From positions 1 to 64,000 of the forward strand of contig JAJCYD010000047.1 of the NCBI GenBank assembly GCA_029263125.1: a stretch of 64,000 nucleotides of DNA, given 5' to 3'. Under the pieces are notes generated by a model, which had not been told where the DNA came from, ran no database searches, and saw only the letters and a program-made list of their open reading frames with translations. Both the position numbers and the translations under genes were made by a program. This stretch comes from Solirubrobacteraceae bacterium. GTDB taxonomy: Bacteria > Actinomycetota > Thermoleophilia > Solirubrobacterales > Solirubrobacteraceae. Each line of letters opens with the position of its first letter. Within the stretch, counting starts at the first letter, position 1. This document shows positions 1 through 64,000 of this stretch, piece after piece.

Positions 1-1
1 C

Positions 2-133
2 GCCGGACTGCTCGACAGTCTGCGCGAGGAGATGATCCACGAACTCACTGCCGGCAACGAGGGCGCAGCCGAGCTGCTGATCCACAGCCCCTACATCGTC
101 CACGAGCTGCGCCGGCCGGCTGAACCGGACTGA
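2..133 (+). CDS. C-terminal end of an unidentified protein (partial)
   Basis: The window opens inside a plus-strand reading frame that runs 43 codons to a TGA at 131-133. The visible tail is hydrophilic and helix-like, with the stretch REEMIHELTAGNEGAAELL. Codon use is typical of the surrounding genes, so it is probably a real C-terminus. The start lies before the window and no family can be assigned. Confidence 0.5.
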   Translation, partial: AGLLDSLREEMIHELTAGNEGAAELLIHSPYIVHELRRPAEPD

Positions 134-210
134 CGAGCCGGCAGCACCCGCCGCGACTCGTCAAAGGGGGAACGTCCAACGGGACTTAGTTGCGGTCCGC
201 GCGGATGCGC

Positions 211-633
211 TCAGCGCGCCGGCGGGGGCAGCAGCTCGAGACCTTGAGCGGGAAGCGATTTGCGCTGGCACGCCGCCGCTAGCTGCCTGGCGGCCCGGTA
301 GATCTCAGCGCGCACAGCAGTCGCGAGCACGTTGGTGGTCGCGAGTGCTTCGCCATGGCCGCCAGACTCGACGATCGGGGTCATCACGAGGTTGTCGGCG
401 TCGACGACGCAACGCACGAGAACGGGCCCGTCCATGAAGCGCAGATCAAAGGCCGCCTGCCGGCCGTCCTCTGCAGCCTTCACCCACCAGCCGAGCACGA
501 CGCATGGGAAGTCCCACCACGCAGGATCGGGGAACGGCTCGCCGTCGAGCACGACATGGACTTGCCCAGCGACGTTTCCGCCGGTGCTGGCCAACTCCAG
601 CGATCCGTCGTCGACTGCGATCTCAAAGCGCAT
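211..633 (-). CDS. Uncharacterised 140-residue protein
   Basis: I do not recognise the family. The protein has no signal peptide or membrane segment. Its N-terminal half alternates short beta-like stretches with a Trp-rich patch (PAWWDFPCVVLGWWV, about residues 37-51). The C-terminal third is helical and ends in a Pro-rich tail. The ATG at 633 is preceded by AGGAG about 11 nt upstream, which supports this start. It stands alone, with about 250 nt free of genes on its upstream side, so context gives no functional hint. Its size and composition would suit a small cytosolic beta-sandwich or immunity-type protein, but that is a guess. Confidence 0.6.
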   Translation of the reverse strand: MRFEIAVDDGSLELASTGGNVAGQVHVVLDGEPFPDPAWWDFPCVVLGWWVKAAEDGRQAAFDLRFMDGPVLVRCVVDADNLVMTPIVESGGHGEALATTNVLATAVRAEIYRAARQLAAACQRKSLPAQGLELLPPPAR

Positions 634-889
634 GGAATATGGGTCTCCTGAGGCTCGGACGATCTCTCGCCTTCACGGGACGCCTGTCGTAGCCGCCAGC
701 CCGCAGAGGTCCCCAAGCGCGACGTCCCGCCAAAGCTGGCGCGTACCGCAGCCGAACGCTCAGCGGGACAGCCGCAACGGTCGGCGCGCGGCCCAACACC
801 TGCTCGTTGCGAGAGCAACCCCGCCCACCCTCTCAGTGAGCAGCTTCGAGCTATGGCGTTAGTTGGGACGGTCGCGCTCGGTCGGCGGG

Positions 890-3680
890 CTATGGGGCGA
901 TGGCTTTGGCGAGCTGTTCGCCGCGGATGCTTCGCGGCTCGTAGCCGGTGTACTGGATTGACAGCTGGCCTCCGGCCTTGGCGGCATCGGCGGGGAGGGT
1001 CTTGGTGAGCGACCATCTGCCGTTGTTGATCTTGGCTGCGTAGTTGAGGAACTTGGTGGTGGCGTCGGTCGCGGTGTATCCGAGGCGGATGCGGACCAGA
1101 CCGCGTGCGCGTGTGCTGGTCGTCCCCGACATGCGTAGCCGGCCCTTGTCGTCGATGCGGGTAGTGCCGCGCCTGAGAAGCGCCTTGCCTGATGCCGCTC
1201 GTAGACGCAGGTCGTCGCGGCGGACGCGGTCGTTGCCGGCGTAGGTCATCGTCAGGATGCCGGTTGTCTTGCGGCGCTGTGAGGCCGGTAGGCGGCGGTC
1301 GATGCGGATCGTCCGGTTCTGGATGGGTGCTGTGAATCGGATGGTCGTCCCGGCTGATCGGTAGCGGACGTTGACGCGTCCGGTCGCGCGTCCCGTGATA
1401 CGGGCAAGCACATCAAGCCTTCCGCCGTGAACTTCGGCGCGCTGCACCTGAAGCTTCGCGGGGAACACCTCGAGCGCTGGCGGTGGCGCCAGCGGCCGCG
1501 CCAGCGACGGCGATGACACGGGTGGTGGCGGCGGTGGCGGCGGTGCCGGTGGCGGCGGTGGCGGCGGAGGAGGAGGTGGAGGAGGAGGCGGTGGGCCCGC
1601 CGAACCGAACGCGAACGCAGCGAAGTTCGGCTGGATGCGACCGTCGGGGAACGTCGCCGACCCGCCGAAGTACAGCCGTCCGCCATCCGATGCCATCACG
1701 TTCGGGCGGGTCGGCAAGCCGATGCGGGGCGGCGACCAACCGAGGTCGGCACCCGTCGCCGCATCGAGCGCCGCCACGGAGGGAAGGGCTACGCCGCCCG
1801 GCGCCAGATTGCCGAACACGAACACGACACCCGCCCTGACGGTCATCGCGCGCAATTGCGGCTCGTTCCAGTTGGGCCGGTCGTTGAACGCGGGGGCGAA
1901 CCCCGGATCGGGCGCGTGCGTAGCGGCATCGAAGGCGTGCGCCCCGCGCCCCTCGGCGACGTAGAGCCGGTCACCGACGATCTGCGCAGCGCTCGGCAGC
2001 GCGAACTCCTCCAAGCCCGGCTCGCGGGCGACCCCCGTGGCCGGGTCGTACACGCGCGTGCGGAGGTTGCCGAGGACGATGACGTGCTGGTCGTTGCCCA
2101 CGATGACGCTCGCGAACGCGTCGAACGGCGGTGACGGCATCGCCCCGACGGGTTCCCCGGTCAACGGGTTGAGCACGGCGGCGCCGTTGACGCCGCTGCC
2201 GAGTGAGCCGACGTGACCACCGGCCCAGAGGCGGCCGGCGATCATCGCCATGTCGTCGACGATCCAGTCGTTGGCGACGTCGAAACCCGGGATTCGCGCG
2301 CCGTCGGCGGCGCGCAGCGCGTAGATGTGGTACCGCGCGCCCGGCGTAGGCCCTCGCCACGTAAAGGCGATCGCCGGCGAGCTCGATCGGACCGCCGTTC
2401 GGGACGTCGGCGACGAACGACGGGTCCGGACGGCCCGTCGCGGTGTCCAGCGCGACGACGCCGCGGTTGCGCTGTCCGCCGACGCTGCCGAGGTCTCCGC
2501 CGAGGAACACGCGCGAACCCTGCAGGGCGATCGCGAGCACCCGGTCGTCGGCTCCCGGCGCCCACGTCGGATCCGGGTCGCCGCCGGCGAGGCTCAGCGC
2601 CGCGACGTTGCGCTCGGGCGATCCGCACAACGAGCCCCGGCTGCCCATGTATACGCGCACCCCGTCGCTCGCCAGTACATCGGCGACGGTGTCGGGCTGC
2701 GCGCACCACCCCGCGTCCAGCGTGCCGGTGACGGGATCGAGTGAGCCCGTCCGCTGCGCGGCAACGCCGTTGAGAGAGCCGGTGCCCGAAACGATGACGC
2801 GCCCGCCCGCCGCGAGCATCGACACGACCTCGCCGCTCTCCGTCGGCGTCCAGGCCGGATCGAGGACCCCAGTCTGCGCGTCGACGAGCGCGAGCCCTGC
2901 GCGCGGCTCGCCGTTGACGGAGTAGAAGCGCCCTCCGAGATAGAGCCGGTCGCCGGAGAGCGCGATCACGCCGACGCGGTCGGTCGTCGTCACGGTCGCG
3001 AACGACGGGTCCGCCGCACCGGTCGCGGCATCGAGGCGCTGCAGCGCTGTGCTCGTGGCGACGAGCAGTTCGCCGCCGTCGAGCGCGAGGTCGGTCACCC
3101 CGAGCGACGCCAGCTGCGGGGCGAAGCCGGGGTCGCGCTCCCCGGTCTGCGCGTCGAACGCGACGAGCCGCGCCGCCGGGTACCCCTCGATCGCCTGGAA
3201 CACGCCGCTGACGATGACCCGATCGCCCGCCGGCACGATGTCGTAGATCTCCGCGCGCTTGCCCTCCGGAGGGTTGACGGCCGGCGTCCAATCGCCATCG
3301 AGCGACCCGTCCGCTCGTACCCGGGCAAGCGCGCCCCGAGCGGCGCCACCGGCGACGTCGAAGTCGCCGCCGACGTACCAGCCGCCGCTGCCGTCCGGCG
3401 CCGCGGCCTCCACCTGGGCCTCGAAGCGCGCGGAGTCGATCCGCGCCCCGGCGGCATCGACGACTACACCATGGCCCGTGCTGGGGCCCCAGTTGTAGAA
3501 CGCGCCGCTGACGTAGACGCGGTCGCCGGCCGGCACGATCGAGGTGACCGGCCCGTTGGGGATCCACCACGACGCGAGCGGCGTCGTCGACGGCAGCTCG
3601 GCGGGCGCCGCGCCGGCCGCGGCCGGCGCAGGAACGCAGCATGCCGCGATCGCCGCCAGCGCGGCTGAGATGCGTCTCAC
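890..3680 (-). pseudogene. Secreted beta-propeller-like repeat protein, frameshifted
   Basis: Two overlapping frames together encode one protein of about 930 residues. The first, from the ATG at 3680, begins with an Ala-rich signal peptide. Repeats of about 45-50 residues follow, built on a pattern like GDRLYVGG..., VALDAATG and PDPSF, as in delta-60 or PQQ-like beta-propellers. Near 2335-2350 this frame dissolves into Arg-rich nonsense, and the propeller pattern resumes in the next frame (RYHIYALRAADGARIPGF, then GRLWAGG). The span of 2791 nt is one more than a multiple of three, which fits a single inserted base. The second part ends with a run of about 17 prolines and two or three C-terminal beta-rich modules. 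A surface or secreted location is likely. It may be a true pseudogene or a sequence error. Confidence 0.75.
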
Positions 3681-3927
3681 GCGTTGATCGTACGGCCGTG
3701 ACCAAGCGGGACTGGACGATCAGCCCTCCAGCAGGTCGAGCACCGCCTCCTCGACGGGGCCCCTGGATCGCCGTCGCCCCGGGCTCGATACGGCGCCGCG
3801 GGCGCCGACCTGTGGTAGCAACCACGTTGTGCGCGGCCGGCGCTGCTCCTTTTGCCTGGACGCAGTTGTGTGTGGAGCTCGACGCCGGCGTACATACGCG
3901 GATCCTTGAGGGCACGCGCCCTAGGCG

Positions 3928-4209
3928 CTATGTCTCCTGCTTGGTCCCGTATCGCTGCCTGGCCGCCTCGCCAGACGTACCGAGCACAGAGCCGATGAAC
4001 GCCCACGAATAGCCGTGCGCGCGGGCTTGGTCGACGGCGCTCCGGATCGACCGCTCGGCCGCTGACCTGGACACCGCGGCGTCGCGGAGGGCGGCGAAGA
4101 CTTCGGCGTCGCGCTCGTCGTCCGCCGCGGGCTCGTAGGTCTCGAAGCGTCGGGCCAGCTCGTCGGCGTGGTCGAGGATGTCTTGGACGGTGCGTGGCAT
4201 GTCGATCAC
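3928..4209 (-). CDS. Small HTH protein, putative antitoxin
   Basis: This 93-residue protein has an acidic helical N-terminus (DILDHADELARRFETYEP) and a C-terminal helix-turn-helix-like segment (SWAFIGSVLGTSGEAARQRYG). That pattern is common in small actinobacterial DNA-binding antitoxins. The GTG start at 4209 overlaps the stop of the upstream toxin-like frame by four bases (GTGA), the usual translational coupling of a toxin-antitoxin pair. An in-frame ATG at 4200 is an alternative start. By analogy it would neutralise the partner and repress the pair. The antitoxin role rests on layout and HTH shape, not on a certain family match. Confidence 0.6.
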   Translation of the reverse strand: MIDMPRTVQDILDHADELARRFETYEPAADDERDAEVFAALRDAAVSRSAAERSIRSAVDQARAHGYSWAFIGSVLGTSGEAARQRYGTKQET

Positions 4210-4435
4210 CTCAGGAACTTGTCGCGGGCCTTCATCGCGTGCACGACGACCGGGCCGGCCGACCGTCGATGACGACGATCTCGTAGATGATCGCTGCGTG
4301 GTTGGCGCCGATGATCATCGTGAAGCCGTCATCGAGCTCAAAGACGCCCATTGGGTGTTGGTAGGCATGCCGGATGTCCTCGTCGCTGACGCCGTGCTTG
4401 CGGGCGCTCGCCGCGATGACCAGATCCACGCCCAC
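4206..4435 (-). pseudogene. BrnT-like small toxin, apparent frameshift near the 3' end
   Basis: From a GTG at 4435 (or 4429) the frame encodes DLVIAASARKHGVSDEDIRHA, then FELDDGFTMIIG and IIYEIVVIDG. This compact fold resembles BrnT-type ribonuclease toxins widespread in actinobacteria. The continuous frame then reads SSCTR and stops at 4232. The expected ending, GPVVVHAMKARDKFLR, lies in another frame and stops at 4206-4208, exactly overlapping the antitoxin start. One missing base around 4248-4262 explains both facts. The gene is therefore either a recently inactivated toxin or a sequence error. The family name is tentative. Confidence 0.55.
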
Positions 4436-4586
4436 GCATGACAAGTTACCTTGCCGCCCGAGTCTTGTCGAGATCGCATGCCAACGCGGTCGACGGGGAG
4501 AGGTCGTCGCGCTGGGGATCCCTGACCGCGGCGTCGTAGCCACACCAGCGACGCTGCTGCTTCTGCCTTCAAGCAGCAGTCGCGGA

Positions 4587-5066
4587 CTAACCCAGCGGAT
4601 TTGTATCCGACTTGCCCTGAGCCCACCGCGTGTACGCGGCGGTCAACTCCTTCTGGCGCTTCGTGATGGCCTTGACTTGCGCCCTCTCGCCGGTGAAGCG
4701 CGTGACGAGCGCGAGCGTCGCGTCGGCTCGCTCCTCGTGGCTCAACGCACGCTGCTGGTGAGGTCGCTGGTCAAGCGCGCAGAGGGCCGTGAACGGCTCA
4801 TACCAGTCGCCCCCGATCTTGACCTCAATGTCCCAGACGCCTCGGTCCTCGGTCATACGGACGCGCTTCACGCCCGCGCCGCCGGGCGAGGCCAGCTCGA
4901 TCCGTCCGCCGCCGGGCCAGGGGTGCCACTCCTCGGACTCCACGCTGAAACCGCACCGCTGGAGCTCGGCAACGAGCGCAGCCAAACCCGCCGGAAGCTC
5001 CATGACGCTGACGGTACTCGGCAACGTTCCCGGACGCGGCGCTTCCGCTTTCGCCTGAACGGGCAC
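4587..5066 (-). CDS. Uncharacterised protein of up to 159 residues
   Basis: I cannot assign a family. The middle of the protein alternates strands and helices: GLAALVAELQRCGFSVESEEW, then a Gly-rich turn, then VWDIEVKIGGDWYEPF. It ends in a basic helix (RQKELTAAYTRWAQGK). There is no signal or membrane segment. The GTG at 5066 gives the longest form. The ATG at 5003, just before ELPAGLAALV, may be the true start because the first 21 residues are low-complexity. It lies upstream of nothing obvious and downstream of the toxin-like pair, in an accessory stretch beside the nuo operon. Confidence 0.5.
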   Translation of the reverse strand: MPVQAKAEAPRPGTLPSTVSVMELPAGLAALVAELQRCGFSVESEEWHPWPGGGRIELASPGGAGVKRVRMTEDRGVWDIEVKIGGDWYEPFTALCALDQRPHQQRALSHEERADATLALVTRFTGERAQVKAITKRQKELTAAYTRWAQGKSDTNPLG

Positions 5067-5210
5067 TCCGGTCGGGTTCGACCAACGCTCGCAAGCCCGG
5101 TCCGAGCACCGATCGGCGTCTCAGAGGAGCGGCCGCCGGTACCGGAGGGGTCGACGCACGAGGTCAGCCGCATCGCGGTCTGATCGCTCGATCCCCGCCC
5201 GCCGCACGCC

Positions 5211-6758
5211 TCAGAGCAGGCCGAGCGCCTCGCCGGCGTCGCGCACGAGATTGAACAGGGGCGAGGGCACGACGCCGAGCACGATCGTCAGGGCGCCGAA
5301 GAGGACCGCCACGCCGACGACCTCGCCCTGCGCGCGCGCGCCGGTCGCCTCGTCCGAGCCACCCGACAGCACCGGCTCCGCGGCGGGTGGGGGTAGCGCG
5401 AGCTCCGCTGACGCGTCCTCCTCGGCCGGGCGCATCCAGATCGCGGCGATCACCTTCAGGTAGTAGGCGAGGGAGATCATCGAGCCGACGACGATGAAGA
5501 CCGCCAGCCACGCGTAGCTGCCGTCGACCGCCGCATCGATGAGGTAGAACTTTCCGATGAAGCCGGCGGTCGCCGGGAAGCCGGCGAGCGCGAGCATCGC
5601 GATCGTCATCGGCCAGGCGAGCATCGGTCGCGTCGCTCCGAGCCCGTTCAGCGACGAGATGTCGTCGCCCAGCGGCGTGTCGCGTTCGCGCGCGACGATC
5701 ACGGCGAACGCCGCGAGGTTCATCACGAGGTAGACGGCGAGGTAGAAGACCGTGGCCTGCAGGCCCAGCCGCGAGGCGACCACGACGCCGGCCAGCATGT
5801 AGCCCGCCTGCGCGACCGAGGAGTAGGCCAGCAGCCGCTTGAGCGAGGACTGGCCGAGGGCGCCGACGTTGCCGACGACGATCGTGAGCGCCGCGAGCGC
5901 CGCCAGCGGTGGGCCCCAGTCCAGCGAGACGTCGATCAGCGCGACGTCGAACAGGCGCAGGATGACGCCGAACGCGGCCGCCTTCGTCGCGACGGCCATG
6001 AACGCCGTGATCGGCGTCGGCGCGCCCTCGTAGACGTCCGGCGTCCACTGGTGAAACGGCGCCACGGAGGCCTTGAACCCCAAACCGACGATCGTCAGGG
6101 CGACGCCGGTGAGCAGCAGCGGGTCGCTCGCCAGGCCGCCGCCCGTGCCGAGCACGGCGGCGATCGCGGCGAAGTCCGTGGCGCCCGTGGCGCCGTACAC
6201 GAACGCCAGGCCGTAGAGCAGCGTCGCCGATCCGACCGAGCCGACGACGAGGTACTTCAGCCCCGACTCCAGCGACGAGGCGCGGCGCATCTCCGTCGCG
6301 CAGAGGACATACAGCGGGATCGACAGCAGCTCGAAGCCGAGGAACACCGACACGAGATTCTGCGCGGCGACAAGCACGATCATGCCCGCGATGCTCGTCA
6401 GCAGCAGCGCGTGGTACTCGCCGTGCGCGGCCTCGCGCGGTGCGACGTGGCGCCAGGAGAGCACGACCGTCGCGATGCCCGCGACGCAGAACAGCAGCGT
6501 CAGCACGAGCGTCAGCTCGTCCAGGCGCAGCGCCCCGGCCAGCAGGTCCGTGCGCTCGCCCCACTGCCAGACCGACAGCCCACCCGCGACGGCGAGGCTG
6601 ACGATCGACAGCGACGGCACGAGGATCTCGCGGACCGCTCGTGACCGCAGCAGGCCCAGCATCAGCACGAACAGCGCGCCCGCGAAGACCGCGATCAGCG
6701 GCGACAGCCCAGCCCAGTCGATCTCCGGACCGGCGATCGTCGACGCGGCGAACATCAT
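5211..6758 (-). CDS. nuoN: NADH-quinone oxidoreductase subunit N
   Basis: This antiporter-like membrane subunit of complex I is 515 residues long with about 14 predicted membrane helices. It carries the proton-channel region shared with NuoL and NuoM (LKRLLAYSSVAQAGYMLAG). A hydrophilic loop near residues 435-470, rich in Glu, Ala and Pro, is longer than in enterobacteria. The ATG at 6758 overlaps the nuoM stop (ATGA), showing translational coupling. It is the last gene of the nuoJ-N half-operon. Confidence 0.96.
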   Translation of the reverse strand: MMFAASTIAGPEIDWAGLSPLIAVFAGALFVLMLGLLRSRAVREILVPSLSIVSLAVAGGLSVWQWGERTDLLAGALRLDELTLVLTLLFCVAGIATVVLSWRHVAPREAAHGEYHALLLTSIAGMIVLVAAQNLVSVFLGFELLSIPLYVLCATEMRRASSLESGLKYLVVGSVGSATLLYGLAFVYGATGATDFAAIAAVLGTGGGLASDPLLLTGVALTIVGLGFKASVAPFHQWTPDVYEGAPTPITAFMAVATKAAAFGVILRLFDVALIDVSLDWGPPLAALAALTIVVGNVGALGQSSLKRLLAYSSVAQAGYMLAGVVVASRLGLQATVFYLAVYLVMNLAAFAVIVARERDTPLGDDISSLNGLGATRPMLAWPMTIAMLALAGFPATAGFIGKFYLIDAAVDGSYAWLAVFIVVGSMISLAYYLKVIAAIWMRPAEEDASAELALPPPAAEPVLSGGSDEATGARAQGEVVGVAVLFGALTIVLGVVPSPLFNLVRDAGEALGLL

Positions 6759-8284
6759 GGGGCCCTCTCGATCTCAAACCCGGGGGGCACGACGGCTTCG
6801 GCCTGGGCCGCGGGAGGCGGCGCGGAGAGGCTCGTGACGGTCGGCTCGCTGCGCTGCAGCGCGAACTGCGGGTACAGCGCGATCGCGATGATCGCCAGCA
6901 CGAGCGGGACGAGCACCAGGCCGTCGCGCATCGACATCTCGCTGGCCTCCACGCGCGGGCCGGTGCGGTTGTGCACGCTGCGGATGAACAGCCGCAGCGC
7001 GTACGCGGCGGCGAGCACGACGCCCGACGAGGCGATGATCGCGATCGTCATCTTCGTCTCGAAGACGCCGAGCAGGATCAGGAACTCGCCGACGAAGTTC
7101 GACGACCCGGGCATCGCCAGCGTCGCGAACGTCACGACCAAGAAGAGCGTCGTGAGGACCGGCGCGCGGGTCGCGATGCCGCCCATGTCGCGGATGTCCT
7201 CCGAGCCGCCGGCGCGCGCCGACAGCAGCGCCACGACGAAGAACGCCGGCGCGACCACCAGGCCGTGGTTGAACGCCTGCAGGATCGCGCCCTGCGCGCC
7301 CTGGGCGTTCAACGCGAAGATCCCCAGCACGATGAAGCCGAGCTGGGCGATCGAGGAGTACCCGAGGATCAGCCGCACGTGCGTCGTCGTGAACGCCATC
7401 ACCGAGCCGTAGAGGATCGAGGCCAGAGCGATCAGCAGCATCAGCGTCTGGAAGTGCTCGCTGGCGTCGGGGAAGAACGGCAGGCTGATGCGCAGGAAGC
7501 CGTAGGCGGCGACCTTGCTCAGCACGCCGGAGAAGAGCGCAAGGACCGGCAGCGGCATCGCCTTGTAGCCGTCGGGCATCCATCCGTGAAACGGGAACGC
7601 CGGCATCTTCACGAGGAACGCGGCGGCAAACGCGAGAAACAGCCAGTTCTGCGTCGAGGAGCCAAGCGAACGCTCGGCGAGGTCCGAGAAGGCGAAGGAG
7701 ACCTTGTCGGTGCCTTCGGCTGCGAGCACGCCCGTCGCCACCGCGGCGGTCAGCATCAGCAGCGAGCCGACCAGCGTGTAGATGACGAGCTTCATCGTCG
7801 CCTGCACGCGCCTGGCGCCGCCCCAGATCCCGGTGAGGAAGAAGAACGGCACGAGCATGAGGTCGAAGAAGACGACGAACAGGGCCAGATCCTGGGCGAG
7901 CAGCGCGCCGAGCACCGACGTCTGCGCGAGGCCGAGGTGGAAGTAGTACAGCCGCGGGTTGTCGGCGGCGTGCTCGGGGGTCCAGAACGTCGACCACAGC
8001 GTGCAGGCGAACCACAGGATCGCCGTCAGCAGGACGAGGAAGAGGTTCAGCCCATCCAGGCCGAGCGCGTAGCTGATCCCGAGCTCGGCGATCCACGTCT
8101 CGTCGGTGACGTACTGCAGCGCGCCCGCCGAGCTCTGGAAGTCCACGACGTACGTGATCGCGTAGCCGAGCACGAGCAGCGTGCCGCCGAGCGCGAGCTT
8201 CGGCGCGAGCTTGGCGGGCAGCAGCAGCCCGGCGACGCCGAGCGCCAGCGGGATCCACAGCATGATCGACAGGTGCAGGGTCAT
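6755..8284 (-). CDS. nuoM: NADH-quinone oxidoreductase subunit M
   Basis: This 509-residue polytopic subunit is one of the three Mrp-like antiporter modules that pump protons in complex I. Family features visible include the channel Glu in helix 5, VKMPAFPFHGWMPD, and YSSIAQLGFIVLG. The ATG at 8284 overlaps the nuoL stop by four bases. The open frame continues further upstream, but that part lies within nuoL and has no membrane character, so the short start is preferred. Confidence 0.96.
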   Translation of the reverse strand: MTLHLSIMLWIPLALGVAGLLLPAKLAPKLALGGTLLVLGYAITYVVDFQSSAGALQYVTDETWIAELGISYALGLDGLNLFLVLLTAILWFACTLWSTFWTPEHAADNPRLYYFHLGLAQTSVLGALLAQDLALFVVFFDLMLVPFFFLTGIWGGARRVQATMKLVIYTLVGSLLMLTAAVATGVLAAEGTDKVSFAFSDLAERSLGSSTQNWLFLAFAAAFLVKMPAFPFHGWMPDGYKAMPLPVLALFSGVLSKVAAYGFLRISLPFFPDASEHFQTLMLLIALASILYGSVMAFTTTHVRLILGYSSIAQLGFIVLGIFALNAQGAQGAILQAFNHGLVVAPAFFVVALLSARAGGSEDIRDMGGIATRAPVLTTLFLVVTFATLAMPGSSNFVGEFLILLGVFETKMTIAIIASSGVVLAAAYALRLFIRSVHNRTGPRVEASEMSMRDGLVLVPLVLAIIAIALYPQFALQRSEPTVTSLSAPPPAAQAEAVVPPGFEIERAP

Positions 8285-10293
8285 GAGGCGAGCAGGAAGT
8301 AGAAGATGACGCCCGCCATGCCCGCGACCAGCAGCGCCGCGTAGTAGCGCAGGAAGCCGGTCTGTGCCGCGCGCACGGCGGAGGATCCGGCGCGCACGAT
8401 CCCGGTCGCCCCGCCGACGAGCAGGCCGTTGACGAAAACGCGCTCGAAGGTCTGCTGGGCGAAGGATCCCAGCCACTGCGCCGGCCGGACGACCGTGAAA
8501 TCGATCAGCTCGTCGAAGTACCACGTGTTGACGAGGAAGGTGTGCAGGCCGCGCGAGCGCTCGCGGATGCGCTCGGACATGCCCGGGTTCTTGACCCAGA
8601 TGACATACGCGAGGCCGATGCCCGCAAGGCCGACGACGGTGCCGATGATCAGCCCGAAGCCGATCAGCCCGCCGCTTGGCTCACGCTCGAAGAGGGCCGA
8701 CTCGTGGAAGGACGGCTCGAGGAAGCGGTCGATGACGTGCGTGACCTTCGGGATCTGCAGCAGGCCGCCGACGATCGTCAGGAACGCGAGCGTTCCCATC
8801 GCGACCTTCATCGACGTCTCGCGCTCGGCGATGTGGTGCTCGGGACCGGGGAAGCCGACGTCGGTGTCCTCGACCTCGCCGGTGGCGGGGTTTGCGTGGA
8901 CCTCGGGGTGGTGGATGTGCCCCTCCTCGAGCTCGAGCGCCTCGGGCACCGGAGCGCCCCAGAACGCGCGGAAGATCATCCGGAACGTGTAGACGCCGGT
9001 GAGGAACGCGCCCGCGTAGCCGGCGACGTAGAGGCCCCAGTACCAGCCGCCGCGGTCGCCGATCAGCAGCAGGATCTCGTCCTTGGAGAAGAAGCCCGAG
9101 AACGGCGGGATGCCCGCGAGCGCCAGCCCGCCGATGACCATGCAGCCGTAGGTGAACGGCATCGCCTTCTTGAAGCCGCCCATCTTGTCGAGGCTCTGCT
9201 GGCCGGCCATCGCGGCGATGATCGAGCCGGCCGCCATGAACAGCAGCGCCTTGAAGAAGGCGTGGGTCATGAGGTGAAACAGCCCGGCCGCGTAGGCCCC
9301 GGCGCTGACGGCCATGATCATGTAGCCGATCTGCGACATCGTCGAGTAGGCGATCACGCGCTTGAGGTCGGTCGCCGCGATCGCGATCGTGCCGGCGATC
9401 AGCAGCGTCAGGCAGCCGATCACCGCGCCGACGTCGGCCGCCGTCGGCGCGAGCTCGAACAGCGGGTGCATGCGCGCAATGAGGTAGACGCCGGCGGTGA
9501 CCATCGTCGCGGCGTGGATCAGCGCGCTGACCGGGGTCGGGCCCTCCATCGCGTCGGGAAGCCAGGTGTGCAACGGCACCTGCGCGGACTTCGCGAACGC
9601 GCCGACGAGCAGCAGGATGCAGCCCGCGACGAGGTCGGGGTCATTGGAGGCGAAGTCCTCCTTGATGCCCTCGAAGGTCGCCAGGAAGTCCAGTGAGCCG
9701 GTGTGGCGGAAGATGAAGTACGTCCCGAGCACGAGCCCGACGTCGCCGACCACGTTGATGATGAAGGCCTTGATGCCGGCGTTGGTCGCCGTCGTGCGGC
9801 GATACCAGAAGCTGATCAGCATGTAGGACGCGGCGCCGACGAATGCCCAGCCGACGATCAGCATCACGAAGTTGCCCGCCAGGACGAGCAGCAGCATCGA
9901 GAAGACGAAGAAGTTCAGGTAGGCGAAGAAGCGCGTGTAGCCGCGGTCGGAGTCCAGGTAGGCGATCGAGTAGACGTGGATCAGCGTCGAGACACCCGCG
10001 ACGACGAGGATCATGAAGACCGACAGCGGGTCGACCAGCAGCGAGAGCTGGGCGTCGACGCCGGCGGTCTTCGCGTAGTCCCACGCGACCGCGCGGACCT
10101 GGCGGTGCTCCTCGCCGAGACCCTGCAGGGAGATGAGCGTCGCGACGGCCGACGCGAAGGACAGCGCCATCGCGCCGGTCGCCACATAGGCCGGACTGCG
10201 GCCCGGCAGCTTGCGCGCGCCCAGCGCGACCGCGAGCATCCCCGCCAGCGGGAAACCCAGCGTCAGCCAGGCGAAGAGCTCGACCGACGTCAT
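8281..10293 (-). CDS. nuoL: NADH-quinone oxidoreductase subunit L
   Basis: The largest antiporter-like subunit of complex I, 670 residues. It has the diagnostic stretches [19 protein letters not shown] and [16 protein letters not shown] and the long C-terminal lateral helix region. A His/Glu-rich hydrophilic insert lies near residues 450-490 ([14 protein letters not shown]). The ATG at 10293 overlaps the nuoK stop. It sits between nuoK and nuoM, as is normal for nuoA-N operons. Confidence 0.96.
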
Positions 10294-10589
10294 CCCTGCA
10301 GCTCGCGCATCTCGTCGACGTCGATCGGCAGCTTGCGGCGGTGCATCGCCACGATCAGGCCGAGGCCGACGGTGACCTCGCAGGCTGCGACGACCATGAC
10401 GATGATCGCGAAGATCTGGCCGTCGGGGTCGCCGTGCATGCGCGAGAAGGCGATCAGCGCGAGGTTGCCGGCATTGAGCATCAGCTCGATGCACAGCAGG
10501 ATCACCAGCGGGCTGCGGCGGGTGAGCACGCCGCCGGCGCCGATCGTGAAGATCAGGGCGGAGACGGCGAGATACCAGCCGATGTCCAT
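10290..10589 (-). CDS. nuoK: NADH-quinone oxidoreductase subunit K
   Basis: A 99-residue subunit with three membrane helices, the normal size for NuoK. It retains the conserved region around [19 protein letters not shown], whose buried Glu is essential for proton transfer in this family. Its ATG overlaps the nuoJ stop by one base (TGATG), and its stop overlaps the nuoL start by four. Confidence 0.96.
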
Positions 10590-11278
10590 CAGGCCTCCTC
10601 GCCGTCGTCGTCGGAGCCCGAGTCATCGTCCGATGGCGTGCCGGCGACCGGGAGCGCTTCGCGCCGCGCCGCGCCGCTGCGCCCGCCGACGGCCTCGGCC
10701 ATCGTGCCGGTGTTGGCGGGGCGCAGGATGTCCATCGCGCTGTAGCGCGCCTGGTCCTCCGCGGCGGTGATGCCGCCGCGGCGGCGCGCGAGCACGACCG
10801 CGCCGACCGCCGCGATCAGCAGCAGGAACGACGCGACCTCGAAGGGCAGCAGGAAGCGCGTCAGCAACAGCTCGCCGATCTGTGCCGGCGAGCCGAAGCC
10901 GGCCTCGACCGCCTGGCCGTTGGTCCCGATCAGCGTCAGTCCGGAGCCGAGCGTGGCGATCGCCAGCTCGACGAAGAGCACCGCTCCGAACAGCACCGCG
11001 ACGAGTCGCAGCCCGCGTCCGGGGCGCGCGCCGAGCGGCACGTCCTGCCCGCCGACGTAGGCGACGACGAAGACGTAGAGGACCATCACCGCGCCCGCGT
11101 AGACGACGACCTGGGCCGCGGCGACGAACTCCGCGCGCAGCAGCAGGAACAGCGCGGCGAGCGACAGCAGGTGGCACACCAGCGCGAGCACGCTGTAGAA
11201 CGGGTTGCGAACAGCGACGACCCCAATCGCCCCGGTAATCGCCCCCATTCCGGCCAGGAAGAACAACACCTCCGCCAT
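10589..11278 (-). CDS. nuoJ: NADH-quinone oxidoreductase subunit J
   Basis: A 229-residue subunit with five membrane helices. The motif [18 protein letters not shown] matches the conserved third helix of NuoJ/ND6. The C-terminal tail of about 60 residues is acidic and hydrophilic and longer than in E. coli. It is the first gene of the detached nuoJ-N segment. About 2.3 kb of unrelated genes separate it from nuoI, so this segment probably needs its own promoter in 11279-11461. Confidence 0.95.
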
Positions 11279-11461
11279 GAACGGCGCAATCTACCGACGC
11301 GAGCGCCATGACCGCGTCCTCATGCCCCGCGGTCGCGGCATCGATCGTTGGTGGGCCCGTATTCTCGGCGGAGCACGGCGGGAATGCATCCGCGACGGCG
11401 GTGGCTGCGCTACCAGTAGCCGAGGCACATCTCACATCGCGATCTCCGGGAGGACACACTG

Positions 11462-11908
11462 ATGGCAGAGCCGACGCTCGAGAAGGGCTCCGAGGGCCAG
11501 GACGTCAAGGATCTACAGGAGGCCTTGATCGAGCTCGACTTCAAGCCCGGCGCGGTCGATGGGATCTTCGGCATCTTCACCGAGAGCGCCGTGCGGTCGT
11601 TTCAGACCTGGGCGACGCTGACCGCCGACGGCATCGTCGGCGAGCTGACCTGGGAGAAGCTCGACGAGGCCGACAAGACCGATCCGACCGTCAAGGTCGG
11701 CTCCGAGCAGGTTGCGGTGCGTGGCGTGCAGCGCCGACTGATCCAGCTCGGCTTCTTCGACGGCGGCGAGATCGACGGGCGCTTCGGCCCGAAGACCGAA
11801 GCCGCGGTCAAGGGCTTTCAGAAGCACTACAAGCTCGAGGCCGACGGCATCGTCGGTCCGCAGACGTGGGCCGCGCTGAACTCGCCCCCGGTCGACGACG
11901 AGGAGTAG
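11462..11908 (+). CDS. Double peptidoglycan-binding-domain protein
   Basis: This 148-residue protein consists of two tandem PG_binding_1 repeats, at about residues 8-65 and 80-142. Each has the hallmark sequence (V..LQ..L..L.F, then VDGIFG or IDGRFGPKT, then F Q, then DGIVG..TW). Such three-helix modules bind cell-wall peptides. There is no signal peptide or catalytic domain, so export or partnership is unclear. A GGGAGG ribosome site lies 8 nt before the ATG. It is the first plus-strand gene in the interruption of the nuo operon. Confidence 0.88.
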   Translation: MAEPTLEKGSEGQDVKDLQEALIELDFKPGAVDGIFGIFTESAVRSFQTWATLTADGIVGELTWEKLDEADKTDPTVKVGSEQVAVRGVQRRLIQLGFFDGGEIDGRFGPKTEAAVKGFQKHYKLEADGIVGPQTWAALNSPPVDDEE

Positions 11909-12001
11909 GGACAGGACGCAGCGCGGGTCGTGGCGCCTCTCGGGCTGTATGTGCCGACAGTCAGACGCCACGACCGGGCCGTTGCCGCGCTAGCGTCGTG
12001 A

Positions 12002-12571
12002 GTGACCATGGGACGCGAGGCCGCGACCTACGAGATCGCGCTGTCGGCCGACGCCGCGTCGGCTGCGATGCGGTGCCTGGATGCGGCCGGCTGCGAGCAG
12101 CTCGGCGCCGGCGCCGAGCGCATCGACTTCGTCCTGCGCGACCCGGCTCGCTACTGGATCGACCTGCGGCTGCACCACGCCCCCAACGACAGGCGCCTGG
12201 AGATCCGGATCGCGCTGACCAACGACACATGGTCGATCCGCGCGCCGCTTGAGCGCGTGCTGACGCCGCTACCCGACGGCCTCGAGGGGGTGGCCGTGCG
12301 CGACGACGAGGGCAGGGAGGTCGCGATCGCCGGGGCCGACGGCTGGACGCTCGCGCTGGAGGACGACTTCGGCCGCCGGCGCGACGAGTTCGTCGCCCGG
12401 ATCGGCGACTTCAACGCGCCGATCTCCGCCGACCACGTGTACATGTACCTGCACCAGACGCGCTGGAACATCGACAACGACAACGAGCTGGCCTGGCACC
12501 GCGAGCGCGAGATCGCGGCGATGGAGGAGATGTGGTCGCCGGAGGGCGACGAGCCCGAGTCCGGAGAGTGA
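12002..12571 (+). CDS. Uncharacterised 189-residue protein
   Basis: I do not recognise the family. It opens with YEIALSADAASAAMRCLDAAGCEQLG, giving an alpha/beta start. Next come several strand-like segments (YWIDLRLHH, RRLEIRIAL, TWSIRAPLERV). It ends with an acidic helix containing Trp and Asn (TRWNIDNDNELAWHREREIAAMEEMW). There is no signal or membrane segment. The start is GTG at 12002 or ATG at 12008. A TAGCGT -10-like box at 11991-11996 suggests a very short leader or none. The gene converges on vapC, with a strong hairpin between them. Confidence 0.6.
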   Translation: MTMGREAATYEIALSADAASAAMRCLDAAGCEQLGAGAERIDFVLRDPARYWIDLRLHHAPNDRRLEIRIALTNDTWSIRAPLERVLTPLPDGLEGVAVRDDEGREVAIAGADGWTLALEDDFGRRRDEFVARIGDFNAPISADHVYMYLHQTRWNIDNDNELAWHREREIAAMEEMWSPEGDEPESGE

Positions 12572-12605
12572 CGGGGGCGCGCGACCGTGGTAGCGGCTCG
12601 CCCGC

Positions 12606-12655
12606 GGGGGGTGTCGAATGAGTCTCGGCCGGCGCGACTCAGTCGACACACCCCC
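12606..12655. terminator. Bidirectional hairpin terminator
   Basis: Arms at about 12606-12624 and 12636-12655 pair along a GC-rich stem of 16-18 bp with one small bulge, around an 11-nt loop. The stem has G-run and C-run ends and the matching GTGTCGA / TCGACAC blocks. It sits between the converging ends of the 12002 gene and vapC, as expected of a two-way terminator. There is no clear U-tract, which is usual in high-GC actinobacteria. Confidence 0.6.
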
Positions 12656-12681
12656 TCGGTTCGCGCCGGAGCCCCTGGAGC

Positions 12682-13065
12682 TCAGCGCACCTGGAGGCCG
12701 ATCCGGCGGGCAACCGCGGCAAGGCCCTCGTCGAACGTCGCCACCGATCGCGCGGGCGCGTCACGCGCGGCGAGCAGCACGCAGCAGTCGGGCAGCTTCA
12801 GGCCCGTCTCCGCGCGGAGCGTCGCAAGGCTCGACGCCGCATCGGCCTTCAGTGCGATCTCGCGCACGCCCATCGCATCCAGGAGCGCTTGGGCCTCTCT
12901 CAGCCGTTTCGCGCGAGCCGGTCCGACCAGGACTTCGGCGATCGTGACGGGGCTGGCCGCAAGGTCGGAGTCCGCCGCGTCGACCAAGACCTGCGTGGCT
13001 GCTTGGTGGTGCGCATCGCGCTCGTCGAGATGGGCGATGAGCACGCTCGCGTCGAGGACGATCAC
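12682..13065 (-). CDS. vapC: VapC-type PIN-domain ribonuclease toxin
   Basis: A 127-residue PIN-domain protein, the usual VapC length. Putative metal ligands are D5 in MIVLDASVLIAHL, E44 in TIAEVLVG and D93 in KLPDCCVLLAA, with a further Asp in ATFDEGL. VapC toxins cleave tRNA or rRNA and block translation when freed from their antitoxin. The ATG overlaps the stop of the upstream antitoxin-like gene by four bases. The pair lies inside the interruption of the nuo operon. Confidence 0.87.
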   Translation of the reverse strand: MIVLDASVLIAHLDERDAHHQAATQVLVDAADSDLAASPVTIAEVLVGPARAKRLREAQALLDAMGVREIALKADAASSLATLRAETGLKLPDCCVLLAARDAPARSVATFDEGLAAVARRIGLQVR

Positions 13066-13331
13066 TCCGGCCAGTCGCTGCGCAGTTCGTCGAGGTAGCC
13101 GGGCGGATACGTGCCCGTGAGCGCGCCGCTGGCCCGCTCGATCGCTGCTCGTCGATCGTCAACCTCGGCGCGCTGGTCCTGCGTGAGCACGCGATGACCT
13201 TCGGCGACGAGATGCTCGAGCAGCGCTCGCGGGGAGTCACCATCCTCGGGCCAGCGCCGCGCGGCATCGCTGAGGGCGAGCGCAATCGCGTCGCTTTCGG
13301 TGATGGTGTGGCGCGGTCTGGAGGTGGGCAT
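13062..13331 (-). CDS. vapB: VapB-like antitoxin
   Basis: An 89-residue acidic protein directly upstream of, and overlapping, the PIN toxin. The N-terminal part (HTITESDAIALALSDAARRWPED) has a helical DNA-binding character. The acidic C-terminus (GTYPPGYLDELRSDWPE) would thread into the toxin active site, as in other VapB proteins. The ATG at 13331 is chosen because the longer frame adds only a low-quality leader. The assignment is mainly from gene order and overlap. The exact antitoxin superfamily is not clear. Confidence 0.7.
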   Translation of the reverse strand: MPTSRPRHTITESDAIALALSDAARRWPEDGDSPRALLEHLVAEGHRVLTQDQRAEVDDRRAAIERASGALTGTYPPGYLDELRSDWPE

Positions 13332-13444
13332 TGGCGGCAGTGTACCACTGGGCAGAAAGTGCAACACCAAGCGATGCGGTATCGCTCCATCGCAGGCCGA
13401 AACCAGCTGGGGCGGGGTTCTGCATGACGTACATGCAGAAGGCG

Positions 13445-13590
13445 ATCCTCGGCTACGACGCAGACGGCTGAACGTCGGCGACCGCTTCTCCTATGCGCTC
13501 GCGCCGGCGACGGGCAGGACGCTGCTGCACACGGGTGGCGACGTCGGCCAGACGGACGTCGCGCTCACGCACCCGAACGGCCCTGAACAT
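13445..13590 (+). pseudogene. Decayed VapC C-terminal fragment
   Basis: On the plus strand, the frame read from 13468 gives LNVGDRFSYALAPATGRTLL, followed by TGGDVGQTDV. This matches the well-conserved VapC ending LNFGDCFSYALA...TGEPLL..GDDF..TD. The Cys after the catalytic Asp is Arg, and the second GDDF block has become GGDV. There is no start codon, no N-terminal PIN half and no stop at the usual place. It is a relic of a second VapC in opposite orientation to the intact pair, so toxin-antitoxin modules have entered this site more than once. Confidence 0.6.
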
Positions 13591-13592
13591 CC

Positions 13593-14126
13593 CTACTCGC
13601 CGTCGTTGCGCAGCGGCGTGCGCTCCAGCGGCTCGTCGAGCAGCATCTCCTTGGTGAAGATGAGGTCCGAGCGGTTGTAGTCGGACATCTCGTAGTCCTG
13701 ACCCATCGTGATCGCGTCGAAGGGGCAGGCGACCTCGCAGTAGCCGCAGAAGATGCAGCGCGCGAGGTTGATCTCATAGACCGCCGCGTAGCGCTCGCCG
13801 GCCGACACGCGGTTCTCCGGCGTGTTCTCGGCCGCGACGACGCGGATGCAGTCCGCCGGGCAGGCGGCGGCGCACAGCGAGCATCCCACGCACTTCTCAA
13901 GGCCCGAGTCCTCGAAGCGGTGCAGCTTGTGGCGACCGCGAAAGCGCGGGTAGACCGGCACCTTCTCCTCCGGATAGGAGATCGTCTTGGGGCCCTCGAT
14001 GACCCGGGCAAGCGTCGTCTTCATCCCGCGCAGCGTCTCGCCGAACGCGCGGTAGGTGCCGCCCGCGGCGCCGGGAGGCGACGGACGCTGGACGATGAGC
14101 ATGTCGTCTCCGGGAGTCCAGGTCAT
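13593..14126 (-). CDS. nuoI: NADH-quinone oxidoreductase subunit I
   Basis: A 177-residue ferredoxin-like subunit that passes electrons through clusters N6a and N6b towards N2. Both 4Fe-4S motifs are complete: [15 protein letters not shown] and [14 protein letters not shown]. The N-terminal extension of about 20 residues is Gly/Pro-rich. The ATG at 14126 overlaps the nuoH stop. It is the last gene before the interruption of the operon, and its 3' end faces the VapC relic. Confidence 0.96.
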
Positions 14127-15151
14127 ACGGCCACCACCACGATTGCGGTTACGAGGGCATTGAGCGTCGCCAGCGGCAGCAGCACCTTCCAGCCGAAGCT
14201 CATGAGCTGGTCATAGCGCAGCCGCGGCAGCGTCGCGCGGATCCAGACGAACAGGAACACGAACACGAAGATCTTGCCGAGGACGACGAACGGATCCAGG
14301 AAGCCGGGCGGGTCGATGAACGGCAGCTGCCAGCCGCCGAGGAACATCGTCACGGCGATGCCCGAGACGACGAGGATGTTCACGTACTCGGCGAAGAAGT
14401 ACGCCGCGAACTTCGAGCCGCCGTACTCGGTGCTGTAGCCGGCGACGAGCTCGGCATCGGCCTCGGGCAGATCGAACGGGGCGCGGTTGGTCTCCGCGAA
14501 CCCTGCCACGAGAAAGATCAAGAAGCCGACGATCTGGGGCACGACGTACCACATGTTGGACTGCGCCTCGACGATCCCCGGAAGCGACAGGGTGCCGGCC
14601 ATCATCAGCACGCCGACCAGCGACAGCCCCATCGCGACCTCGTAGCTGATCAGCTGCGCCGCCGCGCGCATCGCGCCGAGAAAGGAGTACTTCGAGCCGC
14701 TCGCCCAGCCGCCGAGCATCAGCCCGTAGAAGGCGATCGCACCGAACGCGAAGACGTAGAGCACGCCGATGCCGACATCGAGGCCGTAGAGCCCGACGTC
14801 CTGGCCGAAGATGTTCGCGACGTCGCCGAACGGCAGGATCGCGAACGCCGCGATCGCCGTCAGCAGCGAGATGACCGGCGCCAGCGCGTACAGGAATCCG
14901 ACGCTCGTCTTCGGTCGGAAGTCCTCCTTGGTGGCGAGCTTGATGATGTCCGCCAGCGGCTGCGCGATGCCCATCGGGCCGACGCGGTTGGGGCCGTAGC
15001 GGTGCTGGAAGCGTCCGAGCAGCTTGCGTTCGGCGAGCAGCACGACCGGCACGATCTGCACCGCGATCAGAAACAGCACCAGCGACTTGAGGATCTGCAC
15101 CCACCACGGCTCGACGAAGGTGACCTCGGCGATCGGCAACACGGGCGTCAT
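14123..15151 (-). CDS. nuoH: NADH-quinone oxidoreductase subunit H
   Basis: A 342-residue membrane subunit with eight helices that forms the quinone site and links the peripheral arm to the membrane arm. Diagnostic stretches include [19 protein letters not shown] near the N-terminus and [19 protein letters not shown] in the quinone-channel loop. Start and stop overlap those of nuoG and nuoI by four bases each. Confidence 0.97.
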
Positions 15152-17622
15152 GCGCGCGTGATCTCCACGAGTCCGGCGTCAAGCTCGGAGGCGGAGTCCT
15201 GCTCGAGGCCGGACTCCAGGAAGACCGTGCCCCCCGGCACCGAGGCTCGCAGCGAGGCGATCGCGTTGACCTGGCTGCCGTTGCTTGAGACCGTGACCTG
15301 ATCGCCATGCGCGACGCCGAGGCGCTGAGCATCGGCGGGGCACAGCTCGGCGCGCTGATGGGCGCGCAGGAACTTCAGCGCCGGCGACAGCTCGACCTCC
15401 GGCGCCGCCCAGATCGAGCGGAACGTGCCGAGGCGCAGGTCGCCATTGGGCGTCGGCGCGAACGGCGGGGCCTCCAGGCCGAACGGGCCGCCGTCGGCTT
15501 GGGGCCATGCCGCGGCCTGCGGGCGCTCGGGCCAGCGCACCCCGCGCCCGCCGATCTCGTCGAGGGTCAGGCCCGCGAGAAACGGGATCGCCGCGAACAG
15601 CGTCGCCGAGGTCATCGGACCGGTCAGCACGCCGGGGTCGTGGTCCAGGCGCTTGCAGAGATCGGCCAGCACCTGCCACTCGCCGCGCACGGCGTCGGGG
15701 CGGGAGATCGCCGGGCGCAGGCGCTGCACGCGCCCGTCGGGATGCGTGACCGTGCCCTCCTTCTCGGCGTAGGACTCGGCGGGGAAGACGACGTTGGCGT
15801 GCTCCCACAGCCCGTCGGTGAGAAACGCGGCGTGTGCGATGACCATCGTCGCGCGCGCCAGCGCCTTCTTCCACAGGCGGCGGTTGGGCATGTCGCGCAG
15901 CGGATCGACATGCAGCAGGTAGAGCGCCTCGATCTGGTTGGAGGCCGCGGCGGCCGCGATGCCCCCGCTGTCCAGGCCAGGGGACGTGACAGGCGTCAGG
16001 CCGGGGCCGGCGTTGGGCAGGACGCCGACCTCGCGCAGGCCGCGGCCGTTGGCGCCGGCGGGCAGCTCGAGCAGGCCGCAGCCGTCGTGGCCGGCGGTGA
16101 TGACGCGGCCGGCGACGTTCAGCAGGGCCCGCGCCGCATGCTCTCCGCGGGGGCCGTGGGTGAGGCGCTCGCCGTAGACGATGACGACGTCCTCGCCGGC
16201 GTCGGTCAGCACCGCGGCCAGCGCCTGGACCTCGGCGGGGTCGGCGCCGGCGGCGGCGGCGAGCTCGTCGACGACGGTGTCCTCGCCGCCGAGCGCGGCG
16301 TTCAGGGCGGCGCAGAACGCCTCGCCGGCGCCGGGCGCGAACCGCGCGACGGCGGCCGCGTTGGGATCCAGTGACGAGGGGCGGCTCGTCGCGACGGCGA
16401 GCTTGACCGCGTTGCGGCGGATGCCCTTGCGGATGCGCAGGTCGAGCACGGGCGCGTCGTCAACGGGCTCGCAGTCGAGCACGAGCAGCGCGTGCGCGAA
16501 CTCGAGATCCTCGACGCAGGCCTGTCGCTGAGGCGCGTGCAGCGCCGCATGCAGGTCGCGCGACAGCGTTCCGCCGGTACGCGAGTCCAGGTGTGAGGAG
16601 CTCAGGCCACCGCGCATGAGATGCGCGAGCAAGAAGCCCTCCTCGTTGGTGCTCTCGCCGCCGGCGATCGCGCCGGTGTCCGCCCCCGCGGAGCGCAGCC
16701 CGGCGGCGGCCTCGTCCAGGGCGCGGTCCCAGCTGACGGGCACGAGCTCGCCGTCGACGCGCAGCAGCGGGTGAGTGACCCGCGAGTCGACGTGCACCGA
16801 CTGGTAGGCGAAGCGGCCCTTGTCGCACAGCCAGCCGTCGTCGACGCCGGCGTGGTCGCGCGCCAGCACGCGCATCACGCGCTCGTCGCGGACGGTGAAC
16901 TCGACGTTGCACTGCGCCGGGCACAGCGTGCAGACCGAGCCCGAGCCCTCGACGTCCCACGGGCGCGCGCGGAAGCGGTAGGCCTGGGAGGTCAGCGCAC
17001 CGACCGGGCACAGCTCGATGATGTTGCCGCTGAACGGGGCGACGTACGGGTGGCCGTCGAAGGTCGAGACGTAGGAATGCGCGCCGCGCTCCTGCAGCAC
17101 GAGCTGGTAGTCCTCGGAGATCTCCTGGCTGAAGCGCACGCAGCGATAGCAGAGGATGCAGCGCTCGCGGTCGATCGCGATCAGCGGCGACAGCGCGAGC
17201 GGCTTGACGAAATGGCGCTTGGGCTCGATGAAGCGCGAGCGCCCGCCGCCCCAGCCCATCGTGATGTCCTGCAGCGGGCACTCGCCGCCCTTGTCGCAGA
17301 CGGGGCAGTCCAGCGGGTGGTTGATGAGCAGGAACTCCAGGATGGCTTCCTGGGCCTCCTTGACGCGGTCGGTCTGCGTGAGGACGACCATCCCGTCGCG
17401 CACGGGGGTCGAGCAGGCGGTCTGCAGTTTCGGGATGCCCTCGATCTCGACGAGGCACATGCGGCACGCGCCGACGGGCTGGCCGAGCTTGGGCTCATAA
17501 CAGAAGACCGGGATCTCGACGTCGCCGAGCTTCGCCGCGTCGGCGAGCATCAGGCCGGCCGGCGAGTCGACCTCCAGGCCGTCCAATGTGAACGTGATCG
17601 TCTCGGCGGCGGGCTTAGGCAC
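15148..17622 (-). CDS. nuoG: NADH-quinone oxidoreductase subunit G
   Basis: This 824-residue peripheral subunit has, in order, a 2Fe-2S ferredoxin domain (CYEPKLGQPVGACRMC), a His/Cys cluster segment (CPVCDKGGECPLQ), two 4Fe-4S sites (CILCYRC and the following Cys residues) and a molybdopterin-oxidoreductase-like domain without cofactor. The CTLCPAQC...C motif near residues 235-270 would bind the distant N7 cluster, which only some bacteria keep. It overlaps nuoF by eight bases. Confidence 0.96.
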   Translation of the reverse strand: MPKPAAETITFTLDGLEVDSPAGLMLADAAKLGDVEIPVFCYEPKLGQPVGACRMCLVEIEGIPKLQTACSTPVRDGMVVLTQTDRVKEAQEAILEFLLINHPLDCPVCDKGGECPLQDITMGWGGGRSRFIEPKRHFVKPLALSPLIAIDRERCILCYRCVRFSQEISEDYQLVLQERGAHSYVSTFDGHPYVAPFSGNIIELCPVGALTSQAYRFRARPWDVEGSGSVCTLCPAQCNVEFTVRDERVMRVLARDHAGVDDGWLCDKGRFAYQSVHVDSRVTHPLLRVDGELVPVSWDRALDEAAAGLRSAGADTGAIAGGESTNEEGFLLAHLMRGGLSSSHLDSRTGGTLSRDLHAALHAPQRQACVEDLEFAHALLVLDCEPVDDAPVLDLRIRKGIRRNAVKLAVATSRPSSLDPNAAAVARFAPGAGEAFCAALNAALGGEDTVVDELAAAAGADPAEVQALAAVLTDAGEDVVIVYGERLTHGPRGEHAARALLNVAGRVITAGHDGCGLLELPAGANGRGLREVGVLPNAGPGLTPVTSPGLDSGGIAAAAASNQIEALYLLHVDPLRDMPNRRLWKKALARATMVIAHAAFLTDGLWEHANVVFPAESYAEKEGTVTHPDGRVQRLRPAISRPDAVRGEWQVLADLCKRLDHDPGVLTGPMTSATLFAAIPFLAGLTLDEIGGRGVRWPERPQAAAWPQADGGPFGLEAPPFAPTPNGDLRLGTFRSIWAAPEVELSPALKFLRAHQRAELCPADAQRLGVAHGDQVTVSSNGSQVNAIASLRASVPGGTVFLESGLEQDSASELDAGLVEITRA

Positions 17623-18934
17623 TCGCCGCTCCCTGGATGAGCACGGGATCCGGATCGGGCTCGGCTCCGCCGTAGGGATTGCGCAACCGCGCCTCCTCGA
17701 TGTGCGACTCGAACTCGGCGCGGAACTTCTTGACCATCGAGCCGATCGGCATCGCCATGGCGTCGCCCAGCACGCACAGGCAGTTGCCGATGATCTGCTC
17801 CTGCACCGAGGCCATGATGTCGAGGTCCATCGGCGTCGCGAGGCCGCTGTCGACGCGCTCGAGCATCGAGACCGTCCAGCGCGTGCCCTCGCGGCACGGC
17901 GTGCACTTGCCGCAGGACTCGTGGCGGTAGAACTTCGCGAGCTTCAGCGCGACGTCCACGACGGGCACGGAGTCGTCGACGACGATGATCGCGCCCGAGC
18001 CGAGCATCGAGCCGGCCTCCTGCAGCGAGCCGAAGTCATAGGGCAGGTCGAGGTCCTTGGGCTCCAGGACCGGCGAGGACGAACCGCCGGGGAACCACAG
18101 CTTGACCTCGCGGCCCTCGGGAGGGCCGCCCGCGAGGCCGAAGATGATCTCGCGCGACGGGATGCCGAGCTCGATCTCGTAGTTGCCGGGGTTGCGGACG
18201 TTGCCGCTGACGGACACGAGCTTCGTGCCGGCGCTCGTCTCCGTGCCGATCTTCGCGTACTCGGCGCCGCCCATCGCGATGATGTGGGGCATCGTCGCGA
18301 GCGTCTCGACGTTGTTGATGACCGTCGGTCCCTGGTAGAGGCCCTGGTTGGCCGGAAACGGCGGCTTCAGGCGCGGATTGCCGCGCTTGCCCTCCAGCGA
18401 ATCCAGCAGCCCGGTCTCCTCGCCGCAGATGTAGGCGCCGGCGCCGCGGTGCAGCACCAGGGACAGATCAAAGCCCGAGCCGAGGATGTTCTCGCCGATG
18501 AAGCCGGCCTCGCGCGCCTGCACGATCGCCGCGTCGATGATGTCGGCCTGCTCGACGTACTCGCCGCGGATGTAGATGAAGGACTTCGTCGCTCCCGCCG
18601 CGTAGGCGGCGATGACCATGCCCTCGAGGAGCATGTGCGGGCTCTTCTGCATGAGCTCGCGGTCCTTGAAGGTCCCGGGCTCGGACTCGTCGGCGTTGCA
18701 GACGAGATACTTGTCGACGTTGACCTTCGGGATGAACGAGATCTTCTTGCCGCTCGGAAAGCCCGCGCCGCCGCGGCCGCGCAGCCCCGATGCCATGAGC
18801 TCTTCGGTGACCTGCTCGGGCGCCATCGTGCTCAGCACGCGCCGCAGCTGCTCGTAGCCGCCGCGCCGGCGGTACACGTCGATCGTGTTCAGTCCGGGCT
18901 CGTCGATGTTCTCAAAGAGGATCGTGTGGCTCAT
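17615..18934 (-). CDS. nuoF: NADH-quinone oxidoreductase subunit F
   Basis: A 439-residue subunit that binds NADH and FMN and carries the N3 4Fe-4S cluster. Visible signatures are GLRGRGGAGFPSGKK for nucleotide binding, YICGEETGLLDSLEG for FMN and ESCGKCTPCREG for N3. The ATG at 18934 overlaps the nuoE stop (ATGA). A GTG eight codons upstream is possible but lies inside nuoE. Confidence 0.97.
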   Translation of the reverse strand: MSHTILFENIDEPGLNTIDVYRRRGGYEQLRRVLSTMAPEQVTEELMASGLRGRGGAGFPSGKKISFIPKVNVDKYLVCNADESEPGTFKDRELMQKSPHMLLEGMVIAAYAAGATKSFIYIRGEYVEQADIIDAAIVQAREAGFIGENILGSGFDLSLVLHRGAGAYICGEETGLLDSLEGKRGNPRLKPPFPANQGLYQGPTVINNVETLATMPHIIAMGGAEYAKIGTETSAGTKLVSVSGNVRNPGNYEIELGIPSREIIFGLAGGPPEGREVKLWFPGGSSSPVLEPKDLDLPYDFGSLQEAGSMLGSGAIIVVDDSVPVVDVALKLAKFYRHESCGKCTPCREGTRWTVSMLERVDSGLATPMDLDIMASVQEQIIGNCLCVLGDAMAMPIGSMVKKFRAEFESHIEEARLRNPYGGAEPDPDPVLIQGAASA

Positions 18935-19641
18935 GACGCCGCTCCCGGATCGACGCACCTGCGCAGGTGCAGCTGTTTGCCCGGCAGCGGCGGGGTGCCG
19001 GCGCGGATCTGCTCGACGAGCACCGGCACGTCTTCCAGCGAGACCGGGCCGACGTAGATGTCGTTGACGGAGGCCATCGGGGCGATGTCACACGCGCCGA
19101 GGCATTCGAAGGAGCGCACGTTGAAGTCGGGGTCGTCGCCGACCTCCTGAAGCATGCGCGCCATCAGCTCGTCGGCGCCGCACAGCGAGCAGGAGATGTT
19201 CGTGCAGATGTAGACGCGGTGCTTGCCCACCGGCTGGGTCTCGAGCATGTCGTAGAACGTCGCGACGGCGGACAGGTAGCCGGGGGTCAGGCGCATGATG
19301 CATGCCGCCTGCTCGATCGCCTCCGGCGAGCACCAGCCGTGGTGGCGCTGGGCGGCCGCCAGCGCGGGGATCGCGGCGCTGCGGAAGTCGGGGTACTTGG
19401 CCATGTGCGCCTCGATCTCCGCGCGCAGCGCCGCGTCGACGGGCGTCGTCGCGGGGTCCGGGATCTCCGCGGGGTCCTTCGTGAGGTCGGCGGCGTCATC
19501 CCAGCCGGGCACGCGCGAGCCGTGGCCGAAGCGCGTGACCGTCCGCTGAGGCTCGGGCCGGGGCACGTCGCGCACGGCGTTCTGGCCGCGCTCGGCGGCC
19601 GGCACCTGGACGGCCTGCTGCTTCTTCTTGCGCCCGATCAT
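18931..19641 (-). CDS. nuoE: NADH-quinone oxidoreductase subunit E
   Basis: A 236-residue thioredoxin-fold subunit carrying the 2Fe-2S cluster N1a. The ligands are in YICTNISCSLCG and FECLGACDIAP. The first 60 or so residues are a charged, basic-to-acidic extension absent from shorter NuoE proteins. The ATG at 19641 overlaps the nuoD stop, which fixes the start. The same frame stays open upstream inside nuoD without any NuoE-like content. Confidence 0.95.
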   Translation of the reverse strand: MIGRKKKQQAVQVPAAERGQNAVRDVPRPEPQRTVTRFGHGSRVPGWDDAADLTKDPAEIPDPATTPVDAALRAEIEAHMAKYPDFRSAAIPALAAAQRHHGWCSPEAIEQAACIMRLTPGYLSAVATFYDMLETQPVGKHRVYICTNISCSLCGADELMARMLQEVGDDPDFNVRSFECLGACDIAPMASVNDIYVGPVSLEDVPVLVEQIRAGTPPLPGKQLHLRRCVDPGAAS

Positions 19642-20903
19642 CGGTCGATGCCTCCGAGCACGGGGTCGAGCATCGCGAGCGTCGCGATGAGGTCGGCGAT
19701 ATAGGAGCCCTCGGTCATCGGCGCGGTCGCCTGCAGGTTGACGAACGAGGGGTCGCGCATGTGCACGCGAGCGGGCTTGGACGAGCCGTCGGAGCGCACA
19801 AAGCAGCCAAGCTCGCCGCGCGGGGACTCGATCGGGAAGTACACCTCGCCGGGCGGGACGCGGAAGCCCTCGGTGACGAGCTTGAAGTGATGGATCAGCG
19901 CCTCCATCGAGGTCGCCAGCTCGTGGCGCGGGGGCAGCGCGACCTTGCGGTCCTCGGTGATCCAGGGGCCCTCGGGCAGCCCGTCGAGCGCCTGGTCGAT
20001 GATCTTCACCGACTCGTAGATCTCGGCCACGCGGACGGCGAAGCGGTCCCAGTTGTCGCCGTCCAAGCCGACGGGGATCTTGAAGTCGAAGTCCTCGTAG
20101 GAGCTGTAGGGCATCGCCTTGCGCAGGTCCCACGGGTTGCCGGTGGCGCGCAGCAGCGGGCCGGTGACGCCGAGCGCGCGCGTCTCGGGCTCGCCGAGCG
20201 GGCAGACGCCGCGCAGGCGCTGCAGCACGATCTCGTTGTTGGCCAGCAGGTCCTTGTACTGATCCACCCGCGAGGGCATCTGCGCGGTGAACTCGCGCAC
20301 CTTCTCCACCCAGCCGCGCGGGACGTCCTCGATGACGCCGCCGACCTGGAAGTAGCGCGTGTGCATGCGCTGGCCGGAGCTCTGCTCGAAGAGATCGAGG
20401 ACCAGCTCGCGATCGCGGAAGCAGTACCAGAACATCGACATCGCGCCGAGGTCCAGCGCGCTGGTCCCGAGCCACACCAGATGGCTCATGATCCGGTTGA
20501 GCTCCATATGGATCACGCGCAGGTACTGTGCGCGCTTGGGAACCTCGACCTCCAGCAGCGTCTCGGTCGCGCCGCAGAACGCCATCGCGTTGAAGTAGTA
20601 GGCGAGGTAGTCCATCCGCTCGACGACGGGGATGACCTTCCAGTAGCTCTTGTCCTCGGCGGTCTTCTCGATGCCGGTGTGGACGTAGCCGATGATCGGC
20701 TTGAGGTCGCGCACGATCTCGCCGTCGAGCGTGATCAGCAGGCGCAGTACCCCGTGCGTGGCGGGGTGGTGGGGCCCCATGTTGAGCGTCAAGAGCTCCT
20801 GCGAGGTGTCCTCGGGGGACTCCAGGCGCTCCATCGGCGCCATCGTGATCGACTCCTCGAGCTTGCGATAGTCACTGGCGCCCGTGGAGGGAGTGATGCT
20901 CAT
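19638..20903 (-). CDS. nuoD: NADH-quinone oxidoreductase subunit D
   Basis: This 421-residue 49-kDa-type subunit forms part of the quinone pocket. The conserved loop LNMGPHHPATHGVLRL is present, as is SPRGELGCFVRSDG. The C-terminus GSYIADLIATLAMLDPVLGGIDR matches the family end, including the terminal Asp-Arg. Separate nuoC and nuoD genes, rather than a fusion, are normal for actinobacteria. The start overlaps the nuoC stop. Confidence 0.97.
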   Translation of the reverse strand: MSITPSTGASDYRKLEESITMAPMERLESPEDTSQELLTLNMGPHHPATHGVLRLLITLDGEIVRDLKPIIGYVHTGIEKTAEDKSYWKVIPVVERMDYLAYYFNAMAFCGATETLLEVEVPKRAQYLRVIHMELNRIMSHLVWLGTSALDLGAMSMFWYCFRDRELVLDLFEQSSGQRMHTRYFQVGGVIEDVPRGWVEKVREFTAQMPSRVDQYKDLLANNEIVLQRLRGVCPLGEPETRALGVTGPLLRATGNPWDLRKAMPYSSYEDFDFKIPVGLDGDNWDRFAVRVAEIYESVKIIDQALDGLPEGPWITEDRKVALPPRHELATSMEALIHHFKLVTEGFRVPPGEVYFPIESPRGELGCFVRSDGSSKPARVHMRDPSFVNLQATAPMTEGSYIADLIATLAMLDPVLGGIDR

Positions 20904-21436
20904 CGGGTGTAGGACCTCCCCTCGGCCTCGTCGATCGTGAACTGCACCGGCTCGCCGCCGATCGGGAAGTCGCGGCGCTGGGGGTGACCCTCGTAGTCCT
21001 CGGGCATGAGGATGCGGCGCGGGTCCGGGTGGCCCTCGAAGATCACGCCGAACATGTCGTAGATCTCGCGCTCCTGGTGGTTGGCCGTCGGCCAGTCGGG
21101 CGTGACGGACGGCACGACCGGCGCGTCGAGCGGCACGCGCAGCTTGACCGTCAGGCGATCCAGCGCGTCCATGTCTAGCAGCTCGTAGTGCACGCCGAGC
21201 CGCGGCTCCTCGGGGTAGTAGTCGACGCCATGGACGGACATCAGCTCGCCGAAGCCCATCGCGCGCAGGCGCTGCAGCGTCTCGCGGATCGTCGCCGGGT
21301 TGACCAGCAGCGTGCCCTTGTCGCGGAAGTACAGCGTGCCGAGGACCGACGCCGCGTCGGACTCGATCAGTTCCTGTGCGAGCAGTTCCAGGCCCGTCGC
21401 GTCAGGCACCGGCGGTGTTCCCCGGGCGAAAGACAT
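20900..21436 (-). CDS. nuoC: NADH-quinone oxidoreductase subunit C
   Basis: A 178-residue 30-kDa-type subunit of the peripheral arm. The family signature is visible as [41 protein letters not shown]. It overlaps nuoB by 35 bases. The first residues ([18 protein letters not shown]) lie within the nuoB coding end, so the start is slightly uncertain. Confidence 0.96.
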
Positions 21437-22094
21437 TGATGGCCGTCTCCTGGTCGTCCGCCGAGACGACCTCTTCGGTGCCGCGCGCGCCGTAGCCCTC
21501 GCGCCAGCCCATGTCGGGGTCGTCCTGGATCATCTTGCGCAGCTTGAGGATGCCGTGCATCAGCGCCTCGGGCCGCGGCGGGCAGCCCGGCACGTGCACG
21601 TCGACGGGCATGAACTTGTCCGCCGGCACGATCGCGTAGTTGTTGAAGACGCCCATCGAGCTCGAGCAGGCGCCCATCGCGATCGCCCACTTGGGCTCGA
21701 GCATCTGGTCGTAGATGCGGCGCACGACCGGCGCCATCTTGATCGAGATGCGCCCCGAGAGGATCAGCAGGTCGGCCTGGCGCGGCGACGCTCGGAAGGC
21801 CTCGAAGCCGAAGCGCGCGACGTCGACGCGCGCCGCCACGATCGACATCATCTCGATCGCGCAGCAGGCCAGGCCGAAGGTCGCCGGGAAGAGGGCGTTT
21901 GACCGTGCCCAGGCGACGGCCTTGTCCATCGTCGTCGTCAGCACGCGCTCCTCGACGTAGGCGTCGAGCTCGCGGCCCTCGAGGTCGCCGCGCAGCATGT
22001 CGCGGGCGCGCAGCTGGCGGATGCGGAAGTCCTCGCCGCTGAGATCGCCGAGATCGGTTCCCAGGGCCGGCAGCTTCTGTCGGCTCACCTCCAT
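21402..22094 (-). CDS. nuoB: NADH-quinone oxidoreductase subunit B
   Basis: A 230-residue subunit that binds the terminal cluster N2, next to the quinone. The tandem cysteines [11 protein letters not shown] and the further ligands in GACSSSMG and [11 protein letters not shown] are all present. An N-terminal extension of about 55 residues precedes the core. The ATG at 22094 overlaps the end of nuoA by ten bases. Confidence 0.97.
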
Positions 22095-22441
22095 TCCAGT
22101 GCCCCCCTGCGCCAGACGTAGACGAACGCGGCCATCAGCAGCGTGATGAAGACGATGATCTCGACGAGCGCGAAGACGCCGAAGGCCTTCAGCTGGATCG
22201 CCACCGGATACAGGAAGATGACCTCGATGTCGAACAGGATGAACAGCATCGCGATGAGGTAGAAGCTGATGCCGAAGCGGAATCCCTGCTGGACGTCGGA
22301 CGGCAGACCGCACTCGTATGGGTCGGACTTGTGTGGCACGTCGCGCGTGGGGCCGAAGGCGAAGTTCAGGCCCGCGAACACGACGCCGATCAGGCCACCT
22401 AGGGCGACGAACACCACTGCAGGCAGATATCCGCTGAGCAT
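22085..22441 (-). CDS. nuoA: NADH-quinone oxidoreductase subunit A
   Basis: A 118-residue subunit with three membrane helices and the conserved loop [36 protein letters not shown]. This is the promoter-proximal gene of the operon. Only 41 nt separate its ATG from a divergent gene, so its promoter must sit in or overlap that gene's 5' end. Confidence 0.96.
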
Positions 22442-22482
22442 CCGTGTCTTTCTATCACCAATGCGTTACGCCCCGGTAGCAC

Positions 22483-22932
22483 GTGACTGACGTCACGATT
22501 GCCGTAGTCGCCGCATATGCCACGCTTGCGGTCAACGGCGTCGCGGGCGCCTTCGCGGGCGTGCGCTGGTGGCTGGTGCTCCCCAGCGACGCGATCTGGC
22601 CGCTGCTGCGAGCCGGCCAGCTCGTCGCCGGCATCCAGGCCGCGCTTGCGGGCGTGCTCTTCGTCGCGGGCTATCGCCCCGACGACGGTCTGTACTGGCT
22701 CTACGCGCTGCTGCCCGTGGCGATCGGCCTGATCGCCGAGCAGCTGCGGATCGCGTCGGCCGAGCAGGTGCTCGAGAACCGCGACCTCGAGGATGCCGAG
22801 GCCGTCGGAGCGCTGCCCGATTCCGAGCAGCGCTCCGTCGTGCTCGCCGTCGTGCGGCGCGAGATCGGCGTGATGGCGGTCGCGGCGTTCGTGGTCTGCG
22901 TGCTCGCGCTGCGCGCCGCGCTGATCGCCTGA
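22483..22932 (+). CDS. Uncharacterised four-helix membrane protein
   Basis: A 149-residue protein with three hydrophobic segments in the first 90 residues (VTIAVVAAYATLAVNGVAGAF, QLVAGIQAALAGVLFVAGY, YWLYALLPVAIGLIAEQL). A charged stretch follows, then a last helix (MAVAAFVVCVLALRAALIA). It starts with GTG and is divergent from nuoA with a 41-nt gap, so both may share regulation. I do not recognise a family. The location suggests, but does not prove, a link to respiration. Confidence 0.7.
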   Translation: MTDVTIAVVAAYATLAVNGVAGAFAGVRWWLVLPSDAIWPLLRAGQLVAGIQAALAGVLFVAGYRPDDGLYWLYALLPVAIGLIAEQLRIASAEQVLENRDLEDAEAVGALPDSEQRSVVLAVVRREIGVMAVAAFVVCVLALRAALIA

Positions 22933-22936
22933 GCGC

Positions 22937-23614
22937 CTACAGGAACCTGCGCGAGATCGTGAACGAGCCCTTGATCTGGGGCTTGGTCTTGCGCGAGTAG
23001 CTGCGCTTCTGGTCGACGTAGACGGTCCAGCGGCCACGCAGCGAGCGGGTCGGCAGCAGCGACATGCGCCGGGACGCGACGCCGCAGACGCCCTTGGCCT
23101 TGCCGACCTTGACGGTGCGCCGCGTCCGCCCGCGGAAGCGGAAGTGCAGGTAGACGTTGCGGCCCGTCGCGAAGCCGCGGACCGTGTGCGTCGCCCTGGT
23201 GGTCGGCTTGCCGGACGATGGGTTGGTCGTGTAGCCGACCGCGACCTTCTTGAAGCTCGTCGTCGCGACGTTCGCGGGGTTGGCGCCGTCGGTCGCGATC
23301 AGGTTGAAGGTCTGCAGCTTGCGGTTGAACGGGGTGAAGAACGGCGGGGCGGTCGTGGTCGTGAAGTTGCCGGCCGGATCGGCGGTGACGGAGGTGCGAA
23401 AGCTCGGGGCCGGAGCGGTCGATGTCGTCGTCTCCACGGTCACGCGCGCGCCGGGCGTGAAGCCCGTTCCGGCGATCGGCACCGAGGAGTCCAGGCCCGG
23501 CGCCGTCCGGGCGCAGGAGGTCGTGGCCACGGTCGCGGCGCCCGCGGGGGCGGTCAGGACGAGGACTGATGCCGCCGCGATTGCGGCGGCGAGGACGGTG
23601 CGGGCTGCCGGCAT
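22937..23614 (-). CDS. Secreted beta-rich protein of unknown function
   Basis: A 225-residue protein with a clear signal peptide (TVLAAAIAAASVLVLTAPAGAA). The mature part has an Ig-like pattern (PIAGTGFTPGARVTVETTT, then DPAGNFTTTTAPPFF) and a basic C-terminal half. Wide-spaced cysteines could form a disulfide. Thermoleophilia often carry such secreted proteins with no assigned role. It lies tail-to-tail with the 22483 gene with four bases between. Confidence 0.7.
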   Translation of the reverse strand: MPAARTVLAAAIAAASVLVLTAPAGAATVATTSCARTAPGLDSSVPIAGTGFTPGARVTVETTTSTAPAPSFRTSVTADPAGNFTTTTAPPFFTPFNRKLQTFNLIATDGANPANVATTSFKKVAVGYTTNPSSGKPTTRATHTVRGFATGRNVYLHFRFRGRTRRTVKVGKAKGVCGVASRRMSLLPTRSLRGRWTVYVDQKRSYSRKTKPQIKGSFTISRRFL

Positions 23615-23683
23615 GCGTGAGCTCCCCCTGCGATGGAATCGAGCACGCGATCGTAGACGCGGCGCCGGAGTCGGTGTGTGAGA

Positions 23684-24175
23684 TCAGTCTCGGACGGTGG
23701 TCGTATACCCGCCGCGGTAGTAGACGAGCGGGTCGCCGCACTCACCGACGCCCATGCCCGTGACCTCGCCGATCCCGATGACGTGATCGCCGCCCTCCAG
23801 CAGCTCGTGCAGCTCGCAGGCGATCCAGGCCAGCGCGGAGTCGATCACCGGGACGCCATGGGATTCGCGGTGCGTGACGCGCTCGAACTTCTCGCGTGCG
23901 ACGCGCTTGGACGCGAAGATCGCGGCCAGGTCGCCGTCGGCTGCCCGCAGGACGTTGACCGCGAAGCGCCGCGACGACCGAACGCCGTCGAGCGTTCGCG
24001 ATCCGCGGTCGAAGCAGACGAGCAGCAGCAGCGGATCCAGCGACAGCGACGTGACGGCGTTCGTCGTCATCCCGGCCGGCCCGTCGGGCCCGGTCGTGGT
24101 GACGATCGTGACCCCTGTCGCGAGATGGCCGATCGTGTCGCGGTAGGCGCGCGTGAGATCGGCCGCGGCGCTCAC
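23684..24175 (-). CDS. Flavin reductase-like FMN-binding protein
   Basis: A 163-residue protein of the flavin reductase / HpaC-type split-barrel family. Markers are HLATGVTIVTTTGPDGPAGMTTNAVTSLSLDPLLLLVCFD near the N-terminus and FAVNVLRAADGDLAAIFASK in the middle. Such proteins use NAD(P)H to reduce free FMN or FAD, often for a partner monooxygenase, but no monooxygenase lies nearby. Its ATG overlaps the stop of the cupredoxin gene, so the two are likely one operon. Confidence 0.88.
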   Translation of the reverse strand: MSAAADLTRAYRDTIGHLATGVTIVTTTGPDGPAGMTTNAVTSLSLDPLLLLVCFDRGSRTLDGVRSSRRFAVNVLRAADGDLAAIFASKRVAREKFERVTHRESHGVPVIDSALAWIACELHELLEGGDHVIGIGEVTGMGVGECGDPLVYYRGGYTTTVRD

Positions 24176-24582
24176 AGCGGCTCACCCTCGATGACGAGCT
24201 CACCGTACTGGCCAAGGTCGTCGTGGTTGGCGATCGAGCAGACCATCCGGTAGGTCCCGGGACTCAGCGTCACCTTGATCGGCTCGGTCGACTGGCCGGG
24301 CTGCATGCTCTTGACCCGCCCGTCGGGCACGGGCACCGGCCGCTCGCCCTCCTCCACGGGCGGGACCTGAAGGACGAGGTTGTGCGTCAACCGGCCGGTA
24401 TTGCGGACCGTGATCTTGATCCGCCCCGGCCGGGCGACGATGTTCTGGGGCAGGATGCGGTACTCGTCGACGGTCAGCCGCAGGATCGGCCGGTCGGTGC
24501 GGACGGGGTCGCTCTCGCCACAGCTGGTGAGCGCGATCGCGATGGCGGCAAGACTTGCGGCGACGGGGAGCGAGGGAGACAT
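24172..24582 (-). CDS. Cupredoxin-like lipoprotein
   Basis: A 136-residue protein with a lipobox (ALTSC, C21), so it should be anchored outside the membrane. The fold is a plastocyanin-like beta-barrel. The expected type 1 copper ligands are H67 (LTHNL), C115 and H120 in RMVCSIANHDDLGQYG. The usual axial Met four residues after the second His is Gln here (Q125). Related plastocyanin-like proteins have GM at this point. It is divergent from the cytochrome c gene and overlaps the flavin reductase. A short-range electron carrier role is likely. Confidence 0.8.
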   Translation of the reverse strand: MSPSLPVAASLAAIAIALTSCGESDPVRTDRPILRLTVDEYRILPQNIVARPGRIKITVRNTGRLTHNLVLQVPPVEEGERPVPVPDGRVKSMQPGQSTEPIKVTLSPGTYRMVCSIANHDDLGQYGELVIEGEPL

Positions 24583-24618
24583 CGTGTCGGGGATTGTTCC
24601 GTATCATCTGCGCCGCCC

Positions 24619-25038
24619 ATGGCCCGCCGCCCCCTGATCGCCGCCTGCCTCACCGTTGCGGCGCTCGTCTCGGCCGGATGCGGCTCGCAGGGCATCAAGC
24701 TCGCCAGCAGCAATCCGCAGCGCGAAGGGGCGGTCCTGTTCGCCGAGCGCTGCGGGTCCTGTCACACGCTGAGCGCCGCCGGGACGCAGGGCTCGACGAC
24801 CGACGTTTCCAACAGCGAGAACGTCGACGGCCCGAACTTCGACACGCGTGTCGAGAAGTTCGACGACATCGTCTACGCGATCCAAAACGGCGGGTTCTCC
24901 GGCGCGATCATGCCCGAGAACATCGCCACCGGCGACGAGATGAAGGCGATCGCGGCATTCGTCGCCAAGTACGCCGGCACGGACATCGGCTCGCGCAAGC
25001 CGGCCGGTGGGACGGCGCCCGCGAGCGGAACGCCCTAG
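24619..25038 (+). CDS. Class I cytochrome c lipoprotein
   Basis: A 139-residue protein with a lipobox (VSAGC, C21), a single haem c site (CGSCH, residues 45-49) and a candidate axial Met in AIMPENI. The middle carries the usual helices (GPNFDTRVEKFDDIVYAIQNGG). It should shuttle electrons on the outer face of the membrane. The TATCAT box at 24602-24607 lies 11 nt before the ATG, and the cupredoxin diverges 36 nt away, so the two are probably partners. Its TAG stop lies inside the left arm of the inverted repeat that follows. Confidence 0.88.
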   Translation: MARRPLIAACLTVAALVSAGCGSQGIKLASSNPQREGAVLFAERCGSCHTLSAAGTQGSTTDVSNSENVDGPNFDTRVEKFDDIVYAIQNGGFSGAIMPENIATGDEMKAIAAFVAKYAGTDIGSRKPAGGTAPASGTP

Positions 25039-25201
25039 TGGGTCGTCCAGGAACGTTGTGCCTGAAACGCCGGGATGCCGGCGCTGCCAGGCAAGGACGC
25101 AGGATCGAAGGTGTGGCTCTGGCACATCGAGATCCGAGGACGCCGCATGGCGGTGATCGGCGCCCGTCGTTTCGGGCGCAACGTTTCTGGATGGCCCACT
25201 A
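25036..25201 (+). repeat. Long imperfect inverted repeat with 39-nt arms
   Basis: Arms at 25036-25074 and 25163-25201 match at 33 of 39 positions. Five of the six differences are transitions that would form G-U pairs if the plus strand is transcribed, so 38 of 39 positions can pair in RNA. The 88-nt interior holds a smaller hairpin (GGATC...GATCC with GGTGTG/CACATC inside). The left arm starts with the cytochrome c stop codon and the right arm ends 22 nt before serS. The ends read TA-GTGGG and CCCAC-TA, which would also fit a small transposon-derived element at a TA target. No serine T-box motif was seen. Confidence 0.7.
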
Positions 25202-25223
25202 GCCCCGTCCACGCGGCAGCGCT

Positions 25224-26480
25224 GTGCTTGACCTCAGGCTGATCCGCCGCGAGCCCGAGGCGGTTCGAGCGGCGCTCGCGCGCCGTGGCCCCGACACCGC
25301 CGCGCGAGTTGACGCCGTCGTCGATCTCGACACGCGCTGGCGGGAGGCGACGCAGGCCGCCGAGGGGTTGCGAGCCGAGCAGAAGGCCGCATCCGGAGAG
25401 CTGGCCGCGGGTAAGCGCGAGGGTCGCGACGTCGCGCCTCAGCTCGCGCGGCTGAAGGAGCTCTCCGCTGAGGTCAAGGCGCTCGGCGAGCGCGCGAAGG
25501 CGGCCGAGGCCGAGCTGCAGGACGTCCTCTCAACGCTGCCCAACCTCCCCGATCCGACGGCCGCCGAGCCCGACGACGAGGTCCTGCGATGCGTCGGCGA
25601 GGCCACGAAGACCGGTCGCGAGCACCAGCAGCTGGCCGGCGAGCGGATCGACATGGAGCGCGGCGCCCGACTGTCGGGGGCGCGCTTTGCCTACCTGCGC
25701 GGCGACCTCGTGATGCTCGAGCTGGCGCTCGTGCAATGGACGCTGACGCTGCTGCGCGGCCATGGCTTCGAACCGGTGATCCCGCCGGTGCTCGTGCGCG
25801 AGCAGGCCCTGTTCGGCACGGGCTTTCTCCCCGACACCGAGCAGCAGATCTATCACCTGCCCGCCGACGACCTGTACCTCGTCGGCACGAGCGAGGTGGC
25901 GCTCGCCTCGCTGCACGCCGGCGAGATCCTCGACGCCGCCGACCTGCCGCTGCGCTACGCGGGCTTCTCGCCGTGCTTCCGGCGCGAGGCCGGCGCCGGC
26001 GGCAAGGACACGGGCGGCATCTTCCGCGTGCATCAGTTCGACAAGGTCGAGATGTTCTCGTTCGTGCAACCCGATCGCGGCGTCGCGGAGCACGAGCGGC
26101 TGCTGGCGATCGAGGAGGAGATCATGGTGGCTCTCGAGATCCCCTATCGCGTCGTCAACATCGCCGTCGACGACCTTGGCGCCAGCGCCGCGAAGAAGTA
26201 CGACATCGAGGCCTGGCTGCCCGGGCAGGGCCGCTACCGGGAGCTGACGTCGACCTCGAACACGACCGACTTCCAGGCGCGGCGGCTGGAGATCCGCGTG
26301 CGCCCGGGCGCCGAGAAGGCAAAGCCCGAGACGCTGCACACGCTCAACGGCACGGCCGTCGCGGTGGGCCGCACGATGATCGCGCTGCTGGAGAACGGCC
26401 AGCGCGAGGACGGCTCGGTCGGGCTGCCGGCGGTGCTGACGCCCTACGGCGCGCCGTCGGAGCTGCCGCCGGCGAACTGA
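25224..26480 (+). CDS. serS: Seryl-tRNA synthetase
   Basis: A 418-residue class II synthetase that charges tRNA-Ser. The N-terminal coiled-coil arm spans about residues 30-100. Motif 2 is visible as FSPCFRREAGAGGKDTGGIFRVHQFDKVEMF. Motif 3 appears as LHTLNGTAVAVGRTMIALLEN. The GTG start follows the inverted-repeat element closely. Its 3' end overlaps the converging STAS gene by 37 bases. Three tRNA-Ser genes lie elsewhere in the window. Confidence 0.96.
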   Translation: MLDLRLIRREPEAVRAALARRGPDTAARVDAVVDLDTRWREATQAAEGLRAEQKAASGELAAGKREGRDVAPQLARLKELSAEVKALGERAKAAEAELQDVLSTLPNLPDPTAAEPDDEVLRCVGEATKTGREHQQLAGERIDMERGARLSGARFAYLRGDLVMLELALVQWTLTLLRGHGFEPVIPPVLVREQALFGTGFLPDTEQQIYHLPADDLYLVGTSEVALASLHAGEILDAADLPLRYAGFSPCFRREAGAGGKDTGGIFRVHQFDKVEMFSFVQPDRGVAEHERLLAIEEEIMVALEIPYRVVNIAVDDLGASAAKKYDIEAWLPGQGRYRELTSTSNTTDFQARRLEIRVRPGAEKAKPETLHTLNGTAVAVGRTMIALLENGQREDGSVGLPAVLTPYGAPSELPPAN

Positions 26481-26836
26481 AGGACGTCCTCGCAGGCGGC
26501 TTCGCGGTCCTCGTGGATCGCGAAGGTGTGGTCCAGGCCGGTGATCTGAAACAGCCGCAGGACGGTGGGGTTCGCGCAGACGACCGCCAGGTTCCCCTTG
26601 CGCGCCGCGATCTGCCGCAGCCCGTTGAGCAGCACGCTGAGACCCGTCGAATCGATGAACTCGACCCCGCTGAGGTCGATCACGATGGCCATGCTGCCGC
26701 CCTCGATCGCCGCGGAGAGGCGCTCGGAGAAGTCGGGCGCCGAGGACAGGTGGATCTCGCCGTGCACGTCGATGACGTGTACGCCGGACTGCGGATGCTC
26801 CTCGAAGAGCTCGAAACGTGGGACGACGGGACTCAC
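26444..26836 (-). CDS. STAS-domain anti-sigma factor antagonist
   Basis: A protein of about 130 residues made of one STAS domain, as in SpoIIAA/RsbV. The phosphorylatable serine is S63 in VEFIDSTGLSVLLNGLRQ. Such proteins bind anti-sigma kinases when dephosphorylated and so release a sigma factor. GTG at 26836 is preferred over a longer frame starting at 26887. Its 3' end overlaps serS tail-to-tail. A plausible phosphatase partner is the SpoIIE-type protein at 38014, but no kinase or sigma gene adjoins it. Confidence 0.88.
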   Translation of the reverse strand: MSPVVPRFELFEEHPQSGVHVIDVHGEIHLSSAPDFSERLSAAIEGGSMAIVIDLSGVEFIDSTGLSVLLNGLRQIAARKGNLAVVCANPTVLRLFQITGLDHTFAIHEDREAACEDVLQFAGGSSDGAP

Positions 26837-26892
26837 CGCCACATCAGACCCTGGATGGCGCTGGATGTCAATGCGCCGAGCGTCCACGCGTC

Positions 26893-26898
26893 TACGAT
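26893..26898 (+). promoter_or_regulatory. -10 box for a leaderless transcript
   Basis: TACGAT lies six bases before the GTG of the MerR-type gene. That spacing places transcription start at or near the start codon. Confidence 0.45.
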
Positions 26899-26904
26899 CC
26901 GTGC

Positions 26905-27693
26905 GTGGCCGACGACGCCGACGACGAGCAGCTGACGATCGACGAGCTGGCGCGCCGGATCGGCATGACCGTGCGCAACATCCGCGCGCACCAATCTCGC
27001 GGCCTGCTGCCGGCGCCGGAGGTTCGCGGGCGCACGGGCTACTACGGCCCGGACCACGTCGCGCGCCTGGAGCTCATCAAGGAGCTGCAGGCCGACGGCT
27101 TCAACCTCGATCTCATCCGCCGCCTGCTCGACGGCGCCGGCGGCTCCAGCCGGGAGGTGCTGCGCTTCAAGCAGGCGCTGGGGCGGCCGTTCGGCTCCGA
27201 CGAGCAGCCGCGCGAGGTCAACCTGCTCGAGCTGGCCGAGGAGTGGGGCACGACGGACGTCGAGCTGCTGGAGAAGTCGCTGGAGGTCGGCCTGCTGCGC
27301 CAGCGCGAGGACGGCAGCTTTGAGCAGATGAGCCCGCGCCTGGCAGCCCACGGGCGCGAGCTGGCCAAGCTCGGCATCCCCCTGGAGCGCCAGCTGGACG
27401 TCATCGGCCGGGTCCGCGAGCACGCCGACGCGATCGCGGCGACGTACGTCGAGCTGTTCCTGCAGGCGGTGTGGGCGCCGTTCGAGGCGGCCGGCCAGCC
27501 ACCGCAGCGCTGGCCGGAGGTGCAGGAGGCACTCGAGCGCCTGCACCCGCTTGCCGCCGAGTCCGTCGTGGCGGTCTTCGGGCTGGCGATGGGCCAGGCG
27601 GTGGAGCGGGAGTTCGGCCGCCAGGTGGCGCGGCTGTGGAGCGATCCGGGCTCGGACGCGGCGGAGCCCGCGGCCGAGCGGTCGACGCCGTAG
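26905..27693 (+). CDS. MerR-family transcriptional regulator
   Basis: A 262-residue protein with an N-terminal MerR winged-helix domain (LTIDELARRIGMTVRNIRAHQSRGLLPAPEVRGRTGYYG). A long helical C-terminal region of about 170 residues follows, where an effector could bind. The GTG at 26905 is chosen because a -10-like box sits six bases before it. A start at 26818 would run into the divergent STAS gene. The next gene, an AlkZ-like glycosylase, begins 7 nt after its stop, so the two are probably co-transcribed. The effector is unknown. Confidence 0.88.
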   Translation: MADDADDEQLTIDELARRIGMTVRNIRAHQSRGLLPAPEVRGRTGYYGPDHVARLELIKELQADGFNLDLIRRLLDGAGGSSREVLRFKQALGRPFGSDEQPREVNLLELAEEWGTTDVELLEKSLEVGLLRQREDGSFEQMSPRLAAHGRELAKLGIPLERQLDVIGRVREHADAIAATYVELFLQAVWAPFEAAGQPPQRWPEVQEALERLHPLAAESVVAVFGLAMGQAVEREFGRQVARLWSDPGSDAAEPAAERSTP

Positions 27694-27699
27694 ACCTGC

Positions 27700-28803
27700 G
27701 TGCGCGCCCCAACGCTGACGCGTCTGGAGCTCAACCGCGCGACGCTCGCGCGCCAGATGCTGCTGCAGCGCTGCTCGGTCGGTGTGGTCGAAGCGGTGCA
27801 GCGGCTCGCCGGCATGCAGGCCCAGGAGCCCAAGCACCCGTTCGTCGGGCTGTGGACGCGCGTGGAGGGCTTCACGCCGGGCGACCTGCTGGCCGCGCTG
27901 CATGCGCGCGAGGTCGTGCGCGCGACGCTCATGCGCTCGACGCTGCATCTCATGAGCGCGGCCGACTACGCGGCGCTGCGGATGGCCCTGCAGCCGCCGG
28001 CGTCCGTGGCCCTGCGCGTGCTCGGCGCGCGCTCGAAGGGCCTGGATCTCGACGCGGTGCTGCCGGCGGCCCGCGAGCTGCTGGCCGGCGGGCCACTCGC
28101 GTTCCACGACATTCGCTTGCGGCTGGCGGCGGCCTTCCCCGACGTCAACGACCGCGCTCTGGGCTACGCGGTCCGCACGCTCGTGCCGTTGGTCATGGTG
28201 CCCGGCGAGGACGAGCGCTGGGGCTATCCCCGTGCGGCGGACTTCACCCTGGCCGACCGGTGGCTGGGCGAGCCGCCGGCTGCCGAAGCCGACCCGCGGG
28301 CGCTCGTGCGCCGCTACCTCGGTGCGTTTGGCCCGGCGAGCGCCAAGGACGTGCAGGCCTGGTCGGGCGCCGGCGCCCCGAAGGCCGTGCTCGACGGCAT
28401 GCGCGACGAGCTCGAGGTGTTCGCCGACGAGCGCGGGCGCGAGCTGTTCGACCTGCCCGACGCGCCGCGCCCGCCCGCCGACGCACTCGCGCCGGTGCGC
28501 TTCCTACCGGAGTTCGACAACCTCGTGCTCGCCCACGACGACCGCTCGCGCGTGATCGCCGACGAGCACCGCTCGCTGGTGACCACGAAGAACCTGCGCG
28601 TGAAGGCGACGTTCCTCGTCGACGGCGTCGTGGCGGGCATCTGGACGATCGAGGTCAAGCGCAAGGTCGCGACGCTGCGACTGGGGCCGTTCGGGAAGCT
28701 CGGCCAGCGGGTGCTGAGGGAGCTGGAGGTCGAGGGGGAGGCGCTGCTGCGGTTCATGGCCCCCGGCGCCGGCGGCTACGCCGTGGCGAGCGACCGCCCG
28801 TAG
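27700..28803 (+). CDS. AlkZ-like DNA glycosylase (winged-helix HTH_42 family)
   Basis: A 367-residue protein of the AlkZ-like family of winged-helix glycosylases. The N-terminal stretch VQRLAGMQAQEPKHPFVGLWTR contains Q40-A41-Q42, matching the catalytic Q-x-Q/D motif of this family. Later signatures are LMRSTLHLMSAADY and RFLPEFDNLVLAHDDRSRVI. Family members excise alkylated or crosslinked bases. This subtype (QxQ) is the less specific branch, and its substrate is not predictable from sequence. Close linkage to the MerR regulator suggests induction by a small-molecule or genotoxic signal. Confidence 0.85.
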   Translation: MRAPTLTRLELNRATLARQMLLQRCSVGVVEAVQRLAGMQAQEPKHPFVGLWTRVEGFTPGDLLAALHAREVVRATLMRSTLHLMSAADYAALRMALQPPASVALRVLGARSKGLDLDAVLPAARELLAGGPLAFHDIRLRLAAAFPDVNDRALGYAVRTLVPLVMVPGEDERWGYPRAADFTLADRWLGEPPAAEADPRALVRRYLGAFGPASAKDVQAWSGAGAPKAVLDGMRDELEVFADERGRELFDLPDAPRPPADALAPVRFLPEFDNLVLAHDDRSRVIADEHRSLVTTKNLRVKATFLVDGVVAGIWTIEVKRKVATLRLGPFGKLGQRVLRELEVEGEALLRFMAPGAGGYAVASDRP

Positions 28804-29123
28804 TCGCGCAGTGCCCGCGGTCGTCGTGCCCGGCTTCACGGCTCGCAGGGGGCGTGCACAACTGCCGGATCGAAGCCGCCGATCGCGCGAGGCGGCGCTT
28901 ATGCATCACTGTGATGCATTCGCGACGGATGCGACACGGCGAGGATTCGATCCGTCGCTTGTGCACGCCGACCTGGATGAGCTGCCCACGGACGTGCTGA
29001 ACGGTTGAGGAGGCGTCCGGCCTCCGACGGATTGGTTGCGGTCACCACGACTGCATCACCGAGGGAGACCGGACATGGAAGACCGTAGGTCACGCGTCGA
29101 ACTCGGCATCCGGCGGGTCTTCG
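28804..29123. other. Gene-free interval holding a large palindrome
   Basis: This 320-base stretch between two converging genes has no convincing coding frame. Short open frames exist but lack a ribosome site and family features. Its main content is the palindrome at 28854-28966. The remaining bases near the hydrolase end show nothing recognisable. Confidence 0.5.
28854..28966. repeat. 113-bp imperfect palindrome centred on 28910
   Basis: The core ATGCATCAC-T-GTGATGCAT (28901-28919) is perfectly symmetric around one base. Exactly concentric with it, outer arms at 28854-28874 and 28946-28966 match at 18 of 21 positions, beginning GTGCACAA and ending CGGATCGAA. The 26-base intervening parts match weakly (10 of 26). 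Conserved ends and core with a divergent middle suggest two paired recognition blocks or a folded single-stranded element. Confidence 0.65.
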
Positions 29124-30023
29124 TCACGGCTCCCGGTGCTTTAGCAGCATCCGCCGCAGCGGGTCACCGTCCACGGCCGACGGCTGTGTCGTCGAGACGA
29201 AGTCCGTGAGCTCGGCGGCGAACTCGGCCGGTTCGTCCTGGTGGGGGAAGTGACCGGCGTTCTCGAACACGCGCAGCCGGCTGCCGGGCATCAGCTCGTG
29301 CGCGCTGTGGGCGTGGCCGACGGGGATCACCGGGTCGCGATCGCCCCAGACGATGAGCGTCGGGACGGCCGCGGAGAGATAGAGCTTGTCCGACGCGTCG
29401 ATCCGCTGGCCGCCGATATCGATCAGGCCGCGGGCGGTGTGGACGAACGCCCGGCGCGCCTCGTTGTCCTGCAGCGACGCGAGTCCCCGCGCCAGCGCCC
29501 CGATGTCCGAGCCGACGCGCAGCCCGAACTTCTCGATCCACCCGCCGACCCTGGCTCCGCTTGAGACCAGCGGCTCGGAGGTCAGCAGCGGCAGGACGTA
29601 CTCCGCGCCGGGCAGCGCGACCGCGCGCAGCACGGGCGTCACCTCACGGCCGAGGCCGCCGCTGGCGACGAGCACGAGGCGCTCGACGCGCTCGGGGAAC
29701 TGGTAGGCGATCTGCATCGCGATCCCGCCGCCCAGCGAGTGGCCGGCGAACGTCGCGCGCTCGTGGCCGAGCGCGACCATCAGGTCGCGCAGCAGGGACG
29801 CGCTCGCGCCGAGCGAGTAGTCGCCCCGCGGCTTGTCGGAGTCGCCATGGCCCAGCAGGTCCGGCGCGATCACCGTGAAGTCGCGCTCCAGCAGCGACAG
29901 CACCGGCTTCCAGCTCGCCGACGAGTTCGTGATCCCGTGGACGAGCATGAGCATCGGCCCGCTGCCGCCGATGCGGTAGCTGAGCCGGTGCCCGTGCAGG
30001 CGGATCTCTGCGAGCTCGCTCAC
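29124..30023 (-). CDS. Alpha/beta-fold hydrolase
   Basis: A 299-residue protein of the alpha/beta hydrolase superfamily. It shows the oxyanion-hole HG in LMLVHGITNSSASW, the nucleophile elbow GHSLGGG, an acid in WGDRDPVIPVGHA and the catalytic His in FENAGHFPHQDEP. There is no signal peptide. The substrate cannot be told; lipid esters or epoxide-like compounds are common for relatives. Its ATG overlaps the stop of the CWC gene by four bases. Confidence 0.9.
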   Translation of the reverse strand: MSELAEIRLHGHRLSYRIGGSGPMLMLVHGITNSSASWKPVLSLLERDFTVIAPDLLGHGDSDKPRGDYSLGASASLLRDLMVALGHERATFAGHSLGGGIAMQIAYQFPERVERLVLVASGGLGREVTPVLRAVALPGAEYVLPLLTSEPLVSSGARVGGWIEKFGLRVGSDIGALARGLASLQDNEARRAFVHTARGLIDIGGQRIDASDKLYLSAAVPTLIVWGDRDPVIPVGHAHSAHELMPGSRLRVFENAGHFPHQDEPAEFAAELTDFVSTTQPSAVDGDPLRRMLLKHREP

Positions 30024-30220
30024 GGCGCTGCGCCGCGTTCGACGTCACGCAGGCACGTCTCGCACAGGCACCCGTCGTAGCGCGCCGCCAGCTCCGCTCG
30101 CTGCTCGTGGGTCACCGTCACCTGGGCGCACCAGCATGCGCCGCTGGCGATCGCGCAGAAGAAGACGGCGTCACAGCGCGGGCAGCGATCACCCGGGGCC
30201 CGTTCGCCGCCGCCGGGCAA
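30020..30220 (-). CDS. Cysteine-rich CWC family protein
   Basis: A 66-residue protein with the Cys-rich CWC layout: CPRCDAVFFCA, then GACWCAQV, then YDGCLCETCL. The paired cysteines probably bind a zinc ion. The function of the family is unknown. It is translationally coupled to the hydrolase through an ATGA overlap and follows the 30225 gene by four bases. Confidence 0.85.
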   Translation of the reverse strand: MPGGGERAPGDRCPRCDAVFFCAIASGACWCAQVTVTHEQRAELAARYDGCLCETCLRDVERGAAP

Positions 30221-30224
30221 GACC

Positions 30225-30848
30225 TCAGGCCGCGAGCTTGGTCTGAAGGCGGTCCTTCACGCGAGCGTAGGCGGCTTCGCCGTCCTCGTCGATCGCGGGC
30301 ACTCGCAGGAGGGGGGAGAAGCCCATCACCCAGGCGGCGATGTCGCGCACCGCGTCCTGATAGGCGCGCTCGGCCTGCAGGCCGTGGAAGCCGAAGGTCT
30401 TGGATGCCAGGCCGTAGCGCCACTTGTCCGACGTGGGCCCGTGCTCGCGGCACAGCTCCTTGTACTCGTCGATGTCGAAGCCGAGCGGGACCTCGCCGGG
30501 ATAGAGATCCAGCGTCTTCAGGCGCGGCGTCGTGAAGTGCAGGGCACTGTCGAGCTCGACGATCGTGGCGGTCGCCATGTGGACGAGCACCGCCGGATAG
30601 GGCATCACCAGCCGGCAGGACTGCAGGACGGGCATGAGGCCGCTGAGCCGGTCGAACATCTGCGCGAGTGCGGGCGCGCCGATCTCGGCGCGCTGCATGA
30701 CGTCGGGTATGCCCGAGTTGTCGGCGACGTGGGCGACCGCGAGGTGCCCGGGCTCCGACGCCCACTCGAACGTGTGCGTCTCCAGCTCGATCCCGTCCTT
30801 GGCCGCCGCCTGCGCGAACGACTCCTCCCAGGCCTCTATCTCTGCCAT
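30225..30848 (-). CDS. Uncharacterised 207-residue protein
   Basis: I do not recognise the family. It is soluble, with helix-rich ends and a central beta stretch (ALHFTTPRLKTLDLYPGEVPLGFDIDEYKELCREHG). The His- and Glu-containing early region (LETHTFEWASEPGHLAVAHVAD) might bind metal. The ATG at 30848 has a strong GGAGG site 8 nt upstream, which decides against the longer frame. It leads a probable three-gene operon with the CWC protein and hydrolase, and is divergent from the large hybrid kinase. Confidence 0.7.
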   Translation of the reverse strand: MAEIEAWEESFAQAAAKDGIELETHTFEWASEPGHLAVAHVADNSGIPDVMQRAEIGAPALAQMFDRLSGLMPVLQSCRLVMPYPAVLVHMATATIVELDSALHFTTPRLKTLDLYPGEVPLGFDIDEYKELCREHGPTSDKWRYGLASKTFGFHGLQAERAYQDAVRDIAAWVMGFSPLLRVPAIDEDGEAAYARVKDRLQTKLAA

Positions 30849-31026
30849 CTGACGACCTCCAGTTCGAACCTCCGTCACCCCGTGAAGAGGGCGTTGCCCA
30901 TCACACGTAACGTAGTGCACGCGGCGCGCGGATCACCCGCCGCCGGGTGCCGACGTGCACTGCCGGCCACCGATGCCCACTGCGTGTAGCCTCGATCCCT
31001 TCCCTCGGGAGCGAACGAAAGGACAG

Positions 31027-36578
<5,552 letters not shown>

Positions 36579-36594
<16 letters not shown>

Positions 36595-37433
36595 GCAGCA
36601 CCGAGATCGATCACGACGACGCCCGCGAACGCCTGGAGATCGACCTCCTGCTGGAGGCCATCCATCGTCGTCACGGCTACGACTTCCGCGGCTACGCGAT
36701 CGCCTCGTTGCGACGGCGGCTGTGGCACCGCGTCCTCGCCGAGGACCTGCAGTCGATCTCGGGCCTGCAGGAGCGCGTGCTGCACGAGCCCGGCTGCATG
36801 GAGCGCCTGCTGCGCGACCTGTCGATCAACGTCACCGAGATGTTCCGCGACCCGAGCTTCTACCGGGCACTGCGCGAGCAGGTGTTCCCGCTCCTGCGCA
36901 CGCACCCGTTCATCCGCGTCTGGAACGCGGGCTGCTCGACCGGCGAGGAGAGCTACTCGATGGCGATCGCGCTGCGCGAGGAGGGGCTGCTGGACCGCAC
37001 GCGCATCTACGCCACCGACATCGACGCCGGTGCGCTGCAGCGCGCCTCAAGCGGCGTCTTCCCGCTGGAGCGCATGCAGCGCTACACCGAGAACTACCTG
37101 CGGGCCGGCGGCACCGAGACGTTCAGCTCCTACTACTGCGCCGACGGCGACGGCGCGCGCTTTGATCCGTCGCTCGGCGAGGGGGTCGTCGTCGCGCAGC
37201 ACAACCTCGTGACCGACGGGTCATTCAACGAGTTTCACCTGATCGTGTGTCGTAACGTCATGATCTACTTCGGCTCTGAATTGCAGGAGGAGGTCTTGCA
37301 GCTCTTCGGCGACAGCATGACCCGCTTCGGCATCCTGGCCCTCGGGCGCAAGGAGTCGATCCGGCGTTCGCGTCACGAGGACGACTTCGAGCCCCTGGAC
37401 CAGGCCGAGAAGATCTTCCGCCGGCGCCGGTGA
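36579..37433 (+). CDS. cheR: CheR-type protein-glutamate methyltransferase
   Basis: A 284-residue methyltransferase. The N-terminal helical CheR domain (YDFRGYAIASLRRRLWHRV, LLRDLSINVTEMFRDPSFY) is followed by the SAM-binding domain (WNAGCSTGEESYSMAIAL near residue 116) and FHLIVCRNVMIYF. CheR methylates glutamates in coiled-coil receptors. No methyl-accepting protein is present here. The start is ATG 36579, or GTG 36591, which gives a GTGA overlap with the kinase stop. The coupling implies the kinase itself, or an unlinked receptor, is the substrate. Confidence 0.9.
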
Positions 37434-38017
37434 TGGCCGTCGACGTCGTCGCGATCGGAGCGTCGTGGGGAGGGCTTCATGCCGTCGCCCGTGTGCTCGA
37501 GTCGCTGCCGGCGGACTTCGGCGCGGCGGTCGTCGTCGCGCAGCACCGCCGCGCCGACGCGCCGGCGAGCCATCTCGAGCGGCTGCTGGACGCCCGCTGC
37601 GCCATGCCCGTCGACGAGGCGGAGGACAAGCAGGCGCTGGACCCCGCGACGGTGCTGATCGCGCCGGCCGATTACCACCTGCTCGTCGAGCGGGGATCGG
37701 TCGCCCTGTCGGTCGACGCGCCGCAGCATCACAGCCGGCCGTCGATCGACGTGCTGCTGAGCTCCGCCGCCGACGCCTACGGGGATCGCGCCTGCGGCGT
37801 CGTGCTGACCGGCGCCAACGCCGACGGCGCCGAGGGGCTTGCCCGGATCGCCCGCCGCCGCGGGGTGGCGATCGTCCAGGACCCCGCCAGCGCCGAGCGC
37901 AGCGAGATGCCCGCGGCGGCGCTGGCCGCCACGCCGGACGCGCGCGTGCTGGCGCTGGCGGACATCGGGCCGCTGCTGGTCGATCTCGTCGGCGATCGGT
38001 CGGAGGCGCAGCCATGA
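37433..38017 (+). CDS. cheB: CheB-type methylesterase without receiver domain
   Basis: A 194-residue protein consisting only of the CheB catalytic domain. The nucleophile Ser lies in VAIGASWGGLHAV, the His in VVVAQHRRAD, and the Asp in the VVLTGANADGAEGL region. Family enzymes remove methyl groups or deamidate Gln on receptors. The usual receiver domain that restrains and activates CheB is absent, so activity must be set some other way, perhaps by the following receiver protein. The ATG overlaps the cheR stop (TGATG). Confidence 0.9.
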   Translation: MAVDVVAIGASWGGLHAVARVLESLPADFGAAVVVAQHRRADAPASHLERLLDARCAMPVDEAEDKQALDPATVLIAPADYHLLVERGSVALSVDAPQHHSRPSIDVLLSSAADAYGDRACGVVLTGANADGAEGLARIARRRGVAIVQDPASAERSEMPAAALAATPDARVLALADIGPLLVDLVGDRSEAQP

Positions 38018-40449
38018 GGGACAGCGCCGTGCTGCTCGTCGACGACCGCGACGAGAACCTGCTCGCCCTGGAGGCGGTCCTCACGCCGACCGGCTGTCGC
38101 CTCGTCAAGGCGCGCTCGGGCGACGAGGCCTTGCGCGCGCTGCTGAAGGACGATTTCGCGGTCATCCTGCTCGACGTCCAGATGCCGGGCCTGGACGGGT
38201 TCGAGACGGCGGAGATGATCCGCTCGCGCGAGCGCACGCGCGCCGTGCCGATCATCTTCGTGACGGCGATCAGCAAGGAGTCACACCACGTCTTCCGCGG
38301 CTATGAGGCGGGCGCGGTCGACTACCTGTTCAAGCCGCTGGATCCGGTCGTCCTGCGCTCGAAGGTCGAGGTCTTCGTCGAGAGCTACGAACGCGGCCGG
38401 GCGCTCGCCCAGCGCGAGGAGCTGCTGCGCGCGACGTTCGAGGACGCGCCGATCGGCATGGCTCGCGCCGACGCGGCGGGACGCCTGCGCCACGTCAACG
38501 GCGCGCTCTGCGAGACCGCCGGTCGCGAGCCCGGCGAGCTCGTCGGCCGCACGCTGGACGAGCTCGGGCCGCGAGCGGACGCCGGCATCGACGCCGAGCA
38601 GCGCGAGGATCTCGCGGCGGGGCGCATCGCGCGCTACGAGGTGCAGCGGCGCCTGTCCGGACGGGCGGGCACGACGATCCCGGTGCTCGTCAGCGTGTCG
38701 CTGACGACCCCGGCCGAGGGCTCGGCGCCCGATCAGATCATCCACGTGCAGGATCTCCGCGAGCGCCGCCGCGCCGAGCGCGATCGCGAGCAGCTGATCC
38801 GCGCGCAGGCCGCGCGAGCCCAGGCCGAGGCGGCCTCCGAGCGCATGCGCCTGATGCAGTCGATCGCCGTCGCCGCGCTCGGCGCCGAGGATCTCGACGG
38901 GCTGCTGCGCGACGTGCTCGACCGGCTGCTCGACGCCTTGGACGTCGATCGCGCCGCGATCGTCCTGACCGACGACGAGATGCGGATCGTCGCCCACGCG
39001 GCCGGCGGCACGGCCACCGTCGTCGAGCACGGCAGCGCGGGAGACGACGACGACGTCGTAGCACGCGTCGAGGCGCAGCGCGGGCCGGTGGCGATCCTCG
39101 ACGTCGCCTCGGCGGAGGTCAAGGCCCAATCGCTCGGTCCCGCGGTCAGCTCGCTGCTGGCCGTGCCGCTCGTCGCCGGTGCGCAGGTCATCGGCAGCCT
39201 GCACGTCGGCGCGCTGACGCGACGCGAGTTTGACGAGGAGACGACCGACCTGCTCGGCCTCGCGGCCAGCCGTGTCAGCCTGGCGATCGCTCGCACCCGT
39301 CTGTACGAGCGCGAACGCCGGATCGCGCACGAGCTGCAGCGGTCGCTGCTGCCCAGCGAGCTGCCCGAGGTCCCCGGAGTCGCGCTCGCCGCGCGCTATG
39401 AGCCGGGCGGCATGGGCGCGACGGTCGGCGGAGACTGGTACGACGCGATCGCGCTGCCCGGCGGGCGCGTCGCGATCGTGATCGGCGACGTCGTCGGCCG
39501 TGGCATCGAGGCCGCCGCGATGATGGGTCAGATGCGCAGCGCGCTGCGCGCGATCCTCATGCAGGCTGACGACTGCGGTGACATGGCCGAGCGGCTGAAC
39601 CGCTTTGCCCTCGGCCTCGGAGAGTGCACGCTGACGACCGTCGTGCTGGCGATCTTCGAACCGGCGACCGGGCGCCTGCGCTACACCAACGCCGGGCACC
39701 CGCCGCCGCTGCTGATCGCGGGCGACGGCACGGCACGCCACCTCGCCGACGCGCCGTCGCCGCCGATGGGGGTCGTCGAGACCCCGCGCTACCGGCAGAT
39801 CACGCTGACGCTCGATCCGGGCTCGTCGCTGCTGCTCTACACCGACGGGCTCGTCGAGCAGCCATCGAAATCGCTGGACGCCGGCCTCGGGGAGCTGCGC
39901 GAAGCCGGCGCCGCGGCGGCCGCCGGTCCGGACGTCGAGGCGCTCTGCGCGCGGGTCATCGGCCATCTGGCAGGCGACGAGCAGGACGACGACGTCACGA
40001 TGATCGCGCTGCACGCGCTCGTCTCGCTGGAGGACCGCGTGTCGCTGAGCGTCGCGGGCGATCCCGGGGCGCTGACCGCCGCTCGCGACATGCTGCGACG
40101 CTGGCTGAGCGAGGCGGGCGCCGATGCGATCGAGACCGGCGACATCACGATGGCCTGCAACGAGGCGTGCCAGAACGCGATCGAGCACGGCTACGAGCTG
40201 GGCTCTGACGTCTTCGACGTCCTGCTCGAGCGCGACGACGCGCAGGTGACGATCACCGTTCGCGACCGCGGGAGCTGGAAGACGACGACGAGCCCCGATC
40301 GCGGGCGCGGCATGGCGCTGATGGGCCAGCTGATGGACGACGTCGACGTCGAGGGCGGCGAGAGCGGCAGCACGGTCCGCCTGCGTCGCCGGCTCGCGTC
40401 GCCCGCGTCCGGCGCCACCGTCGCGCAGGGCAGCGCTTCGGCCTCGTAG
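38014..40449 (+). CDS. REC-PAS-GAF-PP2C phosphatase-HATPase partner-switching regulator
   Basis: An 811-residue multidomain protein. Order: receiver (1-125, D54 in ILLDVQMPG), PAS (about 135-255), short coiled coil, GAF (about 285-425), SpoIIE/RsbU-like PP2C phosphatase (about 430-665, with GGDWYDAI, IGDVVGRG and DDDVTMIAL) and an RsbW-like HATPase (about 680-790, with NEACQNAIEHGY and GRGMALMGQLMDD). It combines in one chain the phosphatase that activates and the kinase that inactivates a STAS antagonist. Phosphorylation of D54 by the poly-HAMP kinase would give it input. Its ATG overlaps the cheB stop by four bases. Confidence 0.92.
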   Translation: MRDSAVLLVDDRDENLLALEAVLTPTGCRLVKARSGDEALRALLKDDFAVILLDVQMPGLDGFETAEMIRSRERTRAVPIIFVTAISKESHHVFRGYEAGAVDYLFKPLDPVVLRSKVEVFVESYERGRALAQREELLRATFEDAPIGMARADAAGRLRHVNGALCETAGREPGELVGRTLDELGPRADAGIDAEQREDLAAGRIARYEVQRRLSGRAGTTIPVLVSVSLTTPAEGSAPDQIIHVQDLRERRRAERDREQLIRAQAARAQAEAASERMRLMQSIAVAALGAEDLDGLLRDVLDRLLDALDVDRAAIVLTDDEMRIVAHAAGGTATVVEHGSAGDDDDVVARVEAQRGPVAILDVASAEVKAQSLGPAVSSLLAVPLVAGAQVIGSLHVGALTRREFDEETTDLLGLAASRVSLAIARTRLYERERRIAHELQRSLLPSELPEVPGVALAARYEPGGMGATVGGDWYDAIALPGGRVAIVIGDVVGRGIEAAAMMGQMRSALRAILMQADDCGDMAERLNRFALGLGECTLTTVVLAIFEPATGRLRYTNAGHPPPLLIAGDGTARHLADAPSPPMGVVETPRYRQITLTLDPGSSLLLYTDGLVEQPSKSLDAGLGELREAGAAAAAGPDVEALCARVIGHLAGDEQDDDVTMIALHALVSLEDRVSLSVAGDPGALTAARDMLRRWLSEAGADAIETGDITMACNEACQNAIEHGYELGSDVFDVLLERDDAQVTITVRDRGSWKTTTSPDRGRGMALMGQLMDDVDVEGGESGSTVRLRRRLASPASGATVAQGSASAS

Positions 40450-40489
40450 GGCGCTCGCCGGTCAATAGGATGGCGGCCAGACCGCCTGG

Positions 40490-41746
40490 ATGCTCCTCGC
40501 CATCATCATCTTTGCCGGGGCGCTGGCCACGATCGCCTCCGAGAAGGTCAACCGGACGAAGGTCGCGCTCGTCGGTGCCGTGCTCGTCGTGCTCACGCAG
40601 ACGATCGATCAGGAGCACGCGATCGAGGCGATCGACTTCGAGACGATCGGCCTGCTGGCGGGCATGATGCTGATCGTCCGCGTGACCGAGCCGACCGGCG
40701 TCTACACGTTCCTGGCGATCCGCGCCGGACAGCTGGCGAAGGGCAAGCCGTTTGCGATCGTCATGTCGCTGGCGCTGTCCACAGCGGTCCTGTCGGCGTT
40801 CCTGGACAACCTCACGACGGTCCTGCTGATGGTGCCGATCACGTTCCTGCTGGCCGACGCCCTGGACATCGATCCGATCCCGCTCGTGCTGATCGAGATC
40901 ATCGCGTCGAACATCGGCGGCACCGCGACGCTGATCGGCGATCCTCCGAACATCCTCATCGCGGGGGCCACCGACCTGACCTTCGGCGAGTTCGCCGTCA
41001 ACCTCGCGCCGATCGCCGCGCTGGCGTTCCTCGTCGTCACGGGGATGCTGTACCTCTTCTATCGCAAGAAGCTGCAGATCGAGCCCGAAGCGCGCGAGCG
41101 CGTGATGGAGCTCGACGCGCGGCGATCGATCGAGGACATGGCCGAGCTCAAGCGCACCCTGCCGGTGCTCGTGTTGACGATCATCGTGTTCTTCGCGCAC
41201 TCGGCCCTCGGGATCGAGCCGGCCACCGTCGCGCTCGCGGGCGCCACCGTGATGCTGCTGCTCACGAGGCAGTCCGTGGAGGACGCGCTGGGCGGGATCG
41301 AATGGCCGACGCTGTTCTTCTTCATCGGCCTGTTCGTGATGGTCGGCGGCCTGGAGGCGACCGGAGCGATCAAGGAGATCGCCGACGCGATCGGCACGGT
41401 CACCGACGGCGATCGCACGGCCGAGCTGCTGGGGATCACGTGGGTCTCGGCCGTCGGATCGGGTCTCGTCGATAACATCCCCTTCACAGCGACGATGATC
41501 CCGGTCGTGCAGGAGTTGCAGGGGTCTGCCACGGAGGATGACGCCTACTGGTGGGCCCTCTCCCTGGGCGCCTGCTTCGGTGGCAACCTGACGCTCGTCG
41601 CCGCGGCGGCGAACGTCGCGGCGGCGGGCATGGCCGAGCGCGCCGGACGCCCGATCGGCTTTCTCACGTTCCTGAAGGTCGGCGTCCCCGCCACCGTGGT
41701 GTCGATGGCGCTTGCGACGGGGTACATCGCATTGCGCTATCTGTAA
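40490..41746 (+). CDS. ArsB/NhaD-type ion transporter (IT superfamily)
   Basis: A 418-residue polytopic protein with about eleven membrane helices. The signature ASNIGGTATLIGDPPNILIAG and the mirrored AVGSGLVDNIPFTATMIPVV are typical of the ArsB/NhaD/CitM ion transporter superfamily. The substrate may be Na+/H+, arsenite or a dicarboxylate. No arsR or arsC is near, which argues mildly against arsenite. A TAGGAT box at 40466-40471 may drive it, 41 nt after the regulator gene. The CBS protein follows after 12 nt. Confidence 0.88.
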   Translation: MLLAIIIFAGALATIASEKVNRTKVALVGAVLVVLTQTIDQEHAIEAIDFETIGLLAGMMLIVRVTEPTGVYTFLAIRAGQLAKGKPFAIVMSLALSTAVLSAFLDNLTTVLLMVPITFLLADALDIDPIPLVLIEIIASNIGGTATLIGDPPNILIAGATDLTFGEFAVNLAPIAALAFLVVTGMLYLFYRKKLQIEPEARERVMELDARRSIEDMAELKRTLPVLVLTIIVFFAHSALGIEPATVALAGATVMLLLTRQSVEDALGGIEWPTLFFFIGLFVMVGGLEATGAIKEIADAIGTVTDGDRTAELLGITWVSAVGSGLVDNIPFTATMIPVVQELQGSATEDDAYWWALSLGACFGGNLTLVAAAANVAAAGMAERAGRPIGFLTFLKVGVPATVVSMALATGYIALRYL

Positions 41747-41758
41747 CGAGGAGGATCG

Positions 41759-42223
41759 ATGAGCCCGCAGAGGATTGCCAGCAGCATCCGGCGCGAGGTG
41801 CCCTCGCTGCGTGAGGACTCGTGCCTGCGCGACGCGGTCGCCGGCATGGTGCAGGCCGACGCTCCCGCGTTGCCCGTGGTCGACGCGGACGGCAAGCTAC
41901 TGGGCATCTTCGGCGAACGGGAGTTCATCGGCGCGTTGTTTCCCGGCTACGTGACGCAGCTGGGCTACGCCGGCTTCATCCCGCGATCGCTGGACAAGGC
42001 GCTCGAGCAGCGCGCGGGCTGTGCCGAAGAGGCCGTCAGCAAGCACATGTACACCGATCACATCGATGTCGACGAGGACTTCTCCGACACCCAGCTGGCG
42101 GAGATCTTCCTGCACCACCGCGTGCTCATCATTCCGATCGTGGCCCACGGCCAGGTCACGGGGATCATCACGCGCGAGGACTTCTTCCGCGCCCTCTCGA
42201 GGAGGGTGCTCGAGCTGTCGTGA
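41759..42223 (+). CDS. CBS-domain pair protein
   Basis: A 154-residue protein made of two CBS motifs (about 10-60 and 95-150: LPVVDADGKLLGIFGEREF and LIIPIVAHGQVTGIITREDFF). Such Bateman modules bind adenine nucleotides, and in some transporters they sense ionic strength. GGAGG lies 7 nt before the ATG. It stands between the ion transporter and a sensor kinase, overlapping the kinase start by four bases, so it may gate the transporter or report energy status. Confidence 0.9.
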   Translation: MSPQRIASSIRREVPSLREDSCLRDAVAGMVQADAPALPVVDADGKLLGIFGEREFIGALFPGYVTQLGYAGFIPRSLDKALEQRAGCAEEAVSKHMYTDHIDVDEDFSDTQLAEIFLHHRVLIIPIVAHGQVTGIITREDFFRALSRRVLELS

Positions 42224-43341
42224 CCTCGCGCTGGATGTCCCTGCTGCTCATGACGCGGCTGCTGGCCGCGGCGGTCGCAGTGGCGCTGCTCGTCGTGCAT
42301 CGCGTGACGGCGTTCGACACGACGCTGATCGTCGCCGTCAGCGTGTTCACGGCCGCGTCGCTCGCTGCGTTCAGCTGGATCCCCCGGCTGCAGTCCGCGC
42401 CGCTGGCCTGGCTCGTGGACGGGCTCGCGGTGCTCGCGCTCGTCGCCGCATCAGAGGACTGGCGCAGCCCGTTCTACGTGCTGATGCTGACCGCCCTGAT
42501 CCTGCCGTCGACGGGCCTGGCGTTCCGGCGCGCCCTGGCCTGGGGGGTCATGTTCATGCTCGCCTACCTCGGTGTGGCGCTGTACACCGAGCTCGATGCC
42601 AACACCCTGCGCAGCACGATTCGCCTGGAGACGATCGCGACCCACGTCATGGTGCCGTTCGTCGTCGTGCTGGCGCTCGCCTACGCGGCGGAGGTGCTGG
42701 AGCGCCTGCGCGACGAGCGCCTGCGCTCAGAGCGCCTGGCGATCGAGAGCGAGCGCCAGCGGATCGCGTGGGAGCTGCACGACTCGGCAAAGCAGCGCGT
42801 GCACGCCGCGCACCTGGTGCTCAGCGCGCTGCACGGCCAGGTTGCGGGCGCGCAGGCGGGCCTCGTCGACCACGCGCTCGCCGAACTGCGCGCCGCGGGG
42901 GCAGACATGGACACGAGCGTCGCCGAGCTTCGCGAGCCGCTGGAGGGACGATCGGTGGGTCGTCTGCTGGAGGAGCGCGCCGGGCAGCTCGCGAGCGTCA
43001 GCGACGCCGAGATCGTTGTGCGCGACGCGATCGGCGAGCTGCCGACGAGCATCGCCGCCCATGCCTACAGGATCGGCGCTGAGGCGCTGACCAACGCCGT
43101 GCGACACAGCGAGGCCAAGCACATCGACGTCGTGCTGGAGCGCAACGGCACGACCGCGTCCATCAAGGTGCGTGACGACGGGTGCGGCCTGCCGGCGATC
43201 CGCAGGCCGGGATCCAACGGCCTGCGCTCGATGCGCGCGCGAGCCGAGACGATCGGCGCGACGCTGTCGATCTCAAGCGGCGACGGCGGCCGCGGCACGC
43301 TCGTGCACTTGACACTTCCGACGGAAGCAGGGAACGCATGA
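42220..43341 (+). CDS. NarL-type sensor histidine kinase
   Basis: A 373-residue kinase. The N-terminal 150 residues form about five or six membrane helices with no large external loop. The dimerisation motif is RQRIAWELHDSAKQRVH, with H187 as phospho-acceptor (HisKA_3). The ATPase part has AEALTNAVRHSEAKHI and VRDDGCGLP. The GTG start overlaps the CBS gene stop, and its own stop overlaps the regulator ATG, so the three are translated together. The membrane-embedded sensor may respond to the membrane or an ion. Confidence 0.9.
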   Translation: MTSRWMSLLLMTRLLAAAVAVALLVVHRVTAFDTTLIVAVSVFTAASLAAFSWIPRLQSAPLAWLVDGLAVLALVAASEDWRSPFYVLMLTALILPSTGLAFRRALAWGVMFMLAYLGVALYTELDANTLRSTIRLETIATHVMVPFVVVLALAYAAEVLERLRDERLRSERLAIESERQRIAWELHDSAKQRVHAAHLVLSALHGQVAGAQAGLVDHALAELRAAGADMDTSVAELREPLEGRSVGRLLEERAGQLASVSDAEIVVRDAIGELPTSIAAHAYRIGAEALTNAVRHSEAKHIDVVLERNGTTASIKVRDDGCGLPAIRRPGSNGLRSMRARAETIGATLSISSGDGGRGTLVHLTLPTEAGNA

Positions 43342-43916
43342 TCCGCATCCTCATCGTCGACGATCACCCGGCCATGCGCGCGGGGCTGACGGCCGTCCTG
43401 CGCGCCGAGCCGGGACTCGTGCCGCTCGCCGCGGCGACGTCGCTGGACGACACGCCGGCGGCGCTGAACCGCACCAAGCCCGATGTCGTGGTGGTCGACT
43501 ACCACCTGCCGGTGGGCGACGGCCTCGTCGTCTGCCGCATGGTCAAGCGCCACGTCCCGGCCCCCGCGGTGCTGCTGTACTCGGCCTATGCCGATGCGTC
43601 GCTGACGATCCCGGCGATCCTCGCCGGGGTCGACGGCATCGTCAACAAGGCGGCCCCGGCCAGCGAGCTCTACGACGCGATCCGGCGCGTCGCGCGCGGC
43701 GAGCGACTGCTGCCGCCGATCAACCGCGAGCTGCTCGACGGCGCCGCCGCCGAGCTCGATCCCGAGGACCTTCCGATCCTCGGCATGTCGCTGGACGACA
43801 CGTCCCTGGGGGACATGGCGACGGCGCTCGGCCTGGAGCCGGCCGAGGTCTCCAGACGGCTGGATCGCATGATCGTCCGGCTGAAGGTGGAGGTGGCGGG
43901 GCCGCGAGAGGGCTGA
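43338..43916 (+). CDS. Response regulator with sigma-like HTH output
   Basis: A 192-residue regulator. The receiver domain holds the acidic pair in LIVDDHPAM, phospho-acceptor D54 in VVVVDYHLPVGDG and Lys in IVNKAAPASEL. The C-terminal part (LPILGMSLDDTSLGDMATALGLEPAEVSRRLDRMIVRLK) resembles a sigma-region-4-like or LuxR-like helix-turn-helix, shorter than a standard NarL domain. It is the cognate partner of the upstream kinase. The target genes are unknown, but the transporter operon is a natural candidate. Confidence 0.88.
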   Translation: MIRILIVDDHPAMRAGLTAVLRAEPGLVPLAAATSLDDTPAALNRTKPDVVVVDYHLPVGDGLVVCRMVKRHVPAPAVLLYSAYADASLTIPAILAGVDGIVNKAAPASELYDAIRRVARGERLLPPINRELLDGAAAELDPEDLPILGMSLDDTSLGDMATALGLEPAEVSRRLDRMIVRLKVEVAGPREG

Positions 43917-43926
43917 GGCTCCGCAG

Positions 43927-44016
43927 CGGAGGGGGAGGGATTCGAACCCTCGGAACCGGGGTTGCCGGCTCGCCGGTTTTCAAGACCGGTGCATTCGTCC
44001 GCTCTGCCACCCCTCC
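43927..44016 (-). tRNA. tRNA-Ser(TGA)
   Basis: A 90-nt class II tRNA on the minus strand. The acceptor GGAGGGG pairs with CCCCTCC, followed by discriminator G. The anticodon loop reads CTTGAAA with anticodon TGA. A long variable arm (CGAGCCGGCAACCCCGGTTC) precedes the T-arm GAGGG-TTCGAAT-CCCTC. No CCA is encoded. Confidence 0.96.
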
Positions 44017-44063
44017 GTCCATGGGACCGTAGCGCCTGCCGCGCGCTGAAAGTGCGGCGCGTC

Positions 44064-44069
44064 TACACT
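44064..44069 (+). promoter_or_regulatory. -10 box for tRNA-Ser(GCT)
   Basis: TACACT ends 17 nt before the mature 5' end. The same hexamer stands before tRNA-Arg at 44178-44183. Confidence 0.4.
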
Positions 44070-44086
44070 GCCTCGGGAGAGCTTCG

Positions 44087-44175
44087 GGAGAGGTGGCCGA
44101 GCGGCTGAAGGCACTCGCCTGCTAAGCGAGTATGGGGCTCAACCCCCATCGCGGGTTCGAATCCCGCCCTCTCCG
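44087..44175 (+). tRNA. tRNA-Ser(GCT)
   Basis: An 89-nt class II tRNA. The acceptor GGAGAGG pairs with CCTCTCC and is followed by G. The anticodon loop CTGCTAA gives anticodon GCT, which reads AGC/AGT. The long variable arm and the T-loop TTCGAAT are normal. Confidence 0.97.
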
Positions 44176-44195
44176 CTTACACTGCAGCACCCAAT

Positions 44196-44269
<74 letters not shown>

Positions 44270-44310
44270 TACAAAGGCGAGCGGACAACCGAGGGGATCG
44301 CGCCTTCGTG

Positions 44311-44798
44311 TTGGACGGAGGTCTCAGCGTTGGCGGCCGCGTCGATTGGGCGGACGTAGCCGTCGCGGTTGTACGGCGTGCGACGCAGGAACGCGTTGAA
44401 ATCCGTGGCGTCCAGGGCGCCGATGCCGCCGGCGCGTTGAGCCGCGAAGCGCGCGGCGGATCCCATGTCGTTCATGAATCCGAGGATCTGACGACTGGCG
44501 GTGCGGGCGACGCGGACGTTGGTGGGTCCAGCGGGCCGAGCTGATCGGCGGGGAGGTCCTCGTCGGCGAGCGCATCGAAGATCGCGCCGGCCGCGAACTG
44601 TCCGAACGCGACGAGCTGCGGCTTGCGGACGTCGGCGACGAAGACGGGGAACAGCGTGCCGGAGTGAACGAGCAGCAGGCACTTGCGCCGGTCGATCCAG
44701 AGAAGGCTCGCGTACCAGTCGTCCGACCCGGAGGGGACCTCGTCCAGCGCCGGGGTTGGGAGCATTGCGAGCAGGCGAGCGGTGCAGCGCACGACCAT
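44311..44798 (-). pseudogene. DUF6933-like gene, frameshifted and without a proper stop
   Basis: From the ATG at 44798 the frame reads MVVRCTARLLAMLPTPALDE, then WYASLLWIDRRKCLLLVHSG, LFPVFVADVRKPQL and LADEDLPADQLGPLD. This matches the small DUF6933-type family. The expected continuation, VRVARTASRQILGFMNDM...LDATDFNAFLRRTPYNRDGYV, is in another frame. One missing base near 44520-44532 would join them. The second frame has no stop at the natural end near 44311 and runs on through the tRNA-Arg gene. The gene is probably broken at both points. Confidence 0.65.
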
Positions 44799-44904
44799 TC
44801 GCGCACGGTAACCGGAGCGGATACCGCGCGACGCGTGCCGCGGGAGATCCGTCGCCAGCCTGAGCGGCCCGATATCCGCCGATCGGGCGCTGGGTGGAGG
44901 CCGC

Positions 44905-44939
44905 TTGAAAAAGGACAAAATGCGCTATTCTGAGCGCAT
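44905..44939 (+). promoter_or_regulatory. Leaderless promoter and operator of the AbiE pair
   Basis: TTGAAA (44905-44910) and TATTCT (44926-44931) form a -35/-10 pair with 15-nt spacing. The -10 box ends six bases before the ATG at 44938, so the transcript is probably leaderless. The perfect inverted repeat ATGCGCT-N6-AGCGCAT (44920-44939) covers the -10 box and start codon. AbiEi proteins of known systems repress by binding inverted repeats in their promoter, so this is the likely operator. Confidence 0.55.
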
Positions 44940-45513
44940 GCCAACGGATCGGTTTACCGAGCTCGCCGAGATCGCCGCTGACCGGCACAGCTACTTCGAC
45001 CTGCAGGATTCGCGCAGCGTGGGCTACGCCGACAACACGGTGGCGCAGATGGCGCGTCGCGGACGCATTGAGCGAGTCAGCCAGGGTGTGTATCGGATCC
45101 CGTTCCTGCCGGCCGGCCAGCTCGGCCCATACATGGCCGCGGCGCTCTGGCCGGCCGGTGTGCGCGGGGTCATCAGCTACGACAGCGGGCTTGAGCTGTG
45201 GGAGGTCGGTGACGTCATCCCGGCCAAGATCCACATCACCGTCCCGCGGGAGCACCGCGTGCAACGCGAGGTTCCGGCCGTCTATGAGCTGCACCGGGAG
45301 GATCTCGCCGCGGAGGAGGTGACCGATGTCGAAGGTGTTCCGGTCGTCACGCTCGAGCGTGCGATCCGCGACTGCCACGCCGTGTACCTCGCCGCCGACC
45401 TGCTCGAGCAGGCGATCCGTCATGGCCGCGAGCGGGGACTGCTCACCCAAGCTCAGGCCGAGCGGCTCGCGGTCGACGTCGGCGCTGACCGTGTCGCGGT
45501 GAGCCGAGCGTGA
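44938..45513 (+). CDS. abiEi: AbiEi-type antitoxin with winged-helix domain
   Basis: A 191-residue protein of the AbiEi / type IV antitoxin family. The N-terminal winged helix (YFDLQDSRSVGYADNTVAQMARRGRIERVSQGVYRI) is followed by the C-terminal domain (GVISYDSGLELWEVGDVIPAKIHITVP, VTLERAIRDC). In studied systems it represses the operon and counters the AbiEii toxin without a stable complex. Its stop overlaps the toxin start by four bases. The low-GC 5' region, unlike its neighbours, hints at transfer. Confidence 0.85.
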   Translation: MPTDRFTELAEIAADRHSYFDLQDSRSVGYADNTVAQMARRGRIERVSQGVYRIPFLPAGQLGPYMAAALWPAGVRGVISYDSGLELWEVGDVIPAKIHITVPREHRVQREVPAVYELHREDLAAEEVTDVEGVPVVTLERAIRDCHAVYLAADLLEQAIRHGRERGLLTQAQAERLAVDVGADRVAVSRA

Positions 45514-46367
45514 CCGAAAGGCCCGACCGGCGGCTGCCGAAGCCGCCCAAGACCAAGGCGCGGCTCGAGCAGCTCATCACGCAATGGCAGAAGGACTCCG
45601 GCCAACCCGTAGCCCGACTGAACCTCCGCATCGCAGCGCTCATGCTCGCCGGAGCGCTGGCGCGGGTCACCAACCCCGACGACCAGGACGTGTTCGCCGT
45701 CAAGGGCGGCATCGCCATGGAGCTTCGGCTCGGCGATCGAGCGCGGGCCACCCGCGACGTCGACCTCGTCATGCGCGGGGACACCGACGAGCTCGCAGAA
45801 CTGCTCGACGCCCGCCTCCGCGACCCGTACCAAGGGTTCACGTTCCGGCGGACCGCGATCGACGACCTCCCGACGCGACCGCACGTCAAGAAGACGCGCG
45901 TCCAAGTCAGCTTCGCCGGGCGCTCGCTGACCTCGCTGCAGCTCGAGATCGCACCCCTGGACACAGGGCAGGAGGAGTTCGAGACCGTGGCCGCCCCGAG
46001 CCTCGACACGGTCGGACTTGCCGGGCCCGGTCTGGTGATGGTCCTCTCCGTGCGCTGGCAGATCGCCCAGAAGCTCCACGCGGTGACCGAGACCTTCGCG
46101 GACGGCCGCGAGAACCCTCGCTTCCGCGACCTCATCGACCTCCAGTTCCTCGAAGCGCTCGAGCCCGACCTGTCCGCCGTCCGCGACGCCTGCGAGCGAC
46201 TCTTCGCCGCGCGTGGCCAGCACCCGTGGCCCCCTGATCTTGTGACGCAGCCGGCTTGGCGCGACTCCTATGCGGGCTTGGCCGGCGGACTCGGCTTCGC
46301 CGTGAACGATGTCGATGAGGCGGTACGCGCCGTGCGCTCCTTCATCGAGCGAATGGCGGAAGCGTGA
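45510..46367 (+). CDS. abiEii: AbiEii-type nucleotidyltransferase toxin
   Basis: A 285-residue DUF1814-type nucleotidyltransferase. The core motif FAVKGGIAMELRLGDRARATRDVDLVM carries the GG/S...DxD pattern of the polymerase-beta fold. A conserved Lys lies in RWQIAQKLHAVTE, and an FRDLIDLQFL block follows. In characterised systems such toxins add nucleotides to tRNA or stop growth during phage infection, giving abortive infection. It forms a translationally coupled pair with abiEi. Confidence 0.87.
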   Translation: MTERPDRRLPKPPKTKARLEQLITQWQKDSGQPVARLNLRIAALMLAGALARVTNPDDQDVFAVKGGIAMELRLGDRARATRDVDLVMRGDTDELAELLDARLRDPYQGFTFRRTAIDDLPTRPHVKKTRVQVSFAGRSLTSLQLEIAPLDTGQEEFETVAAPSLDTVGLAGPGLVMVLSVRWQIAQKLHAVTETFADGRENPRFRDLIDLQFLEALEPDLSAVRDACERLFAARGQHPWPPDLVTQPAWRDSYAGLAGGLGFAVNDVDEAVRAVRSFIERMAEA

Positions 46368-46664
46368 CGCACGTGCTCATCCCAGAAGACGCGGGTGGTG
46401 TCGCGGCGATCGCGTCCTAGCGGCGGTGGCGTGGGTCTAGCGACTACGAGGGATTGCTGCTCGTAAGCCGACTCGTGTCACTGGCGATGACATGAGACAC
46501 TGATAGAGGGCCTGCTAACCGAGATCCGGAAGCTCTTGCGAGCGCTCAGCGGCTGACCTACGACGAGGTCCCGCTCGAGGATCAGCCATCAAGACGACCG
46601 TCGTCGGCCAAGCCTTGCCGGTGTCAGCCGGGGCATCCAGCGACCACTGCGCTGAACGGCTGCC
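46368..46664. other. Gene-free interval with short inverted repeats
   Basis: These 297 bases between converging genes have no coding frame I can support. A compact repeat at 46475-46500 can pair as GTGTC/GACAC or as TGTCA/TGACA, and could be a terminator or a remnant mobile-element end. The base composition is slightly lower in GC than the neighbours, consistent with an accessory insertion scar beside the AbiE pair. Confidence 0.4.
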
Positions 46665-47969
46665 CTACGCGGTGTCGCTGCGAGCGTTCCATCCGGCGAT
46701 GAACGTGGCCAGCGCTGCCTGATCGGCGATGTCGACACCGGCGGCTTCGGCGGCCGTGAGAAGGTCCTTTGCCATGCCACCGCCATGGCCCGCCTCGAGC
46801 GTCTCGAGCATCTCCTCGGTCCAGATTCCGATCTCCTCGGTCGATCGTCGGATCGCCCAGTCGGGGATGCCGCGCAGCCGTCCGGCGTAGCGCAGCCACG
46901 CATCGAGCGCCGCCGGAACCGCCTCGAACGTGGAATGGTCGGCAAGCACCTTGCGCGGCAGCCAGTCGGTCATGAAGATCTCCACGACCACCGGGCTCCA
47001 GCGCAGCGGCTGACCGTCGACGTAATCGGCGCAGAAGTCGATCGCCAGCGATGCGACGAACGCCTCGTCGCCGTCAAGAGCGAATCCCTCGCCCTCCGGC
47101 GAGCGACAGAAGTCCGACAGCATCCGCTCGCGCGCCTCCGTGCTGACTTCGGGGGTCGGTACCTCCGCCATCGGGCCGGACAGCTCGTCGGCGCGCAACA
47201 GGGCGAGTGCGCGCAGGCTCGCGTAGTCGTCGCCGACCGGCGGGTCGAGCGTCATGTCCGTCATCGCCATCGCGTCGTGGATGCGCGCGCATGCTTCGGG
47301 CTGACCGATCGGCTCGAGGCGCAGCGGAACCTGCTCGTCGGGGTTCGACGACGACATGAGCTCTTCGACACGGTCGATCGAGTCGGCGAGCAGGATGTCC
47401 TTGGCGATCATGCCGAGGTTGTGGTCGATGTAGACGCCGATCGCGTGCGGCTCGCCGTCGTCATGCGTCGCCTCGACGAAGATCGTGATGCCGTCGTCGA
47501 AGATGTCCTCACGCATCACGGCGGTACGCAGCACGTGTGCTTCGCCGATCGCCTCGCCCCACGTCGGCCTCGGCACGCCGGCCGCCAGCAGCGTGGCGAC
47601 GTGGCTGAGCGCCCGCACTCCGAGCTCGCCGTCGGACAGCTCGCCGATTGCCGACAACGCCGCCATCGCGCCCGGTCCGCCGAGACGGGCGACCTCGGCC
47701 ACCAACGGACCGCCGATCTCGAGGTCGACGCCCTCGTCGTCGGCGTCGAAGCGATCATGTCGCCGCGGCCACCACGATCCGAGCAGCGCCGACGCCCACA
47801 GCTCGCCATCAAGCGCGTCCTCAAGCTCCGCCGCCTCGCGGCAGATCGTCTTGGCGACGCGGCGCAGCGGGTCCGACGATGCCTCGCGCCTCGCGCGCTC
47901 GCGTTCGCGTCGCTGCGCTTCCTTGGCCGGATGTCCGCCCCGGCGCCGGCGGTTCTTACTCGAAGCCAT
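46665..47969 (-). CDS. Uncharacterised 434-residue protein
   Basis: I do not assign a family. The first 35 residues are strongly basic (KNRRRRGGHPAKEAQRRERERARR), then the chain becomes acidic and helical. Recurrent helical blocks such as LGGPGAMAALSAIGELSDGELGVRALSHVATLL suggest an alpha-solenoid. A conserved-looking central part (YIDHNLGMIAKDILLADSIDRVEELM) resembles plasmid-like pRiA4b or cell-division-associated helical proteins only weakly. There is no signal or membrane segment. It stands alone, converging on the AbiE pair. Confidence 0.7.
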   Translation of the reverse strand: MASSKNRRRRGGHPAKEAQRRERERARREASSDPLRRVAKTICREAAELEDALDGELWASALLGSWWPRRHDRFDADDEGVDLEIGGPLVAEVARLGGPGAMAALSAIGELSDGELGVRALSHVATLLAAGVPRPTWGEAIGEAHVLRTAVMREDIFDDGITIFVEATHDDGEPHAIGVYIDHNLGMIAKDILLADSIDRVEELMSSSNPDEQVPLRLEPIGQPEACARIHDAMAMTDMTLDPPVGDDYASLRALALLRADELSGPMAEVPTPEVSTEARERMLSDFCRSPEGEGFALDGDEAFVASLAIDFCADYVDGQPLRWSPVVVEIFMTDWLPRKVLADHSTFEAVPAALDAWLRYAGRLRGIPDWAIRRSTEEIGIWTEEMLETLEAGHGGGMAKDLLTAAEAAGVDIADQAALATFIAGWNARSDTA

Positions 47970-48158
47970 TGCTGGACCCTACGAACCGCGTCACGCCATC
48001 GCGAGCAACCGGCACCCAAACTGCGGAGGAATGCTTCTCTCACGGCCCGTCGCGCTGACCGTCAGCGTCAGCCGCACGACGCCCTGCGGGCGCATGGTTG
48101 GACTATCGGGGTGGAACACTCGGACCCACCACACCACGACGACGAAGGCAGGCCGCCG

Positions 48159-48545
48159 ATGCCCGACTACACCATCAAGAACCTCATGGACGTCAAGGAC
48201 GGCGCTCCGGGCTTCGGGCTCGGTGACATCCAGGAGGCTCGCTTTCCCGCCAAGGACCTGGATGCGCAGCAGGTCGGCCTGAGCTTCCAGCGCATCAAGC
48301 CGGGCGTGCGGGTGCCGTTCGCTCACCACCACGATGAGGCCGAGGAGGTGTACGTCGTGCTCGCGGGGTCCGGGCGCGTCAAGCTCGACGACGAGATCGT
48401 GGAGATCACGGCCCTTGACGCCCTTCGGGTCGCTCCGCCGGTGATGCGCGCCTTCGAAGCCGGGCCCGACGGCCTGGACCTGCTCGTCTTCGGTCAGCAC
48501 CACGAGAAGGACGGCGAGATCGTTCAGGGGTGGTGGTCGGACTGA
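48159..48545 (+). CDS. Small cupin-domain protein
   Basis: A 128-residue single-domain cupin. The metal-binding motif is visible as VPFAHHHDEAEEVYVVLAGSGRVKLDDEIVEI, with the second motif around LRVAPPVMRAFEAGPDGLDLLVFG. Metal ligands are two or three His and one Glu. The second-motif His is replaced, which is common in binding rather than catalytic cupins. The ATG at 48159 starts MPDYTIKNLMDVKDG. The neighbouring SDR gene follows after 37 nt. Confidence 0.85.
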   Translation: MPDYTIKNLMDVKDGAPGFGLGDIQEARFPAKDLDAQQVGLSFQRIKPGVRVPFAHHHDEAEEVYVVLAGSGRVKLDDEIVEITALDALRVAPPVMRAFEAGPDGLDLLVFGQHHEKDGEIVQGWWSD

Positions 48546-48569
48546 GGCTGAGCAGCGGCGCGAGGGCGC

Positions 48570-48575
48570 TATACC
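48570..48575 (+). promoter_or_regulatory. -10 box for a leaderless SDR transcript
   Basis: TATACC is separated by seven bases from the GTG start at 48583. That places the likely transcript start on the start codon. Confidence 0.45.
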
Positions 48576-48582
48576 TGTCGGA

Positions 48583-49536
48583 GTGCGCGCACTTGTCGCG
48601 GGCGCGACCGGCTTCATCGGAACGACGCTCTGCGAGCGGCTGCTGGCCGACGGCGTGGACGTGCGGGCGCTCGTGCGGTCGGCGTCGCGGACCCGCGGGC
48701 TGGCGGTCGAGAAGCTCCAGCTGCACGAGGGCGACGTGCTCGACGCCAAGTCACTCACGGGCGCCGGCGACGGGGTCGACGTCGCCTACTACCTCGTGCA
48801 CTCGATGGGCCGCGGCTCCGACGGCGGCGATTTCGAGGAGCGCGAGCTGCGTGCGGCACAGGCGTTCGCGCGCATGTGTGCGGGGGAGGGCGTGCAACGC
48901 GTCATCTACCTCGGCGGCCTCGGCGAGAAGCCGGGATCCAAGCACCTGCGCAGCCGCGGCGCGACCGCCGAGGCGTTGCGCGAGCACGGCCCGCCGCTGA
49001 CGTACTTCCGCGCCGGGATGGTCGTCGGCGCGGGCAGCGAGTCCTACCGCACGTTGCGACACCTCGTCGCGCGGCTGCCGTTCATGATCACGCCGCGCTG
49101 GCTGTCGACGCCGACCCAGCCGATCGATATCGACGATGTCGTCGCCTACCTTGCCGCCGCACCGCACGTCGCTGCCTCGGCCGCGCGCGAGGTCCAGATC
49201 GGCAGCCCCGACGTGCTGCCCTATGCCGCGATGCTCGATCGGATGGCCGTCGCGCTGGGCAAGCGCCCGCGGCCCAAGCTGCCGGTGCCGTTGATCACGC
49301 CGTGGCTGTCATCGCTGTGGATCGGCCTCGTCACGCCGGTCGACGTCCGGGTCGCCCGGCCGCTGATCGAGGGCCTGTCGACCGAGACGGTCGTGACCGA
49401 TCCCAGCGCAGCGGCGTTGTTCGATGTCCGGCCGATCGGCTTCGACGAGTCGCTCGCCAAGGCCGTCGCGGCCGAGCGACGCGCTCACGCCGGGTCGCCG
49501 CCCGCCATGGGCGAGAGCGCCAGCCGCACGCCGTAG
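48583..49536 (+). CDS. Atypical SDR, NAD(P)-binding protein
   Basis: A 317-residue protein with the Rossmann motif VAGATGFIGTTL (GxxGxxG type). Later segments are YYLVHSMGRGSDGGDFEERE and YLGGLGEKPGSKHLRSR, typical of atypical short-chain dehydrogenases related to NAD(P)H-binding nucleoside-sugar epimerase-like proteins. The standard YxxxK active site is absent, so it may bind NAD(P) as a sensor or reductase. The start is GTG at 48583, with a -10 box at the leaderless distance. Its 3' end overlaps the 49485 gene by 52 bases. Confidence 0.85.
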   Translation: MRALVAGATGFIGTTLCERLLADGVDVRALVRSASRTRGLAVEKLQLHEGDVLDAKSLTGAGDGVDVAYYLVHSMGRGSDGGDFEERELRAAQAFARMCAGEGVQRVIYLGGLGEKPGSKHLRSRGATAEALREHGPPLTYFRAGMVVGAGSESYRTLRHLVARLPFMITPRWLSTPTQPIDIDDVVAYLAAAPHVAASAAREVQIGSPDVLPYAAMLDRMAVALGKRPRPKLPVPLITPWLSSLWIGLVTPVDVRVARPLIEGLSTETVVTDPSAAALFDVRPIGFDESLAKAVAAERRAHAGSPPAMGESASRTP

Positions 49537-49751
49537 TACGGGTCGCCGGCGCGCACGAAGTGCGCCGTCAGGCGCGAGAGCTCGAACGTCTCGCCGCCGG
49601 CGACGATCGTCCGCCCGCCGTCGCGGACCTGCTCGACGACGGCCGGCATCGACGTCCCGAGATGCACGATCGCGACCTCCATGCCAACGGTCGGCACGCT
49701 CCGCGACGGACGCAGCGTGGGATGCGGGCGACCGGCCGGCTGCTGGGACAT
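49485..49751 (-). CDS. Uncharacterised 88-residue protein
   Basis: A short beta-rich protein: VGMEVAIVHLGTSMPAVVEQV, GGRTIVAGGETFELSRLTAHFVRAG, YYGVRLAL. It looks like a small barrel of SH3 or PilZ-like size. The ATG at 49751 is preferred because an upstream start adds residues with no pattern. It converges on, and overlaps, the end of the SDR gene. Codon use in both overlapping frames is acceptable, so I keep it with moderate confidence. Confidence 0.6.
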   Translation of the reverse strand: MSQQPAGRPHPTLRPSRSVPTVGMEVAIVHLGTSMPAVVEQVRDGGRTIVAGGETFELSRLTAHFVRAGDPYYGVRLALSPMAGGDPA

Positions 49752-49838
49752 GCGGTCAAGGCTAGTGGCCGCTGGACGCTTCCGGCATCGATCGGCGAAG
49801 ACGCTCAACCTCTGGCGTGTGCGGCCGATAGGGAGGAC

Positions 49839-52145
49839 ATGAGCCTTCAGGGTGAGCAGCTGTCGGCGCCCGCACTCATCGACGGCGACATCGAACAGCT
49901 GCTGCTGGGGCTGGCCGACGGCAGCTACGTCCTCAGCACGCCCGACGGCGTCGTCGCCGAATGCGGCATCGGCGCCGGCGCACTACTGGGAGCCAATCCC
50001 GAGGATCTCGCCGGCCACCCGGCTGCAGACGTCCTCGCATCCGCGTGCGACCCCGCCCAGCGCGCCGCGTTCGAGCAGCTGCTGCATGGCGACGTCCATG
50101 GCAGCGAGCAGCGCTTCGCGGCCACATGCGCCGACGGCTGCACCGTCGCCCTCACGTGCCTCGTGGTGACCGTCCCGCTCGCACTGGGATGGGAGTTCAC
50201 CGCGCTGCTGAGCGAGCTCGGCTCGCGCGATGCCGACAGCTGGAAGCTCGACGAGCTGCGCGTGCGCCACGAGCGCGCGCTGGAGGCCGTGGAGTCCGTC
50301 TGCGAGACGGGCGCTCAGCCCGACACGGGGGGGCGGCTGGCGGGCATCCTCGTCGTGATCGCCGACAGCCAGGCGCCGCCTCTGACACGCGAGGGCGTGG
50401 GCGATCGGATGCAGCAGCATCGCGAGGCCGTCCGCGAGGCGCGCGAAGCCGCACGCCGCGCGGAGCTTGGGCTCGATGACCCCGATGGCGACACGGACGC
50501 CCCCACGGGGGGTCTTGAGGATCTCGTCGAGCGTGCTCAGCTGCTGCGCGCGCGGGTCGAGGAGGCCGAGTTCGAGGCCGCGGGAGCCTACGAGGAGCGC
50601 GATCGTCTGCGGGCGCGGCTCGACGTCCTGCAAGGCGAGCGCGATGCGAACGCCGATCAGCTGGTCGCCGAGCACGAGCAGGCGCTCGCTCAGCTGCAAG
50701 ACGCTCACGCAGAGCGCCAACGGGCACTCGATCGCCTCGCCGTCGAGCAGGCCGAGCGCGAACGCGCGATCGCCGCCCTGCAGGCCGAGCAGGCCGAGCG
50801 CCAGCGGGCGCTGGCTCGCCTCGCGCAGGTCGAGGCCGAGCGCGACCAGGAGGCACAGCGACGCGCTGGCGCCGAGTCTCACGCGGCCACGACGCACGAC
50901 GCCCGCCTGCAGGAGCTCGCCGGCGAGCGCGACGCCGCTCGCGGCGAGACACAGGCCGCGCGAGCCGCCGCCGGCGAAGCGCGAGCGGCTGCGGACACCG
51001 CGCGCGTGGACAGCGAGCGCCTGACCGCCGAGCTGCAGGCGCTGCGCGACTCGATCCGCACCCATCAGGCAACGAGTGTCAGCGCGGACGCCGAGCTGCA
51101 GGCGTTGCGCGCCGAGGTTCAGGCCGGGCATGCCGCCACCCAAGCCGCACGCGACGCGCTGCGAGTCGCTCAGGCTGACGCCGAGACGGCCCACGGCGAT
51201 CAGGCGCTGGCACGCGGTGAGATCGCAGCCATGCGCGGGGAGCTCGACAGCGTGCGCGGCGCGCTCGACGCCGCCCGCCGTGAGCTCGCCGAGGCGCGCG
51301 ACGTGCCCACGGCGTCGCCCGAGGAGCTGCAGGCCGCGCGAGCCGAGGTCGACGAGCGCGTGGGCGAGATCGCTCACGCACGCGAGGAGCTTCAGCGTGC
51401 TCGCGCGCAGATCGACGCCGGCGGCCAGGAGCTGCAGCAGGCCCAAGCGCAGATCGACGCCGACAGCCAGGAGCTCGCTGGAGCCCGCGAGGAGATCACT
51501 TCGGCACGCGGCGAGCTCGAAGCCGTCCGCGGCGAGCTCGAGGCCAGCCGTGGCGCCGCAGACGAGCTGCGTGCCGAGCGCGACCAGGCGCTCGCGAAGG
51601 CCGCCGAGCTACAGGAGGAGGCAGACCGTGCCCGTACCGCGGCCGAGGCGATTCGCGCCGAGTTCGCCTTCGAGCCGCCCGCGTCAGCCGCTCCCGGTTC
51701 GCGCCCGCTGCGCAACCCGTTCGCGCCTCGGGCCAAGCCGATCATGGCGCGGTCCACGTCCTCCGAGCAGCAGGCTCACGCCGCGCCGGCGCCCGATCTG
51801 CCCTCCGCACAGCCCGGCGTCGCGATCGCCCTGATCGGATCGGATGGCACGTTCCGGCGCCTGGACGACGCGTTCTGCTCGCTGCTGGGCTGCCAGGAGG
51901 ACGAGCTGCGAAACGCTCGCTGGCCCTCGATCATCGACCGCGACAACCTCAAGGACCACCAGGAGATCGCCCGCGCGCTGCGCGCCGGCGAGATGTCCAG
52001 CGTGGCGATCGAGACGATCTACATGCACAAGCGCGGGCTGCTCGTGCCCGTCGAGGGCACCGTGTCGATGCACCGTGACGCCGGCGGGGAGTCCTACATC
52101 CTGTTCCGTGCCGACGTCCGCCGGACGTCCGGCGCGCCTGCGTAG
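49839..52145 (+). CDS. PAS-long coiled coil-PAS signalling protein
   Basis: A 768-residue protein. A divergent PAS domain (about 20-130) leads into about 480 residues of nearly continuous coiled coil rich in Ala, Glu, Arg and Gln (about 140-620). A linker with Pro follows, and then a well-formed PAS domain (about 650-760: GVAIALIGSDGTFRRLDDAFCSLLGCQEDEL, then ALRAGEMSSVAIETIYMHKRG). No output domain is present. The long rod places two sensor domains at opposite ends, as in scaffold or polarity proteins. GGGAGG stands 5 nt before the ATG. It ends inside the shared terminator hairpin. Confidence 0.82.
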   Translation: MSLQGEQLSAPALIDGDIEQLLLGLADGSYVLSTPDGVVAECGIGAGALLGANPEDLAGHPAADVLASACDPAQRAAFEQLLHGDVHGSEQRFAATCADGCTVALTCLVVTVPLALGWEFTALLSELGSRDADSWKLDELRVRHERALEAVESVCETGAQPDTGGRLAGILVVIADSQAPPLTREGVGDRMQQHREAVREAREAARRAELGLDDPDGDTDAPTGGLEDLVERAQLLRARVEEAEFEAAGAYEERDRLRARLDVLQGERDANADQLVAEHEQALAQLQDAHAERQRALDRLAVEQAERERAIAALQAEQAERQRALARLAQVEAERDQEAQRRAGAESHAATTHDARLQELAGERDAARGETQAARAAAGEARAAADTARVDSERLTAELQALRDSIRTHQATSVSADAELQALRAEVQAGHAATQAARDALRVAQADAETAHGDQALARGEIAAMRGELDSVRGALDAARRELAEARDVPTASPEELQAARAEVDERVGEIAHAREELQRARAQIDAGGQELQQAQAQIDADSQELAGAREEITSARGELEAVRGELEASRGAADELRAERDQALAKAAELQEEADRARTAAEAIRAEFAFEPPASAAPGSRPLRNPFAPRAKPIMARSTSSEQQAHAAPAPDLPSAQPGVAIALIGSDGTFRRLDDAFCSLLGCQEDELRNARWPSIIDRDNLKDHQEIARALRAGEMSSVAIETIYMHKRGLLVPVEGTVSMHRDAGGESYILFRADVRRTSGAPA

Positions 52146-52156
52146 CTCACGCTACG
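52141..52156. terminator. Two-way hairpin holding both stop codons
   Basis: CGTAGC-TCAC-GCTACG is a perfect 6-bp stem with a four-base loop. It contains the TAG of the plus-strand PAS gene in the left arm and the TAG of the minus-strand msrA in the right arm. It may serve both transcripts as a minimal terminator. Confidence 0.5.
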
Positions 52157-52817
52157 TGCTGGTGGCGGTCCCGATCGGGCAGCTCACGCCGGTGCCCCCG
52201 GCGCCGCAGTAGCCGCGCGGGTTCTTGGCGAGGTACTGCTGGTGGTAATCCTCGGCGTAGTAGAACGGCGGGGCCGGCAGGACCTCGGTCGTGATCTCGC
52301 CGCGGCCGGCGGCGTTCAGCGCCTCCTGATAGCTGGCCAGCGACGCCTGCGCGGCGGCCTGCTGGGCGTCGGTCGTCGTGTAGATCCCCGAGCGGTACTG
52401 GTGGCCGACGTCGTTGCCCTGGCGCATGCCCTGCGTCGGGTCATGGCCCTCCCAGAAGCGCTTGAGCAGCTCCTCGTAGGCGATCACCGATGGCCGGTAG
52501 ACGACGAGCACGACCTCGTTGTGGCCGGTGGCGCCGCTGCAGACCTCTTCGTAGGTCGGATTGGGCGTCATTCCCGCCGCGTAGCCGACAGCCGTCGTGT
52601 GGACGCCGGGCTGGGCCTGCCAGAAGTTCTTCTCCACGCCCCAGAAGCAGCCGGCGCCGAAGATTGCCTGCTCGGTGTCGTCGGGAAACGGGCCGCCCAG
52701 CGGCGTGCCCAGCACGAAATGGCGCTCGGGCACCGGCATCGGCTTGTCGCGGCCAGGCAGCGCCGTCTCGGCGTCGGGCATGTCGGTGGACTTGAGCCTG
52801 GAGAGGAAGTTGAGCAT
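52152..52817 (-). CDS. msrA: Peptide-methionine (S)-S-oxide reductase
   Basis: A 221-residue enzyme that reduces methionine-S-sulfoxide in oxidised proteins. The catalytic Cys is C57 in [15 protein letters not shown]. Other family blocks are [26 protein letters not shown] and [25 protein letters not shown]. Resolving cysteines are probably those in [16 protein letters not shown]. The N-terminal 45 residues match longer MsrA forms of actinobacteria. Confidence 0.96.
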
Positions 52818-52923
52818 CGATGCCTCGCGGTCGCTGGGTGCGTGCCCAACGGTAGCGAGCGCCGCTTACCGAATCCTCACGTGTGCCGCCACCGGGGCCT
52901 GAGGCGCTACCGTCGCAGCGAGC

Positions 52924-54201
52924 ATGGACGAGGTCGCCGAGAAGCCCTCCCGCGGAGGGGACGATGCTCAGATCAGGACCCTGCTGGCGGGCAATGGCGT
53001 ACGGGGCGTGGGCATGCTGCTCGTCTTCTTCACCCATCTGGCGCTGCTGGCCGACCCGGCGCCCGACAACAACATGCGTTCCTACGGGTGGGCGGCGCCG
53101 GTGCTCGGGCACATCGATCTCGGCCTGGCGGCGTTCTTCGCCCTGTCGGGGTATCTCATCGCGCGCCCATTCACGCGCGCCTTCGTCCTGCGAACGCCGG
53201 CGCCGCGCCTGCGCTCCTACGTCCGGAACCGCGTGTTGCGCGTCGTGCCGGCGTTCTACCTGTTCACGGCGCTCGTGCTGGCGCGCTTCGGCCTCGACGG
53301 CACGCTGGCGTCCGGCTCACAGAACGCCAGCGAGCCGTGGCAGGTGCTCGGCCAGTTCCTGTTCGTCCAAGGTCAGACCGGTGGTCCGGCCGGCGTGCCG
53401 ATCGGGCCCGCGTGGTCGATCGGCGCGGAGGTCGGCTTCTACGTGCTGATCCCGATCGCCGCGTGGCTGGCGGCGAGGACCGCGTCGCGGCTGGGCAGCC
53501 CCCAACAACGCGCGCTGTTCGGGATCGTCGCGGCGGGGGTCGTCATGGTCGTGAGCATCGCGCTGCGCGCCGTCGACCAGTACACGTTCGCGTGGCTGAC
53601 GAGCCCGCCGGCGATCATGTACGTCTTCATGCCGGGCGTGGCGATCGCCCTGGCCGAGCCGCTGCTGGCCGGGCGGCTGCGCGACCGTCCGCGGCTCGCT
53701 CGCACGCTGGCGTGGGGCGCGTTCGCCTTCGCGGCGGTGGCCGCCGTGGCCTATGCGATGACCGACTACGACCCGCGCCAGACGCCGATCCACCATGCGC
53801 TCGGCCAGCGGGCGCTGCTCGCCGCTCTGTGCACGGGCGCGCTGATCTTCGGCCTGATCGTGCTGCAGCTCGGCACCGGCAGCGCCCCGCGCCTGTTCGC
53901 CAACCGGCTGATGCTGTGGATGGGTGAGCGGTCCTACTCGTTCTACCTGGCGCACATCTGGATCCTGCTCGAGCTCGACCAGCTGCTCGGCGCCGGGGGG
54001 AGCATCGCGACGCGCATCGCGGTCATGACCGTCGTCGCCCTACCGCTGACGACCCTGATCGCGGCGCTGTCCTACCGCTACGTCGAGCGCCCCTTCCTGG
54101 AGCGAAAGCGCCGCGTCGTCGCGGGTGGGAAGGGTTCCGGCGGGTCGGGATCCGGGCTTCCGCCCGATGCCCATTCCGTCGGCGTGCCGGCGCGTGCGTA
54201 G
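52924..54201 (+). CDS. Acyltransferase-3 family membrane protein
   Basis: A 425-residue polytopic protein of the acyltransferase-3 family (OafA/OatA type) with about ten membrane helices. The N-terminal block NGVRGVGMLLVFFTHLALL has the family's catalytic His in FFTHL. The GYLIARPFTRAFV stretch follows helix 2. Such enzymes O-acylate surface glycans or lipids. A TACCGT box is 10 nt before the ATG. There is no attached SGNH domain. Confidence 0.88.
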   Translation: MDEVAEKPSRGGDDAQIRTLLAGNGVRGVGMLLVFFTHLALLADPAPDNNMRSYGWAAPVLGHIDLGLAAFFALSGYLIARPFTRAFVLRTPAPRLRSYVRNRVLRVVPAFYLFTALVLARFGLDGTLASGSQNASEPWQVLGQFLFVQGQTGGPAGVPIGPAWSIGAEVGFYVLIPIAAWLAARTASRLGSPQQRALFGIVAAGVVMVVSIALRAVDQYTFAWLTSPPAIMYVFMPGVAIALAEPLLAGRLRDRPRLARTLAWGAFAFAAVAAVAYAMTDYDPRQTPIHHALGQRALLAALCTGALIFGLIVLQLGTGSAPRLFANRLMLWMGERSYSFYLAHIWILLELDQLLGAGGSIATRIAVMTVVALPLTTLIAALSYRYVERPFLERKRRVVAGGKGSGGSGSGLPPDAHSVGVPARA

Positions 54202-54210
54202 CGTGACCAA

Positions 54211-54216
54211 TAGGCT
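54211..54216 (+). promoter_or_regulatory. -10 box for a leaderless lipoprotein transcript
   Basis: TAGGCT lies six bases before the ATG at 54223. Confidence 0.45.
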
Positions 54217-54222
54217 CCGCCG

Positions 54223-54690
54223 ATGGCCCGGATCGCGCGGATCGCGTCCCTCGCCGCGCTTCTCATCGCCGCTGTGGCGCTGGCGGCGTGCGGCGGCGGC
54301 AATGCCGACAAGCAGCGCTACCTCGACGAGCTGACCGCCGCCCAGATGCGCTTTCAGACCGACCAGGAGCAGCTTGAGGCAGACGCGACGAAGAGCACGT
54401 CGTCGCAGGCCAACCGCCGTGCCCTCAACAGCTTCGCCACCGCGATCAAGGACACGATCGAGGCGTTGCGCTCGATCGACGTGCCGCCCGAGGTCGCTGC
54501 CGAGCACCGGCGCTTCGTCGGCGTGTACGTCACGTGGCGCAACGATGTCCGCCGCTTCATCGACGCCATCAAGAACGCCACCCCCAAGAGCTTCGAGCGT
54601 GCCCGGCGCAGGATCGCCGCGGCCACGACGACGTTCAACGAGCGCTCACGCGAGGCGGCCACGAAGATCGACGCCAAGCTCGCGACGTAG
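54223..54690 (+). CDS. Putative lipoprotein, helical, unknown function
   Basis: A 155-residue protein with an N-terminal signal and lipobox (ALAACGG). The mature part is an almost entirely helical, highly charged domain (YLDELTAAQMRFQTDQEQLEADATK, then RRFIDAIKNATPKSFERARRRIAAATTTFNERS). It is probably a four-helix bundle anchored outside the membrane. A -10-like TAGGCT ends six bases before the ATG. The next gene is a 28-residue membrane peptide 16 nt later, suggesting one transcript with the stress protein. Confidence 0.75.
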   Translation: MARIARIASLAALLIAAVALAACGGGNADKQRYLDELTAAQMRFQTDQEQLEADATKSTSSQANRRALNSFATAIKDTIEALRSIDVPPEVAAEHRRFVGVYVTWRNDVRRFIDAIKNATPKSFERARRRIAAATTTFNERSREAATKIDAKLAT

Positions 54691-54706
54691 CGACGGGAGC
54701 TCGCTG

Positions 54707-54793
54707 ATGTCGCCGATGTTCTTCTACATGCAGGCCGCGATCGTGGTCTTCGTGCTGGCGGGCATCGTCATCGCGATCGTCAAGCTCGTGTGA
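54707..54793 (+). CDS. 28-residue single-span membrane peptide
   Basis: A short frame from ATG 54707 to TGA 54793 encodes a start, a few polar residues and a hydrophobic span (FFYMQAAIVVFVLAGIVIAI) ending in VKLV. GGGAG lies 7 nt before the ATG, and its TGA overlaps the ATG of the universal stress protein (TGATG), so it is almost certainly translated. Its length and shape resemble small KdpF-like or regulatory membrane peptides. I do not know its function. It may attach the stress protein to a membrane partner or transporter. Confidence 0.65.
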   Translation: MSPMFFYMQAAIVVFVLAGIVIAIVKLV

Positions 54794-55233
54794 TGTTCAG
54801 CTCGATCGTCGTCGGCATCGACGGATCGGAGACCGCGCGCGAGGCGGTGCGCCAGGCGACCGCGTTGGCGGCGTCGGTCGGCGCGAGGATCGAGCTCGTC
54901 AGCGCCTACGAGCCGGTCTCCGACGTGCGCCTGCGCGAGTCGGTGCCGGTGCCGCGAGACCTGCACTGGATCATCAACCCGCGCGAGGACGTCGAGGCGA
55001 CGCTGGCCGCGGCAGCGAGCGAGATCCGCGAAGCCGGGGTGCCCGTCGAGGTCTTCGCTCGTCAGGGCGATCCGGCCGACGCGATCCTCGACGTCGCCGA
55101 GGAGCGCGGCTCGGACCTCATCGTCGTCGGCAACAAGGGCATGACCGGCGCCAAGCGCTTCCTGCTTGGGTCGGTGCCCAACAAGGTCTCCCACCACGCA
55201 CCGTGCTCGGTGCTGATCATCCGGACCGTCTAG
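54793..55233 (+). CDS. Universal stress protein
   Basis: A 146-residue UspA-family protein. The ATP-binding signature GNKGMTGAKRFLLGSVPNKVSHHAPCSVLII matches the G-2x-G-9x-G(S) loop, and the start is SIVVGIDGSETAREAV. Members bind ATP and modulate stress responses or partner transporters. The ATG at 54793 overlaps the stop of the 28-residue peptide. Its stop and the stop of the converging subtilase share the four bases CTAG at 55230-55233. Confidence 0.93.
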   Translation: MFSSIVVGIDGSETAREAVRQATALAASVGARIELVSAYEPVSDVRLRESVPVPRDLHWIINPREDVEATLAAAASEIREAGVPVEVFARQGDPADAILDVAEERGSDLIVVGNKGMTGAKRFLLGSVPNKVSHHAPCSVLIIRTV

Positions 55234-56579
55234 CGGGCGATCCGCTGCGTCGCCGCGGTCGCGTCGACGAGCCCATAGCCGTAGTAGCGGTCGCGTCCCG
55301 GTTCGCCGAGATCGCGGGCGGTCCGCTCGATGTGGCGCTCCACCTCGCGCGACGAGGGATCGCGGCCCAGCACGCCGGATGCGAGCACGAGCGCGACGAT
55401 TCCGGTGACGTGTGGCGCCGCGGACGACGTGCCGCGGAAGCCCGCCACCATCTCGAAGCGCTCGGGCGAGTCGGACTCGAAGCTCACGCCCGAGATGTCA
55501 CGCCCGGAAGGCTCCTGCGGCCGGCAGTTCGGGTCTCCGGGCAGGGCGGCGTCCGGCCCGCCGCCGGGCGCGACGACGTCCAGGCCCGGCCCGTGGTTTG
55601 AGTAGCTGCCGATGCACCCGTGCTCGGTGGTGCCGCCGACGTTGATCGCGAGCGTGTCGTTCTTTCGCCCCGGCACGCGCAGGTCGAAGCTGTTGCCGGC
55701 GGCCGACACGACGATCACGCCCTTCGAACGGGCGTAGCGCAGCGCGCTGCGCACCGTCCTGGAGGTCATGACGCTGCGCGGGGTCGGCGGCAGGGGCGGT
55801 GAGTCGAAGAGCTCGAGCGACATGTTGATGACGTCGGCGTCGTGGTTGACGGCGTAGCGCACGCCGCGCGCAATCGTGTACGCGTCGCTCTTGCCTTCGT
55901 AGTCGAGCACGCGAACGGGCATGATCTTCGAGCGATAGGCGACGCCGACCGTGCCGAAGCGGTTGTTCGCCGTCGCGCCGATGATGCTCGCGACGAACGT
56001 GCCGTGGCCGAATTCGTCGTTGGGGTAGGGGTCGTCGTCGATGAAGTCATAGCCACGGGCGAAGCGCGACGCCGACAGGTCCGGCGAACGCGTGAAGCTG
56101 CCACGACCGGAGTACGCGACGCCGCTGTCGAGGATCGCGACCTTGACGCCGCGCCCGCCGCTGCCGCCGAGCCTGGAGGCCTGCGACCACGCCTGCGGTG
56201 CGGCGATCCCGAACGGGCCGTTGAGCTCCCACTGCACGGTCGTCCAGCCGGCGGACGGGCCGGCCGCGCTGGCGACGCCCGAGTCGTTGGGGACGTAGGC
56301 CGCGCCCGCCAGCAGCGATCGCTCGACCCACGCCACCGGGCGGGCACGGCGCAGCCCGCGCAGCGCGGAGGCGACGGTGACGCCGTCCTGCGTGGCGACG
56401 AGCGCGGTCATGCCCGCGTGACCGTGCAGGAGGCTGACGCGCGCCGCGCGAAGCGTGGCCGCGCGGGTGTCGGGCGCGACGTCGCGCTTGAAGCGCACGA
56501 CGAGGCGATCGCCGGCGTCGGTGGCAGCGGACGCGGGCGATCCGATCACGGCGACCACGACGAGCGCGCAGACGCTCAC
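55230..56579 (-). CDS. Secreted subtilisin-like serine protease (S8)
   Basis: A protein of about 450 residues with a hydrophobic signal (ALVVVAVIGSPASAA), a propeptide of about 100 residues (DRLVVRFKRDVAPDTRAA) and an S8 domain. The catalytic triad is visible: Asp in VAILDSGVAYSG, His in DEFGHGTFVASIIG and Ser in FRGTSSAAPHVTGI. The first clear start codon is GTG at 56579. That leaves a short n-region, so a rarer start upstream (CTG at 56624) is possible. It converges on the universal stress protein. It is most likely an extracellular protease. Confidence 0.88.
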   Translation of the reverse strand: MSVCALVVVAVIGSPASAATDAGDRLVVRFKRDVAPDTRAATLRAARVSLLHGHAGMTALVATQDGVTVASALRGLRRARPVAWVERSLLAGAAYVPNDSGVASAAGPSAGWTTVQWELNGPFGIAAPQAWSQASRLGGSGGRGVKVAILDSGVAYSGRGSFTRSPDLSASRFARGYDFIDDDPYPNDEFGHGTFVASIIGATANNRFGTVGVAYRSKIMPVRVLDYEGKSDAYTIARGVRYAVNHDADVINMSLELFDSPPLPPTPRSVMTSRTVRSALRYARSKGVIVVSAAGNSFDLRVPGRKNDTLAINVGGTTEHGCIGSYSNHGPGLDVVAPGGGPDAALPGDPNCRPQEPSGRDISGVSFESDSPERFEMVAGFRGTSSAAPHVTGIVALVLASGVLGRDPSSREVERHIERTARDLGEPGRDRYYGYGLVDATAATQRIAR

Positions 56580-56766
56580 GAGCGCGAGGCGCAGCGTGCG
56601 CGAAGCTGGACGAGGATGTGTCAGGTGGGCGATGGTGACTGCCGGGCTGCCGAGCGCCGGGATCGAGGACCGGCGTGGGTGAGTACTGCCGTTAACACGA
56701 TACGCCGGTGAAGTAGCGGCCACGGCATGACGGCTTGCCCAGCGGCGCTGCGATAGTGATCGCGCG

Positions 56767-57231
56767 ATGGCGGCCATGTTCTTTCCCCGCGACGAGTACT
56801 TCATGCGCCTCGCGCTGCGCGAGGCGGAGGCGGCGCTCGAGCACGACGACGTGCCGATCGGAGCCGTCGTCGTGCACGACGGCGAGGTCATCGGCGCGGG
56901 CCACAACGAGCGCGAACTGCGCCAGGATCCGACGGCGCACGCCGAGATCCTCGCGTTGCGCGAGGCCAGCCGCGCTCTGGGGTCCTGGCGCGTGCTCGAA
57001 GCCGTGCTCTACGTGACGCTGGAGCCGTGCGCGATGTGCGCCGGGGCGATCGTCCTGTCGCGCATCCCGCGCGTGGTCTACGGCACCACGGACCCCAAGG
57101 CCGGCGCGGCCGGTTCGGTCCTTGACGTGCTGGGCGAGCCACGCCTCAACCACCGTCCCGATGTGGCCGCCGGGCTGCTGGCTGCAGACTGCGCGACGCT
57201 GCTGACCCAGTTCTTCGGTTCGCGGCGCTGA
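56767..57231 (+). CDS. tadA: tRNA-specific adenosine deaminase
   Basis: A 154-residue zinc deaminase that converts A34 of tRNA-Arg(ACG) to inosine. The active site is HAE in DPTAHAEILALREA (His ligand and catalytic Glu) and PCAMC in TLEPCAMCAGAI (two Cys ligands). The Asp-Pro rich loop DPKAGAAGS, typical for TadA, follows. It is divergent from the subtilase. A tRNA-Ser gene follows 62 nt later. Confidence 0.94.
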   Translation: MAAMFFPRDEYFMRLALREAEAALEHDDVPIGAVVVHDGEVIGAGHNERELRQDPTAHAEILALREASRALGSWRVLEAVLYVTLEPCAMCAGAIVLSRIPRVVYGTTDPKAGAAGSVLDVLGEPRLNHRPDVAAGLLAADCATLLTQFFGSRR

Positions 57232-57293
57232 CGCGGCTCGCGGCGCTGGTCGCCGCCGATCTCCTATCCTCGACACCAGCGCCAGCGCGCCTC

Positions 57294-57383
<90 letters not shown>

Positions 57384-57563
57384 TCGCATGACCCGCAAGA
57401 CGCCGCGAGCACGCCGAGCAGCAGGCCCGACGCCGACCACATCCGGAGGTCACGTGGCAGTCGGCGGCGGTGTCGCGGCCCAGGCTGACGGCGACCAGGG
57501 GAGTCGCCCGACCCCTGCTCGCCGTACACTCACGCCGATTCGATCTGGCGGGAGGAGATGATC

Positions 57564-58085
57564 GTGCGAGGAGGGCCGACCAACCGGGCTTTGACGACGC
57601 GGTGCGTCGTCGCGGGGCTCGCCGCGCTGGCGCTGGCCCTGGGGGGGTGCGGCGGCGACGACACGACTGCCGGCGGCGACGACACGGCCGGCACCGCCTC
57701 GACGACCACGTCAGAGCCGAAGCGTTCCACCACGACCGTCGCGGACGTCGCGCCGCCGAAGATCCCGGCCGACACCGCACGTGATGTCGACCGGGTGCGC
57801 GCGGCGTTGAAGGCCGCCGGCTACACGGTCACGGATTCGAAGTTCCCCGGCAAGCCGCTCGCGCAGCTGGAGGTCGGCGCGATGCTGGTCGCGTTCTATG
57901 CGAAGGCTGCGGATGCGACGAGAAGCGCCGCCGGCCTGAAGAAGGCGTTTGACAACAGCCCTGGGCGAGGGCTGGTCCGCGCGAGCGGCACCCGGCTCTA
58001 CACGGTCAGCGCGGCGGACAAGCTGAGCGCCGCACAGCGCGACCGCTTCATGAAGATCGTGTCGACGTCGGAGGGCGCGCTGTAG
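57564..58085 (+). CDS. Putative lipoprotein of unknown function
   Basis: A 173-residue protein with a signal sequence and lipobox (LALGGCGGDD). The linker is rich in Thr, Gly and Asp, followed by a compact alpha/beta domain (DVDRVRAALKAAGYTVTDSKFPGKPLAQLEVGAMLVAFYAK). GGAGG at 57551-57555 is 8 nt before GTG 57564 but only 2 nt before the ATG at 57558, so GTG is the better start. A TACACT box at 57525-57530 can drive it. Function unknown. Confidence 0.75.
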   Translation: MRGGPTNRALTTRCVVAGLAALALALGGCGGDDTTAGGDDTAGTASTTTSEPKRSTTTVADVAPPKIPADTARDVDRVRAALKAAGYTVTDSKFPGKPLAQLEVGAMLVAFYAKAADATRSAAGLKKAFDNSPGRGLVRASGTRLYTVSAADKLSAAQRDRFMKIVSTSEGAL

Positions 58086-58268
58086 CCGCGGCTCCCGGCG
58101 GCCGGGCCACGACGCTGAGCCAGAATCTCACAGATCCTCGCGGCGAATCCCAGCCCGGCAGCAGGGATTCATGCACCACCATCGGCGGATTCGGGCTTGG
58201 GCTGCCTCGACGTTCGTGGTAGACAAGCCTGTATCTTTTCGGGCAATCGGCTTGACGAGGAGGCAGCG

Positions 58269-59447
58269 ATGAGCAGCAGCGCGGGAACTGCGGAGAAGGC
58301 AGACCAGGGCGCCTCGACCGACAAGCCGCCGTTTCGCTTCTACGACAACCGCCAGAAGTACCTCGCGTTCGTCAACACGTGCAACGAGAAGGCCGTCGTC
58401 GCGGCGAAGGCTGCCCACGAGCTCAGCCAGATCGTTCCGCGCCCCCCGGCGTTGCGGATCTTCGACGCCGGCATGGGCGACGGAAACGTCCTCTCGAGGG
58501 TCATGGCGAGCGTTCACCGCTACCACGCGACGGTCCCACTGCTGGCCGTCGCGAAGGAGATCAGCCTCGAAGACGTGCGTCTCGGCCTGGAGAAGATGCC
58601 CGACCGCTTCCACGAGCACCCGCACACCGTGCTCGTCATCACGAACCTCAACTATCGCGACGCGCCACGGCTGGTACCGGGCGACGACCACCCGGGCGGC
58701 TCTGAGCCGCTCAACTGGCAGACGGTCCGCCTCGCCGGTCGCTCGGCCCACGAGTACTTCGAGCAGATCGAGGCACTGGAACCGCTGCTGGAGCACGGCT
58801 GGCAGACGAAGACCAGCCCGAAGACCGGCAACCCGATCTACGTGCGCCCCACCGTACTCGTCGTCTTTCGCGAGGATCACGAGTTCATGCTGGACGCGCT
58901 GATCCCGAAGCCCGACACGCGCTTCGGCGACTACGACTTCGTGCTGGCGTCGCAGCCCTGGCGCGCGAAGATGCCCGCGACCTTCAAGGCCGAGAAGGTG
59001 CTCGCGCCGCTCGCGCGCAGCCTTGCCCCGGGCGGGCGCATGCTGACGCTTCAGTCCTATGGCCAGGACCCCTCGCTGGAGGTCGTCCAGAAGCTGTGGC
59101 CCGGCGAGGACCCGTTTCAGGTGGGCCGCCAGGAGCTGCTTCGCGCGCTGGAAGACGAGCTCGGCGACGCGTCGGGCGACTTCAACCTCGCGTGCCCACC
59201 CGACAAGACCGCGCTGTTTCAATACCAGATGCACACCCTGCCGACGGAGATCGGCGACCGCATCGGCACGTCGACGCTGTTCGCGGCGTGGAACGCCGTC
59301 ATCTACGTCAACCAGGTCGAGGACGAGCGCCTCGACACGGTGGTTCAGGACGGCTCGTACCTGAAGGCCACGCAGGAAGTGCTCCAGAAGCACGGGGGCC
59401 TATGGTTCAACGACGAGAAGTTCGTCGTCTCCCGCCGCCACCAGTAG
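58269..59447 (+). CDS. SAM-dependent methyltransferase-like protein
   Basis: A 392-residue protein. The stretch LRIFDAGMGDGNVLSRVMA (about residues 62-80) has the form of SAM-binding motif I of Rossmann methyltransferases. The central part is long and mixed (YFEQIEALEPLLEHGWQTKT, VRPTVLVVFREDHEFMLDALIPK), then FVLASQPWRAKMPATFKAEKVLAPLARSLAPGGRMLTLQ like motif IV-V. GAGGAGG precedes the ATG. metF begins 17 nt after the stop, so the pair may be co-transcribed, linking a possible methyl transfer to the folate methyl cycle. The substrate is unknown. Confidence 0.7.
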   Translation: MSSSAGTAEKADQGASTDKPPFRFYDNRQKYLAFVNTCNEKAVVAAKAAHELSQIVPRPPALRIFDAGMGDGNVLSRVMASVHRYHATVPLLAVAKEISLEDVRLGLEKMPDRFHEHPHTVLVITNLNYRDAPRLVPGDDHPGGSEPLNWQTVRLAGRSAHEYFEQIEALEPLLEHGWQTKTSPKTGNPIYVRPTVLVVFREDHEFMLDALIPKPDTRFGDYDFVLASQPWRAKMPATFKAEKVLAPLARSLAPGGRMLTLQSYGQDPSLEVVQKLWPGEDPFQVGRQELLRALEDELGDASGDFNLACPPDKTALFQYQMHTLPTEIGDRIGTSTLFAAWNAVIYVNQVEDERLDTVVQDGSYLKATQEVLQKHGGLWFNDEKFVVSRRHQ

Positions 59448-59464
59448 CCAGCACCCCCCGCCCC

Positions 59465-60358
59465 GTGAAACTCCGTGACATCTACGCCCAGCCGGGCAAG
59501 ACCTTCTCGGTCGAGTTCTTCCCGCCCAAGGACGACGCGGGGATGCAGCGCCTGCTTGGCGCGGTCGACGAGCTCAGCGTGCTGCACCCGGCGTTCTGCT
59601 CGGTGACCTACGGCGCCGGCGGATCGACCCAGGACACGACGCTCGATGTCGTCACGCGGCTGCATCGCGACGTCGGCCTGGAGGTGATGTGCCACCTGAC
59701 GGTCGTCAACCAGCCCAGGTCCACGGTGCATGGCGTGCTGGACTACCTGCGCGAGCACGACATCGAGAACCTCATCGCGCTCGCAGGGGATCCGCCAGCG
59801 GGCACCGCAGAGGGCGACTGGACGCCCCATCCCGAGGGCTATCACCACTCGCGCGAGCTCGTCGAGGACGCGCTCGCGCCGGGCGACGGCTGGTTCTCGG
59901 TCGCGGTGGCGGGGTTCCCGGAGGTCCACCCGCGCGCGGTCGACCGCGAGTCGGACCTGCGCTACTGCAAGGAGAAGGTCGACGCGGGCGCCGACGCCGT
60001 CGTCACCCAGCTGTTCTTCGACAACGACGACTACATCCGCTACGCCGACGACCTGCGCGCGATGGGCGTCGACGTGCCGATCGTGCCGGGCGTCATGCCC
60101 GTCCAGTCAGCTGCGCAGTGCCGGCGGATGTCGGCGATGTGCCAGTCGAAGATCCCGCCTCGCTTGGACGAGCTGCTCACCAAGGTCGAGGATGACAACG
60201 ACGCGGCCGTGCAGCTCGGCATCGAGTACGCCACCGAGCAGTGCCAGGGGCTGTTGGAGTACGGCGTCCCGGGGATTCACTTCTACTCGCTGAACAAGTC
60301 GCGGTCCGTCGCGGCGATCTTCGACAACCTCAAGCTGCAGACGCTGGCCACGGCCTGA
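59465..60358 (+). CDS. metF: Methylenetetrahydrofolate reductase
   Basis: A 297-residue FAD enzyme that reduces 5,10-methylene-THF to 5-methyl-THF for methionine synthesis. Family features: TFSVEFFPPKDDAG at the start (catalytic Glu), SVTYGAGGSTQD, NLIALAGDPPAG and GADAVVTQLFFDNDDYIRY. The GTG start at 59465 directly precedes this block. The open frame reaches further upstream but overlaps the previous gene with no family content. Confidence 0.95.
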   Translation: MKLRDIYAQPGKTFSVEFFPPKDDAGMQRLLGAVDELSVLHPAFCSVTYGAGGSTQDTTLDVVTRLHRDVGLEVMCHLTVVNQPRSTVHGVLDYLREHDIENLIALAGDPPAGTAEGDWTPHPEGYHHSRELVEDALAPGDGWFSVAVAGFPEVHPRAVDRESDLRYCKEKVDAGADAVVTQLFFDNDDYIRYADDLRAMGVDVPIVPGVMPVQSAAQCRRMSAMCQSKIPPRLDELLTKVEDDNDAAVQLGIEYATEQCQGLLEYGVPGIHFYSLNKSRSVAAIFDNLKLQTLATA

Positions 60359-60372
60359 GAGCAGGTTCGCGG

Positions 60373-61239
60373 TCAGCGCTTGATCGTCTTGATGGTCTTG
60401 CCAGCCGCGTCGTTCCAGCGGATGGTGGGCAGCCCCTGCGGGGGCGCGAGCCCGACGTCGTAGGCGAAGAAGTTGCGCGTCACGTCGATCGTGCGCTGCG
60501 ATCCGTCGCCATAGCCAACGGTTACCGAAGCAACGCCGTCGGGAACGAGGCCGACGACATGCGAGCGCCGCGAGCCGGCTCCCGAGGTTCCGATTGTGCC
60601 GCGCTCGAGCAGGTCCTTCGCTCCTCCCACGCCGCATCCACCGCCCCCGTTCTCCTCGATCAGGCAGATATCCCAGCGCGGACGGCCGCCGCGAGCCTTG
60701 GCGATCGCCGCGTTGCGGTGCTCGGCGGCGCGGCGCTGCTCGTCGGACAGCGCGCGCAGGCAGCGCTCGGGCAGCGGGTCCTCGATGCCCCTGGCGTTGC
60801 GGATCGGAACGACGTAGTAGCGTCGCCCTCCGTTGACCGTGCCGACGTACCGCGTCGCCGCGAGCTGCGCGCCATCAAGGCGCGCGAGGACCGTCGGATC
60901 CGGCGGGCGGTCGTTCGCCGTCTGCGGTGTGCGCAGCACACCCAGCGCGGACAGCAGGGCTGCGCTCGGCTGCCCGGTGCTCGGTCGGCTGGCGCTGCCC
61001 TCTTCGACGTCGCAGGGCACCGCGCTCGACGCGCTCACTGTGACCGTCGGTGGCTGCGGCTGCGGACCGATATCGGGTCGCCAGAGTCCGTCGACGGACG
61101 CCGCTGCGGGCACCGAGACGCCGAGCGCGACGACGATGCCCGCGCCCCAGCGCCACCGGTGCCTGCGCACTCGGGCGGCAAGGCGGCGCTGCGCCGCGTC
61201 GGTCAGCTTGACTTCGAGGTCATCGATCGGATCGGTCAT
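60373..61239 (-). CDS. Putative anti-sigma-like membrane protein
   Basis: A 288-residue protein with a short charged cytoplasmic part (DPIDDLEVKLTDAAQRRLAARVRRHRWR), one membrane span (WGAGIVVALGVSVPAAASV) and an outer region of about 230 residues with two Cys pairs. Its ATG overlaps the sigma gene stop by four bases. Order and topology match an ECF anti-sigma factor, but the standard zinc-binding HxxxCxxC motif is not evident. It may instead be a sigma-linked sensor. Confidence 0.65.
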   Translation of the reverse strand: MTDPIDDLEVKLTDAAQRRLAARVRRHRWRWGAGIVVALGVSVPAAASVDGLWRPDIGPQPQPPTVTVSASSAVPCDVEEGSASRPSTGQPSAALLSALGVLRTPQTANDRPPDPTVLARLDGAQLAATRYVGTVNGGRRYYVVPIRNARGIEDPLPERCLRALSDEQRRAAEHRNAAIAKARGGRPRWDICLIEENGGGGCGVGGAKDLLERGTIGTSGAGSRRSHVVGLVPDGVASVTVGYGDGSQRTIDVTRNFFAYDVGLAPPQGLPTIRWNDAAGKTIKTIKR

Positions 61240-61806
61240 GTTCTATCCTCGGTCATGGTCGCGCGCAGGCGCCCAAGTCCCCTGCTGACCCGTTTGCGAA
61301 CGAGTTGCTCGGAGCACGCCAGCGAGTCGGCGATCTGCCTGTAGCTGTACTCGTCGACGACGCGCGCGAGCACCGCCCGGCGCTCGTGCTCGGGCAGTTC
61401 GTCGACGAGGCGTTGCAGGTCCGAGCCATCGGCTTGGCCGATGCGCTCTTGCACTCGCAGCAGTGCCTCGTCGTCGACCGCCACACGCTCAAGCGCGATC
61501 TTGCGTCTGGCCCGGTCGGTGATCGCTGCGCTTCGGAAGCTGTTGGCGAGGACGTGCCGGGCGATGCCATACAGCCAGGCAACGCCCGGGCTCGACGCCG
61601 GCCCTGTAGCGGTCGATGCTCTCAAGCGCGGCGGCGAATACCTCGGCTGTCAGATCAAGGGCCTGCTCCGGGTTGGCGCCGCGACCACGGTAGTAGGCGA
61701 GCACGGAGTCGACATGACGGCGATAGAAGTGCCCGAACGCCTCTGGCGAGCTGCGAGCCGCGACGAGCAGCTCACGATCATCTGGCTGGCGGTCGTGCTT
61801 GGTCAC
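61236..61806 (-). pseudogene. ECF sigma factor gene, frameshifted
   Basis: The N-terminal frame from GTG 61806 encodes region 2 (LLVAARSSPEAFGHFYRRHVDSVLAYYRGRGANPEQALDLTAEVFAAAL). The C-terminal frame encodes the rest (VAWLYGIARHVLANSFRSAAITDRARRKIAL, then region 4: HERRAVLARVVDEYSYRQIADSLACSEQLVRKRVSRGLGRLR). They meet near 61593-61600 in the phrase RYRAGVEPG / GVAWLYG. The 571-nt span has one base too many. Each half is clearly real, so the break is recent or an error. The downstream gene is coupled and intact. Confidence 0.8.
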
Positions 61807-62018
61807 TACTGGTTGATCGCACACCCCCACGGAAACGTGACCGTCCGGCGCCGGCGCGAGCCCATGGTGCTGTCCGCCATCGTGGCGCGGAAGTACCACA
61901 TGCCAAGACTTTGACGCCACGATCGGCGCTCCCGGAAGCGCCCCGGGAAGGCTTGGGCGGCTTTGGCATGTGCGTGATGTCCAACCCGCCCAGGCGCGAA
62001 CCGCGCCGTCTTGGATGA

Positions 62019-63302
62019 CTACACGGGGGTCGGCGTCAGGTGCGGGTAGAGCGGGTAGCGCTCGGCCAGCGCGCGGGTGCGGTCAGACAGCTCGGCCTGC
62101 TCGGCGTCGCCGAAGCCGCCGGTCAGGGCGGCGCCGATGACCTGGCCGATCTCGCGGAAGTCCTCGACGCCCATGCCGCGCGTCGCCAGCGCGGACGTGC
62201 CGATGCGCAACCCCGAGGTGACCATCGCGGGCCGCGGGTCGTTGGGCACGGCGTTGCGGTTGACCGTGATCCCGATCGCATCCAGCCGGTCCTCGGCGTC
62301 CTGGCCCGAGAGATCGGAGTCGCGCAGGTCGGCGAGCACGAGATGCACGTCGGTCCCGCCGGTGAGGACGTTGATGCTGACGTCCAGCAGCTCGTCGGCG
62401 AGCGCCGCGGCACCCGCGCGCGTGCGCTGCTGGCGGTCCTTGAAGAGCTCCGACGAGGCGACCTTCAGCGATACGGCCTTGCCGGCGATGATGTGCATCA
62501 ACGGGCCGCCCTGCTGGCCCGGGAACACGGCCGTGTTGATCTTCTTGGCCCACTCCTCGGTCGACAGGATCATGCCGCCGCGCGAGCCGCCGAGCGTCTT
62601 GTGGATCGTCGTCGTGACCACGTCGGCATGCCCGACCGGGCTGGGGTGCTCACCGGCCGCGACGAGGCCGGCGAAGTGCGCCATGTCGACCATGAACAGC
62701 GCGCCGACGGAGTCTGCGATCTCGCGCATGCGCGCCCAGTCGAGCTGGCGCGGGTAGGCGGACCAGCCACCGATGATCAGCTGCGGGCGCTCCTCCTCGG
62801 CAATCTTCGCCAAGGCGTCCATGTCCACGCGCGAGTCCTCGTCGCTGACGCCGTAGGCGACGACCTCATACAGCTTGCCCGAGAAGTTGAGCTTCATCCC
62901 GTGCGTGAGATGGCCGCCGTGGTCCAGGCGCATGCCGAGGATCTTGTCGCCGGGCTTGATCATCGCCATCATCGCCGCGGCGTTGGCGCTCGCGCCGCCA
63001 TTTGGCTGGACGTTCGCCGCCTCGGCGCCGAACAGGTCCTTCGCGCGAGCGATCGCCAGCCGCTCGACGACGTCGACGTGCTCGCAGCCGCCGTAGTAGC
63101 GCTTGCCGGGCAGGCCCTCGGCGTACTTGTTGGTCAGCGTCGAGCCGTGGCAGTCCATGACGGCCTGGGGAACGAAGTTCTCCGACGCGATCATCTCGAG
63201 CGTCGTCTCCTGGCGGCGAGCCTCCGCCGCGAGCAGCTCCGAGATCTCCGGATCGACCTCGGAGACGTGCTTGGTGAAGTAGTCGGGCGCCAGTTCGGTC
63301 AT
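62019..63302 (-). CDS. glyA: Serine hydroxymethyltransferase
   Basis: A 427-residue PLP enzyme that converts serine and THF to glycine and 5,10-methylene-THF. Diagnostic blocks are [13 protein letters not shown] at the start, [20 protein letters not shown], and the PLP Lys in [19 protein letters not shown]. Length is normal. The box TACCGT ends seven bases before the ATG, so the transcript may be leaderless. It stands 43 nt downstream of a SoxG/GcvT-like gene, and metF is nearby: a one-carbon neighbourhood. Confidence 0.97.
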
Positions 63303-63309
63303 GGACCGG

Positions 63310-63315
63310 ACGGTA
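63310..63315 (-). promoter_or_regulatory. -10 box for leaderless glyA
   Basis: TACCGT on the minus strand, seven bases from the glyA ATG. Confidence 0.4.
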
Positions 63316-63344
63316 GCAGCGGGGGGCGCCTGCTCAGCGATGCG

Positions 63345-63968
63345 TCACTGCGCGGCCGGCCACCCGGCGCCGAGCAGGGCCAGCGCGTCGCAGCCGACGA
63401 ACGCCGCGCCCAGCGGCTCGCCCGCCGTGAGCAACCGCCCCCAGACGTCGTCGATCGCCGCGGCGCGCACGAGCACGAGGATCCGGCGCTGGCTCTCGCG
63501 CAGGATCGCGATCACCGAGGGGTCCTGCGGATCGCGCCCGATCGCCCCGATCGCGAGGTCGTCGGGCAGGCCCGCGGCGGCCATGAGCCGTCCCGCTCGG
63601 GGCCCGATCACGCTGATGATGCGGACCTTCGCGCCGATGTCCTTGCGCGTCAGCTCGGCTCGATCGGCGCCCTTGCCGATGGCGGGCTCGGCGGCGAGTG
63701 CCGCGTGGGCGCCGATCAGCAGCGTCCTGCGCGACTCGAGGCGCAGATACCAGACCTTGCCCATCCGGCGAGCCGCGCCGGGCGGCACGGGAGGATCGCC
63801 GAGGCGGGAGGAGAGCGCGCGATCCAGGATCGACGTGGACGCGCGCAGCTCGAGCGTGCCGATGTCCGAACGGTCGGCCAGGCCGACGCTCTTCATGCAG
63901 ACGGCGATCTCGCCGGGAGGCGATCCGTAGTGCGCCGCGACCGTATGACCGTCGCGCTCGGTGAGCAT
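63345..63968 (-). CDS. SoxG/GcvT-like folate-binding domain protein (possibly partial)
   Basis: A 207-residue protein beginning MLTERDGHTVAAHYGSPPGE, then VGLADRSDIGTLELRAS. That phrase is characteristic of the aminomethyltransferase fold (GcvT, sarcosine oxidase gamma, YgfZ). Later parts (DIGAKVRIISVIGPRAGRLMAAAGLPDD) fit the same fold. The frame stays open to the window edge (reading IPATCLSAGA before the ATG), so the true start may be further upstream. Lying just before glyA, it may belong to a sarcosine or glycine catabolic operon. The family is inferred from the N-terminal phrase. Confidence 0.65.
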   Translation of the reverse strand: MLTERDGHTVAAHYGSPPGEIAVCMKSVGLADRSDIGTLELRASTSILDRALSSRLGDPPVPPGAARRMGKVWYLRLESRRTLLIGAHAALAAEPAIGKGADRAELTRKDIGAKVRIISVIGPRAGRLMAAAGLPDDLAIGAIGRDPQDPSVIAILRESQRRILVLVRAAAIDDVWGRLLTAGEPLGAAFVGCDALALLGAGWPAAQ

Positions 63969-64000
63969 CGCGCCGGCGCTGAGGCACGTCGCTGGGATCG

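What the first reader, a model, noticed from the sequence alone, without database searches (positions are those of the whole stretch)
25036..25201. Long hairpin element between cytochrome c and serS with wobble-preserving differences
Two 39-nt arms match at 33 positions. All five transitions among the six mismatches keep base pairing as G-U in plus-strand RNA, leaving one true mismatch. By chance each would do so half the time. The interior folds again. The element ends 22 nt before the serS GTG, so it could be a structured leader or a processing or termination element. The TA-flanked ends also allow a MITE-like origin.
Basis: partly seen in the sequence, partly recalled or inferred. Interest (0 to 1): 0.65.

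Follow-up and report, generated by a model that had tools for sequence, protein, structure and literature searches.

The report
Jumping hairpin with conserved RNA core
The hairpin between the cytochrome c and serS genes is one copy of a small mobile DNA element, probably moved by IS630-type transposases, and its hundreds of relatives in actinobacteria keep a strand-specific, covarying RNA fold that matches no Rfam family and whose job is unknown.

Summary
The element is 25038-25199 (162 bp), flanked by TA inside CTAG. It is not a conserved serS leader: five congeners lack it, and other copies have clean empty sites with a single CTAG. It is a dispersed, non-autonomous, MITE-like element. IS630-family transposons with CTAG ends and matching inverted repeats occur in relatives, one in the same genus.

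It is more than an ordinary MITE. In 46 aligned copies length stays near 162 bp, and a 93-nt core (AAGGACGCAG, variable hairpin, CGAGGACGC, then GGTGATC) is more conserved than the terminal repeats. The core matches 127 of 232 genomes of the order, occurs in other actinobacterial classes, and is joined to many different terminal repeats. The wobble signal generalises: arm transitions keep G-U on one strand 658 times against 136 A-C; that strand's RNA is more stable in 136 of 143 copies; 40 of 57 pairs show compensatory change; two G-U pairs are nearly invariant. No Rfam family matches.

Best reading: a RUP-like, IS630-mobilised element carrying a new structured RNA of unknown function. Movement is well supported indirectly; RNA-level constraint is strongly supported; transcription and the RNA's role are untested.

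The parts
25035..25038 (.). Left CTAG target site; TA at 25036-25037 is one copy of the 2-bp duplication; TAG is also the stop codon of the upstream cytochrome c gene
   Evidence: Sequence; 30 of 50 copies have CTA on the left (counted); 11 of 11 young copies in G057 are CTA/TAG; empty sites with a single CTAG
25038..25199 (+). The 162-bp element, GTGGG...CCCAC, one long imperfect palindrome; + is the strand whose RNA is the stable rod
   Evidence: 159-165 bp in 46 aligned copies
25038..25069 (+). Left arm / terminal inverted repeat, GTGGGTCGTCCAGGAACGTTG...
   Evidence: 25/32 identical (18 of first 20) to the end of the IS630 remnant L141 in the same genus and to L131
25168..25199 (-). Right arm / terminal inverted repeat (reverse complement GTGGGCCATCCAGAAACGTTG...)
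25074..25166 (+). Conserved structured core, 93 nt, covariance model R1
   Evidence: 100.2 bits, E 8.7e-18, the only significant match in the window; conserved order-wide
25093..25102 (+). Conserved internal-loop motif AAGGACGCAG (left side)
   Evidence: Near-invariant columns in A1
25103..25134 (+). Variable but covarying apical hairpin
   Evidence: Helix 7: all 5 pairs with compensatory changes
25136..25143 (+). Conserved internal-loop motif GAGGACGC (right side)
   Evidence: Near-invariant columns in A1
25152..25158 (+). GGTGATC: bulged A at 25156 next to conserved G-U pairs (G25081 with U25157, G25083 with U25154)
   Evidence: G-U in 26/27 and 24/27 sequences
25200..25202 (.). Right TA duplication and G of the target CTAG
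24619..25038 (+). Upstream cytochrome c gene (CGSCHT haem motif), whose TAG stop overlaps the element's left end
   Evidence: Sequence and ORF table
25224..26480 (+). Downstream serS (GTG start)
   Evidence: ORF table; nearly abuts the cytochrome c gene in five congeners that lack the element

Best explanation
This is one copy of a short, non-autonomous mobile element. As DNA it carries IS630-type ends and is most likely cut and pasted in trans by IS630-family transposases into CTAG, duplicating TA; here it landed in the stop codon of the cytochrome c gene and regenerated TAG. As RNA, one strand folds into a 160-nt rod with a conserved core: two purine-rich internal-loop strands (AAGGACGCAG and GAGGACGC), an apical hairpin free to vary in sequence, and a bulged GGTGATC motif with fixed G-U pairs. 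The core has been kept while the terminal repeats diverged or were exchanged, so selection acts on the folded RNA of lineages that spread. The likeliest role is binding of a conserved cellular or transposon protein by the internal-loop core, helping the element persist or spread. Shown: copy number, TA/CTAG insertion, empty sites, matching IS630 ends, covariation, strand asymmetry. Inferred: that IS630 moves it, that the RNA is made, and what it binds.
For: Copies: 4 near-full plus partial copies in its own genome; 25 of 61 relatives by BLAST. Insertion: five congeners lack it at cyt c-serS; single-CTAG empty sites for two other copies; two tandem copies share one CTAG. Partners: 1.19-kb IS630 elements (NF033545, E 1.2e-54) with CTAG ends and related repeats; an IS630 remnant in sister species G004 ending CTAGTGGGTCGTCCAGGATTG. 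RNA: 40 of 57 pairs with compensatory change, covariation 0.533 against 0.187 shuffled, 0 of 500; G-U 321 against A-C 37 in 50 copies, 658 against 136 in 143 copies, + strand more stable in 136 of 143 copies and 29 of 34 arm clusters. Spread: 127 of 232 genomes, 40 of 54 genera of the order.
Against: No transcription data. No consistent placement relative to gene direction: left flank strand about even (the strand caller is crude and misread serS itself). Few recent changes within one young subfamily show no G-U bias (4 and 4), so constraint is not seen on every copy. Copies are related, so counts are not independent. No intact autonomous partner was found in the window's own genome, only a distant IS630 (29% identity). 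Terminal-repeat symmetry alone can create covariation in the arms, though not the G-U bias or the changes in the apical hairpin.
Confidence: 0.72

Rival explanations
1. Plain IS630-derived MITE with no RNA function: the arms covary because they are terminal repeats, and the palindrome is kept symmetric by template switching.
For: Mobile hallmarks are clear; arms-only mini-elements of about 46-66 bp exist in G001 and G004, so the core is not needed in every derivative.
Against: Strand-specific G-U excess, conserved unpaired motifs and fixed G-U pairs, covariation of the apical hairpin outside the terminal repeats, near-constant length. Template switching would erase G-U mismatches, not favour them.
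Confidence: 0.15
2. Cis-acting element that stabilises, processes or terminates transcripts of neighbouring genes (ERIC- or Correia-like).
For: Very stable hairpin; sits at the stop codon or between co-directional genes; precedent in ERIC, where orientation matters, and in Correia (PMC2229807, PMC10969869).
Against: Copies lie in both orientations relative to genes; no T tract or terminator pattern; absent from this locus in five congeners. Any cis effect is probably incidental.
Confidence: 0.2
3. The G-U bias is mutational: the element is transcribed from its own promoter and the + strand is preferentially deaminated.
For: G-U arises from C to T and A to G on the + strand (follows from the pair counts).
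Against: Bias of roughly 5:1 to 9:1 is large for a mutational asymmetry (general knowledge); two G-U pairs are fixed family-wide; no promoter-like site found (sigma-70 consensus only); young copies show no bias (small sample).
Confidence: 0.08
4. The fold matters as single-stranded DNA, with G-T in place of G-U, for a strand-specific recombination or replication step, as in attC sites.
For: G-T is also better tolerated than A-C in DNA hairpins (general knowledge); strand asymmetry; conserved unpaired bases.
Against: TA duplication at CTAG with IS630-type ends points to double-strand cut-and-paste by a DDE transposase; a link to a tyrosine recombinase or Y1 transposase was not searched for.
Confidence: 0.07

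Closest known systems
RUP (repeat unit of pneumococcus) with IS630-Spn1 (PMC2229807)
   Same: Short non-autonomous intergenic repeat, TA at the termini, ends resembling an IS630-family element thought to mobilise it in trans
   Different: RUP is 107 bp in one species with no reported internal structure/function signature; here a near-constant 162 bp, palindromic throughout, with a conserved one-strand RNA core across an order and beyond
ERIC / RU-1 (127 bp, enterobacteria)
   Same: Near-full-length palindrome, TA termini, dispersed, stable RNA fold; orientation-dependent effect on mRNA reported
   Different: No autonomous partner is named for it in the review read (PMC2229807); here IS630 partners share the ends; the conserved internal-loop motifs are those of this family (ERIC sequence itself was not compared)
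Correia / NEMIS (Neisseria)
   Same: Small TIR element with TA termini; transcripts fold and are processed by RNase III (PMC10969869)
   Different: Different hosts and ends; no sequence comparison was made here
IS630-family insertion sequences
   Same: CTAG/TA target and matching terminal repeats
   Different: Element has no transposase gene and its core is not in the IS630 copies examined
REPIN / RAYT
   Same: Dispersed hairpins mobilised in trans
   Different: REPs are 20-40 bp palindromes with GTAG or CGTC tags (PMC3733652); here TA duplication and IS630-type ends

Membership tests
IS630-mobilised MITE (RUP-like) | Dispersed, non-coding, too short for a transposase | tested here: met
   162 bp
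IS630-mobilised MITE (RUP-like) | TA target duplication (CTAG preferred) | tested here: met
   Empty sites with one CTAG; CTA/TAG flanks in 11 of 11 young copies
IS630-mobilised MITE (RUP-like) | Terminal repeats shared with an IS630-family element in the same or a related genome | tested here: met
   18 of first 20 bases (25/32) with L141 in the same genus and with L131; transposase family
IS630-mobilised MITE (RUP-like) | Mobilised by that transposase | not testable with these tools
   Needs a transposition assay
ERIC-type palindromic repeat | Full-length palindrome with TA termini | tested here: met
ERIC-type palindromic repeat | Sequence homology to the ERIC consensus | not tested
   The ERIC consensus was not fetched; resemblance is one of form only
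Known Rfam RNA family | Match above the curated threshold | tested here: not met
   None at the element (gathering) or (E up to 5)
serS leader (T-box or other conserved cis-regulator) | Conserved upstream of serS in relatives | tested here: not met
   Absent in G001, G002, G003, G004, G006; no T-box match
Intrinsic terminator | GC-rich hairpin followed by a T tract | tested here: not met
   none; the sequence after the hairpin is TAGCCCC

The most novel reading that the evidence does not exclude
A family of structured RNAs, not in Rfam and spread over several actinobacterial classes, travels as a mobile passenger: the RNA core is the constant part and is combined with terminal repeats recognised by different transposases, and its RNA takes part in its own spread, for example by binding a transposase or a host protein.
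Probability: 0.3. Interest if true: 0.85.

Novelty: new variant of a known kind. Interest (0 to 1): 0.62.

Why it matters
Bacterial MITEs are usually defined by their ends alone. Here the ends diverge while an RNA-level structure is kept over a whole order, with hundreds of natural variants that make the fold and its partner directly testable. It also suggests a general test (G-U against A-C in palindrome arms) for telling RNA-constrained mobile palindromes from DNA-only ones.

Tried and rejected
Conserved serS leader: rejected, absent in five congeners. Terminator or sigma-70 promoter: none found. Known RNA: no Rfam match at the element even at E up to 5. REPIN: rejected on ends and target. 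Element derived internally from IS630: the two-motif core is not in the IS630 copies examined, only single chance AGGACGC words. Virus-borne: one viral-contig hit, without the palindrome, probably chance. Orientation relative to genes by codon-phase GC: no clear pattern; the caller misreads serS, so it is not used as evidence. A first look at young-copy mutations included mis-oriented copies and was redone.

Full report
Observation. From 25036, 33 of 39 arm positions match, five of six differences are transitions and all five leave G-U on the plus strand. The plus-strand RNA of 25038-25199 is a single rod of -116 kcal/mol (z -10.7, 0 of 200 shuffles); the minus strand makes a different, weaker fold at -77.4. 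The left TAG is the stop codon of the cytochrome c gene (24619-25038).

A dispersed element. The window's genome (3.75 Mb) holds three further near-full copies at 80-85% identity, more divergent copies and end fragments, six by covariance model. In 61 related genomes, 25 have a match; the nearest copies, in sister species G004, are 95% identical over the element, while the cyt c-serS region of G004 is only about 72% identical. That suggests recent spread between species.

Insertion. Ends are CTA|GTGG...CCAC|TAG. Most copies keep TA on each side; all 11 well-oriented young copies in G057 have CTA and TAG and are 161 bp. Two tandem copies in G057 share a single CTAG. Comparing filled and empty loci: at cyt c-serS, G001, G002, G003, G004 and G006 have the genes nearly abutting and no element; for copy L071 the empty site in G003 reads CCTAGC with one CTAG, and for L080 the empty site in G003 reads CGCTAGGT. 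So the insertion duplicates TA within CTAG, often the stop codon of a gene.

Partner. In G028 and G009 the same pattern delimits 1193-1196 bp elements with CTAG at both ends and repeats such as GTGGGCCTTCTCGGAATGTTTGACCGG and GTGGGTCGGCCATGAACGTTTGACCGG. Their proteins are IS630 transposases (NF033545, E 1.2e-54 and 3.7e-41; DDE_3). In the same genus, G004 carries a truncated relative (57% identity, E 6.1e-96) ending CTAGTGGGTCGTCCAGGATTG, 18 of 20 bases identical to the window element's left end. Mobilisation in trans by IS630 is therefore the best explanation, as proposed for RUP and IS630-Spn1 (PMC2229807). It was not tested directly, and the window's own genome has only a distant IS630.

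A conserved RNA core. Forty-six copies from several genera align at 159-165 bp. Terminal repeats diverge strongly, but a 93-nt core keeps AAGGACGCAG, CGAGGACGC and GGTGATC almost unchanged, with an apical hairpin that changes sequence and keeps pairing. On 27 representatives, 92.9% of cells pair, 40 of 57 pairs have compensatory change, and the covariation score is 0.533 against 0.187 in shuffles (0 of 500) and 0.07-0.13 when slid. Two G-U pairs are kept in 26 and 24 of 27. Arm symmetry could come from terminal-repeat recognition; the apical hairpin could not.

Strand asymmetry. In copies oriented by the core alone, arm transitions keep G-U on the plus strand 321 times and give A-C 37 times (50 copies); in 143 copies, 658 and 136. 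The plus-strand RNA is more stable in 50 of 50 and 136 of 143 copies, and in 29 of 34 clusters of different arms. Copies are related, so these are not independent trials, but the bias recurs in clusters with unrelated ends. In one young subfamily the few changes show no bias (4 and 4), which would fit selection on the lineages that spread rather than on every copy; the sample is small.

Range. The model matches 127 of 232 genomes (40 of 54 genera) of the order and 11 of 396 sampled across the phylum. Contig lengths identify G004 with AVDCRST_MAG67 and G002 with C12_metabat.bin.40, both Solirubrobacteraceae, so the window's host is a member of that group. The core is combined with many different terminal repeats and in some places has shorter arms.

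What it does. No Rfam family matches at the element, no terminator or sigma-70 promoter pattern was found, and no reliable preference relative to gene direction was seen. The rod with a conserved internal loop looks like a protein-binding RNA; this is inference. At this locus the insertion is lineage-specific and any effect on cyt c or serS is probably incidental.

Verdict. Same kind as RUP and ERIC by form and, for RUP, by likely mobilisation; different in carrying a near-invariant-length, strand-specific RNA core over an order and beyond. New variant of a known kind.

Noticed in passing
L137, L138, L139, L140 (G004, G001): Arms-only mini-elements of roughly 46-66 bp with the same ends and no core, mostly at CTAG; deletion derivatives or a separate minimal mobile form.
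   Followed up: partly
L190, L262, L237 (Thermoleophilia MAG FR_37 and a relative): Nested or tandem core elements: a copy with GAGCTCG ends sits inside the AAGGACGC motif of another copy that has GCAGGC(C/T)GTTGAAG ends; in L190 left halves are repeated.
   Followed up: partly
L143, L144, L145 (G001): A second IS630 group in the genus with CTAGTGGACCCATCC / CTAGTGGACGTGTCC ends; one copy (L144) sits directly against the end of a core-family element.
   Followed up: partly
L084, L085 (G002): Core-family elements of 214-215 bp with about 52 extra bases (GGGCACCGCCGGCC...GGCCGGTGGTC) inserted in the apical part at the same place.
   Followed up: no
L198, L253, L271: Core hairpins with short arms ending CTGACGAG / CCGTCAG, not flanked by TA on both sides: possibly a second mobile type or stand-alone RNA loci.
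   Followed up: no
G004:C136 and C122 against window 25038-25199: Elements 95% identical between species whose orthologous genes are only about 72% identical, suggesting recent transfer of the element between species.
   Followed up: no
G089 contigs (L299-L306): Many copies lie at contig ends, so assembly breaks at this repeat and copy numbers in fragmented genomes are underestimates.
   Followed up: no
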